From contig JAJONO010000021.1 in NCBI GenBank assembly GCA_021323535.1, positions 1 through 61,925 of the forward strand: DNA of 61,925 nt, in the 5' to 3' direction. This document shows positions 1-61,925 of this stretch, in pieces (position 1 is the stretch's first letter; each line of letters opens with the position of its first letter). The position numbers and the translations under genes were made by a program. This stretch comes from Bacteroidota bacterium. GTDB taxonomy: Bacteria; Bacteroidota; Bacteroidia; B-17B0; Aurantibacillaceae. The notes beneath the pieces were generated by a model. It was given only the letters and a program-made list of their open reading frames with translations. It was not told where the DNA came from and made no database searches.

Positions 1-885
1 GACATTTTAAAATTCATCAATTGCAATACGGTATCTGTTAACGAAGGAAACGCAGGCGCTAATCAAACATGGAACTTCAGTAATCTGATTTCTTCGAACG
101 ATACGATCACAGAATGGATGGTTCTTCCCTCAACTGTTCCGAATGCATCTTTATATCCATCTTCAAATCTTGTAGAAAAATATTCTGATGGAAGATATGT
201 CTTCATAGACAAAACAACCACACAGAATCTTTTAGTTGGATATTCTGAAACAAATCTTGATATTAAATATCCCGACCCTGTTTTATCGGCTCAGCGTCCG
301 GTTACATTCGGAAGCATATTCACCGACACATTTACTTCGAATTTTGTGGCCAATTCGTATAATTTCAGTGGAGGAGGAACAGTTACTATTAACGCTGATG
401 CTTATGGAACATTAATTCTTCCCAATGGAACATATTCGAATGTGTTACGAATCAGCACAACACAAATTCAGGTAGACACATTGATACAATTTGCAATAAC
501 ATCTACTACAACTATTAAGATTACAACCTGGTTCGACGCCAATCATAATTCAGCGCTTCTGAAAATAGATTCGGTAGGATCACCTTCTTTCTCGCAAAAA
601 AGAGTGCACTATCTTCTCAGCGAGTCGGCTGTCGGGATAAAAGAAGGAACGCAACAAGAATCGCTGCGTTTTTATCCGAATCCTGCATCGAAAGAAATTA
701 GTATTCATGCTGATGAAAGCGGCGCCTGTGATTTTTATAATGTAGCAGGACAAAAAGTAAAAACAGTACAACTCGAAAGAGGCGTGAATAAGATTACAAT
801 TTCAGAACTGGAAAGCGGGAAATATTATATGTTGCAACATGAAAAAAGTAAAAACCACATAGGAGTGTTGTTAATTTACGAATAA
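1..885 (+). CDS. T9SS-sorted secreted protein, 3' part only
   Basis: The reading frame is open from base 1, so the 5' end lies outside the window. The visible part (about 294 residues) is a beta-rich, Thr/Ser/Asn-rich extracellular-type sequence. The last ~75 residues are a type A T9SS sorting domain: the RFYPNPAS motif, a short beta-sandwich with the NVAGQKV strand, and a final GKYYM..HEKSK segment. Such domains direct export through the type IX system and are removed or anchored at the cell surface. The N-terminal visible stretch (GANQTWNFSNL) is typical of Bacteroidota surface proteins of unknown function. No catalytic motif is recognisable, so only the secretion route is assigned. Confidence 0.85.
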   Translation, partial: DILKFINCNTVSVNEGNAGANQTWNFSNLISSNDTITEWMVLPSTVPNASLYPSSNLVEKYSDGRYVFIDKTTTQNLLVGYSETNLDIKYPDPVLSAQRPVTFGSIFTDTFTSNFVANSYNFSGGGTVTINADAYGTLILPNGTYSNVLRISTTQIQVDTLIQFAITSTTTIKITTWFDANHNSALLKIDSVGSPSFSQKRVHYLLSESAVGIKEGTQQESLRFYPNPASKEISIHADESGACDFYNVAGQKVKTVQLERGVNKITISELESGKYYMLQHEKSKNHIGVLLIYE

Positions 886-951
886 CAATGTATTTATTGA
901 GGAATTTACTTTGCAATGCAGATTCTGTTTGCTACATTGTATATATTTCTC

Positions 952-1359
952 ATGAAGCGCGTCGAATTTTCCCATGCGATCGTTACTTATGAGCCTCCTT
1001 TCGTTGTGCTTACAATTAAAGAAGGCGCTCAGCTCGACATTGCCGAAATGAGAGAAGCCATGAAGGCCTGTGAAGCGGTGGCGGGGAATAGGCCCTATTT
1101 ATTGATATCCGATGCCAGGGTTCACCTCAGTATTACTCCGGAAGCGCGCAAACTTGCGGCAGATATAAAAGAATCTCCTAACTTAAGAGCAAACGCGGTC
1201 CTTGTCAATAATCTGGCAGTAAGGATCACCGCTAATTTTTTTGTGAAATTTAACCAGCCTCATTTTAAATACAGGGTGTTTAATGATAAAAGAAAAGCTG
1301 AGGAATGGCTCCTTAAATTTGACCCGGCAAAAACACCTGTTCAGCATTTAAGGCAATAA
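952..1359 (+). CDS. STAS/SpoIIAA-like domain protein (DUF7793-like)
   Basis: A small soluble protein of about 135 residues. It resembles a Bacteroidota STAS-like family with a beta strand (VVLTIKEG), an amphipathic helix (AEMREAMKACEAV), a YLLISDAR strand and a C-terminal RVFNDKRKAEEWL helix. I chose ATG 952 because family similarity begins at KRVEF. The upstream in-frame ATG at 916 would add 12 hydrophobic residues. The family has no assigned biochemical role; related folds act as anti-anti-sigma proteins. Its 3' end overlaps the convergent response-regulator gene by 19 bp. Three SpoIIE-type phosphatases lie elsewhere in the window, so a partner-switching role is possible but unproven. Confidence 0.75.
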   Translation: MKRVEFSHAIVTYEPPFVVLTIKEGAQLDIAEMREAMKACEAVAGNRPYLLISDARVHLSITPEARKLAADIKESPNLRANAVLVNNLAVRITANFFVKFNQPHFKYRVFNDKRKAEEWLLKFDPAKTPVQHLRQ

Positions 1360-2027
1360 CCGCTTCCGTGAATATTTTCTATGATGATGCCTTTATCTGC
1401 TTCGAGATATTTTCTGAGTTTTACAATGTAAACATCCATACTTCTTCCGGCAAAGTAATCATCGGTCTTCCATATCTTTTGTAGTAAAGTAGATTTTGAC
1501 ACAACCTTGTTCCTGTTTTGCAATAATAAATTAAGAAGGTCGGATTCTTTTGGCGAAAGTTTATTCTGCGTCCCTGAGCTGTGACTTAACAAACGCATCT
1601 GGTGGGCGTATGTAAATTCAGAGAAAGAAAGTTCTTTTTCTTCAATGATCTCAGTTGAAGAACTTCTTTTAAGAATGACACTTAATTTTAGAAGCAACAG
1701 TTCGGTATCAAAAGGTTTGATAATGTAATCGTCGGCCCCCAGTTTATATCCCTTAAGCATATCTTCGCGCATTGATCTTGCAGTGAGGAAAAGTACCGGA
1801 ACATGCGGATTTGTTTTGCGTATTTCTTCTACTAACGTGAAGCCATCCATTTTGGGCATCATTACATCAATAATACAAAGATCAAAATTATTTTTATGGA
1901 ACTGCGAAAGCCCCATTAGCCCATCTTCGCACCAGTTTACCGAAAAACCATTCATCTGAAGGTAATCGCGCATAACAATGCCGAAATTTTTTTCATCTTC
2001 CACCAGCAGTATGTTAGCCTTTTGCAT
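1341..2027 (-). CDS. OmpR/PhoB-family response regulator
   Basis: A complete 228-residue regulator. The receiver domain (about 1-118) has the acidic pair E10/D11, phospho-acceptor D54 in IIDVMMPKMDGF, T82 and K104 in IIKPFD. The C-terminal winged helix (about 128-228) ends in the family pattern RSMDVYIVKLRKYL...GSGYCL. Its start overlaps the end of the upstream sensor kinase gene by 14 bp, so the two are co-transcribed and probably translationally coupled. The kinase is its expected phosphodonor. A phased TTTAAC repeat array upstream of the kinase is the obvious candidate binding site for this regulator. Confidence 0.95.
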   Translation of the reverse strand: MQKANILLVEDEKNFGIVMRDYLQMNGFSVNWCEDGLMGLSQFHKNNFDLCIIDVMMPKMDGFTLVEEIRKTNPHVPVLFLTARSMREDMLKGYKLGADDYIIKPFDTELLLLKLSVILKRSSSTEIIEEKELSFSEFTYAHQMRLLSHSSGTQNKLSPKESDLLNLLLQNRNKVVSKSTLLQKIWKTDDYFAGRSMDVYIVKLRKYLEADKGIIIENIHGSGYCLKC

Positions 2028-3564
2028 ATGGTAATGTTATAATAAATTCAGATCCTTTGTGTAATTCGCTGGTAACTGAAATGTTTCCACCAAACAGCTC
2101 TACAGTTTGTTTTACATAACTTAAACCAATTCCAAAGCCTTTTGTTGTATGAAGATCCTTTTCGGTGACCCTGAAAAACTTATCAAAGATAAAACGCTGG
2201 TGTTCTTTGCTTATACCTATGCCGTTATCTTTTACAGAAAGAATAATTTTATCGCCGGAGTTCCTTGTTGAAATGTCAATTTTAATTTCGTGCTCGTTGT
2301 ATTTGATGGCATTATCAATAAGATTTGATAACACATTCATAAAATGAAACCTGTCTACTTTCGCGAACATATTTTTCGCTTCGGGTGATTGATTTAATTT
2401 TACGTGTTTCGAATTCAGAAGCGACGCGTTCTGCATAATACTTTCTGAAATAATATCGTGGATATTATAAACCTGTGGAGTAAAGATCTGTTGTTCTTTT
2501 TCGAGAAGAGATAATTCAAATACTTTTTCAATATGATTATTCAGCTTCTTATTTTCTTCTTCAATAATACCTGTGTATTGCTTAATGTTTTGCTGGTTAC
2601 TGTAATCAGCCGCCGAACTTATGTTTGAATTTGCCAGCGAAATGGTTGCCAGTGGCGTTTTTAGTTCATGGGTAAGATTATTAATAAAATCATTTTTGTA
2701 CTGGTTCAGTTTTTGTTCCGTCAGCATTTTCCGATAGAGTAATAAAATAACAGTTATGAGGAGAAGTGTTACAAATAAACTAAGAACGATAACACCAATG
2801 GCTTTTGTGAAAATGTAGTTGATGGTGGAAGGGTAAAATACATTTAGTTTATATCCCTGCGCTACGATATCTTTTGTAAACATGGGAACAATAATGGCAG
2901 CTGAAGGAACATACCCAGGAGTTTTAAAAATGATCTTCCCCTCTCTATCTGTAATGGCTGCTTCGGGAGCAAGATCAATTCCTCTTGTATTTAGATTATT
3001 ACCGAGACTTTGTGTCAATTCATTGAAATTAACGCGCTCTTCTATTTTCAGATTTTTTGGTTGCGACTGATAAACTATTTTTTTAAGCAACTGCTCATAG
3101 TTTTTCATCTTTGTTTTAATTTTTTTAATCTGCGGTTTGGGATTCACTTCCGTTACAGATTTAATCACACTTACCTGTTGATTGTTGTTTTCATCTGAAG
3201 AAATGGCGTAAGCAGTCGTTGTCACTTCGTTATTATCTGAACTGTGAACGAATACATTTTTGTCGCCATTATTAACGATCACTTTAACTTGTGATTTATG
3301 AATTTTATTATTCTGTTTTTTATTGAAATTAGGTTTCCTCATTGGCAATTCAGACTCGATCAATGTATCCAGGCTGGTTATAAGTAATTTCGAATCTTCT
3401 TTTTGCTCGATGCTTGCAAGACTTTCCAATGCAGCTTGCCGTGTGTTCGCGTCAAGAAAACGTTTTTCCTGCTTAATGGCATAAAACAGCCACATGCCCT
3501 GCATGCTTAATAAGCCCAATAGAGAAAATGCAATAATATATACGCTGCGTTTGTCCTTAAACAC
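2014..3564 (-). CDS. Membrane sensor histidine kinase
   Basis: A 516-residue kinase. It has a transmembrane helix at about 9-29, a ~220-residue periplasmic sensor rich in Lys and Asn, a second helix at about 252-277, a dimerisation/phosphoacceptor domain with H299 in THELKTPLA, and an HATPase domain with the N box (NLIDNAIKYN), G1 (DNGIGI) and G2 (GFGIGL) motifs. The sensor part contains an EAAITDREGKIIFKTPGY segment but no recognised ligand domain. The start codon is GTG (complement of 3562-3564). A TAAATTTG -7 box on the minus strand at 3569-3576 ends only 5 nt from it, implying a leaderless message. It forms an operon with the overlapping response regulator. Confidence 0.93.
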   Translation of the reverse strand: MFKDKRSVYIIAFSLLGLLSMQGMWLFYAIKQEKRFLDANTRQAALESLASIEQKEDSKLLITSLDTLIESELPMRKPNFNKKQNNKIHKSQVKVIVNNGDKNVFVHSSDNNEVTTTAYAISSDENNNQQVSVIKSVTEVNPKPQIKKIKTKMKNYEQLLKKIVYQSQPKNLKIEERVNFNELTQSLGNNLNTRGIDLAPEAAITDREGKIIFKTPGYVPSAAIIVPMFTKDIVAQGYKLNVFYPSTINYIFTKAIGVIVLSLFVTLLLITVILLLYRKMLTEQKLNQYKNDFINNLTHELKTPLATISLANSNISSAADYSNQQNIKQYTGIIEEENKKLNNHIEKVFELSLLEKEQQIFTPQVYNIHDIISESIMQNASLLNSKHVKLNQSPEAKNMFAKVDRFHFMNVLSNLIDNAIKYNEHEIKIDISTRNSGDKIILSVKDNGIGISKEHQRFIFDKFFRVTEKDLHTTKGFGIGLSYVKQTVELFGGNISVTSELHKGSEFIITLPYAKG

Positions 3565-3571
3565 AGTTCAA

Positions 3572-3640
3572 ATTTAACAAAGCCTTAACTACCAAAACCA
3601 ACTTTAACTTTTCTTTAACAGGCTTTAACCAGGCTTTAAC
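3572..3640. promoter_or_regulatory. Helically phased TTTAAC direct-repeat array
   Basis: CTTTAAC occurs four times, starting at 3602, 3613, 3623 and 3634 (steps of 11, 10 and 11 bp). Two weaker copies start at 3572 (aTTTAAC) and 3583 (cCTTAAC). About one copy per DNA turn on the same face is the layout of OmpR/PhoB-family binding sites. The array fills the space between the kinase/regulator operon, whose -7 box lies at 3569-3576 on the minus strand, and the divergent T9SS gene. Binding by the adjacent response regulator is inferred. Confidence 0.7.
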
Positions 3641-3662
3641 CAAAGGTCGTTGGTAGTCAAAG

Positions 3663-3670
3663 TAATTTTG
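3663..3670 (+). promoter_or_regulatory. -7 box TAATTTTG
   Basis: This is a perfect match to the Bacteroidota housekeeping TAnnTTTG element, 31 nt upstream of ATG 3702 and directly after the phased repeat array. No good -33 TTG is visible at the usual distance, which fits a promoter needing an activator bound in the array. Confidence 0.6.
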
Positions 3671-3701
3671 TGTGATAAACCAACAATTAAAAATAAGAAT
3701 T

Positions 3702-4472
3702 ATGAAAACAACCATTATTACATGCGCACTTGTTCTCGGTGCAACGCTGCTTTCGGCGCAAGACAACAGTAAAAAAGAAACAAAGGTCCGTATCAAGAAA
3801 ATAGAGAACATTAACGGAGTTGAAAAAGTTACCGATACCACTTATACCACAACAGATGCTTCTGTAATTGATGCCAGTAATGGACAAGTACAGGTAATAA
3901 ATGTTGGTGATGGAAAAGAAGCTAACGTTGTGATAGTAAAAAGCCACAGTGGTGATGATAAAGCAGATGCCCGTGTTATAACTCGTACCGCCTCTGATGT
4001 AAAAGATATTGACGCTGAAATTGAAAAGGCGTTAAATGAAGCGGGAATTGATCCCAATGCAAAAGGTACAAAGAAGATAGTTGTGATCAATGAAGACCAC
4101 GATTCAAAAAGCGGGGAAAAGAGAACTAAAAAGTTTGTTTTTGTAACCGCTAATCTCAGCGATGCTTCTGAGGGCGAATGTAAAAAAGCGGGAATTAAAC
4201 CGGCTCCGGAAAAACTAGTTATTGAAGACATGAATTGTATGCCGAATCCTTCGAATGGAAAATTCAATTTAAAATTCTCTGGTCCTGATAAAAGTAACGC
4301 CGATATTACTATTAAGGACATTAACGGTAAGGTGGTGTATACCGAATTGGTAAAGAACTTCAGCGGGTCCTACAACAAAGAAATAAATATTGATAACAAC
4401 GCCAAAGGAATTTATTTTGTTACTATTACACAGGGAACAAAAGCAACGACCAAGAAATTAGTAGTTGAATAA
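3702..4472 (+). CDS. Secreted T9SS type A protein under two-component control
   Basis: A 256-residue protein with a clear signal peptide (MKTTIITCALVLGATLLSAQ). The middle is charged and Lys/Asp/Thr-rich with two repeats of a VIV(K/I)...H/ED pattern. The C-terminal T9SS sorting domain runs from MNCMPNPSNGKFNL to the end (TKKLVVE). ATG 3702 is chosen because it begins the signal peptide; the GTG at 3672 would add an unlikely extension. The gene is divergent from the histidine kinase operon across the phased repeat array, so it is the likely main target of that system. Its low-complexity middle (KVRIKKIENINGVEKVTDT) resembles Bacteroidota envelope-stress-type proteins, but no function can be assigned. 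Confidence 0.85.
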   Translation: MKTTIITCALVLGATLLSAQDNSKKETKVRIKKIENINGVEKVTDTTYTTTDASVIDASNGQVQVINVGDGKEANVVIVKSHSGDDKADARVITRTASDVKDIDAEIEKALNEAGIDPNAKGTKKIVVINEDHDSKSGEKRTKKFVFVTANLSDASEGECKKAGIKPAPEKLVIEDMNCMPNPSNGKFNLKFSGPDKSNADITIKDINGKVVYTELVKNFSGSYNKEINIDNNAKGIYFVTITQGTKATTKKLVVE

Positions 4473-4492
4473 TCACTATTATAAGCCTGATA

Positions 4493-4537
4493 ACTTCGTC
4501 AAAGTACAAGCCAACTACTTAAGAACTTTGACGAAGT
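4493..4537. repeat. 45-bp hairpin element, copy 1
   Basis: Perfect 13-bp inverted arms ACTTCGTCAAAGT (4493-4505) and ACTTTGACGAAGT (4525-4537) flank a 19-nt loop, just after the stop codon at 4472. A second copy lies in opposite orientation at 28665-28709. The reverse complement of this copy matches it at 36 of 45 positions, loop included, so this is a dispersed element rather than a chance terminator. Confidence 0.75.
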
Positions 4538-4565
4538 CAAGACAATATATTGATATTAGATTACC

Positions 4566-4604
4566 AAAAAAAGACCGGCTGCTGCAATGGCCGGCCTTTT
4601 TTTA
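4566..4604. terminator. Bidirectional rho-independent terminator
   Basis: A CCGGC/GCCGG stem extended by G-C and A-T pairs (one A-C mismatch) has A-runs before it and T-runs after it. It sits between the convergent T9SS gene (ends 4472) and the SpoIIE phosphatase gene (stop at 4614, minus strand) and can serve both. Confidence 0.8.
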
Positions 4605-4613
4605 TTAGAAAAA

Positions 4614-6956
4614 TCAAATTCTTATTCCTATCACAAGAATATCATCTACCTGGTCGTTGTTTCCTTTCCAGGTATTAAAGGCAGAGAAGAGTTGCGGTTC
4701 TATATCCTTCATTGGAAGATCGGAAACTTCAATCAATTTTTTGGAAAAATTCTTAAGCATAAATTTTTTCCCATTAGCGCCGCCAAACTGATCGGCATAA
4801 CCATCGGTGAACATAAACAAGCAATCGTTTTTCTGAAGTTGAATGCTGTTATTGGTAAACAATTTTTTATCGGCCGTATCAATTCCACCAATGGCAAATT
4901 TATTGGCCTTAATCTCAATGAGCTCTTTGTTTCTAACGATCCATAATGGTCTCATTGCTCCCGAATACTGCAGAGAATTTTTATGCAGGTCAAATGTACA
5001 AAGGGCAATATCCATTCCGTCGCGTGTTTCAGAATTATCCTGATCCTGTTTCAAGGCATAACGAACACCCTTATTTAATTCGTTCAGCACAATATCGGGT
5101 TGTGAAATACCTCTTTCAGTAATGATCCTGGTAAGTTGTTCCATGCCAATCATGCTCATGAAAGCTCCTGGAACACCGTGGCCAGTACAATCTGCTACAG
5201 CAATTGTTACAAGATTATCTTTTTGAAAGAACGCGTAAAAATCTCCGCTCACTACATCTTTTGGATTGTATAACACAAATGAGTCGTTAAACACAGTATA
5301 AATGTTTTGTTTCGGTGGAAGAATAGCCTGTTGAATACGTTTAGCGTATTGAATACTATCTACAATTTCCTTTTTCTGACTGGCGATTTCGTCGCGGTTG
5401 GCTTCAATTTCATTAAAGGCGGATTGTAACTTAATATTGCTTTGTTGTTTGATACGGTAACGGTTGTAAATCAGAAAAGCCACAACAAGTAACAAGCCTA
5501 AACCAATAAGGAGCATGTTTTGCTGAAGCGATTTTACTTTCAGTTGTTTCTCATTTACTTCTTTATCCTTGTTGAGTATCGCGATTTGATTCTCTTTCTT
5601 TTCTGTATTGTAGCGTGTTTCCAGTTCGGCAACTTTATCGGCGCTTTCTTTCTGGAAAACTGAATCTTTAGCGGAGATATATTTCTGATAAAATTCCACC
5701 GATTGCTTGTAATTGCCCGCATCATTAAATACATCGGCAAGGTTCTTAAAAGTATTTATTACAGCACCTCTGTCTTCAACTGTTTTGGCCAGCGCTAAAG
5801 CTTTTTCGTAAAAGGCAATTGACTTTGAAAAGTTTTTCATTTTAAGATATAGCGAACCTGCATGCTGGTAGCACATAATAAGTCCGTTCTGGTCCTCCAT
5901 CCGTTCTTTGATTTCTAAGGCTTCGATAAGGCTCTTTTCCGCTAAAGGATATTCATTTCTTTGGGCGTGAACGTAAACGAGATTAGCGAGCACATCACTG
6001 TAGAAGCGCAAGTCCTTCAACTCTAAAAAAGTTTGCTTGGCGCCTAACAGCTTTGGAAGAGCCTTTTCAAAATTATCTCTTTCAAGATAGATCGAAGCAA
6101 TGTTGAATCTAACATTTCCGAGATATAATTTATAATCAATTTCTTCCAGGAGTTTTTCAGCGCTCAGGAAATAGTTAAGGGCCTTATCTTTATTTCCCAT
6201 TTCGTAATATACTGTTCCGGTATTTACTTCGCAGCCGGCGTATTCTTTTTTATTCTTTAATTTCTCGTATATTTTTTGCGCGTGCTGGTAAGATGTAAGC
6301 GCACTGGCAAAGTCGGTACTGGTTCGGTAACAAGAGCCTATCTGATTATAAATGCTCGCCATCTTGTCTGAATCATTCAATGATCTATAACATTCGAAGG
6401 ATTCATTAAAAGGGTCCATGGCTTTTTTATGTTCACCCATGAAATAAAAAGTTCTGGCGGTCATATACTGATTAAGGGCATGATCTCTTGTGAGTTTTTG
6501 CGATTTTGAAATTGCCGAGGCCTGCTTAAAATAGCTTAAGGCTTCCGTCATTTTGTTCTGCATGCCAAACACCTGGCCCATTGCTCTGAAAGCTTTACAC
6601 TGATCACTGTAGGATTCTGCCAGCTTGTATTTTGAGAGTGAAAGTTTGTATTCGGCAAGGGCTTTATCAAAATTTCTGTTACTTAACCAATGCTGTCCTA
6701 CTAAATAATGATAATCGCCCTCGTACTTTTTATTGGGGGAAGAATAAGCTATTTTTTCAATTTCCCCCAGATAAGGATTAGATAAAAATGTACTGTCTTT
6801 TGTGGACAGATCACAGATTTTAATGAGGACAGAAATTCTTGCTGTATCTTTTTTTGATTTTAAAACCTGTACAAGACTGTCTTTTGTATCCGCAAAAAAA
6901 TGCAACGATGCAATTAAAAGTAGACAGGTGAATACTTTACGGAAATTTAAATTCAT
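4614..6956 (-). CDS. TPR-repeat membrane protein with SpoIIE-type PP2C phosphatase domain
   Basis: A 780-residue protein. It has a signal peptide (1-22), an array of tetratricopeptide repeats (about 80-430), a coiled coil (about 435-478), one transmembrane helix (about 480-498), a second short coiled coil, and a cytoplasmic PP2C/SpoIIE Ser/Thr phosphatase domain (about 545-780). The metal-binding signature is intact: SGDF (570-573), ADCTGHG (588-594), RDGMDIAL, TDGYADQFGG and a final QVDDI. The topology is sensor TPRs outside, phosphatase inside. This architecture is common in Bacteroidota, but its phosphoprotein substrates are mostly unknown; STAS-type proteins are the classical ones. The start gives a clean signal peptide, and the gene ends at a shared terminator. 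Confidence 0.93.
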   Translation of the reverse strand: MNLNFRKVFTCLLLIASLHFFADTKDSLVQVLKSKKDTARISVLIKICDLSTKDSTFLSNPYLGEIEKIAYSSPNKKYEGDYHYLVGQHWLSNRNFDKALAEYKLSLSKYKLAESYSDQCKAFRAMGQVFGMQNKMTEALSYFKQASAISKSQKLTRDHALNQYMTARTFYFMGEHKKAMDPFNESFECYRSLNDSDKMASIYNQIGSCYRTSTDFASALTSYQHAQKIYEKLKNKKEYAGCEVNTGTVYYEMGNKDKALNYFLSAEKLLEEIDYKLYLGNVRFNIASIYLERDNFEKALPKLLGAKQTFLELKDLRFYSDVLANLVYVHAQRNEYPLAEKSLIEALEIKERMEDQNGLIMCYQHAGSLYLKMKNFSKSIAFYEKALALAKTVEDRGAVINTFKNLADVFNDAGNYKQSVEFYQKYISAKDSVFQKESADKVAELETRYNTEKKENQIAILNKDKEVNEKQLKVKSLQQNMLLIGLGLLLVVAFLIYNRYRIKQQSNIKLQSAFNEIEANRDEIASQKKEIVDSIQYAKRIQQAILPPKQNIYTVFNDSFVLYNPKDVVSGDFYAFFQKDNLVTIAVADCTGHGVPGAFMSMIGMEQLTRIITERGISQPDIVLNELNKGVRYALKQDQDNSETRDGMDIALCTFDLHKNSLQYSGAMRPLWIVRNKELIEIKANKFAIGGIDTADKKLFTNNSIQLQKNDCLFMFTDGYADQFGGANGKKFMLKNFSKKLIEVSDLPMKDIEPQLFSAFNTWKGNNDQVDDILVIGIRI

Positions 6957-7011
6957 AATATTGCTAAGATAACATTTTTAGCAATAGACGGCAGATGTCA
7001 AATAAGTTCTT

Positions 7012-7788
7012 TCAGGGTTTAATTTTAAATGAGGTATGCACAAAACTTGTACTTGATCGTATATTCACCTGTTTGCCATTAAGAGTTTGAACATTGTCGT
7101 TGGCAAATTTCAGACTGATATATCCGGTGCCCGTATTTACCGCGCTAAGCTCGTTGCCGGTAAAAGTGATTTTTGTTGCATTGCCCGCTACGTACTTTGG
7201 AAATACAAATGTTCCGCCTGGACCAATAACAAAAGCTTCTACAAAATCGCAATCGCTTGTTCCTGAAAGGCTGATGTTAAAACCGGCGGTCTTACTTACA
7301 GAATCGGGAATAGCTGCTGCATAATTGGGAAACGAAGGAAATGTAGTTGTATGGGTAAATACTGTTGTTGTAAAATTGGGACTTCCACTCACCGACCAGG
7401 TGTAGGGAGCCATAAAGTTTGAGCTTGCTGTATCGTTATAAAAATAGTTGGAGGAACCAGAATGATTGGCGAGAACAACATTGTTGAGCATAACCTGGCC
7501 CATGTTCATATAACCGCCGGGCATTTCATTAACAACTAATTGATTGGATAAAAATGCCTGCGCATTGGTAAATGCTGATAAATACGCGCCCATAAATTTT
7601 ACATTGGGCTTAATCATTTCAAAAATGGCATTATAGGAAGCTGGTCCTGATCCATTATTCCCGCCCCCACCCGTGGTTGATCCGCCCCCACCTCCGCCGG
7701 TATTAGTCGGTTCGGGATCCTTGTCTTTTTTCTTGCAGGAAGTTATTGCAAGTGTAGCAGCAAAAAGAAACAGAATGATTTTTTTCAT
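7012..7788 (-). CDS. Secreted lipoprotein of unknown function
   Basis: A 258-residue protein with a lipobox: a hydrophobic N-terminus ending LAITSC, so C18 would be the acylated residue. KKKDKDPEP follows, then a Gly/Thr/Asn-rich linker at about 30-50. The remainder is beta-rich with many Asn, Thr and Ser, ending in a basic FKIKP. No enzyme motif was recognised. It is probably periplasmic or surface-exposed and membrane-anchored. It lies downstream of the SUI1 gene on the same strand with a 30-bp gap, so it could be read through from that transcript. Confidence 0.75.
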   Translation of the reverse strand: MKKIILFLFAATLAITSCKKKDKDPEPTNTGGGGGGSTTGGGGNNGSGPASYNAIFEMIKPNVKFMGAYLSAFTNAQAFLSNQLVVNEMPGGYMNMGQVMLNNVVLANHSGSSNYFYNDTASSNFMAPYTWSVSGSPNFTTTVFTHTTTFPSFPNYAAAIPDSVSKTAGFNISLSGTSDCDFVEAFVIGPGGTFVFPKYVAGNATKITFTGNELSAVNTGTGYISLKFANDNVQTLNGKQVNIRSSTSFVHTSFKIKP

Positions 7789-7818
7789 GATATAAGAAAT
7801 TTAAATGAATACATTTAA

Positions 7819-8160
7819 TTATCCTCCGGCTTTTTTTGCTTTATAACCTTCTTTGATAAGTAATACAATAATTTTATCGCGATGATCTCCCTGGATAAGA
7901 ATCTCTTTTTCTTTTACGCTCCCGCCAACTCCACATTTTTGTTTGAGCATTTTTCCTAAGCTCTCAAGATCTGAATCAGCCCCCACAAAGCCTGTTACCC
8001 TGCTAAGCATTTTTCCACCGCCTAAACGGTCGAGATAGACTTTTAATTGTTGCTGACCGGGATCTAAAGTTTCTTCATTATCTGAACTTTCCTGTTCGAA
8101 TTTAAAATCGGGATTGGTGCTGTAAACAATGTTAACCCTGTTTTTATCTTTCTTACTCAT
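7819..8160 (-). CDS. yciH: SUI1/eIF1-family translation factor (YciH-like)
   Basis: A 113-residue protein with an acidic N-terminal extension and a C-terminal SUI1 domain (about 38-113). It shows the family pattern [19 protein letters not shown], the [20 protein letters not shown] core and the [12 protein letters not shown] strand. Bacterial homologues bind the small ribosomal subunit and resemble eukaryotic start-codon selection factor eIF1; their physiological role in bacteria is unsettled. The gene begins inside the last codons of the upstream TPR gene (4-bp overlap), implying coupled translation. Confidence 0.93.
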
Positions 8161-9245
8161 GACTTAAATCGGAATACAAATACAGCAGTTAAGATACTAA
8201 GAATTATCAATACGTTCAAAATTACAAAAGTAAAGGGGCCTGAACGTTCTTCCAGGTTATTTGCATAAGTTTCGGTAAAGTCATTTTCATTGTAGGAATC
8301 GCTATTTAATTTGTATAAACTGTCGCTCAGTTTTGTATAATTACTCAACCAGGTAAAGGCTTTTTCAAGATCGTTTTTAGATTTATAATACTCGGATTTT
8401 AGAAGATAGAACTGGGGCCGGGCGGCAATATAATTGTATTTGTCAATGATGCGCCCGGCTTGGTTCAACGATTCTTCTTGCAGTTTCTGTTGTTTTGTTT
8501 TTGAATAAACAAGCGCGAGATTCAGGTAGCTGTCCGCCATTTCCATTTCATTGTTCATCAATTCTTTTGCCTTGATGGAATTCATGCAGTTGGCAATAGC
8601 CTCGTCGTATTCTGACAATTGAATATTGATTACGGCCAGATTATTCTGACACATGGCTTCCAATTCGTAATCATGTCGGTTTTTTGCATTGCGGATCGCT
8701 TTCAGAAAATAGTTTTTTGCAACGGCGGAATTTTTTTCTTCAACGTTTAAAACACCAAGATTTACGAGGCAGTTTCCGGTTTGAACCGGGTTACCTAATT
8801 CGTTGTTAATGTTAAGCGCCTCCAGGTAAGCATTTTCGGCAAGTACGAAACGTTTCATATCGCAGTATATATTTCCAAGGTTAGTCAGGGTCAATGCAAT
8901 TTCTTTTTTATCGGCAATACCTTTGCGTAGTTCAAGCGCTTTTTTATGATAGACGAGTGCCGAAATAAAATCGTGTTTCCTGTAATATAAAATCCCAAGG
9001 AGATTCTGCGATTGGGCCACGTGAAACGGTGATCCGCTTTTAATAGCAAAATGTTCGCACTGTTTGGCGCAATCGAAACTATATTGCGGATTTTTAATTC
9101 GGTTGGAAAATCCTTCACGGTAGTAAAACCCCGCGCGCGATGTATCGTTTTTGAGGTAGTTCGGCAACGTTACTTTCAAATCGGGATCCGATGCAAAACT
9201 GTTTGATAAAATGAGGATAAATAGTATGACAAAATTTCTCTTCAA
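8157..9245 (-). CDS. TPR-repeat protein with C-terminal membrane anchor
   Basis: A protein of about 362 residues with a signal peptide ([19 protein letters not shown]), at least five tetratricopeptide repeats (about 65-270, for example [14 protein letters not shown] and [13 protein letters not shown]) and one C-terminal transmembrane helix followed by FRFKS. I chose the TTG at 9245 over ATG 9263. A TATATTTG -7 box occupies the complement of 9251-9258, so transcription would begin about at the TTG, and the shorter start gives a typical signal peptide. It resembles the TPR half of the kinases and phosphatases common in Bacteroidota but carries no output domain. It is followed by the SUI1 gene with a 4-bp overlap. 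Confidence 0.85.
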
Positions 9246-9286
9246 GGCGCCAAATATATACATTTAGCAAGCTTAAAATTTTCGTT

Positions 9287-11011
9287 ATGATCAAGTATTT
9301 AATGAACCAGAAGAACCCGTCCTCGCATTACATCTATATAGATCTTATAATTGACACTATAAAATCGGATACTCTCCGCTTGCAGCTTCCTGCCTGGCGC
9401 CCCGGCCGGTATGAACTTGGTAATTTCGCGAAAAATGTAAAAAGGGTAGATGCGTTTAACGAAAAGAATGAAGCTATTCCTTACACCAAGTTAAACAAAG
9501 ATCTGTGGGAAATAAATACAAAGAATTGCAATTACATAAAAGTCACTTACAGTTATTACGCGGCTGAATTAAATGCCGGCGCCTGCTTTGCCGACACTAT
9601 GCAATTATATGTGAATCCGGTTCATTGTTGCCTGGCTGTTGAGGGAAGAACTCATGAAGAGCACCAGGTGGAACTACAGGTTCCGGATACTTACAAAATT
9701 GCAACATCAATGGTTGTAGATGGAAAAACATTGAAAGCCATGAACTATGAAGAACTGGTAGATTCACCTTTCATTGCTTCTGCAAATATTCAATCGGATG
9801 TTTATACAGAGAACAATATTAAATTTCATTTACACTTTGTTGGTGAATGTAAACCCGACTGGCAGAAAATAAAAACCGATTTCTCTGCATTTACCAGGAA
9901 GCAACTCGAGTTCTGGGGCGGTTGTCCCGTCGACGATTATCATTTTCTGTTCCAGGTTCTTCCACATAAATTTTATCATGGAGTCGAACATCAGAAAAAT
10001 ACGGTTATTGCCATTGGCCCGGGTTATGCCATTAATGGTGGAGCAACGTATGAAGACATTCTCGGTGTAGGTTGTCATGAATTGTTTCACACCTGGAACA
10101 TTAAGTACATTCGTCCGGCCGAAATGCTCCCCTACGATTATACTAAAGAAAATTACGCCAGAACAGGTTATGTGTATGAAGGTTTCACTACGTATTACGG
10201 CGACAAATTATTATTAAGCAGCAGCGTTTTCAGCAACGAAGATTATTTTAAAACATTGCAGGAACGTCTTGTAAAACACTTTCATAATTTCGGAAGATAT
10301 AACCTGAGCGTGGCGCACAGCAGCTGGGAAACCTGGCTGGACGGCTATGTTCCAGGGGTGCCTTACCGTAAAACGAACATTTACGACGAAGGAAATTTAA
10401 TTGCCTTCATACTTGATACAAAGATCATGCGCGCCACTTCCAACAAAAAATGTTTACGTGATGTGTGCGTGCTATTGTATGAACGTTTCGGAAAGAAAAA
10501 TAAAGGCTACAGCGAACAGGATATTATTGGTCTTGTTAATGAAGTAAGCGGAGAAAATCATACTGAGTTCTTCACAAACTTTGTTTATACACCAAATGAT
10601 TTTGAAGTTCCGTTAAAAGAAGCCTTCGATTATCTGGGAATAGAATTTCATAAAGAAAAGAACGTGCACACCTGCGAACACTATTTCGGATTTAAGGTCA
10701 TGGATAACGGTCCCTTTGTAAGAGTTACATTAGTTGCTCCGTATTCGCCTGCCTGGAAATCGGGATTGTTTGCCGGTGATGAAATTATGGCGGTAAATGG
10801 TATAATGGTGAAAAATAATTTCAATCACTGGCTGCAGTATTTTTTAAATGAAGATGAAATTCATTTAACGGTGAATAGCAACGAACATTTAAAAACCTTG
10901 ATTTTACAGAAGGATAAAAAAGGAAATTCGTATTTCTTCAATCCGGTGCTCAAATTAAACAGTTCAAACCCCGAAACGTTAAAACGATTTGAAGTGTGGA
11001 AGAAATTTTAG
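9287..11011 (+). CDS. M61 (glycyl aminopeptidase-type) metallopeptidase with PDZ domain
   Basis: A 574-residue protein of the M61 family. An N-terminal beta-sandwich domain (about 10-180, with the family motif LQLPAWRPGRYELGNFAKNV) precedes a thermolysin-like catalytic domain with zinc motif HELFH at 264-268 and the downstream glutamate helix YEGFTTYYGD. A C-terminal PDZ-like domain (about 465-545) contains PAWKSGLFAGDEIMAVNG. Family members cleave N-terminal Gly or Ala residues. No signal peptide is visible, so it is probably cytoplasmic. It is divergent from the TPR gene, with only 41 bp between the two start codons. Confidence 0.92.
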   Translation: MIKYLMNQKNPSSHYIYIDLIIDTIKSDTLRLQLPAWRPGRYELGNFAKNVKRVDAFNEKNEAIPYTKLNKDLWEINTKNCNYIKVTYSYYAAELNAGACFADTMQLYVNPVHCCLAVEGRTHEEHQVELQVPDTYKIATSMVVDGKTLKAMNYEELVDSPFIASANIQSDVYTENNIKFHLHFVGECKPDWQKIKTDFSAFTRKQLEFWGGCPVDDYHFLFQVLPHKFYHGVEHQKNTVIAIGPGYAINGGATYEDILGVGCHELFHTWNIKYIRPAEMLPYDYTKENYARTGYVYEGFTTYYGDKLLLSSSVFSNEDYFKTLQERLVKHFHNFGRYNLSVAHSSWETWLDGYVPGVPYRKTNIYDEGNLIAFILDTKIMRATSNKKCLRDVCVLLYERFGKKNKGYSEQDIIGLVNEVSGENHTEFFTNFVYTPNDFEVPLKEAFDYLGIEFHKEKNVHTCEHYFGFKVMDNGPFVRVTLVAPYSPAWKSGLFAGDEIMAVNGIMVKNNFNHWLQYFLNEDEIHLTVNSNEHLKTLILQKDKKGNSYFFNPVLKLNSSNPETLKRFEVWKKF

Positions 11012-11029
11012 AAAGCACAGATCTTTTTT

Positions 11030-11098
11030 TAGCTGCAGATTACTAATATTTTCACAGATCATCAGCGTAAATCTGTGTAATCCGCGGCTTTTTCAATA
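11030..11098. repeat. Intergenic 'cacagat' repeat, copy near 11 kb
   Basis: Contains the words gcagatt, cacagatca, aaatctgtgtaat and ccgcgg. Related words occur in the gap at 50338-50450 (gccacggatttcacagatt ... gatctgtg) and more weakly at 20670-20710, 29745-29800 and 53285-53320. It looks like a decayed dispersed intergenic repeat. Confidence 0.4.
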
Positions 11099-11221
11099 CT
11101 TAGATGCTCGCATTTTCTGAATAACTTCTGAATTCCTTGTTCAAAACTTTGGCCTTTTCATTTAACATTTTTAACAAAAAAAGCTAATTTCACCGCATTA
11201 ATTAATTAAAACAAAGACAAA

Positions 11222-11608
11222 ATGGAACAAAACAACACAAATGCACCTGCTAATGCGAACGCCGGTAAAGGTATGGGTATTGCGGGTATGATCTTAGGAA
11301 TTGTAGCAATCATCGTATCATTCGTACCATGTTTCGGATGGTGGGCGATTGTTTTAGCTGTAGTGGGATTAGTACTTTCGGTAGTAAGCATGTCACAGGC
11401 TAAAAAAGCGGGGGCTTCAAAAGGTATGGCAATTGCAGGTATGATCTGCTCGATTCTTGCTATTATCATTGGCTCGATCTGGGTTTTCCTTATCGCAAAA
11501 GGTGCTGATATGGCTGCAGAAGCTATTCAGAATTCAGGAGCTCTTGATTCATTGAACAAAGCAATGGATCAGTTAAAAGAGATTACTGATACTACACAAG
11601 CTCACTAA
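11222..11608 (+). CDS. Small DUF4190-type membrane protein
   Basis: A 128-residue protein with two Gly/Ala/Ile-rich hydrophobic hairpins (about 21-60 and 68-98) joined by a short basic SQAKKAGASKGM loop. This is the DUF4190 pattern (GMGIAGMILGIVAI...GMAIAGMICSILAI). The two hairpins are near-repeats of each other. The C-terminal tail is hydrophilic and helical. The family is uncharacterised. The next gene starts 6 bp downstream, so it begins a run of small membrane proteins. Confidence 0.85.
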   Translation: MEQNNTNAPANANAGKGMGIAGMILGIVAIIVSFVPCFGWWAIVLAVVGLVLSVVSMSQAKKAGASKGMAIAGMICSILAIIIGSIWVFLIAKGADMAAEAIQNSGALDSLNKAMDQLKEITDTTQAH

Positions 11609-11613
11609 AAAAT

Positions 11614-12003
11614 ATGCATAGAACTCCCGCTCATGTAACCATAAGTTGGGTGTTCTTAATTTTAATAGGAATAGCGTTTGGCTATTCCTATTTTTTTTAT
11701 CCGAACTCGCATCCCATTCCCTGTATGATCAAAGAATATACGGGAAAAGATTGCGCCACCTGCGGCTTTTCAAGATCGTTTTCCAATTTTGTTCATTTTC
11801 AGTTTGCCGAAGGAAAATCTTACAACACGCTCGCGTTCCCGGTTTTTTTGTTTTTTGTTTTACAGTTTTTTCTTCGGCTCGCCATTGTTATTCATTATAG
11901 AACCACAAAAAAAGAGCTGGGTCCGCTCATCATTAAAAGCGATGTCATTATTAGTATTTCAGGTTTTTTATTAGCATTTTTACCAATACTATTTAAGACC
12001 TGA
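11614..12003 (+). CDS. DUF2752-type membrane protein
   Basis: A 129-residue protein with three predicted transmembrane helices. It carries the DUF2752 signature CxxCGxxR-like block after the first helix: C37...GKDCATCGFSRSF, with the two close Cys residues and the Arg conserved. Family members are uncharacterised and often sit beside DUF4190 or TM2-type genes, as here. Spacing to both neighbours is under 10 bp, so an operon is likely. Confidence 0.85.
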   Translation: MHRTPAHVTISWVFLILIGIAFGYSYFFYPNSHPIPCMIKEYTGKDCATCGFSRSFSNFVHFQFAEGKSYNTLAFPVFLFFVLQFFLRLAIVIHYRTTKKELGPLIIKSDVIISISGFLLAFLPILFKT

Positions 12004-12008
12004 TTACC

Positions 12009-12524
12009 ATGGAAAACAATTATAACGACGGGTTTGTAAACGACCTTAAAAAAGAACCTGCGCGTCCGCAGTTCTTATCAGTGTTATGCGTTCTCACTTT
12101 TATCTGGAGTGGCATTATGATACTTGGCTACGGCATACTTGCCTGTTGTCTTGCTTTTGGCGAGGAAACGGCCAACATGTTTGTGGAAAGAATGACCGAA
12201 AGCAATCCTACTATCAATATCAGCGATCCGGCGGAATTCTGTAAACAGATAGGCATGGTAGGAGTACTTGGCCTGCTCGCTAAAACCGTTACACTTATAG
12301 GCGCCATAATGATGTGGAAATTGAATAAGATCGGCTTCTTTTTATACATAGCAGCCGAATTGTCCACTTATTTTTTCGGCCTGGATATTAACGCCAGCAC
12401 CGAAGAAGGGAAATCGTACGGTTTTTTGATCTTCACTATTATACTGGATCTGATTTTTGTTGGTATGTACGCGCTTAACCTCAAACACATGAACAAAGAA
12501 AGATTAAACAACAACGTAGCTTAA
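12009..12524 (+). CDS. Hypothetical multi-pass membrane protein
   Basis: A 171-residue protein with an N-terminal hydrophilic stretch (KKEPARPQFLSVLCVLTFIWSG) and about four hydrophobic helices (25-50, 80-100, 105-125, 140-160). It ends in LKHMNKERLNNN. The start is preceded by RPQFL-type sequence seen in Bacteroidota DUF4064-like or similar membrane proteins, but I cannot assign a family firmly. It sits 5 bp after the DUF2752 gene and 4 bp before the peptide transporter gene, so it belongs to the same transcript. Confidence 0.75.
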   Translation: MENNYNDGFVNDLKKEPARPQFLSVLCVLTFIWSGIMILGYGILACCLAFGEETANMFVERMTESNPTINISDPAEFCKQIGMVGVLGLLAKTVTLIGAIMMWKLNKIGFFLYIAAELSTYFFGLDINASTEEGKSYGFLIFTIILDLIFVGMYALNLKHMNKERLNNNVA

Positions 12525-12528
12525 TCTC

Positions 12529-14202
12529 ATGGCAGAATCCAAATACCCCAAAGGATTATTTTTTTTAGTGTTCACAGAATTCTGGGAACGTTTCGGTTAT
12601 TATTTAATGATCGGAATTTTTTTCCTTTACATGACCACCGATACTACTAAAGGTGGAATGGGATGGGATAACGGCACAGGCTCCGATATCTTCGGAACAT
12701 TTATAGCACTGGCTTATCTTACACCTTTTATGGGCGGCCTCCTTGCAGATCTTAAATTAGGTTACCGCTTTTCTATTACACTCGGAGGAATTTTAATGGG
12801 CATTGGCTATTGCATGCTCGCTATTCCCGAGAAGTGGGCCTTTTATTCGGCCCTTGCAGTGATGGTGGTTGGTAATGGATTTTTTAAACCTAATATTTCA
12901 ACGCTTCTCGGAAATTTATTCAATGATCCTAGGTACAGGACCCAAAAAGATACAGGTTACAATATTTTTTACATGGGAATTAATATCGGCGCGTTCATCT
13001 GCAATTTCGTTGCTGCTATCATGCGGAATAAAATCGGCTGGAACGGTGCTTTTATTACAGCAGGCATTGGAATGTTTTTAGGAGTTATCACGTTCTGGAT
13101 CGGGATGAAACATTACAAACATGTGGATGTAAGAAAAGAACCGAAACCAGAAGACAAACCTTTGCTCATGCAGTTTGTAAAAGTATTATTGTCAGGGATT
13201 GCGTTTGCAGTTATTGGCTGGCAGGTTCCAACCGCTCTCTGGGGCGAAGGCGATAAGATTTACACGATCATGGGAAGCAGAAGCACTGATGCCTTCTTTA
13301 TGTTCTGCATTCCGGTTATCTATTTTTATTCATCCATTTATTTCAAAGCTAACAAGGAAGAAAGAAAACCCCTTGGCACTATGTTCACCATTTTCCTTAT
13401 CGTAATTTTATTCTGGGCCATTTTTAAGCAGAACGGAACTGCACTTACAACTTATGCAGAGTATTATACTGATCGGGAAAGCCCGGCTGCTATTACTGCA
13501 GTTACCGAAAACCTTGGATTTTCAGAAAAATTAGTAGCAGAGAATAAGGAAGTTAGTCAGCTTGACGAACAGTTCCGGAAAATAAAAGACACAGAAGGGA
13601 ATCCCGTTAAGTGTAAAGATTATCCGCCGTATTTTAAAAATCTTGAAAGTTCTAAAGTTCCCAAACAAGGAGAATCCATTAATCTTGTAAATACAGAAAT
13701 TTTTCAATCCATAAATCCCTTCTTTGTTGTTTCTCTAACGCCATTGGTTATTGCCTTTTTCGCTTTCATGAGGAAACGGGGAAAGGAACCTACTACGGCT
13801 ACAAAAATCGCTTATGGATTATTGATCAGCGCCCTTTCTACACTGGTAATGGTTGCTGCGGTTTATTCTACAGATAATGGAATGAATAAGGCAAGTGCCT
13901 GGTGGCTTATTGCAAGTTACGGTGTTGTTACAGTAGGAGAATTACTTCTGAGTCCAATGGGATTATCGATGGTTTCAAAATTATCGCCGGTACGCTTAAC
14001 CGCTTTAATGATGGGAGGCTGGAGTCTTGCTACATCCATTGGAAATAAACTGAGCGGTGTGCTCGCCAAAAACTGGGATAAATTTGATAATAAAGCAAAC
14101 TACTTCTGGCTGAACTTTGCGTTACTGATGTTCGCGTTTATAATTATGATGCTCCTCCTGAAGCGACTCAACCGCGTGTTCCACGAAGGAAAACATAACT
14201 AA
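12529..14202 (+). CDS. POT-family proton-coupled di/tripeptide transporter
   Basis: A 557-residue polytopic membrane protein. The POT/PTR signature EFWERFGYY lies in helix 1 (the ExxER proton-coupling motif), and a second POT block with NGFFKPNISTLLGNL follows. Length and helix pattern fit 12-14 transmembrane segments. About 70 hydrophilic residues between the central helices (roughly 325-395) form a periplasmic or extracellular insertion seen in Bacteroidota members. It imports short peptides with protons. It ends 1 bp before pdxH. Confidence 0.93.
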   Translation: MAESKYPKGLFFLVFTEFWERFGYYLMIGIFFLYMTTDTTKGGMGWDNGTGSDIFGTFIALAYLTPFMGGLLADLKLGYRFSITLGGILMGIGYCMLAIPEKWAFYSALAVMVVGNGFFKPNISTLLGNLFNDPRYRTQKDTGYNIFYMGINIGAFICNFVAAIMRNKIGWNGAFITAGIGMFLGVITFWIGMKHYKHVDVRKEPKPEDKPLLMQFVKVLLSGIAFAVIGWQVPTALWGEGDKIYTIMGSRSTDAFFMFCIPVIYFYSSIYFKANKEERKPLGTMFTIFLIVILFWAIFKQNGTALTTYAEYYTDRESPAAITAVTENLGFSEKLVAENKEVSQLDEQFRKIKDTEGNPVKCKDYPPYFKNLESSKVPKQGESINLVNTEIFQSINPFFVVSLTPLVIAFFAFMRKRGKEPTTATKIAYGLLISALSTLVMVAAVYSTDNGMNKASAWWLIASYGVVTVGELLLSPMGLSMVSKLSPVRLTALMMGGWSLATSIGNKLSGVLAKNWDKFDNKANYFWLNFALLMFAFIIMMLLLKRLNRVFHEGKHN

Positions 14203-14203
14203 C

Positions 14204-14851
14204 ATGATAGATCACAACGAGTATATTGACAAAGTACGTGCCGATTTTACAAAAGGCACTTTGGGAGAAACAGATGTTCTTGCCGATCCCAGCGAACAAT
14301 TTGAAGCGTGGCTCAAACAAGCTGTGGAATCTGAGGTTCCGGAGCTTCAGGCAATGAATCTTGCCACTGTTTACGACAACAGGCCCTCTTCAAGAATTGT
14401 TTATCTGCGTAAGATACACAATCATAAATTCTGGTGGTACGGCAACTACGACTCTAAAAAAGGACAAAGTCTCGAGCAAAATCCAAACGCGAGTCTCAAT
14501 TTTTTCTGGCCCGAATTACAACGACAGGTCCGCATCGAAGGTGTTGTAAAAAAAGCCACCGACGACAACAGTGATAATTATTTTAATTCACGCCCACTCG
14601 AATCTAAACTCGGGGCATGGGCCTCTGCACAAAGCTATAGACTTACTTCGCGAAAAGAATTAGAAGATAAACTCGAACAACTCCACAAACAATTCGAAGG
14701 CAAAGAAATTCCCCGCCCGCCACATTGGGGAGGCTGGGTTTTAAAGGCCAATTATTACGAATTCTGGCAGGGAAGACCAAGTCGTCTCCATGATCGTATC
14801 TGTTACGAGCAGCAGGGCGAAACCTGGAATATCTTTAGACTGGCTCCATAA
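14204..14851 (+). CDS. pdxH: Pyridoxamine 5'-phosphate oxidase
   Basis: A 215-residue protein of standard length. It oxidises pyridoxine or pyridoxamine 5'-phosphate to pyridoxal 5'-phosphate with FMN and O2. Family blocks are intact: RIVYLRKIHNHKFWWYGNYDSKKG (FMN contacts), the SRPLESKLGAWAS segment, and the C-terminal PPHWGGW...EFWQGRPSRLHDR block that binds substrate and FMN. It begins immediately after the peptide transporter gene, so it is probably co-transcribed. It is the last gene of this run, with a 180-bp gap following. Confidence 0.97.
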   Translation: MIDHNEYIDKVRADFTKGTLGETDVLADPSEQFEAWLKQAVESEVPELQAMNLATVYDNRPSSRIVYLRKIHNHKFWWYGNYDSKKGQSLEQNPNASLNFFWPELQRQVRIEGVVKKATDDNSDNYFNSRPLESKLGAWASAQSYRLTSRKELEDKLEQLHKQFEGKEIPRPPHWGGWVLKANYYEFWQGRPSRLHDRICYEQQGETWNIFRLAP

Positions 14852-15006
14852 TTGTCGGTTAGATTGTAGTGAAGGCTTCTCAAATTTTGCCACATAGCTA
14901 CATAGATTTTTTATTTTCCAATTATGTTAAGCAGGAGTTATTCGTAGGAAAGATCCGAAGGATCCAGGTATTTAAACAATTTTAAACTATTCTGTAACTA
15001 AAGAAT

Positions 15007-15014
15007 TATCTTTG
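15007..15014 (+). promoter_or_regulatory. -7 box TATCTTTG
   Basis: This is a perfect TAnnTTTG match 18 nt upstream of ATG 15032. It follows a gap (14852-15006) that contains no gene but has the word ggaaagatccgaaggatcc, similar to one at 53228. Confidence 0.55.
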
Positions 15015-15031
15015 TACTTCTAATTTCTATT

Positions 15032-16087
15032 ATGACAAAACAAGATAAAATAAAAAATTTTGATCCAAACGGTATTGGCCAGTTAAACGATGGCATGTAT
15101 GGTTTACCTTTTTCATTAGAAGAATGTGAAACAGTTCTGGTTCCTGTTCCCTGGGAAGTAACAGTAAGTTATGGCGGAGGAACAGCCGATGGCCCGCAAG
15201 CAATACTTGATGCAAGTTACCAGGTTGATCTTTACGATCCGGTGGTAAAAGATGCATGGAAGCTTGGCATCGCCATGGATGCGATCGATGAAAACGTTAG
15301 AGCAAAAAGCAATGCACTTCGTGAAAACGCTGAAAAATATATTGACGCTTTAGCGAATGGCGCCGATGAAAATAATTCAGATATGAAATCGAAAGCAAAA
15401 GATATTCAGAACGAATGTCTCTGGCTTAACGATTGGGTGAAGAACCGCTGCCTTCATTTTTTAAATCAGAATAAATTAATCGGACTTGTTGGTGGCGATC
15501 ATTCAACACCATTGGGAATGATGCAGGCGCTTTCTGAGAAATTCGGAAATTATGCGATTCTGCAAATCGACGCGCATGCCGATTTACGCGATGCCTATGA
15601 AGGATTTGAATTTTCGCACGCGTCCATTATGTTCAATGCTTTAAAAATTAAACAGGTCGAGAAACTGGTGCAGGTCGGTATCCGCGATTATTGCGAAGAA
15701 GAATTAAATCTTATTAATAACAGTAACGGAAGAGTAAAAACATTTTTTGATCGCGATATAAAATACGCGCAATACAATGGCGATAGCTGGAACAGGATCT
15801 GCGACCGGATCATTAATGAATTACCTCAGAATATTTATTTAAGCTTCGACATCGATGGATTAGATCCGAAATTATGTCCGAACACGGGAACACCTGTTGC
15901 AGGAGGGTTTGAAGTGGAACAGGTTTTATTTCTGTTAGAGAAACTAGCGAAAAGCGGAAAACGAATCATTGCCTTCGATTTAAATGAAGTTTCTCCTGCA
16001 GAAGATAACGATTGGGATGCAAATGTAGCAGCAAGATTGTTGTACAGGATTTGTAACCTGGCCGCATTAAGCAATAAAAGAGTTTAA
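15032..16087 (+). CDS. Arginase/agmatinase-family ureohydrolase
   Basis: A 351-residue manganese hydrolase. All metal ligands are visible: GGDHS (H157), IDAHADLRD (D180, H182, D184) and SFDIDGLDP (D273, D275). An N-terminal region (WEVTVSYGGGTADGPQAI) and a ~50-residue insertion at about 88-140 are typical of the Bacteroidota agmatinase-like branch. The substrate could be agmatine, arginine or formiminoglutamate. Urocanate hydratase is present at 51.1 kb, but the two genes are 35 kb apart, so a histidine-pathway role (hutG) is only a possibility. It stands as a single-gene unit with its own promoter. Confidence 0.9.
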   Translation: MTKQDKIKNFDPNGIGQLNDGMYGLPFSLEECETVLVPVPWEVTVSYGGGTADGPQAILDASYQVDLYDPVVKDAWKLGIAMDAIDENVRAKSNALRENAEKYIDALANGADENNSDMKSKAKDIQNECLWLNDWVKNRCLHFLNQNKLIGLVGGDHSTPLGMMQALSEKFGNYAILQIDAHADLRDAYEGFEFSHASIMFNALKIKQVEKLVQVGIRDYCEEELNLINNSNGRVKTFFDRDIKYAQYNGDSWNRICDRIINELPQNIYLSFDIDGLDPKLCPNTGTPVAGGFEVEQVLFLLEKLAKSGKRIIAFDLNEVSPAEDNDWDANVAARLLYRICNLAALSNKRV

Positions 16088-16245
16088 TCCTGATGTAGCC
16101 AGAGGCTACAAAATAATCGGCACGAGGCAGAGCCTCACACCAGCGAGAAGCGACAAGCTCAACGCAGGCGGGAACAACAAATAAAATAAAAACTGTCATC
16201 CTGGGGCACGAAGGATCTGCATTTTAATAATGATAAAATAGATAA

Positions 16246-17475
16246 TTGAACAAAATACTTTTTATATTTTTTTCTTTGCTCTTTTCAATCCCCCTCTTCG
16301 CCAAAAAACTAAAAGAGGGAACGTACCGCGGCATTCTTATTCTTAACGAAGAAGAAAATATTCAACTGCCGTTTAACTTCGATGTAGTTTACAAAAAGAA
16401 AAAACCAACCATTATTATTCGTAATGCTGACGAAAAAATCAGAGTAGATGAAATTATGATCAAAGGCGATTCTGTAAAATTTAAAATGCCGGTGTTCGAT
16501 GCAGAATTCAAATGCGTGATGAAAGGAAATGATCTTGAAGGAATTTTCATCAATCATTATAGAAAAGAAAAAAACATTCTTAAGTTTTCCGCAAAGTACG
16601 GCGACTCGCAGCGGTTTAATTTCGTTCCCGGGAAACCAAATCCAATCTTCCATGGTAAATGGGAAATAACATTTTCTCCCAATACAAAAGACAGTTCAAA
16701 AGCCATTGGATTATTTTATCACCAGGAACAAACCGATTATATAACCGGGACCTTTCTCACCGAAACCGGCGACTACCGTTATCTTGAAGGCATGAAGAAC
16801 GGCGATAAATTGTATTTATCGTGTTTCGATGGCAGTCATGTTTTTTTATTTATAGCGCAGCTAAAAGACGGCGACATTTTAAAAGGAACGTTTTATAGTG
16901 GCGCTCATTGGCAGGAAAGCTGGACGGGAGTCAGAAATCCCGACTTTAAATTAAGGAATGCCGAAGAAATTACGATCGTAAAGAACCGCGATGAAAAAAT
17001 AAATTTCTCGTACCAGGACCTTAATAAAAAAATGATTTCCCTCAACGATAAGCAATTTGAGAACAAACCTGTCATTATACAGGTGATGGGAAGCTGGTGT
17101 CCGAATTGTATGGACGAAAGTATTTATCTTACCGAAGTATATAATCAGTATAAAAAAGACGGATTGGAAATAGTGGCCCTGGCTTTCGAAAAAACGAGTG
17201 ATTTTGAAAAGGCAAGCGCGCAGGTTTCGAGAATGACAAAACGTCTAAAAGTAAATTACACAGTATTATTACCTCTGCAAACCGGTAAAGACAAGGCCTC
17301 TGAAAGTCTTAGTTTTGTAAATAAGATCACCGCTTTTCCAACCACTATTTTCTTAAACAAAGAGCATAAGGTCGTAAAAATTCACACGGGGTTTAGCGGC
17401 CCGGCAACCGGAAATGATTATCTTAGCTTTAAAGAATCAACCGGCGCTTTTATCAGGAATTTATTGAAAGAATAA
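16246..17475 (+). CDS. Secreted protein with C-terminal thioredoxin/TlpA-like domain
   Basis: A 409-residue protein starting at TTG with a signal peptide (MNKILFIFFSLLFSIPLFA). The first ~245 residues are beta-rich. The rest is a TlpA/ResA-like thioredoxin fold with redox motif WCPNC (C285, C288) in MGSWCPNCMDE and the FPTTIFLNKEHKVV strand with its cis-proline region. It is periplasmic, probably reducing disulphides or serving cytochrome maturation. No ATG gives an in-frame start with a signal peptide, so TTG is preferred. It overlaps the next gene by one base (ribE ATG), so the pair is co-transcribed. Confidence 0.88.
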   Translation: MNKILFIFFSLLFSIPLFAKKLKEGTYRGILILNEEENIQLPFNFDVVYKKKKPTIIIRNADEKIRVDEIMIKGDSVKFKMPVFDAEFKCVMKGNDLEGIFINHYRKEKNILKFSAKYGDSQRFNFVPGKPNPIFHGKWEITFSPNTKDSSKAIGLFYHQEQTDYITGTFLTETGDYRYLEGMKNGDKLYLSCFDGSHVFLFIAQLKDGDILKGTFYSGAHWQESWTGVRNPDFKLRNAEEITIVKNRDEKINFSYQDLNKKMISLNDKQFENKPVIIQVMGSWCPNCMDESIYLTEVYNQYKKDGLEIVALAFEKTSDFEKASAQVSRMTKRLKVNYTVLLPLQTGKDKASESLSFVNKITAFPTTIFLNKEHKVVKIHTGFSGPATGNDYLSFKESTGAFIRNLLKE

Positions 17476-18062
17476 TGTTTACAGGGATCATAGAAACTTT
17501 AGCAAAACTCGAAGAAATAAAAAAGGAAAACACGAACGTGCATTTTACGTTTTCGTCTTCCATTACTCATGAATTAAAAATCGATCAGAGCGTATCTCAC
17601 AATGGCGTTTGTCTTACTGTTGTAAACATCAATGGCAACAAATATATTGTAACGGCCATCCAGGAAACTCTCCGGAGAACTAATCTTGGCGAATTAAAAA
17701 CAGGAGATCTGGTGAACCTGGAACGTTGCATGCCTGCCAATGGCAGATTTGATGGCCATATTGTACAAGGGCATGTGGATACAACTGCAGTTTGTAAAGA
17801 AATAAAGGACCTCAAAGGCAGCTTCGAATTTGTGTTTCAATATGCAAAAAACGAAAAACATATTACCGTTGAAAAGGGCAGTATCACTGTAAATGGTGTT
17901 AGTCTTACCGTGGTGCAGTCGGGACCCGATTACTTCTCTGTACACATCATTCCTTATACCCTCGAAAACACCAATTTTAAAGCCATTAAGCCGGGCTCGG
18001 CCATTAACCTGGAGTTTGATATCGTAGGCAAATATGTGGCTAAATTAATGTCACTTAAATAA
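17475..18062 (+). CDS. ribE: Riboflavin synthase
   Basis: A 195-residue enzyme converting two 6,7-dimethyl-8-ribityllumazine molecules to riboflavin. Two tandem barrel repeats are visible: MFTGIIE...SVSHNGVCLTVV with RRTNLGELKTGD, then GHIVQGHVDTTA...KGSITVNGVSLTVV with LENTNFKAIKPG. This is the canonical two-lumazine-site layout. The length is slightly short of the usual ~200-210 but complete. The ATG overlaps the TAA stop of the thioredoxin-like gene. No FMN riboswitch is visible upstream. Confidence 0.97.
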   Translation: MFTGIIETLAKLEEIKKENTNVHFTFSSSITHELKIDQSVSHNGVCLTVVNINGNKYIVTAIQETLRRTNLGELKTGDLVNLERCMPANGRFDGHIVQGHVDTTAVCKEIKDLKGSFEFVFQYAKNEKHITVEKGSITVNGVSLTVVQSGPDYFSVHIIPYTLENTNFKAIKPGSAINLEFDIVGKYVAKLMSLK

Positions 18063-18187
18063 GTTGTTTTTAGGCATTTTCTCTCTGTAATTTCGCAGAA
18101 TTTTATAATTTTATCCTGTTGTAATTTAACCTGACCTGTTCTTTGGATAAACTCCCCCATATAATGGTAAATACAACAGAATAAACA

Positions 18188-20509
18188 TTGAAACTTAAGT
18201 GTCTTAAAATATTTTTCTTTCTCCTATTCTATGGATTGGGAACTTCCTTTGCCCAGTACAAGGATTTTTATGTTTTCCTCGGAGATACTATCAATGTTAT
18301 CGATAAAAATGACCAAAAGCAGGGAAGATGGGTTTTCTTTGGGAAAGATCAGAAAGGATTAAAGAACAAGATCCTTAAACATAATCAAATCATTACTGAT
18401 GGTTCATATGTGAACAACGAAAAGAACGGTCTTTGGAAATCCTATCACGCAAACACGAATAAAATTAAAAGCGAAGTGACCTATGTTAATGGCGATATCG
18501 AGGGCCGGGTTAAACTTTATAATGAAAAAGGAAAGCCAACACATGAAGGAGTCATAAGAAATAAAAACTGGGAAGGGGACTATTTCATTTATAATACCGG
18601 GGGCGAAAAATATAAAAAGACAGCCACAAAAGAATTAAAAGGTTCTATGCTCGTGTTCAAAGGCATTGTTTCAAAAAATGGAAAAGCAGTAGATGATGTA
18701 GATATTACTATTGAACGGAACGAGCTCCCCCTGCTAAGCACAAAATCTCCTGCCGACGGAACTTTCACTTTTAAATTGGAACTTCAGAATGTCTATGTGA
18801 TCTCATTCACAAAGAAAGGATTCAACAAAACGTCCATTCTCATTAACGCTTATACTGATAATATTTTTGATACGGCAACGTATTATCTTAACGACTGGAA
18901 AGTAAGCATGACGGATAATTTCGCGGCATCGGCAACAAACGATCTTTTCAGCTTTATCATTAATAAACCCTCTAATAAAATTTATTTCAGCAAAAGAAAA
19001 CGTCAGTTTAGTTCAGATGGCTCATATGAACACTTATTAAAAAAACAATTGAACGGAATAAGTAACTCCACAAAATTATTGATGGCTTCTACCATGGAAA
19101 CCAATAAAAAACTCGAAATTGAAAATCTGAGAATTGAAGCTGAAACAAAATTAAAACAGATAGAATTGCTTCAGAAGGAACAGTTACTTCAGCAAGCAAA
19201 CTTAAAAGAGAAAGAAACTGAACTTCTCGCGAAAAAACTGGAAGCGGAGAAAAAAGAAATTGCGATGGCGCTACTTGAACAAGAGAAGAAAATCAAAGAA
19301 TTAAAGATCCAGGAACAACAGAACGAAGTATTGCATCGTCAGCTGGAAGATGAGAAAAAAGCAAGGGAGATTGAAAAACTGAATGCGCAGGCAAGCAAAC
19401 AGGAATTGGATGCCGCCAATCAGAAGAAATTACTGACAGAAGCACAGGTAAAGATCCGCAACGATAAATTAAGAGAAGAAATGTCGGCCAAGGAACTGGA
19501 TTTGGCCAACAAAGAAAAGGCCGTTAAAGACGCTGAGCTAAAATCTAAGAACAGATCGATGAATATTTTATTGATCGGTTTAGCGTTGATCGCGGGCATG
19601 ATGTTCTTCCTGTATCGGAATTATTCTCAGAAGAAAAAAGCGAATGCGATTCTCGAACAACAGAAAGTAGAAATTGAGGCTAAGAAAAATGAGCTCATTG
19701 AAAAGAGCAAGATCATAGAAGAGAAGAACGAAGAAACGCACCAGAGTATTCTTTATGCAAAACGAATTCAGCACGCTATTCTTCCGCCGCCAACAGAAAT
19801 TGATCCTTTTCTGAAAGAATATTTTATCCTCTACAAATCGAAAGACATTGTGAGCGGAGATTTTTATTTCTTCTCCGATAAATACGCCAGCGATCGCAAC
19901 AAAATAATTATCGCGGCGGCAGATTGTACAGGCCATGGTGTTCCGGGCGCTTTCATGAGTATGATCGGCAACGAAAAACTAAAAGACGCTGTAGATATTT
20001 CGGATACACCGGGAGGAATTATTCGCGAATTAAATGTAGGATTAAAAGGAGCATTGCGCCAGTCGGGCGAAACAGGAACACGTGACGGTATGGACATTTC
20101 TGTACTGGCTATTCCAACCGATTATCATAAAAAAGAAAAAGTAAAAGTAGAATTTGCAGGGGCCAATCGCCCGCTATGGGTCATCAGGCAACACAGCAAA
20201 GAGGTTCTCGAATACAAGGCAACAAAACACGCTGTTGGTGGTTTTACGCACGACAGCCAGGAATTTGAATCACACGAACTGGAGTTCAATCGTAACGACA
20301 CACTCTATTTATTTTCGGACGGTTACGCTGATCAGTTTGGAGGAACCAATTCTAAAAAAATGATGACCAAGCGTTTCAAAGATGTACTTCTTGAAATAAA
20401 CGCGATGAAACTGAACGAACAGAAAGAATATCTCGCCAACTTCTTTGAAGAATGGAAAGGCGGCAACGAGCAGGTGGATGATATTCTTGTGATTGGGATC
20501 AGGCTTTGA
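18188..20509 (+). CDS. MORN / CarboxypepD_reg / coiled-coil membrane protein with SpoIIE phosphatase
   Basis: A 773-residue protein starting at TTG with a signal peptide (1-22). It has MORN-like repeats (about 45-145: GRWVFFGKDQ, GLWKSYHANT, EGRVKLYNEKGK), a carboxypeptidase-regulatory-like beta domain (about 155-235), and a ~155-residue Glu/Lys/Gln coiled coil (about 300-455). A transmembrane helix (458-477), a second short coiled coil and a C-terminal PP2C/SpoIIE domain (about 540-773) follow. Phosphatase motifs are intact: SGDFYFF, ADCTGHGVPGAFMSM, RDGMDISV, SDGYADQFGG and QVDDI. The phosphatase half is closely similar to that of the 4614-6956 protein, but the sensor half is unrelated, showing domain swapping on a common output module. 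Confidence 0.92.
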   Translation: MKLKCLKIFFFLLFYGLGTSFAQYKDFYVFLGDTINVIDKNDQKQGRWVFFGKDQKGLKNKILKHNQIITDGSYVNNEKNGLWKSYHANTNKIKSEVTYVNGDIEGRVKLYNEKGKPTHEGVIRNKNWEGDYFIYNTGGEKYKKTATKELKGSMLVFKGIVSKNGKAVDDVDITIERNELPLLSTKSPADGTFTFKLELQNVYVISFTKKGFNKTSILINAYTDNIFDTATYYLNDWKVSMTDNFAASATNDLFSFIINKPSNKIYFSKRKRQFSSDGSYEHLLKKQLNGISNSTKLLMASTMETNKKLEIENLRIEAETKLKQIELLQKEQLLQQANLKEKETELLAKKLEAEKKEIAMALLEQEKKIKELKIQEQQNEVLHRQLEDEKKAREIEKLNAQASKQELDAANQKKLLTEAQVKIRNDKLREEMSAKELDLANKEKAVKDAELKSKNRSMNILLIGLALIAGMMFFLYRNYSQKKKANAILEQQKVEIEAKKNELIEKSKIIEEKNEETHQSILYAKRIQHAILPPPTEIDPFLKEYFILYKSKDIVSGDFYFFSDKYASDRNKIIIAAADCTGHGVPGAFMSMIGNEKLKDAVDISDTPGGIIRELNVGLKGALRQSGETGTRDGMDISVLAIPTDYHKKEKVKVEFAGANRPLWVIRQHSKEVLEYKATKHAVGGFTHDSQEFESHELEFNRNDTLYLFSDGYADQFGGTNSKKMMTKRFKDVLLEINAMKLNEQKEYLANFFEEWKGGNEQVDDILVIGIRL

Positions 20510-20737
20510 TTTAATCAGAAGCAGCTCGAAGATCGCGCACACTAAACAGGATTTGTTTTTTTTGGTCACGACAGAAAAAAATTATAGGTGGCGCGCTGCG
20601 CAGTTTAAGGATTGAAGATGTCCGCACACAACTTTTATAAAATTGCTTTCGTAGAACTTTATAAAGTTTCAATTCATTAACACGAATAGCTAACACCAAC
20701 AGATTGTGTTAATTCGTTTCAAAAAATAATTGGCGAC

Positions 20738-21418
20738 TTAAAACTCAAACTTGTAACCAACTCCTTTTACTGTCTTGAAATAATCGTCACCGATTTTTTC
20801 ACGGAGTTTACGAATATGAACATCGATGGTTCTGTCACCAACGATCACTTCATCACCCCACACCTGTTCAAGAATAAATTCGCGGGTAAAAACTTTTCCT
20901 GGTTTGCTGCTGAGTAATGCAAAAAGACGGAATTCTTTTTTTGGAAGATTAATTTCTTCAGTGCCTTTATAAACGAGATGTTTTTCTTTATCAATTCTGA
21001 TCTCGCCGAATTCAAGATTAGAATCCGTTGAATTTGTAGCTGCCAATCTCCTCAATAAAGCCTTCACGCGGCTAATAAACACACGGGGCTTGATAGGTTT
21101 TGTAATGTAATCATCAGCGCCCACTTCAAAGCCCGCGATCTGTGTATAGTCTTCACTGCGTGCTGTAAGAAAGGCGATGAGCACATCCTGCAATCCTTTT
21201 TGTTCACGAATCTCCCTGCACGTTTCAATACCATCCATATCGGGCATCATCACGTCAAGTACAATAAGATGGGGAAGTTCTTTTTTTGCAATATCAACTG
21301 CGTCTTTACCGTTATTGGCTGTTAGAATATCGTAACCTTCTTTCTTTAAGTTGTAACTTAAAAATTCAACAATATCCGGTTCATCGTCAACTAATAGTAT
21401 TTTAAAATTTGCGCTCAT
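20738..21418 (-). CDS. Orphan OmpR/PhoB-family response regulator
   Basis: A 226-residue regulator. The receiver has D11/D12, phospho-acceptor D55 in IVLDVMMPDMDG, T85 and K107 in YITKPIKP. The winged-helix domain (about 128-226) ends in the VGDRTIDVHIRKLREKIG...GVGYKF pattern. I start at MSANFK, which matches normal receiver length; ATG 21439 would add seven residues upstream and overlaps the -7 box. No histidine kinase is adjacent. It is divergent from the TonB receptor, with a TAATTTTG box and the word AGTTAACTAA (complement TTAGTTAACT) between them. That word recurs upstream of the T9SS gene at 24.6 kb. Confidence 0.93.
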   Translation of the reverse strand: MSANFKILLVDDEPDIVEFLSYNLKKEGYDILTANNGKDAVDIAKKELPHLIVLDVMMPDMDGIETCREIREQKGLQDVLIAFLTARSEDYTQIAGFEVGADDYITKPIKPRVFISRVKALLRRLAATNSTDSNLEFGEIRIDKEKHLVYKGTEEINLPKKEFRLFALLSSKPGKVFTREFILEQVWGDEVIVGDRTIDVHIRKLREKIGDDYFKTVKGVGYKFEF

Positions 21419-21436
21419 AGAGATTTTAGTCCGGGT

Positions 21437-21474
21437 CAAAATTAGATATTCAGTTACTCAGTAAAGTTAACTAA
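21437..21474 (-). promoter_or_regulatory. -7 box and TTAGTTAAC-type site upstream of the orphan regulator
   Basis: The minus strand carries TAATTTTG at 21437-21444. Immediately upstream (complement of 21452-21474) is TTAGTTAACTTTACTGAG, sharing TTAGTTAAC-(A/T)TTA-(C/G)TG with 24549-24564. It lies where an operator would control this regulator and possibly the divergent TonB receptor gene. Confidence 0.45.
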
Positions 21475-21579
21475 ATATTAAGTTTTTTGCCAAAAAGAGA
21501 GATTAAATTAAACTTTTAGTAACATGAAATTTAAAGACGGGTAATTTTTAGGTAGTTCTTTTGCGGTAAAAATACGAAC

Positions 21580-24459
21580 ATGCGCAGAATTCTCTTTACC
21601 CCCGTTTTTATACTCATTAGTACTATCGTTTTTTCGCAGGCAGGACGCGTTTCAGGAACTATTTTAGATGCAAAGACCGGTGAAACTCTTCCCGGAGCTA
21701 CAGCTATGATAGAAGGAACTTCTAAAGGCGCGCAGGCCGATTTTGACGGAAAATTTGTGATCGCAGGTATTACCACAGGGAAAGCGGTGCTGGTTATTCA
21801 GTACATTTCTTACAACACAAAAAAAATAGCCATCGATGTTAAGGCAAACGATGTAACTGATGTGAGTGTTCTAATGGATCCTTCCACATCGCAGGATTTA
21901 GGAGAGGTTGAGGTGACAGTTACGCTGAATAAAGAAAATAACACGGCTTTAATTCTTCAGCAAAAGAATAACGCGAGTGTGAGTGATGGAATAAGCGCTG
22001 AAAGTATCAGGAAAACACCCGACAGAAATACAAGCGATGTTATTAAACGTATCAGCGGCGCCACTATCCAGGATAATAAATTTGCAATCATCCGTGGAAT
22101 GAGCGATCGTTATAATGCAGCCTATATAAACGGCGCGCCACTTCCGAGTTCCGAGAGTGATAAAAAAGCTTTTTCATTTGATATTTTCCCTGCTAACCTC
22201 CTTGATAATATTGTGATTCTTAAAACAGCAACGCCTGATCTTCCCGGAGAATTTGCCGGAGGTGTGATCCAGGTTAACACAAAAAGCATCCCCGAAAAAA
22301 ATGCATTCAGCGTTTCTTTATCGGGGGGGTATAATCTTCAAACTACCAATAAAGATTTTACAACTTATAAAGGAGGTAAATACGATTGGCTGGGAGTTGA
22401 TGACGGAACACGAAGCGAACCGGATGGAATTCCGATGACTAAAGAATTTTCGGGCGATAAGCTTGAGCAAATCGAATACGCTAAAAAAGTAAATTACGAC
22501 TGGAGCTTACAAAAACAAAAAGCGTTACCGAATATTACTTTTCAAACTTCGCTGGCTAATGTTGGAAAAATATTTAAAAGAGATGCCGGAAGTATTTTTG
22601 CTATCACGTATAACAGTAACAATAATACTTTTTTTACAAACAGAAGAGAATTTGAAGAACAGGGCTCGGCATACGATGTTGTAAAAGTACGCGATTACAC
22701 CGATACCACTTTTTCAAATACTATTCTTACCAGCGCGCTCTGGAATCTTTCCTATAAATTTTCTCCTAATCATCAGATCGGGTATAAAAACCTTTATAGT
22801 ATTAATTCGGAAGACCGTGTTATTACAAGAAAAGGTTCGCAGGACCTTAACACCAAAACCTGGGAAAAATCCACTGTACGTTGGTTCACTCAGAACCAGA
22901 TCTACACCACGCAGTTAAATGGCGACCACTATTTTGAGCCTGCAAAAGTAAGAATGAAATGGGTACTTGGTTACAGCGATATTAAAAGAGAAGTTCCAAA
23001 CCTTAGAAGAATGTCCTATGTAAAAACATCTGAGGCAGAAGACGACTCTGTTAAGTACGCGGCTGTTATTGCAACAAATAACACAGCGGCACAAAACGCG
23101 GGAACAATGTTCTTTAATGCGACAAAAGAAAAAATGCAGAGCGCGCGTTATGATTTCAACCGTGCTTTTAAAATGGGGAAACATACCAAACATGAATTTC
23201 AGCTGGGTGGAATGCATATTTTCAGAGACAGACAATTCTATGCACGTTTGTTAGGTTATACGATGTACAGAAAAAACTCATCTCTTACAGAGAATGTTGA
23301 TCTCAAATTTCTGGATGAAAGTGTTATCTTTTCTCCTGAGAACATTGGCATAACAGATGGACCAGGGCCAAGAGACGGCGGCTTTAAATTATCGGAGGCA
23401 ACTACAGAAAAAGATAGTTATACAGCTTCTTCTATGCTGCACGCGGGTTACATGATGCTGGACTCGCGACTCTTCGAAAAATTCCGCATCATTTATGGCG
23501 CACGCGTCGAATCCTATAATCAACATTTAAGCGCCACAATTCTCAATGAAGAAAAAGTGACTGACACAACGGTGGTGGATATTCTGCCTTCTATAAATGC
23601 AGTTTACAGTGTTACAGAAAAAATAAACCTGCGTCTTGGTTTTTCTCAAACTGTGGCACGTCCTGAGTTCAGGGAATTGGCCGCGTTCAACTTCCTTGAT
23701 TTTAATACGACGTTTCTCATTGGCGGAAATCCTGGCCTTGTACGATCAAAAATTGATAACTACGATGTGCGTTTCGAATGGTATCCGGGAGCGGGACAAT
23801 TAATTTCAGTCTCCGGTTTCTACAAAAAAATTACGAATGCGGTGGAGCAGGCTGTAGACGCGTCGTCGCAATTGCGAAGTCTTACATTTGTGAATGTTCC
23901 GTTGGTAGAAAACTTCGGTGGAGAAATAGAATACCGTTTAAAGCTGAGCACGGTCTTCAGAAAAGATTCTGTAAAATTTCTTGAGAACACTACATTCTTC
24001 AGCAACTTCGCGTATATTAAATCAGAAGTAGACGTGAGCCAGATCATTGCCGCAGAGCCTCGCCCGCTTCAGGGACAATCACCTTACATCATCAATGCAG
24101 GGATCAATTACCTGGATAGCGATAAAGACTGGGGGGCAAGCGTGTCTTATAACTTAATTGGAAGAAGGATTGTGATCGTTGGATCGGTAAGCGAGCCAAG
24201 TTACTGGGAAAACCCACGTCATGTTTTAGACTTCCAGGTAACAAAAACATTCAAGAAAAAATTCGATCTTAAATTTAATGTAAGAGATGCGCTGGCGCAA
24301 AACCAAATCTGGTACCAGGACATTAATAAGAATGGAAAACTGGATAAAGCTTCAGAAGCTTCAAATAAAGATATTACTCACGCGAATAATCTCGACAATG
24401 TAATGGCCAATACCAAACTGGCACCAACATTTGCATTTTCTTTCACGTATAGATTCTAA
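21580..24459 (+). CDS. TonB-dependent outer-membrane receptor
   Basis: A 959-residue receptor. It has a signal peptide (1-19), a carboxypeptidase-regulatory-like domain (about 22-105: VSGTILDAKTGETLPGATAMIEGTSKG), a plug domain (about 120-235: IRGMSDRYNAAYINGAPLPSS, LPGEFAGGVIQVNTKS) and a ~700-residue beta-barrel. The barrel has the FSQTVARPEFRELAAF strand and a terminal aromatic TFAFSFTYRF. It imports an unknown substrate across the outer membrane using TonB energy. No SusD partner follows, so it is not a classical glycan locus. The next gene is a secreted T9SS protein, and pairs of this kind are common in Bacteroidota. The gene ends at a strong terminator. Confidence 0.95.
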   Translation: MRRILFTPVFILISTIVFSQAGRVSGTILDAKTGETLPGATAMIEGTSKGAQADFDGKFVIAGITTGKAVLVIQYISYNTKKIAIDVKANDVTDVSVLMDPSTSQDLGEVEVTVTLNKENNTALILQQKNNASVSDGISAESIRKTPDRNTSDVIKRISGATIQDNKFAIIRGMSDRYNAAYINGAPLPSSESDKKAFSFDIFPANLLDNIVILKTATPDLPGEFAGGVIQVNTKSIPEKNAFSVSLSGGYNLQTTNKDFTTYKGGKYDWLGVDDGTRSEPDGIPMTKEFSGDKLEQIEYAKKVNYDWSLQKQKALPNITFQTSLANVGKIFKRDAGSIFAITYNSNNNTFFTNRREFEEQGSAYDVVKVRDYTDTTFSNTILTSALWNLSYKFSPNHQIGYKNLYSINSEDRVITRKGSQDLNTKTWEKSTVRWFTQNQIYTTQLNGDHYFEPAKVRMKWVLGYSDIKREVPNLRRMSYVKTSEAEDDSVKYAAVIATNNTAAQNAGTMFFNATKEKMQSARYDFNRAFKMGKHTKHEFQLGGMHIFRDRQFYARLLGYTMYRKNSSLTENVDLKFLDESVIFSPENIGITDGPGPRDGGFKLSEATTEKDSYTASSMLHAGYMMLDSRLFEKFRIIYGARVESYNQHLSATILNEEKVTDTTVVDILPSINAVYSVTEKINLRLGFSQTVARPEFRELAAFNFLDFNTTFLIGGNPGLVRSKIDNYDVRFEWYPGAGQLISVSGFYKKITNAVEQAVDASSQLRSLTFVNVPLVENFGGEIEYRLKLSTVFRKDSVKFLENTTFFSNFAYIKSEVDVSQIIAAEPRPLQGQSPYIINAGINYLDSDKDWGASVSYNLIGRRIVIVGSVSEPSYWENPRHVLDFQVTKTFKKKFDLKFNVRDALAQNQIWYQDINKNGKLDKASEASNKDITHANNLDNVMANTKLAPTFAFSFTYRF

Positions 24460-24477
24460 AAATTTTTTTCAGAGTGA

Positions 24478-24511
24478 ACGCACGGATGTTTTTTGCTCCG
24501 TGCGTTTTTAT
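24478..24511 (+). terminator. Rho-independent terminator after the TonB receptor gene
   Basis: A 9-bp stem ACGCACGGA/TCCGTGCGT with a 10-nt loop and a following TTTTTATTTT. Confidence 0.88.
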
Positions 24512-24547
24512 TTTATAGAGGTTTTCATTGTAAAATAACAGGTAACG

Positions 24548-24619
24548 ATTAGTTAACATTAGTGTAATTAATTAGTAAGGTTAGATTAATGATAAGCACC
24601 GGAAGTCGCTCTAAATTTG
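24548..24619 (+). promoter_or_regulatory. ATTAG-rich site and -7 box TAAATTTG
   Basis: ATTAG-like words start at 24548, 24558, 24571 and 24580, roughly one per helical turn. The first is part of TTAGTTAACATTAGTG, shared with the site upstream of the orphan regulator at 21.45 kb. A perfect -7 box lies at 24612-24619, 27 nt before the start codon at 24646. Confidence 0.5.
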
Positions 24620-24645
24620 TGGAAAATTATAACAAACAAACAATC

Positions 24646-26352
24646 ATGAAAAAATTTTACTTATCAGCCGCGGCCCTCTTAGCTACTACTATGCTAAGCG
24701 CCCAGGCGTTCTGGACCCCAACAACCTATAAAGGAGCATTTCCTGTAACCGATAATACACCTGCTACTGATTGGACAGATACATGGGCCAACTTTGACCC
24801 TGAAAACACAAATTACGCTACTACCACTTCAACATTAAGCGGAGATATTACAGCGAACCAAACCATTAGTGGTGTTGTTTATCTTGATGGATTTGTTCAC
24901 GTGAAAAACAACGCGGTATTAACTATTCAGCCAGGTACAGTTATTCGTGGAAAAAACGATCCAACTACTCCTGGTGTTTTAATTATTACCCGTGGCGCTA
25001 AAATTATGGCTCAGGGTACTGCCGCGCAACCAATCGTATTTACTTCAAATGAAACTGTTGCTAACGGACGTAATCCCGGCGACTGGGGTGGATTAGTAAT
25101 CTGCGGATATGGTATCATTAACACAGGTGGTATTTCACAAGCGCCTAACGTAAGTAAAATTGAAGGTTTCGTAACTACAAGTCCTGACAGATATTATGGC
25201 GGAACAAACAACGCTGATAACTCTGGTGTTCTTTCTTATGTAAGAATTGAATTTGGTGGTGTGGCCCTTGATCCTGCAGTACAAAACTCTGAGATCAACG
25301 GTTTAACTTTAGCTGGTGTTGGTTCAGGAACACAAATCGATCACGTACAGGTTTCTTTCTCTGGAGATGATTCATTTGAGTGGTTTGGTGGAGCGGTAGA
25401 TTCAAAATATCTTATTGCTTACAGAGGAACTGACGATGATTTTGATTGTGATTTCGGTTTCCAGGGTCGCGTTCAGTTTGGTTTAGGTGTTAAAGACGCT
25501 AACATTTCCGATGTTGCTTTAGCAAACGGAGAATCGAATGGTTTTGAAGTAGACAACACTGCTGCTTCGCCATATTTTGCTTTACCTTTAACTAAACCTG
25601 TTTTCTCTAACATGACTGTTGTAGGCGCTAAACGTGATGGATCAACAACTATTCCTGGTGGCGATAAACACGAGTGCGCAATGCACATCCGTCGTAATAC
25701 AGGTATCCGTATTTTCAATTCATTATTTTTAGGATTTGAAAAAGGATGGAGATTACAACAAGCTGTAACCAAAGATAATTTTGATGCTCCTGCAGCTTCT
25801 GATTCAGTGGGCGTTGTTGCTAACTCTAACATTACTGCTGATATTGGCGCAACTTACATCACAGATGGAACCGCTGTTCCACAAACATGGTACCATAACT
25901 ACAGCACTGCAAACAATAACGACACAGTAACAACTGTAACACAAATCGATTTCGTAAGTGGGTTTCCTGCTTCTTTAGCGACTAAACCTGATTTCCGATT
26001 AAAAGCTACTACAACAGTAGGAACCGGCGCGGCATTTACTCACGCTGTTTTTGTTGGTGGATTTGTTGGAATCAGCAAAACAAACTTTACAGATAAAATG
26101 GTAACAGTTTATCCTAACCCGGCTTCAGATGTAGCTAACCTTGTAATCGACGCTTCTTCTACTTCGGTAATTACTGTAACTGTTTTTGATGTAACAGGTA
26201 AAGCGGTAAGCATCCCTGTAGTTAACCATAACTTAGCTTTAGGTGAAAATACATTCTCGATCAACACGGCAAATCTTATGCCAGGTGTTTACTTTGTAAC
26301 AATAAACAGCGCCTCAGGTAAAGAAACTGTTAAATTAGCAGTGTCGAAATAG
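24646..26352 (+). CDS. Secreted right-handed-helix-like protein with T9SS type A sorting domain
   Basis: A 568-residue protein with a signal peptide (MKKFYLSAAALLATTMLSAQ) and a large beta-solenoid-like body (VKNNAVLTIQPGTVIRGK, KIMAQGTAAQPIVFTSN, DDSFEWFGGAVDSKYL, GTDDDFDCDFGFQG). It ends in a T9SS sorting domain from VYPNPASDVANLVID. The body matches a widespread Bacteroidota family often mislabelled as transporter; some relatives are reported among nutrient-limitation-induced surface proteins, but I cannot name the ligand. ATG 24646 begins the signal peptide; ATG 24589 would add 19 residues upstream of it. It lies after the TonB receptor but has its own promoter. Confidence 0.88.
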   Translation: MKKFYLSAAALLATTMLSAQAFWTPTTYKGAFPVTDNTPATDWTDTWANFDPENTNYATTTSTLSGDITANQTISGVVYLDGFVHVKNNAVLTIQPGTVIRGKNDPTTPGVLIITRGAKIMAQGTAAQPIVFTSNETVANGRNPGDWGGLVICGYGIINTGGISQAPNVSKIEGFVTTSPDRYYGGTNNADNSGVLSYVRIEFGGVALDPAVQNSEINGLTLAGVGSGTQIDHVQVSFSGDDSFEWFGGAVDSKYLIAYRGTDDDFDCDFGFQGRVQFGLGVKDANISDVALANGESNGFEVDNTAASPYFALPLTKPVFSNMTVVGAKRDGSTTIPGGDKHECAMHIRRNTGIRIFNSLFLGFEKGWRLQQAVTKDNFDAPAASDSVGVVANSNITADIGATYITDGTAVPQTWYHNYSTANNNDTVTTVTQIDFVSGFPASLATKPDFRLKATTTVGTGAAFTHAVFVGGFVGISKTNFTDKMVTVYPNPASDVANLVIDASSTSVITVTVFDVTGKAVSIPVVNHNLALGENTFSINTANLMPGVYFVTINSASGKETVKLAVSK

Positions 26353-26389
26353 TATTTCATTTTCGGAATCAAGAAATACGAGTTATTTT

Positions 26390-26425
26390 AAGCGCCCGTT
26401 ACGGATCACGTAACGGGCGCTTTAT
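26390..26425 (+). terminator. Rho-independent terminator (14-bp perfect stem)
   Basis: AAGCGCCCGTTACG (26390-26403) pairs perfectly with CGTAACGGGCGCTT (26409-26422) around a 5-nt loop, followed by TATTTAAAT. It ends the T9SS gene and lies 11 bp before the next start codon. Confidence 0.88.
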
Positions 26426-26435
26426 TTAAATAGAT

Positions 26436-26837
26436 ATGACTCCAAGAAAAATTCAGCTCACGCTTAAAAAAATAGATCACTGTAAAAGCAAAGGTTTTTA
26501 CCTGGAAGCACTCTTAAGAAATTATCATCTGAACGCGGGTACCCTCAGGTTCATTTCAACAAAATTAACAGCTGCAAAGCATGACGATGAACTTAAAGTA
26601 AAACACATTCTTTCTCATCTTGTAGAAGAAACAGGAAGACGCGGCGATCTTAAAAGTATTATTGGAAAAAAGAACCTGAAAACAGTTAAGCCCTGGTTGT
26701 CGAAGATGGATGTTTTTTTTAAAACGCTTAAATCAAAAGAACCCGCCAATGTAAAAACACTTTTATCGGAGGGCGAAAAAATATTCGCCATTCTTCAGAT
26801 CTCCGCAACAAAAATATTTGTTGGACATAGATCCTGA
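26436..26837 (+). CDS. Conserved-looking hypothetical protein
   Basis: A 133-residue basic, helical protein (KKIDHCKSKGFYLEALLRNY, KVKHILSHLVEETGRRGDL, KNLKTVKPWLSKMDVFFKTL). It has no signal peptide or transmembrane segment. The helix pattern is reminiscent of a small helical-bundle regulator, but I recognise no family. It follows the terminator of the T9SS gene and precedes a 220-bp gap with no gene, so it may have its own weak promoter or depend on read-through. Confidence 0.65.
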   Translation: MTPRKIQLTLKKIDHCKSKGFYLEALLRNYHLNAGTLRFISTKLTAAKHDDELKVKHILSHLVEETGRRGDLKSIIGKKNLKTVKPWLSKMDVFFKTLKSKEPANVKTLLSEGEKIFAILQISATKIFVGHRS

Positions 26838-27059
26838 AATTTCTACTAGCTCTGGATAACTCGGATGTAGTGAGTTTTATGCTGTAACTCAAATAATAAT
26901 TTATCACACACATTTTTGCTAATTCGTGTCAACTTTGAGCGTTGAATAAAATTTAATCACGGGGCTCGTCGCTCCATTTCAGTATCTCATCTAAATTAAC
27001 CATCCAATAATTTTCACTTAGCGATTAGGTGAGCTTATACTTCGTGCTTTGTGTTTTCT

Positions 27060-27899
27060 ATGGCACCAAACGATATACTGGAAGAAATTCCATACAGCGA
27101 ACTGAAAGGGGCGTATCATACGCTCGAAAAAAAGAACAAGGACCTGATCGACGGACTTTACTACGCCGCTTTTGTACAGCAGGGCCTAATGCCCCAGGCG
27201 CGTCATTTCAGAAAACTACAGCAGCCTTATTTTGTTTACTATAATCCCTTGCACATTATTGGAGGAGATTTTTTCTGGATCGGAAAAAAAGGAGATTGGT
27301 GTTTTTATGCTGTAGGAGATTGCACGGGGCACGGGGTTAGCGGGGCCATGTTGTCATCGCTGGCGATTGGCTTTTTAAATTATGTTGTTTACTCGAAACA
27401 ATATGATAGCATTGGCGAAATTCTTAATGAGATAGATAAAAAGTGGATAGAGACATTTAATCATCATGAAGAAGAAGGTGTAAACAACGACTGGATGGAA
27501 ATAGCCATTGTGGCTTACAACTCCAAAACCATGCAAATGCAGTTTACAGGAGCCATGAGCAGCATTATGATGATTGATCATGAAAATAATTTCAGCAGGC
27601 ACAAAAGCAATAATTTTCCTATTGGCGGATGGCAGATGGAACCGAACAGAAAATACAGCACCTTTAATTTTAATGTCAGGCCCGGTTCAAAGGTGTACTT
27701 GTTTTCCGATGGGTTTAAGGACCAGTTCGGCGGTACCAGGGATAAACGTCTTGGTATTGAGAAATTCAGCCAGTTGATACGGGCATCTTCGTACATGTCG
27801 TGCCAGAATCAGCGCGATCATCTCGAATATCAATTTAACATTTGGAAAAGCAACTCCGAAAGAACAGACGATGTGTGCCTGTTAAGGATAGATTTGTAA
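27060..27899 (+). CDS. Cytoplasmic SpoIIE-type PP2C phosphatase
   Basis: A 279-residue protein with only the phosphatase domain plus a short helical lead (ELKGAYHTLEKKNKDLIDGLYYAAF). Motifs: GGDFFW, GDCTGHGVSGAM, DWMEIAIVAY (in place of the usual DGMDI), SDGFKDQFGG and TDDVCLL. The metal-binding Asp residues are kept. Unlike the other two SpoIIE proteins in the window it has no membrane or sensor part. ATG 27060 is chosen over the GTG at 27051. A response-regulator-like gene with a degenerate receiver follows 66 bp downstream on the same strand, so the two may be a functional pair. Confidence 0.9.
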   Translation: MAPNDILEEIPYSELKGAYHTLEKKNKDLIDGLYYAAFVQQGLMPQARHFRKLQQPYFVYYNPLHIIGGDFFWIGKKGDWCFYAVGDCTGHGVSGAMLSSLAIGFLNYVVYSKQYDSIGEILNEIDKKWIETFNHHEEEGVNNDWMEIAIVAYNSKTMQMQFTGAMSSIMMIDHENNFSRHKSNNFPIGGWQMEPNRKYSTFNFNVRPGSKVYLFSDGFKDQFGGTRDKRLGIEKFSQLIRASSYMSCQNQRDHLEYQFNIWKSNSERTDDVCLLRIDL

Positions 27900-27965
27900 T
27901 TTAATATTAAATTAACATAAGCTTGTCACCACCTTAAACTCGGGTAAGCACCTTTGCCACTTGTT

Positions 27966-28646
27966 ATGCTTACCGAACAGGCCGTTATAGTCTTTATTGA
28001 TAATTCTATCCACAAAATATTCAGGAGCCTTGATGGCCTGAAAACGTCCTTTGAAAACATCAAAGCATTTAACGATGAAAAGGAAGGCGTGGATTTTATT
28101 TACGAAAAACCAATTGATCTTCTTTTCCTGAATCTCGATCTTGTTCCTAACGATGCTGTAAGTGTAACCAAGGAAATCCGTCAGAAGAAACTCGAATCAA
28201 ATCCATACATTGTTATTTACTCTGACAAGCAGGATGATTTTGTACAGGAAATGGTTTTTAATTCGGGAGCCGATTCGTTTATCAATTTCCATAACAAGCC
28301 GGCTATTCTCCAGCTCTTTATTAAAAATCTTTTAAAGCGCAGAACAAAACCCGCCAGCGAAGATAAACGCTCCATTATTATTGACCAGGACCGTTATCTT
28401 ATTTTTAAAAAGGGCGAACCAATTCAGTTACCAAGAAAAGAGTTCCAGGTGTTTGAGTTGTTGTATGGGAACCCGAATAAATTTTTTAGCAAAACCGAAA
28501 TTGCATCAAAGATATGGAACGACGAGAAGGTAGCCGCGAAAAGGATCATTGATGTTCATATTTACAACATTCGCCAGTTATTCGGTAAACGTGTTATTCA
28601 ATCTCAGAAGGGGAGAGGGTATAGGATCAATAAAAAATTTATTTGA
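27966..28646 (+). CDS. Atypical OmpR-type regulator with degenerate receiver
   Basis: A 226-residue protein. The receiver-like domain (about 5-122) aligns with OmpR receivers, but the phospho-acceptor position is N56 (DLLFLNLDLVP where DLIVLDVMMP is usual) and the acidic pair is D12/N13. S86 and K111 are roughly in the Thr and Lys positions. The winged helix (about 140-226) is intact: LPRKEFQVFELLYGNPNKFF, IDVHIYNIRQLFGK, GRGYRIN. It should therefore bind DNA without normal Asp phosphorylation. ATG 27966 is used; a TTG four codons earlier is possible. The neighbouring upstream gene is a PP2C phosphatase, which makes Ser/Thr-level control a tempting idea. Confidence 0.85.
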   Translation: MLTEQAVIVFIDNSIHKIFRSLDGLKTSFENIKAFNDEKEGVDFIYEKPIDLLFLNLDLVPNDAVSVTKEIRQKKLESNPYIVIYSDKQDDFVQEMVFNSGADSFINFHNKPAILQLFIKNLLKRRTKPASEDKRSIIIDQDRYLIFKKGEPIQLPRKEFQVFELLYGNPNKFFSKTEIASKIWNDEKVAAKRIIDVHIYNIRQLFGKRVIQSQKGRGYRINKKFI

Positions 28647-28656
28647 TTTTGCTTTA

Positions 28657-28711
28657 GTAACAGTACTTCGCTAAAGTTCTTAGGTGGCTTGCTGTTACTT
28701 TGGCGAAGTAC
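28657..28711. repeat. 45-bp hairpin element, copy 2, with interleaved inverted repeats
   Basis: Arms ACTTCGCTAAAGT (28665-28677) and ACTTTGGCGAAGT (28697-28709) make an inverted repeat with one mismatch (G-U in RNA). It is the reverse-orientation copy of 4493-4537. Just upstream, GTAACAG (28657-28663) is complementary to CTGTTAC (28692-28698), and the two pairings are interleaved, so only one can form without a pseudoknot. It lies between convergent genes. Confidence 0.7.
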
Positions 28712-28717
28712 ACGCTA

Positions 28718-28921
28718 TTAAACCCCCTCATCAGGACTTTTTATTTCGGCCCAGTAAATAAGATTATTTTTTGCATCTATAGATACTCTGGAACTATTCC
28801 GGGGATAGAAAATTCCATTCTCTCTATCATAAGTTGCCACATAATAAATACCTTCAAAAGAAATCAGAACCTCTTGTCCTTCCCCGGGAAGAGAATCAAT
28901 ACTCACATTATACCATTTCAT
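28718..28921 (-). CDS. Small conserved hypothetical protein (DUF551-like)
   Basis: A 67-residue protein: MKWYNVSIDSLPGEGQEVLISF, then GIYYVATYDRENGIFYPRNSS and a final NLIYWAEI. It resembles short Bacteroidota proteins with the P..GQEVLI(S/A).DG.YYVA pattern and DUF551-like WxxVxxxLPxxGxxVLV proteins. It is probably cytoplasmic, of unknown function. The pattern supports it as the real gene rather than the overlapping plus-strand frames, which have no recognisable features. Confidence 0.7.
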   Translation of the reverse strand: MKWYNVSIDSLPGEGQEVLISFEGIYYVATYDRENGIFYPRNSSRVSIDAKNNLIYWAEIKSPDEGV

Positions 28922-29215
28922 ATATCAATAACCCACTCATCACAGATAAGTTACTTATATTTACGCATAAGACCACAGTCATAGAATATACCCCCAAACC
29001 GCAGGGGATTTTTTATGGAAATGTTGAAAACGTAGAAAAAGTGCGATTAAATTTCCACACTGATCCCTGCGAAACAAACAGAACTTATTAATGTTTTATT
29101 CTGGCAGGATGTCATTTTGGACCGAAATTATGCATGGATAAAGGCTGTTCGTCAGATAGCTAATTATTTTTTATTTTTTGGTAAAGGTTTTTTTAGACAT
29201 GATTTAAAATTGCAC
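28922..29215. other. Gap with no convincing gene
   Basis: AT-rich stretch between the small minus-strand gene and the hypothetical gene at 29258. A short plus-strand open frame reaches 29091 but has no family features. It contains a T-run and the upstream part of the 29258 promoter. Confidence 0.5.
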
Positions 29216-29223
29216 TAAATTTG
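29216..29223 (+). promoter_or_regulatory. -7 box TAAATTTG
   Basis: Perfect TAnnTTTG match 34 nt before ATG 29258. Confidence 0.6.
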
Positions 29224-29257
29224 CAGTACCCCCCTTTTAGAATACCTGACAAATTTT

Positions 29258-29689
29258 ATGAGCACATTTCCCTGGCATGCCGATAAAGGCAAACCCACTC
29301 ACATTGCAATGTATAATATTAATTTTTTGCTTCCGCAGCCCGAAGTTGTTGGAAGAAGCCTTACTCCCGCTGCAAAGTTTATTCGCGCCAACAGTTTTAC
29401 AAACGAAATAGAATATAAAATGGCCGGAACGCAGGAAGGTTTATTAAATGTGTACCTGTGTAGATTTGAAAGTGGCCTGTGCCAGATTCACATATTCGGT
29501 AAAATCAAGGGGCTGGATTTTAAAAAAGAAATAGGGTTAAACGACCATAGCGAATCCGGGTTTGATGTTATATGCAATCAGATCAGGTATGTGCTTTCAA
29601 AAAGCAGGATCATTTTAAAATCATATTACCAGCAGGCAAACACAAAAAATATAGAGGATCATCTTTCTACTTTTATGTTTGTGTCGTAA
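29258..29689 (+). CDS. Hypothetical protein, unknown family
   Basis: A 143-residue soluble-looking protein with its own -7 box. Short beta strands dominate the middle (GLLNVYLCRFESGLCQIHIFG), followed by a helical QIRYVLSKSRIILKSYY stretch. No signal peptide, transmembrane helix or catalytic motif was recognised. It is transcribed alone, flanked by gene-free DNA on both sides. Confidence 0.65.
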   Translation: MSTFPWHADKGKPTHIAMYNINFLLPQPEVVGRSLTPAAKFIRANSFTNEIEYKMAGTQEGLLNVYLCRFESGLCQIHIFGKIKGLDFKKEIGLNDHSESGFDVICNQIRYVLSKSRIILKSYYQQANTKNIEDHLSTFMFVS

Positions 29690-29876
29690 TTCTGTCTTAA
29701 AGTTCTGGAGCACTTAATACTATTAAATTTAAGCAAGCTCTATCTGTTCACGCAGATTACATTGATCTCGAAGATGTAAACTTTTATCTATTACATTATC
29801 TGCGACATCTTTAAAATCTCCGTGCAAGAGTGAGAGCCTAAAAGTTCTGTTTGCAAAAAGTATGATCTTATGAAAT

Positions 29877-29909
29877 AAAAAATCCCCGTAGAAACTACGA
29901 GGATTTTAT
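29877..29909. terminator. Bidirectional terminator hairpin
   Basis: AAAATCC-CCGTAG-AAA-CTACG-GGATTTT stem with an A-run before and a T-run after. It is the only clear signal in the gap 29690-29960. It could end transcripts from 29258 (plus) or from a small minus-strand frame at 29961-30098. Confidence 0.7.
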
Positions 29910-29960
29910 TGTTACCCTGTCATCCCCCTAACAACAGAGCCACAATTTTTTTAGAGTAAA

Positions 29961-30098
29961 TTAAAAATTTAATCTCGGAGGTAAAGATACAACGCTACTA
30001 CGGCGGTTGGTGCCAGAGTTAATAAGTTTGTGTTTTTGTAGAGGCTTTTCTACAATTTTTGATACGCAAACACTGTGCCGTTTTTTATTAAGAGCCAT
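29961..30098 (-). CDS. Possible 45-aa basic peptide
   Basis: An ATG-started frame of 45 residues beginning MALNKKRHSVCVSKIVEKPL and ending SLPPRLNF, very rich in Lys, Arg and Ser. It can be extended upstream to a TTG at 30173. It sits about 50 bp before a terminator hairpin in the right orientation, the main reason to list it. No promoter box or family similarity was found, so it may be non-coding. The rest of the gap (30100-30329) shows nothing. Confidence 0.25.
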   Translation of the reverse strand: MALNKKRHSVCVSKIVEKPLQKHKLINSGTNRRSSVVSLPPRLNF

Positions 30099-30329
30099 TT
30101 TTGTGGTGTTACTTCTAATCGTCGTTTTTCTCTTTGTGTTTCTGTTTCCGTTGGTCGACAATTTACTCTTCAATTCTCTACCGCAGACACACGAAGAAGC
30201 AGAGGGATTTTCTTCTTTGATAAAACTGGTTTTGAGGAATCTAATCTCTGTTTCTCTGTAGTTTATTTTTCTGCGGTTAGAAAAAATAAAAACTATGTAT
30301 CTTATGTGGTTTAAAAAATACGAGTTCCT

Positions 30330-30602
30330 TTAATAACTCAACACCAGCATTAATGTCATTAAACTATCTTTTGAAAATTTGCGATGTGTTATAAGGTATT
30401 CCGATTTTGATAATCCCATTTTATGTTCCCTGCCCCATACATGTATTGTACCGTCGACCACAATACGAAGATCAATGATGACAGGATGCTCCAGATGCTT
30501 GATGTACTGAACATATTTTTTATCTCTTTCGTCAGGATATTGCGCTTTAAATCCCAGCGATTCCAGAAATTTCTTTTCTTCACGTGTTAATGTCTCCCTC
30601 AT
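30330..30602 (-). CDS. 90-aa hypothetical protein, paralogue of the 60.9-kb gene
   Basis: A 90-residue protein starting at MRETLTREEKKFLESLG. It is closely similar along its whole length to the product of 60929-61201 (shared blocks KYLESLGFKA-YPDE, VQYIK-LEHP-II, IVVDGTI, VWGREHKMGL-KSEYLITHRKFSK). The HVWGREHKMGL block is nearly invariant. It is small and soluble with no known fold assigned. ATG 30602 is chosen because similarity starts there. Both paralogues have a TAnnTTTG box 24-25 nt upstream. This copy has no adjacent regulator gene. Confidence 0.8.
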   Translation of the reverse strand: MRETLTREEKKFLESLGFKAQYPDERDKKYVQYIKHLEHPVIIDLRIVVDGTIHVWGREHKMGLSKSEYLITHRKFSKDSLMTLMLVLSY

Positions 30603-30625
30603 GCAACGATCTGTTATGATTAAAA

Positions 30626-30658
30626 CAAAAGTACATTGAAAAAAAATATTGATCGGTA
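30626..30658 (-). promoter_or_regulatory. Promoter of the 30.3-kb paralogue, -7 box TACTTTTG
   Basis: The complement of 30626-30633 is TACTTTTG. A TCGGTA half-site at 30653-30658 sits at the same distance from the start codon as the TCGGTAAC palindrome of the other paralogue (61247-61268), but the second half here is weak. Confidence 0.45.
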
Positions 30659-30916
30659 GGTAATAACCCACTTTTTCGATTTAAGACTAAATATTATTAT
30701 TATGTGTAGTAAACGGATGTTTTTCCGACAACAGCTTGTATTTTCTCGCAAATCGCTGGGCGATTCGCAAATGTTTACGCGAAGATCGCTAAGCTGGGTT
30801 TATACTCTTGTCTTTGGGAGCTTTGCGTGAAATCAGGCATTTAGTTCTGCTTTTTGGAAACAAGTCCACAATACAAACAAATAGCATCGTTGAAGTTTAA
30901 GAAGATTGTAAGAAAG
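30659..30916. other. Gap with no convincing gene
   Basis: Contains the inverted word gcaaatcgc ... gattcgc and an unsupported 42-codon plus-strand frame from 30701. Nothing else was seen. Confidence 0.5.
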
Positions 30917-30940
30917 TAAAAAAGGGCCTGGGGCCCTTCT
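30917..30940 (-). terminator. Terminator of the MFS transporter gene
   Basis: AAGGGCC-TGG-GGCCCTT stem. On the minus strand it is followed by TTTTTTAC, about 45 bp after the transporter stop codon. Confidence 0.8.
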
Positions 30941-30983
30941 TTGTTTGAGTTTTTGGAATGAAGATGAGTGACGTGAGGCTTTT

Positions 30984-32372
30984 TTATTTAGGCTGTTTCA
31001 CATAAATAATTGCAAGCACTGTAGATACTGCTGCAATCATGGCAGCCGAACCAAAGGCAACTTTTATGCTGCCGGTAATTTCTTCGAGGCTTGATCCCAA
31101 ACCTAAAAATGATGTAGCAATTGCGACTATAATAGCAAGGCCAATTGCTGAACCAACCTGGTAACTGGTATTTGCAATACCCGAAGCAAGGCCCGTTTCC
31201 TCTGGTTTGGCCCCCGACATAGATGCAATCGTTCCCGGAATATAAGCCAGTGACATTCCAACAGCGCCTAAAATTGATGCAGGAAGAACGTCGGTTAAGT
31301 ATGACCCACCGGCATCAACCTGGGTAAACGCAACAAGCGATCCGGTTAAAGCAATAAGCCCCGCAACCAATGTTCCTTTGAAACCAAACTTTGCCACAAT
31401 TTTACCTGTAAAGCCAACCATCAGTATCATAATAACTATGGTCATTGGTAACAAGGCAAGGCCACTGTTGAATGCCGATAACTGTAATACCTGCTGCAAA
31501 TACAAATTAAGGTAGAACCAAAGTGGAATCCATGATGCGGCCATTAACATCATTACCAAATTTCCTGCAGCAAGATTTGGCGCTTTAAAGATCGAAAGAG
31601 GAAGTAATGGGTTTCTTGATTTCTTCTGACGAAGAATGAAAATGATTAGTAATACAATTGAAACCACAATAGAAACTGTTTTAGAAATTACTGTTTGTTC
31701 AGGAGATACGATGGCATAAACCAATATTACGAGCGAGAGAGTTGCTATTAAGGCCCCAGGTAAATCGAGTTTACTTTTTTGTTTCATGCCTTCAGGCAGA
31801 TAAGGCTTGCTTAGTAATAAAACAATTAAACCTAAAGGAATATTAATAAAGAAAACCCAGTTCCACGACAGCCATTCGGTAAGTAAGCCTCCAAGAAATA
31901 CACCAGCCGAACCACCTGCGGCTGCCGAAGCCCCCCAGAATCCAAATGCTTTACCAAGTTCTTTTTGGTCGGCGAACGTTGTCATTAACAAAGTAAGCGC
32001 AGATGGAGCGATAAGAGCTGAACCAGCGCCTTGTAATGCACGGCCAATGTTCATTGAAGTTTCTGACCAGGCAAAACCAGCCAATAAAGAAGAAGCAACC
32101 AAGATGCCAAATCCCCACATAAAAATTTTACGCGGCCCGAACATGTCCGACAATTTTCCTCCTAACAATAAGAGGCCGCCTAATAAAATAACATACGCGT
32201 TAAATATCCACTGAAGGCCCGATGATGAATATCCAAGATCTTTTTGAATTGCAGGTAATGCCACACCAATAATTGATGTATCCATAATTACCATAAACTG
32301 CGCGGTGCAAATAACCGCTAAAGCTGCCCAACGTTTTGCGTAAGGGATAGCATGACTGATTGTTGTTTCCAT
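30984..32372 (-). CDS. MFS drug/metal exporter, DHA2 (EmrB/QacA) type
   Basis: A 462-residue polytopic protein. The first helix carries the DHA2 pattern VIMDTSIIGVALPAIQKDLG; the motif-A loop GKLSDMFGPRK and the motif-C helix with GAGSALIAPSALTL are present. Length fits 14 helices. ATG 32372 is chosen (METTISHAIP); an ATG seven codons earlier lies closer to the -7 box. Its promoter shares the 30-bp element found upstream of the two HMA genes, so it belongs to the same regulon and may export metal chelates or a toxic organic compound. The substrate is unknown. Confidence 0.92.
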   Translation of the reverse strand: METTISHAIPYAKRWAALAVICTAQFMVIMDTSIIGVALPAIQKDLGYSSSGLQWIFNAYVILLGGLLLLGGKLSDMFGPRKIFMWGFGILVASSLLAGFAWSETSMNIGRALQGAGSALIAPSALTLLMTTFADQKELGKAFGFWGASAAAGGSAGVFLGGLLTEWLSWNWVFFINIPLGLIVLLLSKPYLPEGMKQKSKLDLPGALIATLSLVILVYAIVSPEQTVISKTVSIVVSIVLLIIFILRQKKSRNPLLPLSIFKAPNLAAGNLVMMLMAASWIPLWFYLNLYLQQVLQLSAFNSGLALLPMTIVIMILMVGFTGKIVAKFGFKGTLVAGLIALTGSLVAFTQVDAGGSYLTDVLPASILGAVGMSLAYIPGTIASMSGAKPEETGLASGIANTSYQVGSAIGLAIIVAIATSFLGLGSSLEEITGSIKVAFGSAAMIAAVSTVLAIIYVKQPK

Positions 32373-32390
32373 GTATATAAAAATTTTAAG

Positions 32391-32454
32391 CAAAACTACT
32401 TGGAGGAAGCGCCTTGCTGTTTACAGAATTTTGGAAACGATTTATAATATTTAC
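32391..32454 (-). promoter_or_regulatory. Shared metal-regulon element, copy 1, with -7 box
   Basis: On the plus strand, TTTTGGAA at 32429-32436 and TTTATAATATTTAC at 32441-32454 match the 30-bp element at 35179-35208 and 36752-36781. The -7 box TAGTTTTG is the complement of 32391-32398. The outer edge of the element is 56 nt from the -7 box, as in the other two copies. Confidence 0.7.
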
Positions 32455-32476
32455 TGTTGACGCAACTGCAATACAA

Positions 32477-32506
32477 AAAAAAGAGCCCCACCGCGAGCTC
32501 TTTATT
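32477..32506. terminator. Terminator between MFS promoter and outer-membrane protein gene
   Basis: AAAGAGC (32480-32486) pairs with GCTCTTT (32497-32503), with an A-run on the left that becomes a U-run on the minus strand. It ends the minus-strand gene 32518-33888. Confidence 0.75.
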
Positions 32507-32517
32507 TTAATCTGTTT

Positions 32518-33888
32518 TTACATTCTGTTTACGTTCATTCCCGGAGGATATAACCGGAGAAAAACCTGTCCTGACATTGGATTTTTACCGTATAGTAAAT
32601 TTAAATCCGGGTCGGGGATATAATAAGAGGTTTGTACGCCTAAGGCTATGCGCAATGATTTTAATCTGAGAATATCATAACCAAACCCCACAGTTAATGC
32701 ATTAATATTAAATAACTCATCATGTCCGAAAAGTTCTTCATTTAAATTTAGTTCATGTACTGATTTCTGAACCATTTCATAACGGCCATACATTGAGAAC
32801 CTATTCAAAACCAATGCGGCCTCAAGAAGCGCGGCGTGCTCAGAAGCGTGACTGTTATTTAGGCCCCATAAGGCAGTCGCGTTCAGAAAATTATTTTTCG
32901 CTAGCGGCCTGCTGTAAATACCCGAAACGGTTGTACGGTTAACATTTTCATCAGGGCGAACCGATTCAGGACTCTTAATAAAACCATGAGAAACCTGAAA
33001 TGCCCAATATGGATTTGGGTTGAATGACAATCTTCCACTGTAAGAATCAAAACGCGGCGTGTCGAAATTATAACGGTTCTCATCAGGTTCTCTTCCGGTA
33101 AAACTTGAAATATCAATTTTAAATTTACCCGCACGGATCCCACCTGTTATAACACCAAATGTTATGTGAGTTCCATCGTTCCAGTGATGGCTCAAAGGTG
33201 CATCAGGTCCGTATAAAGAAGAAACCCGATGCATAAAGGCTACTGATCCCAAAGCAGGCTCGCCGGGATAGCCTGCATAAATAAATACATCAGCATTTTT
33301 ATTGATAGCGTGCGTGTAGGCAACCGAGAGTTCTGAAAAAAGATCGTGAGGATGCTGACGATCAACTAACGGTTTTCCTTTCCAACTTTCGCCGGTTTGA
33401 AATAATAAAGGATATCCATTTCCACCGAACAGATTATCCAATGAGATCATCCCACTAAAACGGAAAAGCCCTTTTTTACCCACCCGGCGCTGACCCATGG
33501 CCATAAACCAATTTATGACATCAAACTTATCATCGCCCCGTGTTCCTGAATTAAAAATATCCTGGTTGTTATATCGCGCGAAAATATTTCCATGAAACAT
33601 ATACATCCACTTTTTACCATGTAACATATAACCATACATTGGTGTTGAATCAGGTAACCACCCCGTACCTGACCCATTTCTTGTCATTGGTAAATTCAAA
33701 GAAAAAGCGTGGCTCATAGGAGGCATTTCGTGCTCATCCTGTTTCTCATGATGGTTATGTTCGTTTTCCTTTTTAGTTTTGATAGTGTCTTTCCCGTTGT
33801 GGTGCTGGTGGTTATGTTGACTCCAGGAAAAAGCAGGAGCAATTAAGAGGGCCGCAAAAAAAAGTATTTTATATAATTTCAGTTTCAT
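32518..33888 (-). CDS. Outer-membrane beta-barrel protein with His-rich N-terminus
   Basis: A 456-residue protein with a signal peptide (1-23) and a mature N-terminus rich in histidine (HNHQHHNG, HNHHEKQDEHEMPPMSH, about 25-60), a likely metal-binding segment. A beta-barrel-type body with alternating aromatic residues follows (GYMLHGKKWMYMFHGNIFARY, SVAYTHAINKNADVFIYAGYPGEPA). The same family accompanies copper-resistance genes in Bacteroidota. It is the last gene of the minus-strand run HMA-MauE, DUF305 and this gene, with gaps of about 10 bp, so it is co-transcribed with a metal-responsive promoter at 35.15 kb. It is probably a channel or binding surface for metal efflux. Confidence 0.82.
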   Translation of the reverse strand: MKLKLYKILFFAALLIAPAFSWSQHNHQHHNGKDTIKTKKENEHNHHEKQDEHEMPPMSHAFSLNLPMTRNGSGTGWLPDSTPMYGYMLHGKKWMYMFHGNIFARYNNQDIFNSGTRGDDKFDVINWFMAMGQRRVGKKGLFRFSGMISLDNLFGGNGYPLLFQTGESWKGKPLVDRQHPHDLFSELSVAYTHAINKNADVFIYAGYPGEPALGSVAFMHRVSSLYGPDAPLSHHWNDGTHITFGVITGGIRAGKFKIDISSFTGREPDENRYNFDTPRFDSYSGRLSFNPNPYWAFQVSHGFIKSPESVRPDENVNRTTVSGIYSRPLAKNNFLNATALWGLNNSHASEHAALLEAALVLNRFSMYGRYEMVQKSVHELNLNEELFGHDELFNINALTVGFGYDILRLKSLRIALGVQTSYYIPDPDLNLLYGKNPMSGQVFLRLYPPGMNVNRM

Positions 33889-33897
33889 AATGTGTTT

Positions 33898-34383
33898 TTA
33901 GTTATTTTCTAATTCTTTCAGTTTGGCTTTCATAAAATCGATTTCTTTCTGCTGCGCGGAAATGATGTCGGCGGCCAGCTTTTGTAATTCAGGATCAGTG
34001 AGTTTGGTTTCTTTCACCATCAAAATCGCGGCAGCATGATGCGGGATCATTGATTTAACAAATTGCCGATCTGAAACAAAAGTTTGTTTCCTTATAAACA
34101 CAAAGGACAAAATCAGTCCGAGCGTACCTAAGATAATGATGAGCGTATTCAGTTTTTTATTTTTATACATACCCCACATCACTACAATTTCAATAAGTAC
34201 CATAGCCGCTGTCATCAATGCCGCCATATAAATCTGATTAACGTTAGAGATCACGTTAGCGAATGAATCAACCATCGAATACATAAGAAAATACATCGCA
34301 ATAAATGAGATCACGATCATGATTAGAAATTTTCGATAGTGATTCCCGTGCGACTCACTGTTATGTGTGTGATGTTTTTCCAT
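33898..34383 (-). CDS. DUF305-family membrane protein
   Basis: A 161-residue protein. A His-rich start (MEKHHTHNSESHGNHY) is followed by three hydrophobic helices (about 18-40, 48-72, 78-98) and a C-terminal DUF305 ferritin-like segment with the conserved SMIPHHAAAILM motif and LAADIISAQQKEIDFMK. DUF305 proteins are frequent in copper-resistance loci and are thought to bind metal through the His/Met residues. It lies 12 bp after the HMA-MauE gene and 9 bp before the His-rich outer-membrane protein gene, in one operon. Confidence 0.9.
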   Translation of the reverse strand: MEKHHTHNSESHGNHYRKFLIMIVISFIAMYFLMYSMVDSFANVISNVNQIYMAALMTAAMVLIEIVVMWGMYKNKKLNTLIIILGTLGLILSFVFIRKQTFVSDRQFVKSMIPHHAAAILMVKETKLTDPELQKLAADIISAQQKEIDFMKAKLKELENN

Positions 34384-34395
34384 TTTAAATCTCTT

Positions 34396-35124
34396 TTAAA
34401 TCATATTCAATAACATAATAGCACTCATTGCTATCATAAGAGTGTCCTCAATAATTGTAATTGTGCTCATGGGCAGGTTGAACACGTCGCCAAGACATGC
34501 ACAACGAATTTTACGTTTGTTCAATACACTCTGTAAAACCCCTACAAGACTAATACTCATAACTACGAATGCAACGCTATTACTAAGCAGCGGTTCAAAA
34601 CCTATGAGAAAAGCCAGGCCCAAGCCCAATTCAATAAATACATATAGAAAACCGTAGCCTCTCCAATGCTTCGCAATTATATCATAGGTTGAATAGCTGT
34701 CGGCAAAGCCCTGGAGGTTTAAGAGCTTAAAAAAGGAAAATGTCAGGAAGAAACCAGCCATGAAATGGTTCATCCATTGCATCCAAAGAAATTCTCCCTG
34801 CAATACCTGAATGAGTAAAGTTATCCCCGTTATGTAAGAAAAAATCAATAACACTGGTTTATAGGTCTGGAACCAGGACTTGTGTTCCTCTTCGAAAACA
34901 GGCATAACCATAGGAGCCTTTTCACTGAGTTTGTATTTAGGATAGGCTTTCAAAGCATCCTGAAAAACAGAAGTGCTGATGTGATTTTTCATTGTAATAT
35001 CGGCTTCGCCCTTGCGCCAATCTACTTTTACATTTGTAACTACGTCAATATTTTCAAGGAGTTTTTGAACCTTCGCCTGGCAAGAATCGCAGGTCATTCC
35101 GGTTATTTTGTAAGTATGTGTCAT
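34396..35124 (-). CDS. HMA domain fused to MauE/DoxX-like membrane domain
   Basis: A 242-residue protein. The N-terminal heavy-metal-associated domain (about 1-68) has GMTCDSCQAKV (C12, C15). After a linker come four or five helices (about 88-240) of the MauE/DoxX type, with a Cys-containing KRKIRCACLGDVFNLPMSTITIIED segment as in methylamine-utilisation redox proteins. The fusion is known from Bacteroidota metal loci and suggests metal-linked thiol redox at the inner membrane. It is the first gene of an operon with DUF305 and the His-rich barrel, with a promoter carrying the shared 30-bp element. Confidence 0.9.
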   Translation of the reverse strand: MTHTYKITGMTCDSCQAKVQKLLENIDVVTNVKVDWRKGEADITMKNHISTSVFQDALKAYPKYKLSEKAPMVMPVFEEEHKSWFQTYKPVLLIFSYITGITLLIQVLQGEFLWMQWMNHFMAGFFLTFSFFKLLNLQGFADSYSTYDIIAKHWRGYGFLYVFIELGLGLAFLIGFEPLLSNSVAFVVMSISLVGVLQSVLNKRKIRCACLGDVFNLPMSTITIIEDTLMIAMSAIMLLNMI

Positions 35125-35144
35125 TTCATTAAGATTTTATGATA

Positions 35145-35208
35145 CAAAATTACTGCCCGTACATGGCGTACAGGTTATGTAATTTTTGGAAGAGTTTATA
35201 AGATTTAC
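35145..35208 (-). promoter_or_regulatory. Shared metal-regulon element, copy 2, with -7 box
   Basis: The 30-bp word running from GTAATTTTTGG (35179) to AGATTTAC (35208) is identical to 36752-36781. The -7 box TAATTTTG is the complement of 35145-35152, with 26 bases between box and element, exactly as in copy 3. Confidence 0.8.
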
Positions 35209-35227
35209 GGAAATCAGGGAAAGTTAT

Positions 35228-36151
35228 TTATCGGAAGAAATAGTACTGAACGTTTATCATGTAAAGAGGATATTTTCGGATATACGACTTTTTAACCAAT
35301 GGAAATGCGGTAGAACAATCCACACGAAGATTTGATTTTATAATAAACTGAATGGCGGGACGGAACTCAATGTAGTTTCCTTTTTTATATGCGTTATCCA
35401 TTGTAATAACGACGTTCTGCCCATTGGCAACTATCAGATCGTTGTATGACTTTCCAAGAAATTCGGCGTACAGGTTTATGTTTGTTTGATTGTAATTTGT
35501 GTATTTGAAAGGATATACCAGGTAACCAAACGATAAACTATAATTGTAAGCATTGCCATAATTTAATGAGATTGCAGTTTTTCTTTCGGTATAAGGAAAA
35601 GGTTTAATCGTCCCTGTTGTAAGAGAAATGGCAAGCTTATGAACAAGCAGAGTTGAAATCAGTCCCCCTCCAACTCCCTTATTATCTCCCATTAAAGAAA
35701 CTTCAGCCTCATCATGAGGTTGCTGCGCGTAAACAGCGTTTCCGTATAGGGCCATTCTGAAATGTCGATGATCTCCGTCGGCATTTAAAAATCTGTATCT
35801 GAATCCCAGATTTACAGATTCAAAAAGATAAGTATTTGGCGATGATGTTAAGGCAACATATTCTGTCTGATTAATGTCTTTCTGAATATAATTTGCAGGC
35901 AATTGTTTATAGTGATGATTTGAGGTGGTTACCATTGCATTGAGCATAAACCTGGAACTCATGCCATACATAAACATGGCGCCGTGCCAGGTTTTGAAAT
36001 TGGAAGCAGTGGTATAAGCCTCGTTCATTAAGCGGATTCCGAATGCATGTTTTGGGATAATACTTGCTGGTTCTGAATTAGGAAATAATTCCTGGGCAAA
36101 AGCTCCCACGGTTGTTATGGCCGTGAGAGCTGATAATATAAAACGTTTCAT
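35228..36151 (-). CDS. Outer-membrane beta-barrel protein of the metal locus
   Basis: A 307-residue protein with a signal peptide (MKRFILSALTAITTVGAFAQ) and a porin-like beta-rich body that includes MFMYGMSSRFMLNAMVTTSNHH and ends in MINVQYYFFR, with a terminal aromatic residue. His and Met residues are frequent in the first third. No specific family is named with confidence; similar proteins are annotated as transporters beside HMA genes. It starts 5 bp after the secreted HMA gene, so the two form a two-gene operon. Confidence 0.78.
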   Translation of the reverse strand: MKRFILSALTAITTVGAFAQELFPNSEPASIIPKHAFGIRLMNEAYTTASNFKTWHGAMFMYGMSSRFMLNAMVTTSNHHYKQLPANYIQKDINQTEYVALTSSPNTYLFESVNLGFRYRFLNADGDHRHFRMALYGNAVYAQQPHDEAEVSLMGDNKGVGGGLISTLLVHKLAISLTTGTIKPFPYTERKTAISLNYGNAYNYSLSFGYLVYPFKYTNYNQTNINLYAEFLGKSYNDLIVANGQNVVITMDNAYKKGNYIEFRPAIQFIIKSNLRVDCSTAFPLVKKSYIRKYPLYMINVQYYFFR

Positions 36152-36156
36152 TTGTC

Positions 36157-36702
36157 TTATAAGGTTACGTGGTAAATTCTTTTTTTAGAGACTGCGTTGC
36201 AACAATTTTCAGACTTCCCGCTTTTAATGCATTGGTAGCTTGTGAGCCCAACATATTTCTTATGCTCTTTGTTTGAGGTGAGCCCTTTATCTACAAAGCG
36301 GATGGCTACTGTATTATTAAGTTTCTGGTTTTTTACATCGACAAAGTGGTACGTATTATCAGCATATTGATAGTGAAAATCTTTATTGATCTCAACATTA
36401 TTAAATGCGAAATTGGCAATGAGCTGACCAACTGAAAATCCGGCTCCTTCAATCTTCTCTTTTATAGCATCGATGTTTACCTTTTCATTTGGTTTGAAGG
36501 TTAACATAAACTCCGCGTTCTCAAGATCAACATCAATTTTTCCAATAAAGGAAAGGGATGACAAGGCTTTATGAACAGAGTTGGAGCACATACTGCATGT
36601 TACTCCTGTAACCTTTACTTTTGCCGACACGAAGTTTGCAAAAGCGGTACTGCCTAATAACATTGATATAAGCAGCGTAAGAATTGTTTTTTTTGTTTTC
36701 AT
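36157..36702 (-). CDS. Secreted heavy-metal-associated (HMA) protein
   Basis: A 181-residue protein with a signal peptide (1-22) followed by an HMA domain (about 27-92) bearing VTGVTCSMCSNSV (C36, C39). The C-terminal half is unique, with a Cys-rich SYQCIKSGKSENCCNAVSKK near the end. It is probably a periplasmic metal chaperone (copper-type CxxC). ATG 36702 is used because it begins the signal peptide; ATG 36732 would precede the -7 box and is unlikely. The promoter carries the shared 30-bp element, which overlaps the stop codon of the AraC gene upstream. Confidence 0.87.
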   Translation of the reverse strand: MKTKKTILTLLISMLLGSTAFANFVSAKVKVTGVTCSMCSNSVHKALSSLSFIGKIDVDLENAEFMLTFKPNEKVNIDAIKEKIEGAGFSVGQLIANFAFNNVEINKDFHYQYADNTYHFVDVKNQKLNNTVAIRFVDKGLTSNKEHKKYVGLTSYQCIKSGKSENCCNAVSKKRIYHVTL

Positions 36703-36717
36703 AATTTTAATTTTAAG

Positions 36718-36781
36718 CAAAAGTAGGTCCACCGCCGGGGCATGACGTTACGTAATTTTTGGAAGAGTTTATAAGATTTAC
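36718..36781 (-). promoter_or_regulatory. Shared metal-regulon element, copy 3, with -7 box
   Basis: The 30-bp element at 36752-36781 is identical to 35179-35208. The -7 box TACTTTTG is the complement of 36718-36725. The element reaches into the stop codon of the AraC-like gene. Confidence 0.8.
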
Positions 36782-37338
36782 AGTTCTTCGATGTTCCTGC
36801 GTTTGTGCTCCTTTAAGGATTTATAGAACGAAGGTGTAAGGCCGGTGACCTTTTTAAACTGGCTCGACAGGTAGGCAACACTGCTGTATCCTAAGCGATC
36901 TGAAATTTCTGACAGCGATAATTCATCATATACCAATAGTTCCTTCACTTTTTCTATTCGTTGCGAAATAAAATACTTTTCAATAGTGGTTCCTTCTACT
37001 TCCGAAAACAGATTGCTAAGATAGGTATAGTCGTAATTTAATTTATCAGCAAGATAATCGGAGAGATTAGTTTTGATATTTTCATTGGAGTGATGAATGA
37101 GTTTTACAATGGTGTTTTTTATTTTCTCAATCATCCTGCTTTTTTTGTCATCGATGAGCTCGAAGCCATGATGCTTTAAACCTGATTCCAGTTTCTCTAG
37201 TTGAGAATCACTTGGATCCTTTGCGGTTTCTATCTCTCCAAGCTCAACTGAAAGTAAAGGAATTCCGGCTTTATCAAATTCAGCCTGTACAACCATTCTA
37301 CAGCGACTGCAAACCATATTTTTAACGTATAACTTCAT
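36778..37338 (-). CDS. AraC-family regulator with CxxC metal-binding-like N-terminus
   Basis: A 186-residue protein. The N-terminal ~65 residues resemble a shrunken HMA domain (MKLYVKNMVCSRCRMVVQ, C10 and C13), with the betaalphabeta pattern continuing to LGEIE. A linker helix follows, then an AraC double helix-turn-helix (about 85-183: YLADKLNYDYTYLSNLFSEVEG, LSEISDRLGYSSVAYLSSQFKKVTGLTPSFYK). It is the natural regulator of the neighbouring HMA, MFS and outer-membrane genes, sensing metal directly. It is probably the binder of the 30-bp element. The family exists in Bacteroidota metal loci. Confidence 0.9.
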   Translation of the reverse strand: MKLYVKNMVCSRCRMVVQAEFDKAGIPLLSVELGEIETAKDPSDSQLEKLESGLKHHGFELIDDKKSRMIEKIKNTIVKLIHHSNENIKTNLSDYLADKLNYDYTYLSNLFSEVEGTTIEKYFISQRIEKVKELLVYDELSLSEISDRLGYSSVAYLSSQFKKVTGLTPSFYKSLKEHKRRNIEEL

Positions 37339-37667
37339 AGAAGCAGTTCTAAAGATACAACGAATCTAATAAAAAGTAACGATCTGAATGACAAAGTCTG
37401 GTTGATGTTGCCAAAGCTGTACAAAACTATGTGAATGCCACAGCCTAACTCAGGACGAGGACTTGTCCTAAAGCAGAACTCGTAAACTCGTTCGCTTCAG
37501 TGTGAAAAAGTATACCTAATGAGGTCTATCTACCTTTCTGTTGGGGACAGAAAACTATTGTGTTTCTTCCGCCAAGGCGCAGGCTTTGTTTTACAAAGAA
37601 ATCTATGTGGTTAAAATACGACTTGCACTGATTCGCCGCGGCTGACGAAGTTCGATAAAACATAAAC
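37339..37667. other. Gap with no convincing gene
   Basis: Separates the metal locus from the arsenic island. Frames are short and broken on both strands, with words such as gacgaggacttgtcct suggesting decayed sequence. The promoter of the first ArsR gene starts at 37668. Confidence 0.5.
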
Positions 37668-37698
37668 TGCATCATTTCCATCTTCCATCGTCTTTATA
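37668..37698 (+). promoter_or_regulatory. SigZ-type promoter 1 (ArsR gene)
   Basis: TGCATC at 37668-37673, a 15-nt spacer, and CGTCTTTATA at 37689-37698. The same bipartite motif with the same spacer occurs three more times in the island. CGTC at -10 is typical of ECF sigma promoters. It lies only 4 nt from ATG 37703, so the message would be leaderless. Confidence 0.7.
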
Positions 37699-37702
37699 CA
37701 AT

Positions 37703-37984
37703 ATGAAAAAGCCCTCAGAAAAACTGGCCGTGTTTTATAAAGCTCTTGGCCACCCCGCTCGCCTACAAATTGTACAAAAGCTACTGGTAATAGATTCCTG
37801 CCTTTGCAAAGATTTTGTTACCGAATTTAAATGGGCCCAGCCCACTGTTTCGGAGCATTTGAATAAGCTTAAGAAAGCCGGCCTGGTTTCTCATACTATT
37901 AAAGGCGTAACATCAGAATACAGTCTCAATAAAGAGAAATACCGCGAGTTTTTGGTTCTTCAATACCAGGTAAGTGTAAAATAA
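37703..37984 (+). CDS. arsR: ArsR-family transcriptional regulator
   Basis: A 93-residue winged-helix repressor with the family core YKALGHPARLQIVQKL, a CxC metal site in DSCLCKDFV (C33, C35), recognition helix QPTVSEHLNKLKKAGL and the HTIKGVTSEYSLN wing. It senses arsenite-like oxyanions or thiophilic metals. It opens the arsenic island and is followed by the flavin monooxygenase, MFS and sigZ genes. Its promoter is of the SigZ type rather than a palindromic ArsR operator, which is unusual for an ArsR gene. Confidence 0.93.
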   Translation: MKKPSEKLAVFYKALGHPARLQIVQKLLVIDSCLCKDFVTEFKWAQPTVSEHLNKLKKAGLVSHTIKGVTSEYSLNKEKYREFLVLQYQVSVK

Positions 37985-37986
37985 CC

Positions 37987-38017
37987 TGCATCTTTTTTTA
38001 AAATCACCGTCTTTATA
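37987..38017 (+). promoter_or_regulatory. SigZ-type promoter 2 (monooxygenase-MFS-sigZ operon)
   Basis: TGCATC 37987-37992, 15-nt spacer, CGTCTTTATA 38008-38017. ATG 38033 is 15 nt further. Because sigZ lies in this operon, the promoter implies positive autoregulation. Confidence 0.75.
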
Positions 38018-38032
38018 AATAAAACCCATAAT

Positions 38033-39313
38033 ATGAATACAAAAAACAACCTCCCTGTAGCAGTTATAGGTGCCGGCCCGGTAGGAATGGCCGCCGCTGC
38101 GCATCTTGTAAAAAGAAACATTCCCTTTGTACTTTTTGAAGCCGGTGAATCGGTTGGCAGCAGCATTTTATTGTGGGAACATATTAAAGTGTTCTCAACC
38201 TGGAAATATAATATAGATAAAGCGGCGAAAGAATTATTGCAAACCACGGGCTGGAAAAATCCTGTTGAAGATTTGGTACATACCGGGCGTGAGTTCGTTG
38301 ATCTTTATTTAAAGCCCCTGTCGGAACTTCCTCAACTGAAAAATTTTATTTATACCCAAAGTAAAGTTATTTCGATAGGACGAAAGAACATGGATAAAAT
38401 GAAAACAAAGAACCGTGAGCATGTTCCTTTTGTTTTACGCGTTAAGCAACATAATAGCATCATTACTTTTGAAGCAAGAGCAATCATAGATGCAACCGGA
38501 ACATGGCTTACACCAAACCCCGTTGGTTCGGACGGAAATTATGCCATTGGTGAGCTGGAACACGCTGATAATATTTTTTATGGTATACCAGACATTCTTA
38601 ATAAACATAAACTGCGGTTTGCGAATAAAAAAGTGGCTGTTATTGGCGGCGGACATTCAGCAATCAATACCATTCTTGAACTGGAAAAAATAAAAGACGA
38701 GTTTCCCGGAACGGAAATAAACTGGATACTGCGTAAACAAAAAATGAGCGATGTTTACGGCGGCCAGGAAAACGATGCTCTTGAAGCCCGCGGCGCACTG
38801 GGAATTAAAATTGAACAACTGGTTAACGACGATAAAATTAATGTGTACACGCCGTTTCAGATAGAAGAAATAAGAAAGGTGAAAAATAGTTTATCGCTGC
38901 TGGGTTGGCAAAATGAAAAGTTTGCCGCTATACCTGAGATTGACGAAATTATTTCTAACACAGGGTCGCGTCCCGATTTTTCGTTTCTACGCGAAATTCG
39001 TCTTGGTATTAATACGGCGATTGAAAGCAGCGAAGATATTGCGGAGTTGATTGATCCGAATATTCATAGCTGTGGCACGGTTCGTCCGCATGGTGAATTG
39101 GAACTTCAGCATCCCGAAAAAGATTTTTATATAGTAGGAAGTAAAAGTTATGGCCGCGCCCCTACTTTTTTGATGGCTACAGGGTATGAACAAGTGCGGT
39201 CTGTTGTTGCTGCATTGGATGGCGATCTGGTATCGGCAAGAAATGTGGAACTTGAACTTCCGGAAACAGGAGTGTGTAGTACTGGAAATGGAGAAGGTGC
39301 GTGTTGTGCATAA
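38033..39313 (+). CDS. Flavin-dependent monooxygenase (ArsO-like) with Cys-rich tail
   Basis: A 426-residue FAD/NAD(P)H oxidoreductase. It has an N-terminal FAD-binding Rossmann motif (VIGAGPVGMAAAA, about 10-22), an AG...ILLWEHIKVFSTWKY active region typical of this subgroup, and a second dinucleotide motif (VAVIGGGHSAIN, about 203-214). Relatives labelled ArsO or putative flavin-binding monooxygenase sit in arsenic islands. The C-terminus ends GVCSTGNGEGACCA, a Cys-rich tail not needed for the fold and shared in style with other proteins here. It is the first gene of an operon with MFS, sigZ and an 80-aa gene. The substrate (organoarsenical, thiol or other) is unknown. Confidence 0.87.
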   Translation: MNTKNNLPVAVIGAGPVGMAAAAHLVKRNIPFVLFEAGESVGSSILLWEHIKVFSTWKYNIDKAAKELLQTTGWKNPVEDLVHTGREFVDLYLKPLSELPQLKNFIYTQSKVISIGRKNMDKMKTKNREHVPFVLRVKQHNSIITFEARAIIDATGTWLTPNPVGSDGNYAIGELEHADNIFYGIPDILNKHKLRFANKKVAVIGGGHSAINTILELEKIKDEFPGTEINWILRKQKMSDVYGGQENDALEARGALGIKIEQLVNDDKINVYTPFQIEEIRKVKNSLSLLGWQNEKFAAIPEIDEIISNTGSRPDFSFLREIRLGINTAIESSEDIAELIDPNIHSCGTVRPHGELELQHPEKDFYIVGSKSYGRAPTFLMATGYEQVRSVVAALDGDLVSARNVELELPETGVCSTGNGEGACCA

Positions 39314-39317
39314 GGAC

Positions 39318-40442
39318 ATGCTTAATACGTTTGTGTCGGCAGCAGCTTTGGCGTTAGCAGGTGTAGGTGATTCATTTTTGTATGCTTACCTGCCTGCTAA
39401 TTGCCAGAGCATAGGTCTGCCTGTGTTTTGGGTTGGCGTGATTTTATCTGTCAATCGTTTTACAAGATTATTTTTGAATAGTTACATCGCGTTTTTTTTA
39501 AGTCGGTATGGTCTAAAAAATATAACTCTTGTAGCGGTTACAATAGCTGTTATTACAACACTTTCGTATGGATTTGTAAATTCTGTTTTCTTATGGTTGC
39601 TTGTAAGAATATTATGGGGAATGAGTTTTTCTGCGCTTCGGTTGAACAGTATGGTGTACGCGCTGCAGTATAAAAGCAAAGGAATAGCGCTGGGCATTAG
39701 CAGAAGTGTGATCGAAAGCGGAGCAATACTGGCTCTTTTGATCGGCCCTTGGTTTGTATCTTACTTTGAAAGAGATGTTACATTTGCTTTACTTGGGATA
39801 TTGAGCGCGGCTTCTGTACTTATTTCAATGTTATTACCCGAAATAGAAATTTCTCGGATGGAACGTAAAGATCTGCAACTTTCTTTTCCATCTTCGCTTA
39901 ATATGATGGTTATGCTTAACACATTTGTGGTGGAAGGTTTATTGATTGTTCTGCTAAGTAGTTTATTAAGATCGGAGTATAATTTTTCTGCAACTGAGCT
40001 CCTGGCAACAACGGGATTATACCTGGCGTATAGAAGGATATGCCTGGTGTTGTTTTCTCCTTTTGCCGGTTGGCTGGCAGATAGGTTTGGTTTCCATAAG
40101 GTTTTTAATTTCACGGGTTTATTTGTTATTGTAGGTATCGCACTGGTAGCAACCGGGCTGACAATATTGGGAGTCATTGTCGCATTTAGCTTTGGTGCTA
40201 TGAATGCTTCGGTTGCTCCGGGCGGTGCCATTTCGGGAAACAGTTCTTTGTTAAAGGAGGTTTCGGATAATGTTACCTGGCGCGACATTGGTGCCGCAGC
40301 TGGCACTTTAACAGGAGGATTTTTGCTTGATTTTAAGTATCTTCATATTATATTCTGGCTAAGTTTAATCCCATTGATCGCATGCCTTCTTATTCAATTT
40401 CAAAACTCAAAAAAGAAAACAATTTCCCATGGAATTAGCTGA
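39318..40442 (+). CDS. MFS transporter of the arsenic island
   Basis: A 374-residue, about 12-helix protein. It has the motif-A-like loop FLSRYGLKN, a second half with AGWLADRFGFHK, and many Gly/Ala/Ser helices. ATG 39318 is chosen, just after the monooxygenase stop, giving the first helix at once; ATG 39288 inside the previous gene is also possible. It is not ArsB or ACR3 and lacks ArsJ-type context (no GAPDH gene). By position it exports the product of the preceding monooxygenase, or an arsenical. It overlaps sigZ by 14 bp, so the genes are tightly coupled. Confidence 0.85.
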   Translation: MLNTFVSAAALALAGVGDSFLYAYLPANCQSIGLPVFWVGVILSVNRFTRLFLNSYIAFFLSRYGLKNITLVAVTIAVITTLSYGFVNSVFLWLLVRILWGMSFSALRLNSMVYALQYKSKGIALGISRSVIESGAILALLIGPWFVSYFERDVTFALLGILSAASVLISMLLPEIEISRMERKDLQLSFPSSLNMMVMLNTFVVEGLLIVLLSSLLRSEYNFSATELLATTGLYLAYRRICLVLFSPFAGWLADRFGFHKVFNFTGLFVIVGIALVATGLTILGVIVAFSFGAMNASVAPGGAISGNSSLLKEVSDNVTWRDIGAAAGTLTGGFLLDFKYLHIIFWLSLIPLIACLLIQFQNSKKKTISHGIS

Positions 40443-41001
40443 AGTATATACCAAATTTAGAAAGTCGCTTTTCACCTACATTTATGGTAAGGTGAACAAC
40501 AGAGAAGACGCAGAAGATATTTTACAGAATGTTTTTCTTAAAATGCACACCAATATTGGAACACTGTCTGATAAAGAAAAAATTACGAACTGGCTCTATC
40601 GCATCACGCGCAATTCTATAATAGACTATTACCGCACAACGAAGAACAAAAAGAAAAAACTTGAGTTTTCGGAAAAGCTTCCTGCAGATCTTATGGATGA
40701 AGAAAACGATGATAATACCAAGGGAATGGATAAATGCCTGGGAGGCTTTATAAAGCAGTTACCGGAAGAATATAAATCTATTATCATAGACTCTGAAATA
40801 AAAGGAATTCCTCAGAAAGAACTTTCCAGTAAGTATGATCTTGCTTATCCAACTGTAAGATCACGGGTACAACGGGGCCGTGAAAGACTACACAAAATGT
40901 TTACCAACTGTTGTTCGATACAAACCGATAGTCGCGGCAACATAATTGAAGCCTCACTCAAAAAAGAAAATTGCCAGATTTCGTGTAACTCCTGTAATTA
41001 A
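40429..41001 (+). CDS. sigZ: ECF-type RNA polymerase sigma factor, SigZ-like, with Cys-rich C-terminus
   Basis: A 190-residue sigma factor. Region 2 (about 8-75: REDAEDILQNVFLKMHTNI, WLYRITRNSIIDYYRT) and region 4 (about 105-160: LPEEYKSIIIDSEIKGIPQKELSSKYDLAYPTVRSRVQRGRERL in pieces) are intact. After region 4 comes a ~30-residue tail with C161, C162, C182, C186 and C189 (TNCCSIQTDSRGNIIEA, then KKENCQISCNSCN), as in SigZ proteins. The tail is well placed to bind arsenite or another thiophilic metal and so control the factor without a classical anti-sigma. Four promoters of ECF character in this island are its likely targets. Confidence 0.93.
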   Translation: MELAEVYTKFRKSLFTYIYGKVNNREDAEDILQNVFLKMHTNIGTLSDKEKITNWLYRITRNSIIDYYRTTKNKKKKLEFSEKLPADLMDEENDDNTKGMDKCLGGFIKQLPEEYKSIIIDSEIKGIPQKELSSKYDLAYPTVRSRVQRGRERLHKMFTNCCSIQTDSRGNIIEASLKKENCQISCNSCN

Positions 41002-41243
41002 TGAAAGCAAAAACTGAAAGTATGCAGGATTTTTATCAGACTCTTTTAGGTTTGATGAAACATCGTGAGGTCAGCCCTGGCTTACCTGAAAAGGATAAGG
41101 CCAAATTCTGTTTTATGTTACATGATGAAGTATTAAATGAAATCCACAAAATAGAAGTAGATGATCTTTTTGAGTGGCTCAACGACGGCAGTTTTGAAAA
41201 AAAAGATAAACTGTATATTTCTTTTCTTATTAAGGAAAATTAA
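41001..41243 (+). CDS. 80-aa protein coupled to sigZ
   Basis: A small, mostly helical soluble protein (MQDFYQTLLGLMKHREVSPG, FMLHDEVLNEIHKIEVDDLF). Its ATG overlaps the sigZ stop codon by one base, so it is translated with it. It has no transmembrane helix and one Cys (C34, in KAKFCFML). It could be a co-factor or modulator of the sigma factor, but I recognise no family. It is the last gene of the operon that starts at 38033; the next promoter begins 3 bp after its stop. Confidence 0.75.
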   Translation: MKAKTESMQDFYQTLLGLMKHREVSPGLPEKDKAKFCFMLHDEVLNEIHKIEVDDLFEWLNDGSFEKKDKLYISFLIKEN

Positions 41244-41246
41244 TAC

Positions 41247-41277
41247 TGCATCATTCCTAAGGTTTTACGTCTTTATT
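41247..41277 (+). promoter_or_regulatory. SigZ-type promoter 3 (67-aa Cys-rich gene)
   Basis: TGCATC 41247-41252, 15-nt spacer, CGTCTTTATT 41268-41277 (last base differs). ATG 41304 follows with a leader of about 25 nt. Confidence 0.7.
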
Positions 41278-41303
41278 AATAGAAACGTTTAAAACCAAAA
41301 ATC

Positions 41304-41507
41304 ATGAAAAACGATGGAATCGAAGTTTTAGAAAAAAATAAACTTCAAAAAAATTCAAACAGCAACACAGAAAGCGGATGTTGTGGTGGCGCACCTTCAA
41401 AGAATGAAGACGCCTGCTGTAAGCTCGACGAGGATAAAAAAGCAGAAGGAGAATCGGGATGCGGTTGCAACACGGATAAATCTGCTAAAAAATCTTCTTG
41501 TTGTTAA
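41304..41507 (+). CDS. 67-aa Cys-rich protein 1, metallothionein-like
   Basis: A soluble protein with an acidic/basic body and nine Cys in clusters: ESGCCGGAP, EDACCKLDED, ESGCGCNTD and a final KKSSCC. It has no signal peptide, so it acts in the cytoplasm. The spacing of Cys pairs suits binding of arsenite or soft metals. It has its own SigZ-type promoter and a UUCG-loop terminator directly after it, so it is a monocistronic, probably highly expressed gene. Similar short CC-rich proteins are seen in Bacteroidota arsenic islands without known function. Confidence 0.85.
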   Translation: MKNDGIEVLEKNKLQKNSNSNTESGCCGGAPSKNEDACCKLDEDKKAEGESGCGCNTDKSAKKSSCC

Positions 41508-41514
41508 AATTAAG

Positions 41515-41537
41515 AGCAGCTTCGGCTGCTTTTTTTT
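41515..41537 (+). terminator. Terminator with UUCG tetraloop
   Basis: AGCAGC-TTCG-GCTGCT then eight T. The next promoter's TGCATC begins at the last T. Confidence 0.9.
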
Positions 41538-41567
41538 GCATCTTTTTTTAAATCATTCGTCTTTATA
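41537..41567 (+). promoter_or_regulatory. SigZ-type promoter 4 (66-aa Cys-rich gene)
   Basis: TGCATC 41537-41542, 15-nt spacer, CGTCTTTATA 41558-41567. ATG 41605 follows with a leader of about 35 nt. The spacer is nearly the same T-rich sequence as in promoter 2. Confidence 0.75.
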
Positions 41568-41604
41568 TACGAATTCATTAATTGTTTAATTAAAAAAGAA
41601 AAAA

Positions 41605-41805
41605 ATGAGAAAGAAAATCATTTTAGCAGCTTCGGCACTTGCATTAACGGCCGGAGTATCGATGTTCTCGTTGAACGACGCAGGACCAAGAACACTGGCG
41701 AAAGCCTCAACAGAAACCTGTCCGCCTGAATGTTGCAATGGTACGGGTGGCGATTGCGGCCCGGATCAGTGCAGTAAGGGTACTGAAGAATGCTGTGAGA
41801 AGTAA
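41605..41805 (+). CDS. 66-aa exported Cys-rich protein 2
   Basis: An N-terminal hydrophobic export signal (MRKKIILAASALALTAGVSMF) is followed by a short mature part with eight Cys: ETCPPECCNGTGGDCG, PDQCSKGTEECCEK. It is probably periplasmic, or anchored by its signal. Its SigZ-type promoter and the hairpin terminator after it make it a single-gene unit. It would complement the cytoplasmic Cys-rich protein by binding metal outside the inner membrane. No enzyme motif is present. Confidence 0.85.
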   Translation: MRKKIILAASALALTAGVSMFSLNDAGPRTLAKASTETCPPECCNGTGGDCGPDQCSKGTEECCEK

Positions 41806-41809
41806 AACA

Positions 41810-41838
41810 AAAAGGTAGTCGAACCGACTACCTTTTTT
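41810..41838 (+). terminator. Terminator after Cys-rich protein 2
   Basis: AAAAGGTAGTCG-AAC-CGACTACCTTTT, with extra T residues. A perfect stem. Confidence 0.9.
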
Positions 41839-41861
41839 ATTCATTTAATAAAAGAAGAAAC

Positions 41862-41990
41862 ATGAAATCCTTTATAGAAATTTTTAAATCGCTTTTTAGT
41901 GTAACTAACAAGACTGAAATTTTAGAAGAACCTGATAACAACCTGGAGACTGGTCTTTGTTGCAGATTGAATGAGCTGTGTTGTGAGTAA
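41862..41990 (+). CDS. 42-aa Cys-rich protein 3
   Basis: A short frame from ATG 41862 to TAA 41988-41990 with an amphipathic helical start (MKSFIEIFKSLFSVTNKTE) and a tail with two Cys pairs: GLCCRLNELCCE. An AAAGAAGAAA purine stretch lies just before the ATG. The CC-x5-CC tail matches the style of its neighbours, which is the main reason to call it real. No SigZ-type promoter is visible before it; it may depend on read-through of the preceding terminator. It is easily missed by standard length cut-offs. Confidence 0.6.
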   Translation: MKSFIEIFKSLFSVTNKTEILEEPDNNLETGLCCRLNELCCE

Positions 41991-41996
41991 GCTTGT

Positions 41997-42569
41997 TTAA
42001 CAACAAGTAATTTTCGATCTCCATTTATTCCAGTGAATGGCAGTTATAGGAACTGCTACAAATATGTGGATAAGGGCCATCAGAATTCCACCCGGAATCA
42101 GGTTCTTCACCAGTAAAAGAAACAGGGTATTGGCTCCTGAATTATCTAAACCGGTACTGATACTTATTGCGCCAGCCTCAAATTTAATTCTTACAATAAG
42201 ATATACTGCTATAGCGGCGAAATGAAATCCATTGACAAAAAGATGGATAATGTATTCCCATTTTGGCAACCCTCCCATAAATTGTCTGCTGTCATTTTCT
42301 ACATAAGCGTCTACCCCAAGGGTAATAATGTCTATTAGTACAAGAATAAGCCCAATATAAAAGCTTATCATACAATCTTGCCTGAAATATAAGAAATACA
42401 AAATTGCTGGAAATAGAATGGCCCTTATGGTATGAGTAAAATGTTCGTTTTTACTCGAAGGATTATTAAACAGTTTGTATTTGAAGATGTGAAGATAAAA
42501 TCCGTCGTATAAGCCAAGCAGTGCGAACAGGATTAATAAGATACTTAATAAATTAAATGCGATTTCCAT
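41997..42569 (-). CDS. Multi-pass membrane protein ending in a Cys pair
   Basis: A 190-residue protein with about five helices (3-22, 45-62, 68-86, 105-125, 150-175) and a short cytoplasmic tail HWNKWRSKITCC. Internal motifs such as HTIRAILFPAILYF and HLFVNGFHFAAIA carry several His residues in or near helices. No family is recognised. It lies 49 bp after the Crp-like gene on the same strand, so they probably form an operon. The final Cys pair matches the pattern of the surrounding arsenic genes. ATG 42569 is chosen over 42578. Confidence 0.75.
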   Translation of the reverse strand: MEIAFNLLSILLILFALLGLYDGFYLHIFKYKLFNNPSSKNEHFTHTIRAILFPAILYFLYFRQDCMISFYIGLILVLIDIITLGVDAYVENDSRQFMGGLPKWEYIIHLFVNGFHFAAIAVYLIVRIKFEAGAISISTGLDNSGANTLFLLLVKNLIPGGILMALIHIFVAVPITAIHWNKWRSKITCC

Positions 42570-42618
42570 TTTTCTCACAAAGTTAGTGAGCCTGGTTTAG
42601 AAGAACGTGTGACAAATG

Positions 42619-43188
42619 TCACAAAATCTGGCTTCTGATCCGACTGAGGGTTTCGCGGGATACTCCAAGGTAAGAAGCAATATATTGTACCGGCGCAAAT
42701 TGTATCACCAAAGGCTGTTGTTCGGCTAATCTTAAGTATTTTTCTTTTGCCGTCTCCAAATTAAGACTTGAAGCATATTTTTCCAATTGTAGGAATTCAC
42801 GCTCTACAAGAATTCTACCAGTCTGCTGCCACTCAGGAAAGTTTTGATACAACGTTTGAAGGTCGGCGTATTCAATAACGAAAAGTTCGCTTGGAACAAG
42901 CGCTTGAATGGAGAGTTTAGATGGAGTTTGTTCAATAAAACTCTGGAAGGCCGTACTGAATTTTCCTGCCTCACAAAAGCAATAAGTTATCTCTTCGTCC
43001 TTTTCGTTATAATAAAACGTTCGGAGGATGCCTGAAGATATAAACGCGGCTTTGGTACAAATTTCACCAGCCTTTAAAAATACCTCGCCTTTTTCCAGGG
43101 AGACAGGTTTAAAATAATGCTGACTATCTTCCCATACAGGTTCTGAAATGGAACCAAGGTTCCTAATAACGGATTTAAAATCAATCAT
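42619..43188 (-). CDS. Crp/Fnr-family transcriptional regulator
   Basis: A 189-residue regulator with an N-terminal cyclic-nucleotide-binding-like beta-barrel (about 18-120: VSLEKGEVFLKAGEICTKAAFISSG) and a reduced C-terminal helix-turn-helix (QYIASYLGVSRETLSRIRSQIL). Bacteroidota members of this subgroup usually lack the cAMP-binding Arg and sense unknown signals. C26, C53 and C55 are present but do not form a known Fe-S motif. A TATTTTTG -7 box ends 7 nt before the ATG, so the message is close to leaderless. Confidence 0.92.
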   Translation of the reverse strand: MIDFKSVIRNLGSISEPVWEDSQHYFKPVSLEKGEVFLKAGEICTKAAFISSGILRTFYYNEKDEEITYCFCEAGKFSTAFQSFIEQTPSKLSIQALVPSELFVIEYADLQTLYQNFPEWQQTGRILVEREFLQLEKYASSLNLETAKEKYLRLAEQQPLVIQFAPVQYIASYLGVSRETLSRIRSQIL

Positions 43189-43194
43189 GCGCCA

Positions 43195-43202
43195 CAAAAA
43201 TA
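43195..43202 (-). promoter_or_regulatory. -7 box TATTTTTG for the Crp-like gene
   Basis: Complement of 43195-43202; its last base is 7 nt from the start codon at 43188. A 13-bp palindrome ATAGTT-A-AACTAT lies further upstream at 43229-43241. Confidence 0.5.
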
Positions 43203-43265
43203 GCTATATCTGATGATTCGTATAGGAGATAGTTAAACTATTTAATTAATTTGCAGGAACGATAG

Positions 43266-43289
43266 ATTAATCGTAATTTTACGATTAAT
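43266..43289 (+). promoter_or_regulatory. ArsR-type operator 1, 11-2-11 perfect palindrome
   Basis: ATTAATCGTAA (43266-43276), TT, TTACGATTAAT (43279-43289), ending 3 nt before ATG 43293. This is the form of an ArsR/SmtB operator and would autoregulate the two regulator genes that follow. Confidence 0.75.
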
Positions 43290-43292
43290 ATA

Positions 43293-43643
43293 ATGGAAGA
43301 CCAGAAGTACACCGATTTACAAGAAAAACTTTCACAGTATGCCGCTACGATTAGTAATCCGGGTAAGATTGCAATTATGCAGCAGATTGCTTGTAGGGAA
43401 TCCTGTGAGTCGGAAATAAATGAGATAGCTGGATTAAGCCGGTTTACCGTTGGAATGAACCTGAAATATCTTAAAAAGTATGGATTAATAAAAGGAAATC
43501 TTACCTCACGTAATATTTCATATTGTATTGATTATAGCAAGCTGGAGGAATTTAAATCTCTCTTTGATCAATTTTACAACATGGTGATGGAAAACAAAGA
43601 TAAATTGAACGGCGACAAGATATCCTGCAACAAAGGAAAATAA
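43293..43643 (+). CDS. ArsR-like winged-helix protein, divergent member
   Basis: A 116-residue protein with an ArsR-like fold: QYAATISNPGKIAIMQQIACRES, a recognition helix SRFTVGMNLKYLKKYGLIKG and a wing NLTSRNISYCID. The usual HPxR is replaced by NPGK, and the CxC site by C-x3-C (ACRESCESEI). A late C-terminal Cys is present (KISCNKGK). It may be a non-canonical sensor or a partner of the canonical ArsR encoded 1 bp downstream. An 11-2-11 palindrome precedes it. Confidence 0.82.
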   Translation: MEDQKYTDLQEKLSQYAATISNPGKIAIMQQIACRESCESEINEIAGLSRFTVGMNLKYLKKYGLIKGNLTSRNISYCIDYSKLEEFKSLFDQFYNMVMENKDKLNGDKISCNKGK

Positions 43644-43644
43644 C

Positions 43645-43974
43645 ATGGGAACAACAAAAACAGAAGAGTTTACAGTTAAGCAAAATAAGATCGCAAAATA
43701 CACCAAAGCGCTTGCGCATCCTGCACGAATAGCAATTCTTGAAATGCTTATTAAAAAGCAAGCATGTGTTTGTGGGGATATTGTTGACGAACTTCCTTTG
43801 TCACAAAGTACAGTTTCACAACACCTGAAAGAATTAAAAGAAGCAGGCTTAATTAAGGGAGATATTGAAGGAACAAAGGTGTGTTATTGCATTGATGAGA
43901 AGGAATGGGAAGCCGCTAAATCATACCTGAATACATTTTTCAGCTCGTATGTCAATAGGACCAAGTGCTGTTGA
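43645..43974 (+). CDS. arsR: ArsR-family transcriptional regulator, canonical
   Basis: A 109-residue repressor: YTKALAHPARIAILEML, metal site ACVCGDIVDEL (C41, C43), recognition helix SQSTVSQHLKELKEAGL, wing GTKVCYCIDE, and a C-terminal NRTKCC with a Cys pair. It carries more Cys than usual at both the helix-3 site and the tail. It is separated by 1 bp from the divergent ArsR-like gene, and both are probably translated together. It should bind operator 1 upstream of the pair and the related operator 2 upstream of the arsC operon. Confidence 0.95.
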   Translation: MGTTKTEEFTVKQNKIAKYTKALAHPARIAILEMLIKKQACVCGDIVDELPLSQSTVSQHLKELKEAGLIKGDIEGTKVCYCIDEKEWEAAKSYLNTFFSSYVNRTKCC

Positions 43975-43996
43975 TCATAAAAAAATTTGATTTTAA

Positions 43997-44016
43997 TAAT
44001 CGTTATTTACCGATAA
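43997..44016 (+). promoter_or_regulatory. ArsR-type operator 2
   Basis: TAATCGTTA-TT-TACCGATAA has the same 9-2-9 core geometry and TT spacer as operator 1 (first arm 8 of 9 identical, second arm 6 of 9). It ends 10 nt before ATG 44027, the start of the DUF6428-arsC-aquaporin-MerT-like operon. Confidence 0.55.
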
Positions 44017-44026
44017 AAGAAATACC

Positions 44027-44500
44027 ATGAAACTATCAGAATTAAAAGATCACCTTAATCAGTTAACGGAACTGAACTTCGAGCTTCCTGACGGGACCCT
44101 GATCCCTCAACATTTTCATGTGACAGAAGTAGGACAAATACGAAAAAGTTTTATCGACTGCGGCGGAACCGTTCGTCATGAAAAAGCAGTTAACTTTCAG
44201 CTATGGGAAGCTGGTGATTTCGACCATCGCTTAGGTCCTCAAAAGTTAAAGGACATTATTAGTTTATCTGAAAAAACTCTTGGCATTGAAGATGCTGAAA
44301 TCGAGGTTGAATACCAGGGCGCTACGATAGGGAAATATGGTTTGGAATTAAAGGAAAAAAACTTTGTTCTTACTGCGAAACTAACCACTTGCCTTGCAGA
44401 AGATCAATGCGGCGTTCCAGCCCAAAAGAAAAAGATTTCCCTTTCTGAATTAAATAACTCAAATCAATCCTGCTGCACTCCGGGTGGCAAATGTTGTTAA
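44027..44500 (+). CDS. DUF6428-family protein with Cys-rich tail
   Basis: A 157-residue protein of the DUF6428 type, commonly encoded beside arsC in Bacteroidota. It contains LNFELPDGTLIPQHFHVTEVG, SFIDCGGTVR and NFQLWEAGDFDHRL (about 15-75), a mixed alpha/beta fold. The C-terminus holds TTCLAEDQCG and the final QSCCTPGGKCC. The HFHVTEVG and FDHRL His residues could bind metal. It starts the operon under ArsR operator 2 and overlaps the following arsC frame's upstream ATG by a few bases. Function unknown; arsenite binding by the tail is an inference. Confidence 0.88.
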   Translation: MKLSELKDHLNQLTELNFELPDGTLIPQHFHVTEVGQIRKSFIDCGGTVRHEKAVNFQLWEAGDFDHRLGPQKLKDIISLSEKTLGIEDAEIEVEYQGATIGKYGLELKEKNFVLTAKLTTCLAEDQCGVPAQKKKISLSELNNSNQSCCTPGGKCC

Positions 44501-44502
44501 TT

Positions 44503-45117
44503 ATGTTTCCAAAAATTGAATCTTACCTCGATAGTCTTAAAAAAGACTTCAGTAAAATACCCCGGCAGCGAAAAGAGTTATTAGAGAAAATAACTGAGTA
44601 CATCGCTAAGAAACAAGTTCAGGGCAAAGAGATCAACCTTGTCTATATTTGTACTCACAATTCCCGTCGTAGTCATTACGGACAGGTTTGGGCCAAAGTG
44701 GCCAGTGTTTATTTCGGAGTTAAAAACGTAAATACATTCTCCGGCGGCACAGAAGCAACTGCATTTAATATCAATGCCATTAATGCTCTTAAACGGGTGG
44801 GCTTTGATATTAAGCCAATAGATCTTGAAAAAAATTCAACGTATCATGTTTCGTTCTCAGAAAATGAAAAGCCCATTGTATGTTTTTCTAAAGTGTATGA
44901 TGATCCTAAGAATCCACAAACAGAATTTGCTGCGATCATGACATGTAGCGATGCTGAAGAGAATTGTCCGTTTATTCCCGGAGTGGAACTAAGGATAGGA
45001 ACAACTTACGACGATCCTAAAGCCTTTGACGGAACACCGCAACAGGATGAAAAATACGATGAACGTTGTAAACAAATTGCCCTGGAGACATTATATGTTT
45101 TCTCAAAATTGAAGTAA
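44503..45117 (+). CDS. arsC: Arsenate reductase, LMW-phosphatase (thioredoxin-coupled) type
   Basis: A 204-residue enzyme. A ~43-residue helical extension precedes the LMW-PTP fold with the CX5R loop ICTHNSRRSH (C50, R56). The C148-x6-C155 pair lies in TCSDAEENCPFIPG, matching the second and third redox Cys of Bacillus/Staphylococcus ArsC (CSDAxxNCP). So arsenate is reduced by a three-Cys relay and regenerated by thioredoxin. ATG 44503 is preferred to 44491, which overlaps the previous stop. The N-terminal extension is a feature of the Bacteroidota branch. An aquaporin gene follows 6 bp on. Confidence 0.93.
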   Translation: MFPKIESYLDSLKKDFSKIPRQRKELLEKITEYIAKKQVQGKEINLVYICTHNSRRSHYGQVWAKVASVYFGVKNVNTFSGGTEATAFNINAINALKRVGFDIKPIDLEKNSTYHVSFSENEKPIVCFSKVYDDPKNPQTEFAAIMTCSDAEENCPFIPGVELRIGTTYDDPKAFDGTPQQDEKYDERCKQIALETLYVFSKLK

Positions 45118-45123
45118 AGATCT

Positions 45124-45771
45124 ATGAAGAAATATTTCGCAGAAATTTTAGGAACATTTGCTCTTGTGTTTTGTGGCACAGGTGCAATTATTATAAATCA
45201 ACAAAGCGGAGGCGCTGTCACTCATGTTGGCATTGCAATCACATTTGGTTTAATTGTAGCAGCCATGATTTATACTGTGGGTGATATTTCGGGGGCGCAT
45301 TTAAACCCTGCAGTAACGATTGCATTTTGGATCGCCAGGGAATTTCCCGCAAAAGAAATCCTCCCTTACATATTTTCACAAGCGATTGGCGCTTTTATTG
45401 CGAGTGGAACCCTCAAGTTTCTTTTTCCCGCTAACGATCTTCTTGGCGCAACCATGCCAGCAGGTTCTGAAATGCAATCTTTCGTTTTAGAGTTGATCCT
45501 TACGTTTCTTTTAATGTTTGTTATTCTGCATGTAGCCAGAGGAAGCAAGGAACAAGGAATGTTCGCCGGTCTTGCAATTGGTTTTGTTGTTTTACTCGAA
45601 GCCATGTTTGCAGGGCCCATCTGCGGAGCTTCCATGAACCCTATACGTTCTTTGTCGCCAGCCATTGTTTCTGGGCATTTGGAACATCTGTGGATCTATT
45701 TAACAGCTCCTGTTACCGGAGCAATACTGGCAGTGTTTGCCTGGCAGGGACTAAAAACAAATTCAAACTAA
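45124..45771 (+). CDS. Aquaporin/glycerol-facilitator-family channel
   Basis: A 215-residue MIP channel with six helices and two half-helices: HLNPAVTIAFW (NPA at 61-63) and SMNPIRSLSPA (NPI at 172-174, the second NPA altered). In an arsC operon without ArsB or ACR3, such channels (AqpS type) let arsenite leave down its gradient. The changed second box could affect selectivity. It starts 6 bp after arsC and ends 1 bp before the MerT-like gene. Confidence 0.92.
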   Translation: MKKYFAEILGTFALVFCGTGAIIINQQSGGAVTHVGIAITFGLIVAAMIYTVGDISGAHLNPAVTIAFWIAREFPAKEILPYIFSQAIGAFIASGTLKFLFPANDLLGATMPAGSEMQSFVLELILTFLLMFVILHVARGSKEQGMFAGLAIGFVVLLEAMFAGPICGASMNPIRSLSPAIVSGHLEHLWIYLTAPVTGAILAVFAWQGLKTNSN

Positions 45772-45772
45772 A

Positions 45773-46297
45773 ATGAAATCTAAAAAAACTATCTGGACAT
45801 CCATTACCGGAGGGCTAACTTCCGCGACGCCAATTTTATTATCATGTTGCAAAAGTGGAGCCTGTGTAGGCGTGTGTGCAAGTCCTATCGCTTCTTTATT
45901 CGGAGTATCGTCTGCTACCTTGGCCAGCTCACCCATTATGGGAATAGTTGAGCCAATCTTAATTGCATTAAGCGCTGTTTCGTTTACGGTTTCTTATTAT
46001 TCTTTGTATGTATTACCAAAATTTAATTGTAATACCGGAGAATGTGGATGTGGGCCAACTGCTAAAGAACAACGAAGAGATAAAATTTCAAAAGCGGTTT
46101 TTTGGGTTGGATTAATTCTGAGCATTGGCTTTCTGTCCTATTTCGAATACTCAAAATATCAGTCAGCGAATACATCAACGGAATGTACAACAGAATGCGC
46201 TCCCGGATCATGCGAAGAAACTGAGTCAAATACGACTTCATGGTCCGATACTGCATCAGCATGTTGTTCAGGCGACTCAACAAATTGCTCCAAATAG
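45773..46297 (+). CDS. MerT-like membrane protein with Cys-rich tail
   Basis: A 174-residue protein with about three hydrophobic helices (12-30, 55-80, 105-123). The first helix carries LLSCCKSGACVGVC, recalling the Cys pair of mercury transporter MerT. A loop TGECGCGP and a C-terminal periplasmic or cytosolic tail with TECTTECAPGSCEE and ASACCSGDSTNCSK follow: at least twelve Cys in all. It could bind and pass thiophilic metal ions or arsenite. No merA or merP is near, so a mercury role is not supported by context. It is the last gene of the operon. Confidence 0.8.
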   Translation: MKSKKTIWTSITGGLTSATPILLSCCKSGACVGVCASPIASLFGVSSATLASSPIMGIVEPILIALSAVSFTVSYYSLYVLPKFNCNTGECGCGPTAKEQRRDKISKAVFWVGLILSIGFLSYFEYSKYQSANTSTECTTECAPGSCEETESNTTSWSDTASACCSGDSTNCSK

Positions 46298-46460
46298 CTA
46301 CCTTTAATATTCTCAATAAGCACGTGCTTTCAGTAAGTGATGCAGAACTCTGGAACGAACGGGAGATACGTTGAGTCGTAGCTATAAACCATCTACTGTC
46401 TTAACAATCACATAACATTACCGTAATTCTTACGAAAGATAAACTTTGCATCTTTGAGTA

Positions 46461-46781
46461 ATGAAACACCTCATCTGCATACTCTTCATCTTCTTATTAC
46501 AGGCTTCCCTGATCGCTGGCAACAACGATAAAGTAAAACCTGCTGTGAAGAATGTATCGGGTAAAATTACCGCTGTAAATGGCGAGGAAATTGCAGGTGT
46601 GAAGATCACCATTAAAGAAACCAACGAGACATTTTATGCCGACCTGGATGGCAATTTCAAATTCCAGGTAAAGACGGATAAAGAATACTCCATTTCTGTT
46701 GAAACTATTGGTTACGCTCCCCTCGAAATTAAATCAGCCTCTCTGAATCTTTTTTCTGAGATTAGTCTTAGAGAGCTTTAA
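46461..46781 (+). CDS. Small secreted carboxypeptidase-regulatory-like protein
   Basis: A 106-residue protein with a signal peptide (MKHLICILFIFLLQASLIAG) and a single carboxypeptidase-regulatory-like beta domain (VSGKITAVNGEEIAGVKITIKETNETFYADLDGNFKF, in pieces). Such domains usually form the N-terminus of TonB receptors; here it stands alone. It is probably periplasmic or surface-exposed. The region before it (46298-46460) holds nothing clear. Confidence 0.8.
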   Translation: MKHLICILFIFLLQASLIAGNNDKVKPAVKNVSGKITAVNGEEIAGVKITIKETNETFYADLDGNFKFQVKTDKEYSISVETIGYAPLEIKSASLNLFSEISLREL

Positions 46782-46813
46782 GATGCTTTGAAACGAAGCG
46801 GCCGGTTAGCCAT

Positions 46814-46960
46814 GTCACGCTAAGCGCAGTCGAAGCGCTACGCCTATCATGAATTGGAAATATTTTCGCGATTAGTTAGGTTTATTATTCGTCTCCCTGC
46901 CCTTCGACTGCGCTCCATTGAACGCCAAAGGCTTGCCGACGGCGCAGCAGGGTGACGGGA
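46814..46960. repeat. Bacteroidota intergenic repeat (gcgcagtcgaag type)
   Basis: TCACGCTAAGCGCAGTCGAAGC near 46815-46836, its inverse CCCTTCGACTGCGC at 46900-46914, and CAGCAGGGTGACGGGA at 46945-46960. A third copy lies at 47647-47672. The 'GTCA..CTGAGCGCAGTCGAAGGG' word is a common dispersed repeat in this phylum. The gap 46782-47117 contains no gene beyond this. Confidence 0.65.
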
Positions 46961-47117
46961 GTATTACTTGCAATTGGGGCTCGCTTTAACCTTATTTTAT
47001 CTTCTCAAAGTAAATTCTACGTTAAGTTTCTATTTCCTTAACATTACCTGTGTGTTATCGCAGTATCTTTATGTTAGGAAATCCGGTAACAAACCAGGCC
47101 CCGGAAATCTCCCGATC

Positions 47118-47576
47118 ATGAAAAATCTGATTTTAGTAGTTGCAGCAGCTCTCAGCTTAAGTGTTAGTGCGCAACAGTTAAACGACAAGGGCTTATATGT
47201 AAGCAGCGACAATGAATTATTCAGCGGCGTTATTACTTCAAATAACAATGGTGTAAAATCCGAGATCAACGTAAAAGAAGGTGTGGTCAGTGGCGAAGCG
47301 GTTTATTACTATGCATCAGGAAATGTGATGGAAAAAGGAATGTTTACCGATGGTAAAAAGGATCAGAAATGGACACGCTTTAATGAAAACGGAAGCACAG
47401 CTGCAATTGCATTTTATACTTTAGGAAAAAAATCAGGAACATGGTTAGTGTTTGATGACAACGGTAAAAAACGTTTCGAGATGAATTATTCGAACGGCGA
47501 CAAAACCGGAACATGGACCAGCTGGGATGAGAACGGTGTTGTTCTTAATACCAAAGATTACGGAGCAGCGAATTAA
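47118..47576 (+). CDS. Secreted MORN-repeat protein (YwqK-like)
   Basis: A 152-residue protein with a signal peptide (MKNLILVVAAALSLSVSAQ) and four or five MORN-type repeats (GEAVYYYASGNVMEKGMF, DQKWTRFNENGS, SGTWLVFDDNGKKRFEM, TGTWTSWDENGV). The common label 'toxin-antitoxin YwqK family antitoxin' is not supported here: there is no toxin neighbour and a signal peptide is present. ATG 47118 is chosen at the signal peptide; the frame is open upstream but without features. Confidence 0.83.
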   Translation: MKNLILVVAAALSLSVSAQQLNDKGLYVSSDNELFSGVITSNNNGVKSEINVKEGVVSGEAVYYYASGNVMEKGMFTDGKKDQKWTRFNENGSTAAIAFYTLGKKSGTWLVFDDNGKKRFEMNYSNGDKTGTWTSWDENGVVLNTKDYGAAN

Positions 47577-47646
47577 ATTCTGGATTAGTTTTAACGCAAA
47601 TCCATTCTCAGGATAAGCCTCCGGTTTACGGAACAGTTTCTCTCAG

Positions 47647-47672
47647 AGCCCTTCAACTGCGCTTAGGGTGAC
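47647..47672. repeat. Intergenic repeat, further copy
   Basis: AGCCCTTCAACTGCGCTTAGGGTGAC-type word, related to 46814-46960. Confidence 0.6.
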
Positions 47673-47734
47673 AACGCGAAGTTCGCAAAAGATCCAACGC
47701 CATTAGCGAAAATTAGCGCAATTCACTTCAAAAA

Positions 47735-48415
47735 TCATTCTTGTTTTTTATCATCTGTCCTCCTGTTTTCCATGAACGCGGGCTTTATTCTATAATCGGT
47801 ACACACATCCAGTTCACTTACATATTTTTCATGTTCATGATTGTGGAAGAAACCACTTTCATATAATTTCTCAGCAGAACCATAAATACCTTTTAGATTC
47901 CGGTAACATTGCATGTCGTTGAAAAAATTTTTCCCGTACGGACTATAAATGGAATACATGCAAAAGAAACAACTCTTGATTGTATGTCCTTCAGGTAACA
48001 TGTCTTTCAGAAAAAAAAGAGCACTTTCAATGTCTTGTCCTTTTTCAAGACTGAAATCTTTTGTTTTGTAAGAATGCTCATCGTAATTCAATTGAAGATG
48101 GAATTGCATATCGTCAAGTTCATCAACGTCATTTGGTTTTGCATTTCCTAACTTGAAATACAGAATGAGTTCGCCTGGAATAAATTCGTCTTTTGTAATT
48201 ATTGTTATTGCTTTAGAGATCAGAAATTCACAGTTGCTGAGGCAGCCGTCAGAATACAAATCAAACTTTGTATTGGCGCCCGGGGCAAATGTTGTAAGAA
48301 ATTCAAACGAGTGTCCTTGGAAGTCTTCGCCTCTGAGCTTAACCTTTAATGTCGCATCTGTGTTTTCAATAACAGATGTTTCTTCGCCAAACCTATCTTT
48401 ATAACTAAACCGCAT
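47735..48415 (-). CDS. Hypothetical soluble protein
   Basis: A 226-residue protein. The first part is beta-rich (LKVKLRGEDFQGHSFEFLTTF). The second has a Cys cluster KSCFFCMYSIYSPYGKNFFNDMQCYRNLKG and a C-terminal SELDVCTDYRIKPAF. The LPEGHTIKSCFFCMYSIYSPYG segment is reminiscent of proteins annotated DUF6304-like, but I do not assign a family. No signal peptide or membrane helix. It is monocistronic. Confidence 0.65.
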   Translation of the reverse strand: MRFSYKDRFGEETSVIENTDATLKVKLRGEDFQGHSFEFLTTFAPGANTKFDLYSDGCLSNCEFLISKAITIITKDEFIPGELILYFKLGNAKPNDVDELDDMQFHLQLNYDEHSYKTKDFSLEKGQDIESALFFLKDMLPEGHTIKSCFFCMYSIYSPYGKNFFNDMQCYRNLKGIYGSAEKLYESGFFHNHEHEKYVSELDVCTDYRIKPAFMENRRTDDKKQE

Positions 48416-48489
48416 GATTGTTCAAGATACTATAATTTTACTCAAAAGTACACATATTGCAGAATAACGATTTTGTTTATCTTAGCCTT

Positions 48490-49449
48490 ATGCCAAGGCA
48501 GATCCTTTTATTGTTTCTTCTGTTTCCTCTTCTGATAGGGGCTCAGAGCTCTGCTATTGATTCAATACTCGACGATGGAATAAAAGAACTGGAAGGCGCA
48601 CTCAACAACCCCGGATTTAATTTCCCCCAGAAACCAACTAATTACGTAACCGATGAGGCCGGGCTTTTAACAGCCGATCAGCAGGAGATTCTTAATACTA
48701 AACTCCGGAGCTTTGAAAAAACAACTACAGCGCAACTGGCTATTTATATCTGCCGCACATTAAATAATGAGAACATGAACGAAGTTTGTCTCAATATTTT
48801 TAATACCTGGGGCCTGGGACAAAAAGAAAAAAATAATGGTTTGCTCATTGCTATATTTGTTGATGACCACCAGTATCGTATTCAAACAGGCACAGGATTT
48901 GAGCGGACATTTCCATCCGATTTTTTAAAGAAGATACAGGACGAACATATTAATCCGCATTTCAGAGATGGAAATTTTTACGCGGGCCTGAATTCCGGAA
49001 CAGATCAATTAATTTATTACGCTCAACATCCCCTTGAAGGAGAATTTGAATTCTGGGGAATGAGTAAAACAACATGGATCTACGTTTACCTCGTGAATGG
49101 TTTTGTGCTTTTACTTTTTCTGATTGCATTATGGCGTGTTCCGGATAAAATTGGCACCGAAGGAAAACAAGCTCTTACTGGTTTAGGAATTGCGCTTCTA
49201 CCTTTTTTAGGAGCCTTAATTCTCATAGTTATGTTTCTTATGGTTTTGTCGGATGTTTTTCCAGGAGATGAATACGTCTCTTATAATAACGGGAGTTGGT
49301 GGAGCAAGAGGAGATATCGTTATTATGACGATGATGATAACAATAACGACGACTCCTATTCTTCTTCTTCGTGGAGTTCTTCCTCTTCTTCTGGTTTCAG
49401 CGGAGGCGGCGGAAGTTCATCGGGTGGTGGAAGTTCAAGCAGCTGGTAA
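48490..49449 (+). CDS. TPM-domain membrane protein 1 (YgcG-like)
   Basis: A protein of about 319 residues with a signal peptide (MPRQILLLFLLFPLLIGAQ), a TPM domain (about 40-175: NYVTDEAGLLTADQQEILNTKL, GLGQKEKNNGLLIAIFVDDHQYRIQTGTGFE in pieces), two helices (about 200-260), then an acidic stretch and a Gly/Ser-rich tail ending SGGGSSSSW. TPM-domain proteins are anchored with the domain outside; some have been reported to have phosphatase activity. ATG 48490 gives the signal peptide. It is a tandem paralogue of the next gene. Confidence 0.88.
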   Translation: MPRQILLLFLLFPLLIGAQSSAIDSILDDGIKELEGALNNPGFNFPQKPTNYVTDEAGLLTADQQEILNTKLRSFEKTTTAQLAIYICRTLNNENMNEVCLNIFNTWGLGQKEKNNGLLIAIFVDDHQYRIQTGTGFERTFPSDFLKKIQDEHINPHFRDGNFYAGLNSGTDQLIYYAQHPLEGEFEFWGMSKTTWIYVYLVNGFVLLLFLIALWRVPDKIGTEGKQALTGLGIALLPFLGALILIVMFLMVLSDVFPGDEYVSYNNGSWWSKRRYRYYDDDDNNNDDSYSSSSWSSSSSSGFSGGGGSSSGGGSSSSW

Positions 49450-49465
49450 ATAAAAAATATAGAAG

Positions 49466-50305
49466 ATGAAAAAACTATTTCTGTTCCTGATCTTTCTTCC
49501 CTTTATAATTAGGGCCGATGGTTATCCCGAACAACCTTCTAATTATGTAACCGACGATGCGGAAATTCTGAGCGATTCGCAGAAAAGTTCCCTCAACAGA
49601 AAACTGAAAGAATTTGAGGATAGCACAACCAACGAAGTTTTTGTTTATATCGCAAAATCTTTGGAAGGAAGGAGCTTGGAATCACTTTGCCAGGAAATTT
49701 TTCATAACTGGCGAATTGGAGACAAAGAAAAGAACAACGGTGTTTTAGTCGCCATTTTTATTGATGATCACAAATTCAGAATTCAGACAGGTTACGGACT
49801 TGAAGGCGCGCTTCCAGATGTTCTCACCAAGCGGATACAGGATGAAGAAATGCGCCCGCACTTTAAGGACGGCGATTATTATGAGGGAATTGACATTGGA
49901 ATTGACAAACTGATCTATTACAGCAGGCATGAGTATAAGGCCGAAATGAGTAAACAGGATTTAAGAATGATGCTTATTTGTTATGGCATTAATCTGATTT
50001 TGCTTATTATCCTGATATACGGGCTTTATAAAAAAAATCAACCGGTCAAAAGAAGCACTGGCGCTACAACAATTATCCTGATCATTGGAATTATTGCTAC
50101 ACTTATTCCCTTGATAGGAATCATTATTCATTTCATTCTTTTGGGGATGATAGCCGATAAGAAAAAATCAGGCGGGAGTTACAGCTCATCAGGAAGCGAT
50201 TACGATAGTTCTTATTCATCAAGCTCCTCTTACGATTCTGGTTCCAGCTTTAGTGGTGGAGGCGGAGGAGATTCGGGCGGGGGAGGAAGTAGTAGTGACT
50301 GGTAG
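49466..50305 (+). CDS. TPM-domain membrane protein 2
   Basis: A 279-residue tandem paralogue of the previous gene: signal peptide (MKKLFLFLIFLPFIIRADG), TPM domain (NYVTDDAEILSDSQKSSLNRKL, RIGDKEKNNGVLVAIFIDDHKFRIQTGYGLEGALPD in pieces), two helices (about 165-230) and a Ser/Gly-rich tail ending SGGGGSSSDW. It starts 16 bp after the first paralogue. Both share the terminal (S/D)W. The function within the cell envelope is unknown. Confidence 0.88.
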   Translation: MKKLFLFLIFLPFIIRADGYPEQPSNYVTDDAEILSDSQKSSLNRKLKEFEDSTTNEVFVYIAKSLEGRSLESLCQEIFHNWRIGDKEKNNGVLVAIFIDDHKFRIQTGYGLEGALPDVLTKRIQDEEMRPHFKDGDYYEGIDIGIDKLIYYSRHEYKAEMSKQDLRMMLICYGINLILLIILIYGLYKKNQPVKRSTGATTIILIIGIIATLIPLIGIIIHFILLGMIADKKKSGGSYSSSGSDYDSSYSSSSSYDSGSSFSGGGGGDSGGGGSSSDW

Positions 50306-50337
50306 AAAAACTAAAGAATGGAAGATGGAGCAGGAGT

Positions 50338-50450
50338 TTATATTGAGCCACGGATTTCACAGATTAACACAGATCTAAACGTGTAAAAAATTCAGAGATA
50401 GCTTCGCTATTAAATTTCACCGATCTGTGTTTTGCTTTGTGTTCTTATTT
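50338..50450. repeat. Intergenic 'cacagat' repeat, copy near 50 kb
   Basis: gccacggatttcacagatt, aacacagatct and gatctgtgttt around a small inverted word tagcttcgcta. Similar words occur at 11030-11098. Confidence 0.45.
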
Positions 50451-50502
50451 CTGTCTAGTGTGTTTATTTGAGTAATGGTTGAGGCCCACACTTTCCCTTC
50501 GT

Positions 50503-51081
50503 TTATATCTTTGCCTTCACAACCTTAACCCCTTTATCTTCCAGTTTCTTTTTTGTGGTTTTATCCACTCTGAAAAAATGATCAGGCTTAAGTGTTGAAA
50601 CAGTAGAAACCTTTTTAAGATTCGGTAATTTCAATAAGGGCGACAGATCTTTAATTTCTGAATCAAGTGCAAAAGAAAATTCTACTTCTTTTAAATTCGG
50701 AAGCAATAGAATATCACTTATATCGCTGATCTGAAAAAGTTCATCTTCGCCATGCCAATGTGGAGCAAGCATTCCCTGTATTTCACCGGTATCAAGCGAG
50801 ATCTTCTCAACGTTAGATAACATATCTTCGGTAAGTGCAATATTTGCAACTTCCTCTTCCATTTCAGGATGTGGATTATAATAATTGTCCTCTCCGTCTT
50901 CGAAGAAATCATCGTTATCGTCAAACTCATCCCCTGAGCCACTGTTTCCTTCTTCGTAATATTTTTCGTAATAACCCGCCTTTTGTTTTTTATAAATAGG
51001 GGCCATTTGTTTATCAAGTAAACCAAGTTCTATCAGTTCATTGATAACAACCAATCTGAAATTAAAGTGCTTAAAGTCCAT
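50503..51081 (-). CDS. Hypothetical acidic protein (possibly DUF6892-like)
   Basis: A 192-residue protein: a helical start (FRLVVINELIELGLLDKQMAPIY), a very acidic Asp/Glu/Tyr region (about 35-75), then leucine-rich-repeat-like strands (ISDILLLPNLKEVEFSF, LSPLLKLPNLKKVSTVS) and a basic end. The N- and C-terminal patterns suggest the DUF6892 class, but this is a weak call. It ends 18 bp upstream of the hutU start on the same strand and follows it in transcription order, so the two may be co-transcribed. Confidence 0.65.
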   Translation of the reverse strand: MDFKHFNFRLVVINELIELGLLDKQMAPIYKKQKAGYYEKYYEEGNSGSGDEFDDNDDFFEDGEDNYYNPHPEMEEEVANIALTEDMLSNVEKISLDTGEIQGMLAPHWHGEDELFQISDISDILLLPNLKEVEFSFALDSEIKDLSPLLKLPNLKKVSTVSTLKPDHFFRVDKTTKKKLEDKGVKVVKAKI

Positions 51082-51098
51082 AGTAGATTGTACAGTTT

Positions 51099-53111
51099 TT
51101 AGAATAATGAATTTAAAAGATTATCGTCTACAAGATTCGGTAATGTGACTTTAAGATTCGGCGTTCTTTCCATCTCTCTCTTAATTGCAAACAAAGCTTC
51201 TTTATTTCTTGCCCAGCTTCTTCTCGCAATTCCATTGTTTACATCCCAGAATAACATTTGTTTTAATCGTCGGTCGGCATCAGAAGAGCCATCGAGTACA
51301 AGTCCGAAACCTCCGTTAATTACTTCGCCCCAGCCAACGCCACCGCCATTGTGTAAACTTATCCAGGTGGCGCCACGGAAACCGTCGCCAACAAAATTCT
51401 GAACGGCCATATCTGCTGTAAATTTAGATCCATCATAAATGTTGGATGTTTCACGGTAAGGAGAATCTGTTCCGCTTACATCGTGGTGATCTCTTCCTAA
51501 AACGACAGGCGCAGTAATTTCTTTTTTATCAATGGCTTTGTTAATGGCCTCAGCAATTTTTACGCGACCCTCACTATCGGCATATAAAATCCTTGCCTGC
51601 GATCCTACTACTAAATTATTTTTCATAGCGTCGCGTATCCACACAATGTTATCGCTTAGTTGTTGTTTGATTTCATCCGGGGCAGTTTTGTAAATTTCTT
51701 CCATTACCGATAAAGCAATCTCATCTGTTTTGCGGAGATCGCTTTCATTAGCGCTGGTACACACCCAACGGAACGGACCAAAACCATAATCAAAGCACAT
51801 TGGCCCAAGAATATCCTGCACATAAGAGTTATAACGGAATTCTCCGTCAGCTTTATTTTTAAAAACATTTCCGCCCGCTCTCGATACTTCGAGAAGAAAA
51901 GCATTTCCGTAATCAAAGAAATACATTCCTTTTTCATTGAGCGCATTTACGGCGTTAATATGACGAACCAGGGTTTTCTGAACTTCCTGTTTAAATTTTT
52001 CAGGTTGTTCGGCCATCATTTTATTACTTTCTTCCAATGAAAAACCTGCCGGATAATATCCGCCGGCCCATGGATTGTGTAACGAGGTTTGATCGGAGCC
52101 AATGTCAACGCTCATATTTTCTTTTACCAACCGTTCCCACAGGTCAACTACGTTTCCTTCGTAAGCAAGACTAACAGCTTCTTTATTTTTTTGTGCGGAT
52201 TTTGTTCTGTCAATTAATTTATCGAGATCAGCGAACACTTCATCCACCCATCCCTGCGAATGCCTTGTCTTAACCGCTTTAGGATTTATCTCAGCTGTGA
52301 TAGAAACCAGGCCGGCTATCTTCGCCGCTTTTGGCTGTGCGCCACTCATACCGCCTAAGCCGCAAGTCACAAAAAGCCTGCCTTTTCTTTCTTCTTCTGT
52401 TTCGAATTTTTTTCTCGCGGCGTTCATCACAGTAATAGTTGTTCCATGCACAATTCCCTGCGGCCCAATGTACATGAAACTTCCGGCGGTCATTTGTCCG
52501 TATTGCGTAACGCCAAGTGCGTTAAATTTTTCCCAGTCATCGGGTTTACTGTAATTCGGGATCATCATGCCATTGGTAACAACAACACGTGGCGCATCTT
52601 TATGCGAAGGAAATAATCCCATCGGGTGCCCGCTGTACAACACAAGAGTTTGTTCGTCTGTCATTGTAGCGAGATACTGCATGGTTAACAGATACTGCGC
52701 CCAGTTCTGGAACACGGCGCCGTTTCCTCCGTAAGTGATTAATTCATGAGGATGTTGCGCCACCGCATAATCCAGATTATTGCTGAGCATGTGCATAATA
52801 GCAGCAGCCTGTAAACTTTTATGAGGATAATCTTTTATTGGTCGCGCAAAAATTTTGTAATCCGGACGAAAACGGTACATGTAAATTCGCCCGTATGTTT
52901 TCAGTTCTTCAGCAAATTCTTTCGAAAGAACTGCGTGATCTTTCGAATCAAAATAACGCAGGGCATTTCTGATCGCTAATTTTTTATCATCGGCAGAAAG
53001 AATATCTTTTCTTTTCGGCGCGTGATTGATGGCAGTATCGTATGATTTGGGAGAAGGTAACTCCGTAGGAATTCCTTTTAAAATAGTGGATTGAAATTCT
53101 TGTAAATTCAT
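51099..53111 (-). CDS. hutU: Urocanate hydratase
   Basis: A 670-residue enzyme of the longer Bacteroidota type (classical ones are about 555). It converts urocanate to imidazolonepropionate in histidine degradation, using tightly bound NAD+. Recognisable blocks: YGGNGAVFQNWAQYLLTMQYL, VLYSGHPMGLFPSH, TCGLGGMSGAQPKAAKIAG (dinucleotide and active site region), the YNSYVQDILGPMCFDYGFGPFRWVC segment and LGRDHHDVSGTDSPYRET. No other hut gene is adjacent; the arginase-family gene at 15 kb is the only possible pathway partner in the window. It ends before the region 53112-53352, which holds only repeat-like words (aggaagatccttcggatctt at 53228). Confidence 0.97.
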   Translation of the reverse strand: MNLQEFQSTILKGIPTELPSPKSYDTAINHAPKRKDILSADDKKLAIRNALRYFDSKDHAVLSKEFAEELKTYGRIYMYRFRPDYKIFARPIKDYPHKSLQAAAIMHMLSNNLDYAVAQHPHELITYGGNGAVFQNWAQYLLTMQYLATMTDEQTLVLYSGHPMGLFPSHKDAPRVVVTNGMMIPNYSKPDDWEKFNALGVTQYGQMTAGSFMYIGPQGIVHGTTITVMNAARKKFETEEERKGRLFVTCGLGGMSGAQPKAAKIAGLVSITAEINPKAVKTRHSQGWVDEVFADLDKLIDRTKSAQKNKEAVSLAYEGNVVDLWERLVKENMSVDIGSDQTSLHNPWAGGYYPAGFSLEESNKMMAEQPEKFKQEVQKTLVRHINAVNALNEKGMYFFDYGNAFLLEVSRAGGNVFKNKADGEFRYNSYVQDILGPMCFDYGFGPFRWVCTSANESDLRKTDEIALSVMEEIYKTAPDEIKQQLSDNIVWIRDAMKNNLVVGSQARILYADSEGRVKIAEAINKAIDKKEITAPVVLGRDHHDVSGTDSPYRETSNIYDGSKFTADMAVQNFVGDGFRGATWISLHNGGGVGWGEVINGGFGLVLDGSSDADRRLKQMLFWDVNNGIARRSWARNKEALFAIKREMERTPNLKVTLPNLVDDNLLNSLF

Positions 53112-53352
53112 AATTAGAGAGGCTAAATTACGAAAAGAAACAGGATTGTAAAACGTAGTCCCACCTCAATTCTTAACCACACATAGTTTTTCATAAATCA
53201 AGGAAATTAAAAGCAAGAGCGATTCATAGGAAGATCCTTCGGATCTTTTTCAATAGTTATATCCGTTCAATTGCTTTTTGTTTTAAACACAGATTAGCGT
53301 TAATTCGTGAAATTAGCGGCACCAAAATCTTCGGTATCTAAGCCTTTCTTGT

Positions 53353-53360
53353 TATATTTG
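53353..53360 (+). promoter_or_regulatory. -7 box TATATTTG next to a start codon
   Basis: Perfect TAnnTTTG; its G is 5 nt from ATG 53365, implying a leaderless transcript. Confidence 0.5.
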
Positions 53361-53364
53361 TTTT

Positions 53365-55452
53365 ATGAGTCGCAGCGGGGTACTCCCATTCATATTGCTC
53401 CTTCTGCCTTTGTTGTTTTTTCCCCAGAAAGAGATTTGCGTCCTGGATCTTACTGTAAAGAATGCCGAAACAACAGAGGGTAACCTGTATTCTGCCGAAC
53501 ACATTCTTAAATCTACCGGCTTTACTTACACTGTTGAATCTTCAGTGAACAACGCGGTAAAAAGTAAAATGATTCTTGTTACATCCAATATCGAAACAAC
53601 AACGTTTGTTCAGGCCGAAAGAGATTCTATTGTTAGTTTTCTTGCCCGGGGCGGAACAATGATCGTTACCAATCTTAAAGATCCTTTATTGTTCAGTTAT
53701 TTCGGCGTGAGTTCAACCCTGTTCAACAACAGCCGTTACGCGATCAAATTCAAAACAAATTATAACGACACTATTTTTAAATTGTTCGACGATCCTTTCG
53801 AAAAAGAAATAAGCCTGGGAAACGCTGCCAGTTTCAGTGTGGCCATGGGAACCCGGGCCTATACACTTTCAGGCGGCGATACGCTTGCCGTTTATGAAAC
53901 CAATGAAATTGCTGCTTTTCATAACAGATATGTGAAAGGACACGCATATGTTCTGGGAACGCAATTCAAAGATGTTATTTTACGGCCACAGGTAAAACAG
54001 GATTATTACGCCAACAGAAGCTATTCCAACTCCTTTGAACCGGGTCAGGATGTTTACCTGTTCATGATTTCAGGAATTATTAAACGGCATTTACCATACT
54101 CGGTTTGGAAACATACATCACCTTGTAATTTCAGATCGTCGCTGATTGTAACTCACGATGTGGATGCAACAACCGCTATTGACATGTGGGACGATTACGC
54201 TAACTACGAACGTGTTAATAATATTTCATCCACTTATCTTGTCACCACCCATTATGTACATGATAAACTCGCTAAGAATTTTTTCGATGGCTATGAAGAC
54301 GATATTGATCGTGTAAAAAAAATGGGACACGATATTCAGAGCCACAGTGTATCGCACGTTCCTGATTTTGATATTGAATCTATTGTTCCAATGGGTTCGC
54401 CCGGAAATACAAGACAGAATTATCAACCGTATTATAATGGAGCTGTTTCAACAGGTGTTACTGTATTCGGAGAAGTAGAAGTGAGTAAAAACCTGCTGAA
54501 AGAAATCACAAAGACCGACGTTACCTGTTTCCGGCCGGGCTACCTTGCTTTTCACAACCAACTCATCAATGTTATAGATAGTTTAAAAATGCCTTTCAGT
54601 TCAAGTCATAGCGCCAATAACGTCATGACCAACTTTCCTTTTTTCTCTCATACCGATTTAAACATGTCGGGCCGACTCACAAAAGTTCTTGAGATTCCCA
54701 ATCACATTTCAGATGTATTTTCGAGCGATGTCATGAGCGAAGAAAATTATCTTCAGAAAGTAGAAGCATGGAAAACTGCTTTTTCCAAAGCGTACAATAA
54801 TGATCTTTCTTCTGTCCTTCTGGTTCATCCTACAAGATATTACAAACTATACGCGCAGCAGTTACTCATACAATATCTTCCGCAGGATGTTATCATCAGT
54901 AATATTTCTGAATACGGAAATTACTGGCTCAACCGTAATGAGATTGATTTTACAACGAGTGTGAATGCAGATACGCTTAAGATTTATCTCAACAAAAAGC
55001 GCTCGCAGTTAAATCCTTTTCTTTCATTCGTAGCGGGTGGAGGAAAAAAATATCATAACATTAAAATTTATGATTCAGATCATGTGCCGGTTGATTTTGC
55101 AAGATCAGATTGGAAAACCAACGATGCAATACTGCATTTTTCTTGTACAAGACCTGATTACGGAAAATATCTTATCACGCAGAATCCCCAGATCTCGAAT
55201 GTGAACATCTACCCTAATCCTTCAGGGAAATTAAATCCAAAAGTGCATTTCGATTTAATGAATGAAACACCTGTCACCATCAGTGTTTACGATATGAAAG
55301 GAAAACTCGTGTGTGTGCCTGTTCAGCAAAAAGATTTTAATCTTGGCCCGCACGACGTTGATCTCAACGTTTGTTCCGTATCAGGCGGTATGTACATCGT
55401 TAAAATAAAAATCGACGAAGAAACATTTTTTCTAAAGTGGATCGTGGAGTAA
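53365..55452 (+). CDS. Secreted polysaccharide-deacetylase-like protein with T9SS sorting domain
   Basis: A 695-residue protein with an N-terminal hydrophobic export signal (1-20). A first domain (about 22-240) has an Asn/Ser-rich Rossmann-like pattern (MILVTSNIETTTF, SFLARGGTMIVTNLKD) resembling a glutamine-amidotransferase-like fold without catalytic Cys. A NodB-like deacetylase domain (about 255-520) follows with THDVDAT (D265, D267), SHSVSH (H327, H331) and FRPGYLAFH. A beta domain and a T9SS type A sorting domain (VNIYPNPSGKLNPKVHF) complete it. The deacetylase motifs are complete enough to suggest activity on a surface or environmental glycan. Confidence 0.87.
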   Translation: MSRSGVLPFILLLLPLLFFPQKEICVLDLTVKNAETTEGNLYSAEHILKSTGFTYTVESSVNNAVKSKMILVTSNIETTTFVQAERDSIVSFLARGGTMIVTNLKDPLLFSYFGVSSTLFNNSRYAIKFKTNYNDTIFKLFDDPFEKEISLGNAASFSVAMGTRAYTLSGGDTLAVYETNEIAAFHNRYVKGHAYVLGTQFKDVILRPQVKQDYYANRSYSNSFEPGQDVYLFMISGIIKRHLPYSVWKHTSPCNFRSSLIVTHDVDATTAIDMWDDYANYERVNNISSTYLVTTHYVHDKLAKNFFDGYEDDIDRVKKMGHDIQSHSVSHVPDFDIESIVPMGSPGNTRQNYQPYYNGAVSTGVTVFGEVEVSKNLLKEITKTDVTCFRPGYLAFHNQLINVIDSLKMPFSSSHSANNVMTNFPFFSHTDLNMSGRLTKVLEIPNHISDVFSSDVMSEENYLQKVEAWKTAFSKAYNNDLSSVLLVHPTRYYKLYAQQLLIQYLPQDVIISNISEYGNYWLNRNEIDFTTSVNADTLKIYLNKKRSQLNPFLSFVAGGGKKYHNIKIYDSDHVPVDFARSDWKTNDAILHFSCTRPDYGKYLITQNPQISNVNIYPNPSGKLNPKVHFDLMNETPVTISVYDMKGKLVCVPVQQKDFNLGPHDVDLNVCSVSGGMYIVKIKIDEETFFLKWIVE

Positions 55453-55524
55453 CAACTGTTTAAAAAGTTTAGAGTGGTTTAAACAACGTTTAACCATTAA
55501 ACAATTTTAAAACATTAATGAAAA

Positions 55525-55704
<180 letters not shown>

Positions 55705-55720
55705 TCAGGAAAGAGCAGAA

Positions 55721-56335
55721 TTATTCTACTCTCTTAATAGTACAACCAATCGATTTTGTTTCCTGTGTAGCAGGAGTACTACCTTTGGCAACCGAGTTGA
55801 TAGCGTCTTTTAAATAAGATGCTTTTACAGCTGCAGGATCTTTTACATTATCGTCGATGGCACCCTTATAAACCAGGCCTTTTGCGTTAAACAAAAAACA
55901 CTGTGGCGTGCGCGTAGCTCCGAAAGCATTGGCAAGGGCGCTTTTCGCGTCTACCGTGTATGGACATTTTAATTTCTGAGCAGTGTAATACGCCGACATT
56001 TTTTCGAAGCTATCGTCTTCGGCGCGTTGCGCTTCATTGCTGTTTACAATAATGCAACCAATACCGTTTGAAAGACATAGATCCGAATATTCTTTAATAC
56101 GTGTTTCGCTCAACTTTACATATGGACAAGTATTGCAGCTGAAAATAACCAGTAAGCCTTTTGCTGTTTTTGTTTCGTTAAGAGAAACTTCTTTCCCTGA
56201 AACATCTTTCATTTTGTAATCGCCCTGAGGAATAGCAGCGTTAAGAGCCAGTTCTTCGAAAGCGGCGCCGTTAATAAATGAAAGGCTGAACGCGCATACA
56301 GCAAACAAAACAAGAAGTGAAGCAATCTTTTTCAT
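55721..56335 (-). CDS. Secreted thioredoxin/AhpC-like (redoxin) protein
   Basis: A 204-residue protein with a signal peptide (MKKIASLLVLFAVCAFSLSF) and a thioredoxin fold with CxxC motif (C67, C70) in IFSCNTCPYV, and the TRTPQCFLFNAKGLVYKG strand with the conserved cis-Pro region. It belongs to the redoxin/TlpA-like class with the CPY motif common to such periplasmic proteins. It is probably a periplasmic peroxidase or thiol-disulphide enzyme. ATG 56335 is chosen at the signal peptide; the longer start at 56374 is unlikely. Confidence 0.9.
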   Translation of the reverse strand: MKKIASLLVLFAVCAFSLSFINGAAFEELALNAAIPQGDYKMKDVSGKEVSLNETKTAKGLLVIFSCNTCPYVKLSETRIKEYSDLCLSNGIGCIIVNSNEAQRAEDDSFEKMSAYYTAQKLKCPYTVDAKSALANAFGATRTPQCFLFNAKGLVYKGAIDDNVKDPAAVKASYLKDAINSVAKGSTPATQETKSIGCTIKRVE

Positions 56336-56517
56336 AATGAAATTTTTAGACGTTCTAAAGTTATGAATTTCCACCCATATCCCCGAGGCATAACAGGCTC
56401 CGATTTGTTAAATATCCAGGGGGGGAAATTATCAAAAAACACCACTTTTCTGTTAATATCTCCGCTAAATTAACGTTTAGCTAATATAGTAATCACGCCA
56501 CCTTTAGGGAATTTGGA

Positions 56518-56525
56518 TAAATTTG
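56518..56525 (+). promoter_or_regulatory. -7 box TAAATTTG
   Basis: Perfect TAnnTTTG about 100 nt before the TTG start at 56627, in an otherwise gene-free gap (56336-56626). Confidence 0.5.
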
Positions 56526-56626
56526 TAAAGCACTTAAAAAAGTGAACATCCTAATGGAGGTTAAGCATTCATCACGCTTAAGTAATCCCTAGCCGCTTTT
56601 GAGATACTGACTTATTTTTTAGTATT

Positions 56627-57754
56627 TTGAAAAAAGGTAGAATCATATTTTTCCTGATCGTTCTTGTAAGGCTCACAACAGCTCAAACCTCTTTTACAGG
56701 CTGTACACTTAATGGAGGCATGAGTATTTATACAGCTTGCAATAACGGGCAGGGTTGTACCTTATCCTGTAATCTGGCCACAACTTACAGCGCCTTTGGG
56801 CCAATGTGTAACGGCACCGCCAATAATGGCAACTGTTTTAGTTCTGCTTCCGCGGGGCATCAGAATATGTCAACTGTGTTTACTTTACCGGCCGGGTGCA
56901 CCGCCAGCATAACCACCGAATTTGAAAAAAGGGCAGGAGCCTGTACAAATTCAGGGATGGATGGAAGCGATAAATTAGGGATTAACTCTTCAACTACATT
57001 TGGAACCAACGTAGGAAACTGTGGTGGCGGCACATCAACACCCGGGGTTACAGGCACAGGTTGTCTTGGATCGGCCAACGCCGATGTGAGTTGCACGCTG
57101 AGTCAAACCGGCGGCACGTTCATGATATGGGCGCAGGCCAATAGAAGCGACGAAATTGTAACTTATACCATTACACTAACCGGCACCTGCGGAACAAACT
57201 GTGACGGTGTGTTGCCAATTAAACTCATCGGTTTTGTTGCCGAAGTGTATGAAGATAATATTCTTTTAAAATGGAACGTGGAAAAAGAAACCGGGGTGAG
57301 TTATTACCAGATCGAAAAAAGTGCAGATGGCATTAATTTCGTCCCCTTTCATATTGTGCCATCTATTGCCGGAACTTCAGGAAACGAGAACCTTTCTTAC
57401 TTTTCGAAAGACTTTTCTCCGGCTGAAGGCCTGAATTATTACAGGTTGGTAGATGTTGGCACCGACGGGACCCATAACACTTCCAGAACGATCAGTGTTC
57501 TTTTCAAATATCATTCAAATGATGTTTTGAGCGTGAACGTTACCGAAAGTTTTGTAACTATTATTCTGAAAGATAAAGCGCCCGACAGTGACATCGTGAT
57601 CCGCGATCTTTCAGGAAGGATTATCAAAAGAATTGTTAAAAGCAAAGAGACTCCAATCCAATCTTTTCCAAAATCAGAACTCCCGGGAGGCCTTTACCTC
57701 ATTGGATTTGACAATGGTGACGCGCTATTTATAAAAAAACTCCTCATCAACTGA
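56627..57754 (+). CDS. Secreted protein with T9SS-type C-terminus, starts at TTG
   Basis: A 375-residue protein with a signal peptide (MKKGRIIFFLIVLVRLTTAQ). A Cys/Asn/Gly-rich N-terminal half (about 22-190) holds paired Cys (TGCTLNGGMSIYTACNNGQG, CTLSCNLATTYSAFGPMC). A fibronectin-like middle (LLKWNVEKETGVSYYQIEKSADGINF, about 215-245) and a C-terminal sorting-type domain (about 300-375, with IVIRDLSGRIIKRI and a final LFIKKLLIN) follow. No ATG gives the same signal peptide. Function unknown; adhesin-like by composition. Confidence 0.8.
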   Translation: MKKGRIIFFLIVLVRLTTAQTSFTGCTLNGGMSIYTACNNGQGCTLSCNLATTYSAFGPMCNGTANNGNCFSSASAGHQNMSTVFTLPAGCTASITTEFEKRAGACTNSGMDGSDKLGINSSTTFGTNVGNCGGGTSTPGVTGTGCLGSANADVSCTLSQTGGTFMIWAQANRSDEIVTYTITLTGTCGTNCDGVLPIKLIGFVAEVYEDNILLKWNVEKETGVSYYQIEKSADGINFVPFHIVPSIAGTSGNENLSYFSKDFSPAEGLNYYRLVDVGTDGTHNTSRTISVLFKYHSNDVLSVNVTESFVTIILKDKAPDSDIVIRDLSGRIIKRIVKSKETPIQSFPKSELPGGLYLIGFDNGDALFIKKLLIN

Positions 57755-57841
57755 TTTCACCCCCGGTTTATTAATACCGCCTTGTTTAAATTCTGTATCT
57801 TTTATCCTCCTTAAACGTTCTTCTTTTCAGCACCTTTAACC

Positions 57842-60502
57842 TTGGTGGAGAACGACGTACAGATACAACCGAAAAAACCTTTCTATAAAAAGATCCTTAA
57901 ATTCTTTTTCTGGATCATGTTCATTTTGCTTTTCCTGATAGTAAGCGCTATTGGGCTTGTAGTGGTATATGAAGACGAAGTAAAAGCTGTAGTGATCAAG
58001 GAGCTGAACAAACATCTGGCTACCGAAGTAAGAATTGAGCCGAAAAATATTGATCTCACGTTTATTTCAAGCTTCCCGAAATGCGCCATTGAGTTTAAAA
58101 ATTTTACAGCCATGGAAGCCTGGGACAAAAAAGAAAAAGATACGCTCATGTTCGCCGAAAATCTTAGTCTTAGGTTTAGCCTACAGGATATCTTCAATAA
58201 AAAATACGACGTTAAACAAATTGCTCTAACTAACGCGCGCCTTTATTTAAAGGCCGATAAGAACGGCAAACCTAATTACGAAGTCTGGAAAACGAAAGAA
58301 CTATCTACGACCGAAAACAGCAATGATAGTTTACAGTTTAAACTCGAAAGCATTGAATTGAAGAACATAAACATTTCTTACAAAAACCGCCAGCAAAAAT
58401 TTAAAACGGAGTGTATCATCAATGATGTTGTTTTCACGGGAAATTTTTCTGATCACGAATACGAAATGACTTCCGAAGGGAAGATAAAGGTAAATTCTGT
58501 TTCAGTGGACAAAACCTCTTTTATTAAAAATAAACTTTTAAATCTTGATATTGTTTTTCAGGTCACGGGAGATAAATACACGATAAAAAAAGCCGACCTC
58601 GCGCTTAACAAAATGGAATTTGATCTTGATGGCAACTTTAAATATTCAGATAGCCTCGAAAACTTTAAACTGAATTACAAGGCAAGAAACATGGACATTG
58701 AATCGGTTCTTTCTTTACTTCCCGAAAAATATAAAGACAGGATCAGCGACTATAAAAGCACGGGCGAATTTTTTGCGAATGGTAATTTCGAGTACGATGT
58801 CGCTAAACCATTTTCAATCCGGTCGTCCTTTGGCATTAACAAAGCCACTATCGAATATGCCCCGAAAGGAACAAAACTCACCAACGTGGTAGTAAACGGG
58901 GAGTTGGTGGTGAGCGAAAAAAACAGTTATATCAAATGGAGCGATTTTAATGTTGATTTGAACGGCGATAATGTGAAAGGAAGGTTCCTGATGGAAAACT
59001 TTGGCGACCCGTATCTTGAAGTGGCGGCTGTTGGCGCTTTCAATCTCATGCATTTACATTCGTTCTGGCCAATTGATACATTACAGAAGCTGGAAGGGAA
59101 TATGAAATTCAGTGGAGAAATAAAAGGCAAATTCAATGATTTAAAACAAAACACATTCTCAGATAAACTATCGGTGAATTTAAATGTTGAGGTGGAAAAA
59201 CTGAAAACGCAATTCAAAAACGATCCTAAAGAAATAGCTGTAGAATCGTGTAAGATCATTGCCGTGGAGCGCGACATTAAAGTTGAAAATTTTAAATTAT
59301 TGAAAGGTGAAACGGACCTTGAGCTCAATGGCGAAATACCGGGATTGTTCAATCATTTACTGGATAATAAATCGCCGCTGGTCATAAAAGGAAACCTTAA
59401 CTGTAAGAATTTATCAATGGAAGATCTCATTTTTTCTTCCGGATCATCTGGCTCCTCTGCTTCTGAAAGCTCAGAATTTAATGTGCCGGATAATGTGAAT
59501 CTTGTTCTCGATGCAACCATTCAGCATTTCACTTTCGGAAAATTTGAAGCCAATAATATTCGCGGGAACTTTGAATTAAAAAATCAGAAAGCCATGGTAA
59601 GCGACATGAAATTTGAAACTATGGAAGGCGAAGCCGTAGTGAACGCTTTTGCCGATGCTTCAGGAAAAAATCTTGACCTCACGCTTCAATCACAGATCAA
59701 AAACATTAACGTAAAAAAAATGTTCACGCAGATGAATAATTTTGGGCAGGCAACATTACTTGATAAAAATATTAACGGGTACATAACAGCAACCATCGAT
59801 TTCTTTGGCACCTGGGATAAACAGCTAAACGTGAATCTTAATTCTATTACCACAACCGCCGATATGACCATTGACAGGGGAGAACTGAATGATTTTAAAC
59901 CCCTGGAAGGATTGGCGCGCTTCGTGGATCTGCAGGAACTAAGGCGCATTAAATTCTCATCGCTCACCAGTAAAATTCAGATCAAAAACAGCACCATCTT
60001 TATTCCACAAACAACAATTAAAAATTCTGTATTGAATATCGACTTCAACGGAACGCATACGTTCAGCAACGATGTAGATTATCATATCCGTCTTCTTATT
60101 AGCGAGCTGCTTGCCAAAAAGCGTAAGGCCGACGATGAATTTGGTCCCGAAGAAAATGATCCTGATAACCGGCGTAGCGCCTTCATCCTCATGACCGGCA
60201 ACATTGATAACCTGCAATACAAGTACGATAGAAAAGGTTTGAAACAAAAAATCAAGGAAGATATTAAACAGGAAAAACAAAACCTCAAAGATTTGTTCAG
60301 AGAAGAATTCGGCTCTAAAAAAGATACAGCTAAAGTAAAACCCGGCGCTAAAGCCAATCAGAAATTCGAGCTCGAAAAACCCGACAATAAACAAGAGAAA
60401 AAAACGTTAGAGCCTTATGTTATCCTTACAAAGAGCTTGCCTTATTCGAAGTCAAAAGTAAGAATCTGCACTTTGCAGTTAGTAAAATCCCATTATAAAT
60501 GA
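57842..60502 (+). CDS. AsmA-family inner-membrane/periplasmic protein
   Basis: A protein of about 886 residues. A short cytoplasmic lead and one transmembrane helix (about 25-48) are followed by an AsmA N-terminal segment (VIKELNKHLATEVRIEPKNI, LSLRFSLQDIF) and a long beta-rich body. A C-terminal AsmA-like block contains LNSITTTADMTIDRGELNDF and FKPLEGLARFVDLQELRRIKFSSLTS. AsmA proteins are bridge-like lipid carriers between membranes. The start is TTG 57842 or GTG 57845. The last ~35 residues (KTLEPYVILTKSLPYSKSKV) do not look like the family's usual tail, so a late frameshift near 60400 is possible. Confidence 0.88.
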   Translation: MVENDVQIQPKKPFYKKILKFFFWIMFILLFLIVSAIGLVVVYEDEVKAVVIKELNKHLATEVRIEPKNIDLTFISSFPKCAIEFKNFTAMEAWDKKEKDTLMFAENLSLRFSLQDIFNKKYDVKQIALTNARLYLKADKNGKPNYEVWKTKELSTTENSNDSLQFKLESIELKNINISYKNRQQKFKTECIINDVVFTGNFSDHEYEMTSEGKIKVNSVSVDKTSFIKNKLLNLDIVFQVTGDKYTIKKADLALNKMEFDLDGNFKYSDSLENFKLNYKARNMDIESVLSLLPEKYKDRISDYKSTGEFFANGNFEYDVAKPFSIRSSFGINKATIEYAPKGTKLTNVVVNGELVVSEKNSYIKWSDFNVDLNGDNVKGRFLMENFGDPYLEVAAVGAFNLMHLHSFWPIDTLQKLEGNMKFSGEIKGKFNDLKQNTFSDKLSVNLNVEVEKLKTQFKNDPKEIAVESCKIIAVERDIKVENFKLLKGETDLELNGEIPGLFNHLLDNKSPLVIKGNLNCKNLSMEDLIFSSGSSGSSASESSEFNVPDNVNLVLDATIQHFTFGKFEANNIRGNFELKNQKAMVSDMKFETMEGEAVVNAFADASGKNLDLTLQSQIKNINVKKMFTQMNNFGQATLLDKNINGYITATIDFFGTWDKQLNVNLNSITTTADMTIDRGELNDFKPLEGLARFVDLQELRRIKFSSLTSKIQIKNSTIFIPQTTIKNSVLNIDFNGTHTFSNDVDYHIRLLISELLAKKRKADDEFGPEENDPDNRRSAFILMTGNIDNLQYKYDRKGLKQKIKEDIKQEKQNLKDLFREEFGSKKDTAKVKPGAKANQKFELEKPDNKQEKKTLEPYVILTKSLPYSKSKVRICTLQLVKSHYK

Positions 60503-60928
60503 TCGTGGCAGTGCATTTCGGTTTTGCTACAGCAAATAAAAATAAACTGTACAAGTACTAAGATGTAAACGTTCTTTTTGCCATATCTAAAACCACAAAA
60601 ATATTTCTATGCAATTACAATCACTACTCCTTAACCCGCAGATCTAATTCATTAATCGCCTCTTCCTATTCACAACTATAAAAGTATTTTTGCCGCGCTA
60701 TACATAGTTTGTTCATTTGTTATAGCGTATACATATAACCGCCGGGGCTTCAGATCAGGTTTCCATAAACTGCCCGGCGGTTTTTTCATTTTAGGCCGTT
60801 TCCCTTTTGCCATCTTTTACTTGTAAGCAAAAGCGTCGGGCTTTACGTTTCAAGTCCTCGCCACGATATCCACGAGGCTGCGGGCTTTTCACTACAATCC
60901 CTAACGGAGGCACAACCGTTTACCTACC
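60503..60928. other. Gap holding a possible small RNA
   Basis: No gene on either strand. The only structured part is the small RNA candidate at 60693-60786. Confidence 0.6.
60693..60786 (+). ncRNA. Candidate small RNA with two hairpins and terminator
   Basis: A perfect -7 box TATTTTTG at 60685-60692 is followed by hairpin 1 (CGCTATA 60696-60702 with TATAGCG 60721-60727). Hairpin 2 is a perfect 8-bp stem (CCGCCGGG 60739-60746 with CCCGGCGG 60773-60780) followed by six T. Together this would give a transcript of roughly 90 nt. No ORF lies in it and no riboswitch class was recognised. It could also be a terminator for unseen transcription, so it is a candidate only. Confidence 0.4.
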
Positions 60929-61201
60929 TTAATAGCTCAATGCGAGCATTAACGTTAACAAACCCTGTTTCGAAAATTTGCGATGAGTTATAAGATACTC
61001 CGATTTTGTTAATCCCATCTTATGTTCGCGACCCCATACGTTTATTGTTCCGTCTACTACAATGTGAAGACCAATAATTATGGGATGCTCTAAGTATTTA
61101 ATGTATTGTACATAATCTGTGTCATGTTCGTCCGGATAATGGGCCTTAAAACCTAGTGATTCCAGATATTTTTTTTCATCAGCCGTTAGTTTCTCCCTCA
61201 T
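60929..61201 (-). CDS. 90-aa hypothetical protein, paralogue of the 30.3-kb gene
   Basis: A 90-residue protein beginning MREKLTADEKKYLESLGFKA, with NVWGREHKMGLTKSEYLITH and a FSKQGLLTLMLALSY end. It is nearly the same as the product of 30330-30602. It has a TACATTTG -7 box (complement of 61226-61233). It is transcribed away from an XRE regulator gene, and between them is a perfect 8-6-8 palindrome, so it is probably that regulator's target. The molecular function is unknown; the small size and regulator pairing suggest a stress or toxin/antitoxin-like module, but nothing shows toxicity. Confidence 0.82.
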   Translation of the reverse strand: MREKLTADEKKYLESLGFKAHYPDEHDTDYVQYIKYLEHPIIIGLHIVVDGTINVWGREHKMGLTKSEYLITHRKFSKQGLLTLMLALSY

Positions 61202-61225
61202 AAAACGATGCAGTTATGTTTAAAA

Positions 61226-61268
61226 CAAATGTATAAAATATAATCGTCGGTAACACTAACGTTACCGA
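61226..61268. promoter_or_regulatory. -7 box and 22-bp palindromic operator
   Basis: TCGGTAAC (61247-61254), ACTAAC, GTTACCGA (61261-61268): perfect 8-bp arms. It lies between the minus-strand -7 box (61226-61233) and the plus-strand XRE start at 61300, the place where a repressor would control both. Confidence 0.75.
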
Positions 61269-61299
61269 TTCATTTAACGAAAAAAAAGAATATTGTAGT

Positions 61300-61518
61300 A
61301 TGTCAGATCAAAAGAAGTTTATTAAGTCTGTGATTAAAAACATCGAAAGATATCGCAAGGAAAAAGGCTTTTCCTTTTCTGAACTGGCAGCCGCTTGTAA
61401 TCTCGAAAAATCAAGCCTTGTAAGAACTATTTCCAAAGAATCTAATATATCTATCGGTACTCTTTATAAAATCTCTAAAGGTCTTGATGTTCCAATTAAC
61501 GACCTCCTGAAGTTCTAA
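61300..61518 (+). CDS. Small XRE/Cro-type HTH regulator
   Basis: A 72-residue protein made almost entirely of one XRE helix-turn-helix domain (IERYRKEKGFSFSELAAACNL, SSLVRTISKESNISIGTLYK, ISKGLDVPINDLLKF). It has no extra sensory domain. It is divergent from the 90-aa paralogue gene across a 22-bp palindrome that it probably binds. Similar tiny regulators often control one neighbouring operon. Confidence 0.88.
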   Translation: MSDQKKFIKSVIKNIERYRKEKGFSFSELAAACNLEKSSLVRTISKESNISIGTLYKISKGLDVPINDLLKF

Positions 61519-61546
61519 GTATTCCATTTGCAATCGAATTCTTCAT

Positions 61547-61882
61547 TTATTTTTCTGGCAGCATAGCTTCGCAATCTGGCAGGATAGCTTCGCACTTTGG
61601 CAGCAGCATGTTGTAAAGTGGCAGCCTGGCCTTGGAAACTTGCAGCAGTTCTTCAGGTTTCCGCAGCTGCTTGTTGTAAAGCGGTAGCCCAACTTTGGAA
61701 ACTCGCAGCAACTCTTCGCCTTTCGGCAGAAGCATGTTGTAAAGTAGCAGCACGCCTTCGGAAACTGGCAGCAGATCTTCGCGTTTCCGTTGCAAGGCCT
61801 TGCACATTGGCAGATGCATGTTGCACTTTGGGAGAAGCCTCTTGCATTTTTGGAGTTGCTGTTCGGGCGGAAGATTTTTCAT
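61547..61882 (-). CDS. Heptad-repeat (LLPKCEA-type) low-complexity frame
   Basis: A 111-residue frame made of about 14 seven-residue units (LLPKCNM, HLPMCKA, LLPVSEG, VLLLYNM, LLPKGEE, RLPLYNM, LLPKCEA, ILPDCEA and others). At the DNA level it is a 21-bp repeat grouped in a 63-bp higher-order repeat. The minus frame has an ATG at 61882 and a normal stop, but two other frames are also open through the repeat because 21 and 63 are multiples of three. It could be an expressed repeat protein or non-coding repeat DNA. Confidence 0.4.
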   Translation of the reverse strand: MKNLPPEQQLQKCKRLLPKCNMHLPMCKALQRKREDLLPVSEGVLLLYNMLLPKGEELLRVSKVGLPLYNKQLRKPEELLQVSKARLPLYNMLLPKCEAILPDCEAMLPEK

Positions 61883-61925
61883 TAACCTGAAATGTATTGT
61901 CGTTAAACAGGTAAGTTTTAAGGTG

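Follow-up and report, generated by a model that had tools for sequence, protein, structure and literature searches.

A phased TTTAAC array between a two-component operon and the divergently read gene of a secreted protein in a member of the Bacteroidota

The array and its neighbours in the window

The window, that is, the whole stretch of 61,925 nucleotides that was analysed, contains a sensor histidine kinase gene and a response regulator gene that are read divergently from the gene of a secreted protein, here called the partner. A series of TTTAAC hexamers lies between them, together with a -7 box for each direction (Table 1). The membrane helices of the kinase were placed by eye and from a structure model, in which residues 64-148 are of low confidence, and no named domain was found between the helices. 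The regulator consists of a receiver and a winged-helix Trans_reg_C domain, with PF00072 and PF00486 both above the cut-off. Its nearest curated family is RprY, at 251.6 bits against a cut-off of 370, and a different regulator of the same genome, with 339.2 bits, is the nearer RprY candidate; the score with the Bacteroidota PhoB family (NF053854), 168.2 bits, also lies below its cut-off of 270.

The C terminus of the partner scored well above the cut-offs of both sorting-domain models of the type IX secretion system (T9SS), with 58.1 bits against 27 for PF18962 and 49.6 bits against 23 for TIGR04183, as expected of T9SS cargo. The protein begins with a signal peptide (assigned by eye) and has an N-terminal VRIKKIENINGVEKVTDTTY segment; a match to DUF5956 is marginal (24.9 bits, cut-off 24). 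In the structure model the sorting domain alone is confident and the N-domain is poorly modelled. The locus thus has the plan of an exported accessory protein encoded divergently from a kinase-regulator pair, export being read from the sorting domain together with the signal peptide that was assigned by eye. Further genes and repeats next to the module are included in Table 1.

Table 1. Position of the array, the promoter elements and the surrounding genes in the window
Feature	Position	Strand	Remark
DUF7793/SpoIIAA-like gene	916-1359		convergent with regulator gene, ends overlap by 19 bp
OmpR/PhoB-family response regulator, 228 aa	1341-2027	-	Response_reg, Trans_reg_C; overlaps kinase gene
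Sensor histidine kinase, 516 aa	2014-3564	-	HisKA, HATPase_c
-7 box TAAATTTG of kinase promoter	3569-3576	-	4 nt before GTG start
Weak boxes TTTAAC and CTTAAC	3573-3578 and 3584-3589	+	overlap kinase -7 box
Box 1 TTTAAC	3603-3608	+	nTTAAC in 14/14 aligned promoters
Box 2 TTTAAC	3614-3619	+	11 bp from box 1; nTTAAC 14/14
Box 3 TTTAAC	3624-3629	+	10 bp from box 2; TTTAAC 11/14
Box 4 TTTAAC	3635-3640	+	11 bp from box 3; nTTAAC 14/14
-7 box TAATTTTG of partner promoter	3663-3670	+	TAnnTTTG in 13/14 aligned promoters
Secreted partner, 256 aa	3702-4472	+	T9SS type A sorting domain, C terminus
Perfect 13-bp inverted repeat ACTTCGTCAAAGT / ACTTTGACGAAGT	4493-4537		after partner gene; by eye
Terminator-like hairpin	~4566-4602		past inverted repeat; by eye
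TPR-repeat protein with SpoIIE-type phosphatase domain	4614-6956		convergent with partner gene

The original prediction described four boxes at steps of 11, 10 and 11 bp, which agrees exactly with their starts; in total, positions 3573-3640 hold five TTTAAC and one CTTAAC. The two weaker copies were said to lie on the same DNA face as the others. They are in phase with each other, being 11 bp apart, and not strictly on the face of the array, since the second of them starts 19 bp (about 1.8 turns) before box 1. CTTTAAC occurs 14 times in the window against a shuffle mean of 13.8, so that the total is at chance level and the unusual part is the clustering and the phase only. An 11/10/11 run was absent from all 20,000 dinucleotide shuffles of positions 3541-3701, and the longest run with 10/11 spacing was three boxes, reached in 3 shuffles.

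Within the 5.3-Mb genome, CTTTAACN4CTTTAAC and the three-box pattern were unique to the array site, which a model of the boxes alone found at E 7e-13. No further strong array site was found in this genome, the remaining matches being partial and weak and the best of them having an E value of 0.010. The array is therefore confirmed as a genuine feature that has no equal in its genome, and the genome search for a wider CTTTAAC regulon, as had been suggested, yielded this single strong site.

Conservation of the array and of the promoter geometry

Twenty stretches around relatives of the regulator were collected, and in 13 of them kinase, regulator and tailed protein stand in the same divergent arrangement. 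These 13 were aligned with the window to give 14 promoters, the 7 stretches without a partner being left out. Boxes 1 and 2 served as the anchor of the alignment, and every locus could be placed by them. The frame nTTAAC-N5-nTTAAC-N4-box3-N5-nTTAAC was present in all 14 promoters, with box 3 deviating in three (TTTAAG, ATTAAG and TTTAGG). Loss of phasing in orthologous promoters, which would have spoken against the original prediction, was thus not observed in any of the 14, and the array behaves as a tandem repeat with a period of about 10-11 bp in which spacings other than 11/10/11 are rare. A three-box pattern with N5 in both gaps was also tried; it returned nothing in 60 relatives, the middle gap being N4, and was dropped.

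Among the 37 genomes of the genus, 13 have a strong orthologue of the regulator (E < 1e-70) and the array is found in 13 of 13, although these genomes are the model's own rows, were found via the regulator and match by construction. Since the array genomes are training rows, only the other side of the comparison is informative: none of the 24 genomes without a regulator orthologue has a strong array, and seven of these 24 show weak partial matches (E 0.001-0.01). The cut-off of 1e-70 was set after a gap in the values had been seen, the nearest array-less genome of the genus (G028) having a match of E 4.6e-67 and 46% identity. Matches in the genus near E 0.002 (L246-L248, L253 and L254) proved to be one common sequence, by eye the end of a cold-shock-like gene, and were discarded.

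For the search of the class a model, R1, was made from the 42 box columns of the 14 aligned rows; R1 and the kinase, regulator and partner profiles were all built from the 14 aligned loci, which match by construction. R1 gave a match at E <= 1e-3 in 36 of 395 genomes. All 18 of its strongest matches (E <= 4.8e-6), of which 7 are training rows and 11 are independent, lie between a gene for a T9SS-tailed protein and a divergent kinase gene. Thirty of the 37 rows at E <= 1e-3 were examined; 23 lie between both genes, one adjoins the partner only, one the kinase only and five neither. Four TTAAC at 11/10/11 occur in 25 of the 395 genomes as compared with one for the reversed control, and four alternative spacings combined occur in 5, their own control giving 3. 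The 25 exact matches adjoin both genes in 15 genomes, the kinase gene in 4, the partner gene in 2 and neither in 4; two of the last group lie between htrA-like and dapF genes and one is near a contig end.

A pattern scan of named genomes gave at least 118 stretches; most of the 80 titled ones belong to the Bacteroidota, and some are archaeal or from other bacteria. The 118 stretches listed are a non-random sample, and the matching was exact, so that the boxes themselves are uninformative here and the -7 boxes and the genes carry the information. Among the matches listed, 54 adjoin a divergent kinase gene, 17 a kinase gene and a partner gene, and 3 a partner gene only, so that 74 of 118 are linked to one or both genes. 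Kinase-linked arrays occur, for example, in Maribellus luteus (L152), Pontibacter (L125 and L158) and Rufibacter (L168). The 44 unlinked ones are 16 members of an htrA-like group and 28 that are chance occurrences, contig ends or missed calls. One Bacteroidetes bacterium (4572_114) carries two four-box arrays upstream of a single kinase operon (L156:426-462 and 484-520).

The -7 position of the partner promoter follows box 4 by exactly 22 nt in 14 of 14 aligned promoters, across a spacer of poorly conserved sequence, and the boxes therefore replace or abut the upstream promoter element at a fixed distance from the core. In the named matches listed, TAnnTTTG was found 21-23 nt past the array in 63 of the 72 linked loci with room for it and in 5 of 43 unlinked loci, the rate in shuffles being 0.17%. 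A TTG that could serve as a -33 element at a spacer of 17-22 occurred in 5 of 64 promoters of relatives, always at spacer 17. The lack of a good -33 element, which had been noted for the window and taken as a mark of an activated promoter, accordingly extends to the relatives, and its value as an argument has to be lowered: in Flavobacterium johnsoniae no -33 motif was found generally, as far as the available text of PMC7366714 goes, and where this element is hard to find in part of the phylum its absence is weak evidence of activation.

The kinase -7 box of the window is opposed to that of the partner and stands 26 nt before box 1. Among the named matches listed, 61 of 72 loci had an opposed -7 box no more than 80 nt from the array, and 58 of the opposed boxes in the 72 loci were 26-29 nt before the first TTAAC. 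An ATG stood exactly 4 nt beyond the box in 28 of the 63 opposed boxes found within 110 nt in the same matches; in the window a GTG takes this place. TAnnTTTG covers positions -12 to -5 in Flavobacterium psychrophilum as described in PMC9723704, and a start codon 4 nt beyond it would place the beginning of the kinase mRNA at the start codon itself. The kinase gene is thus probably transcribed without a leader. This predicted arrangement (positions 3562-3576 in the window) recurs in many relatives. Leaders shorter than 10 nt in Bacteroides thetaiotaomicron include those of two sensor kinases according to PMC7366714. The weak boxes over the kinase -7 box are partly kept within the genus, as read by eye, and elsewhere, among the matches listed, TTAAC stood at the corresponding two positions in 3 and in 2 of the 58 named loci; judged from these sequences, they are lineage-specific and not generally conserved outside the genus. 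The array, its phasing, the promoter geometry, the gene arrangement and the co-occurrence of array and genes are all seen by sequence comparison.

Regulators, partners and htrA-like genes beside the arrays

Among the 60 relatives searched, four strong regulator orthologues (E < 1e-70) lie outside the genus, and one of these has a four-box array. No tailed protein was matched beside the regulator in the other three, of which G037 and G058 keep two boxes and G057 keeps one. Six further genomes (G167, G302, G343, G364, G383 and G417) are called flavobacterium-like on account of a shared family, f54, and because two of them resemble Tenacibaculum/Polaribacter loci. All six have an orthologue of the regulator, and the five kinase promoters that could be read contain at least two TTAAC, of which two are spaced by 10 or 11 bp, and have no partner match. 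Since boxes persist at kinase-regulator operons without a partner, and none of the 24 genus genomes without an orthologue has an array, the boxes follow the regulator and not the partner. The original reading of an OmpR/PhoB-type tandem site for the neighbouring regulator draws support from these partner-less operons, from the 0 of 24 in the genus and from the phasing in 14 of 14 promoters, and binding by this regulator would be in keeping with all three.

A tree of 86 regulators split the array-linked ones between two clades, in which they make up 51 of 54 and 19 of 19 rows; paralogues without an array lie between these clades and at the base, and the tree has four label changes. The two clades and the RprY-like paralogues have similar recognition helices, so that a paralogue might bind the array as well. 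Clade B loci (L098, L110, L119, L183, L138 and others) have a shorter kinase of about 430 aa, and the gene read divergently from it encodes a Lys/Cys-rich protein of about 95 aa; the array and promoter geometry are the same.

A partner was assigned by a heuristic choice of open reading frame, which gave none in 15 of the 74 linked named loci listed. The resulting 59 partners comprise 16 with a T9SS tail, 24 with the N-terminal motif and no tail, 12 small Lys/Cys-rich proteins and 7 others. The N-terminal motif, a regular expression composed after inspection of the proteins, was found, among the matches listed, at 43 of the 59 linked loci and at 1 of the 30 without a link. A profile of the partner N-terminus picks up mainly near relatives. 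When nine further partners were run against Pfam, two gave a sorting tail, one a sub-threshold AMIN match and six nothing. Neither the window partner nor these nine showed a CpxP- or Spy-like Pfam match, and the model of the N-domain is too poor for comparison.

A common variant of the four-box array was seen at 16 unlinked loci, hand-picked among the named matches listed (L097, L105, L113, L114, L134, L146, L149, L163, L170, L176, L194, L197, L198, L199, L203 and L209). All nine of the titled ones are Tenacibaculum or Polaribacter. The -7 box is at 25-26 nt in 15 of 16, and a dapF-like open reading frame follows in 14, L097 ending too early and L149 having another frame. On the other side there is in all 16 a divergent open reading frame with the N-terminus of an htrA-like protease. 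Pfam scans of two members outside the named set gave a Trypsin_2 and PDZ protease in both, and diaminopimelate epimerase for the one dapF frame scanned. L228 and L229 also carry the variant array beside an htrA-like gene. The main text of PMC9723704 contains no TTAAC, dapF or degP. HtrA/DegP is described as a known Cpx target in PMC6737893, and the arrays beside htrA-like genes are for this reason the main support for a role in the cell envelope.

Proposed mechanism and related systems

We consider it likely that the array serves the adjacent two-component system as its operator and that the regulator binds it and activates the partner gene, with a confidence slightly lowered by the small weight of the missing -33 element. 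The phosphorylated regulator would bind the four tandem nTTAAC half-sites, which two head-to-tail dimers could fill on one face of the DNA. Box 4, at about -40 to -35, would stand where a -33 element would begin, and the bound regulator may bring sigma-A polymerase to the partner -7 box. The opposed -7 box would drive the kinase-regulator operon and so provide autoregulation, which the genus-specific weak pair over this box may limit. On weaker grounds, the exported partner may report on or damp the kinase in a loop for envelope quality similar to that of CpxRA/CpxP. We infer that this regulator is the binder and that activation prevails over repression, and likewise the number of dimers, the feedback and the signal.

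A different OmpR-family paralogue, for example the widespread RprY-like one, might bind the array, and the neighbouring regulator would then have its targets at other sites. Three observations would fit: among curated families the neighbouring regulator comes closest to RprY, its recognition-helix motif is common to clade B and to the RprY-like regulators in the genus, and arrays occur away from kinase genes, beside htrA-like genes. However, regulator matches of about 40-50% identity are present in all 36 other genomes of the genus with or without an array, whereas strong arrays are missing from the 24 genomes without the neighbouring regulator's own orthologue and two-box sites are kept upstream of its operon in five flavobacterium-like genomes. 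We regard binding by a paralogue as quite improbable. Marginally better placed, and in our opinion still unlikely, is an array that serves mainly as a repressor site and shuts both divergent promoters, with another factor activating the partner. The weak boxes do overlap the kinase -7 box, some relatives without a partner have boxes near the kinase start, and a missing -33 element is by itself no sign of activation, in view of what PMC7366714 describes. Boxes 1-4, however, cover neither of the -7 boxes, which stand at a fixed 22 nt on the partner side and at 26-29 nt on the kinase side, a spacing to be expected of an activator next to polymerase.

A clustering of this AT-rich hexamer by chance or base composition would account for the CTTTAAC total of the window; it has practically no standing beside the empty result of 20,000 shuffles, and it is refuted by the conservation of phase and place across genera and families. 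The feedback part of the preferred reading can also be given a narrower form, compatible with the wider one, that of a dedicated T9SS sentinel: on failure of secretion the tailed partner would accumulate in the periplasm and thereby switch the kinase. The T9SS sorting domain of the window partner and of relatives suggests it, as does the precedent of PorA/PorXY, in which a tailed protein lies upstream of a kinase (PMC7712824). However, 24 of the 59 partners among the matches listed have the motif without a tail and 12 are small Lys/Cys-rich proteins, so that the tail is not essential, and we find this form rather doubtful.

To our knowledge, few response-regulator binding motifs have been worked out in Bacteroidota, and a search of titles and abstracts yielded no report of this motif or module. 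The box of Bacillus PhoP is TTAACA. As an operator, the four-box site is close to the Pho boxes known for PhoB in E. coli and SphR in cyanobacteria, which are also tandem direct repeats for an OmpR-family regulator, and the SphR box CTTAACCT is almost identical to the array box (PMC1906773). Two repeats are the minimum for PhoB and three for SphR, and in E. coli the Pho boxes are placed directly ahead of the -10 element (PMC1906773); the promoters at the array resemble the PhoB type in geometry. Their period is 11 bp, made up of 8 bp and a 3-bp linker (PMC1906773), whereas the middle step of the array is 10 bp; moreover, the array belongs to another phylum, its neighbours are not phosphate genes and the PhoB cut-offs are not reached.

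In gene plan the module resembles CpxRA/cpxP of gamma-proteobacteria, in which an exported protein is likewise encoded divergently from a kinase-regulator operon (PMC6737893). The likeness here comes from this plan and from the related arrays beside htrA-like genes, and the partner, unlike CpxP, is often T9SS-tailed. RprX/RprY of Bacteroides and Porphyromonas (PMC3646045) represents the nearest regulator family, and RprY-like paralogues have the recognition-helix motif of the array-linked regulators. PorA-PorXY-SigP of Porphyromonas gingivalis also combines a T9SS-tailed exported protein with a two-component system (PMC7712824), but the available text of that source describes no divergent porA-porXY arrangement for P. 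gingivalis, and it records that direct contact of PorA and PorY was not detected.

The titles and abstracts searched also contained no Cpx-like envelope-stress two-component system in Bacteroidota. We tentatively raise the possibility, at less than even chances, that the module is a Bacteroidota-wide Cpx counterpart, in which a partner family that is often T9SS-tailed would feed back on the kinase, the four-box array would be the operator and the flavobacterial promoter pair of htrA-like and dapF genes would be a target. The comparison gives a likely operator of defined form, a promoter geometry that is fixed, a candidate regulator and a family of exported partners whose N-terminal domain has no name. 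It adds a putative stress-type target, the htrA-like gene, in flavobacteria, and the conservation is wide enough for tests in harmless species that can be cultured. Should the partner serve as a reporter of type IX secretion, the sensing of secretion status could be tested directly.
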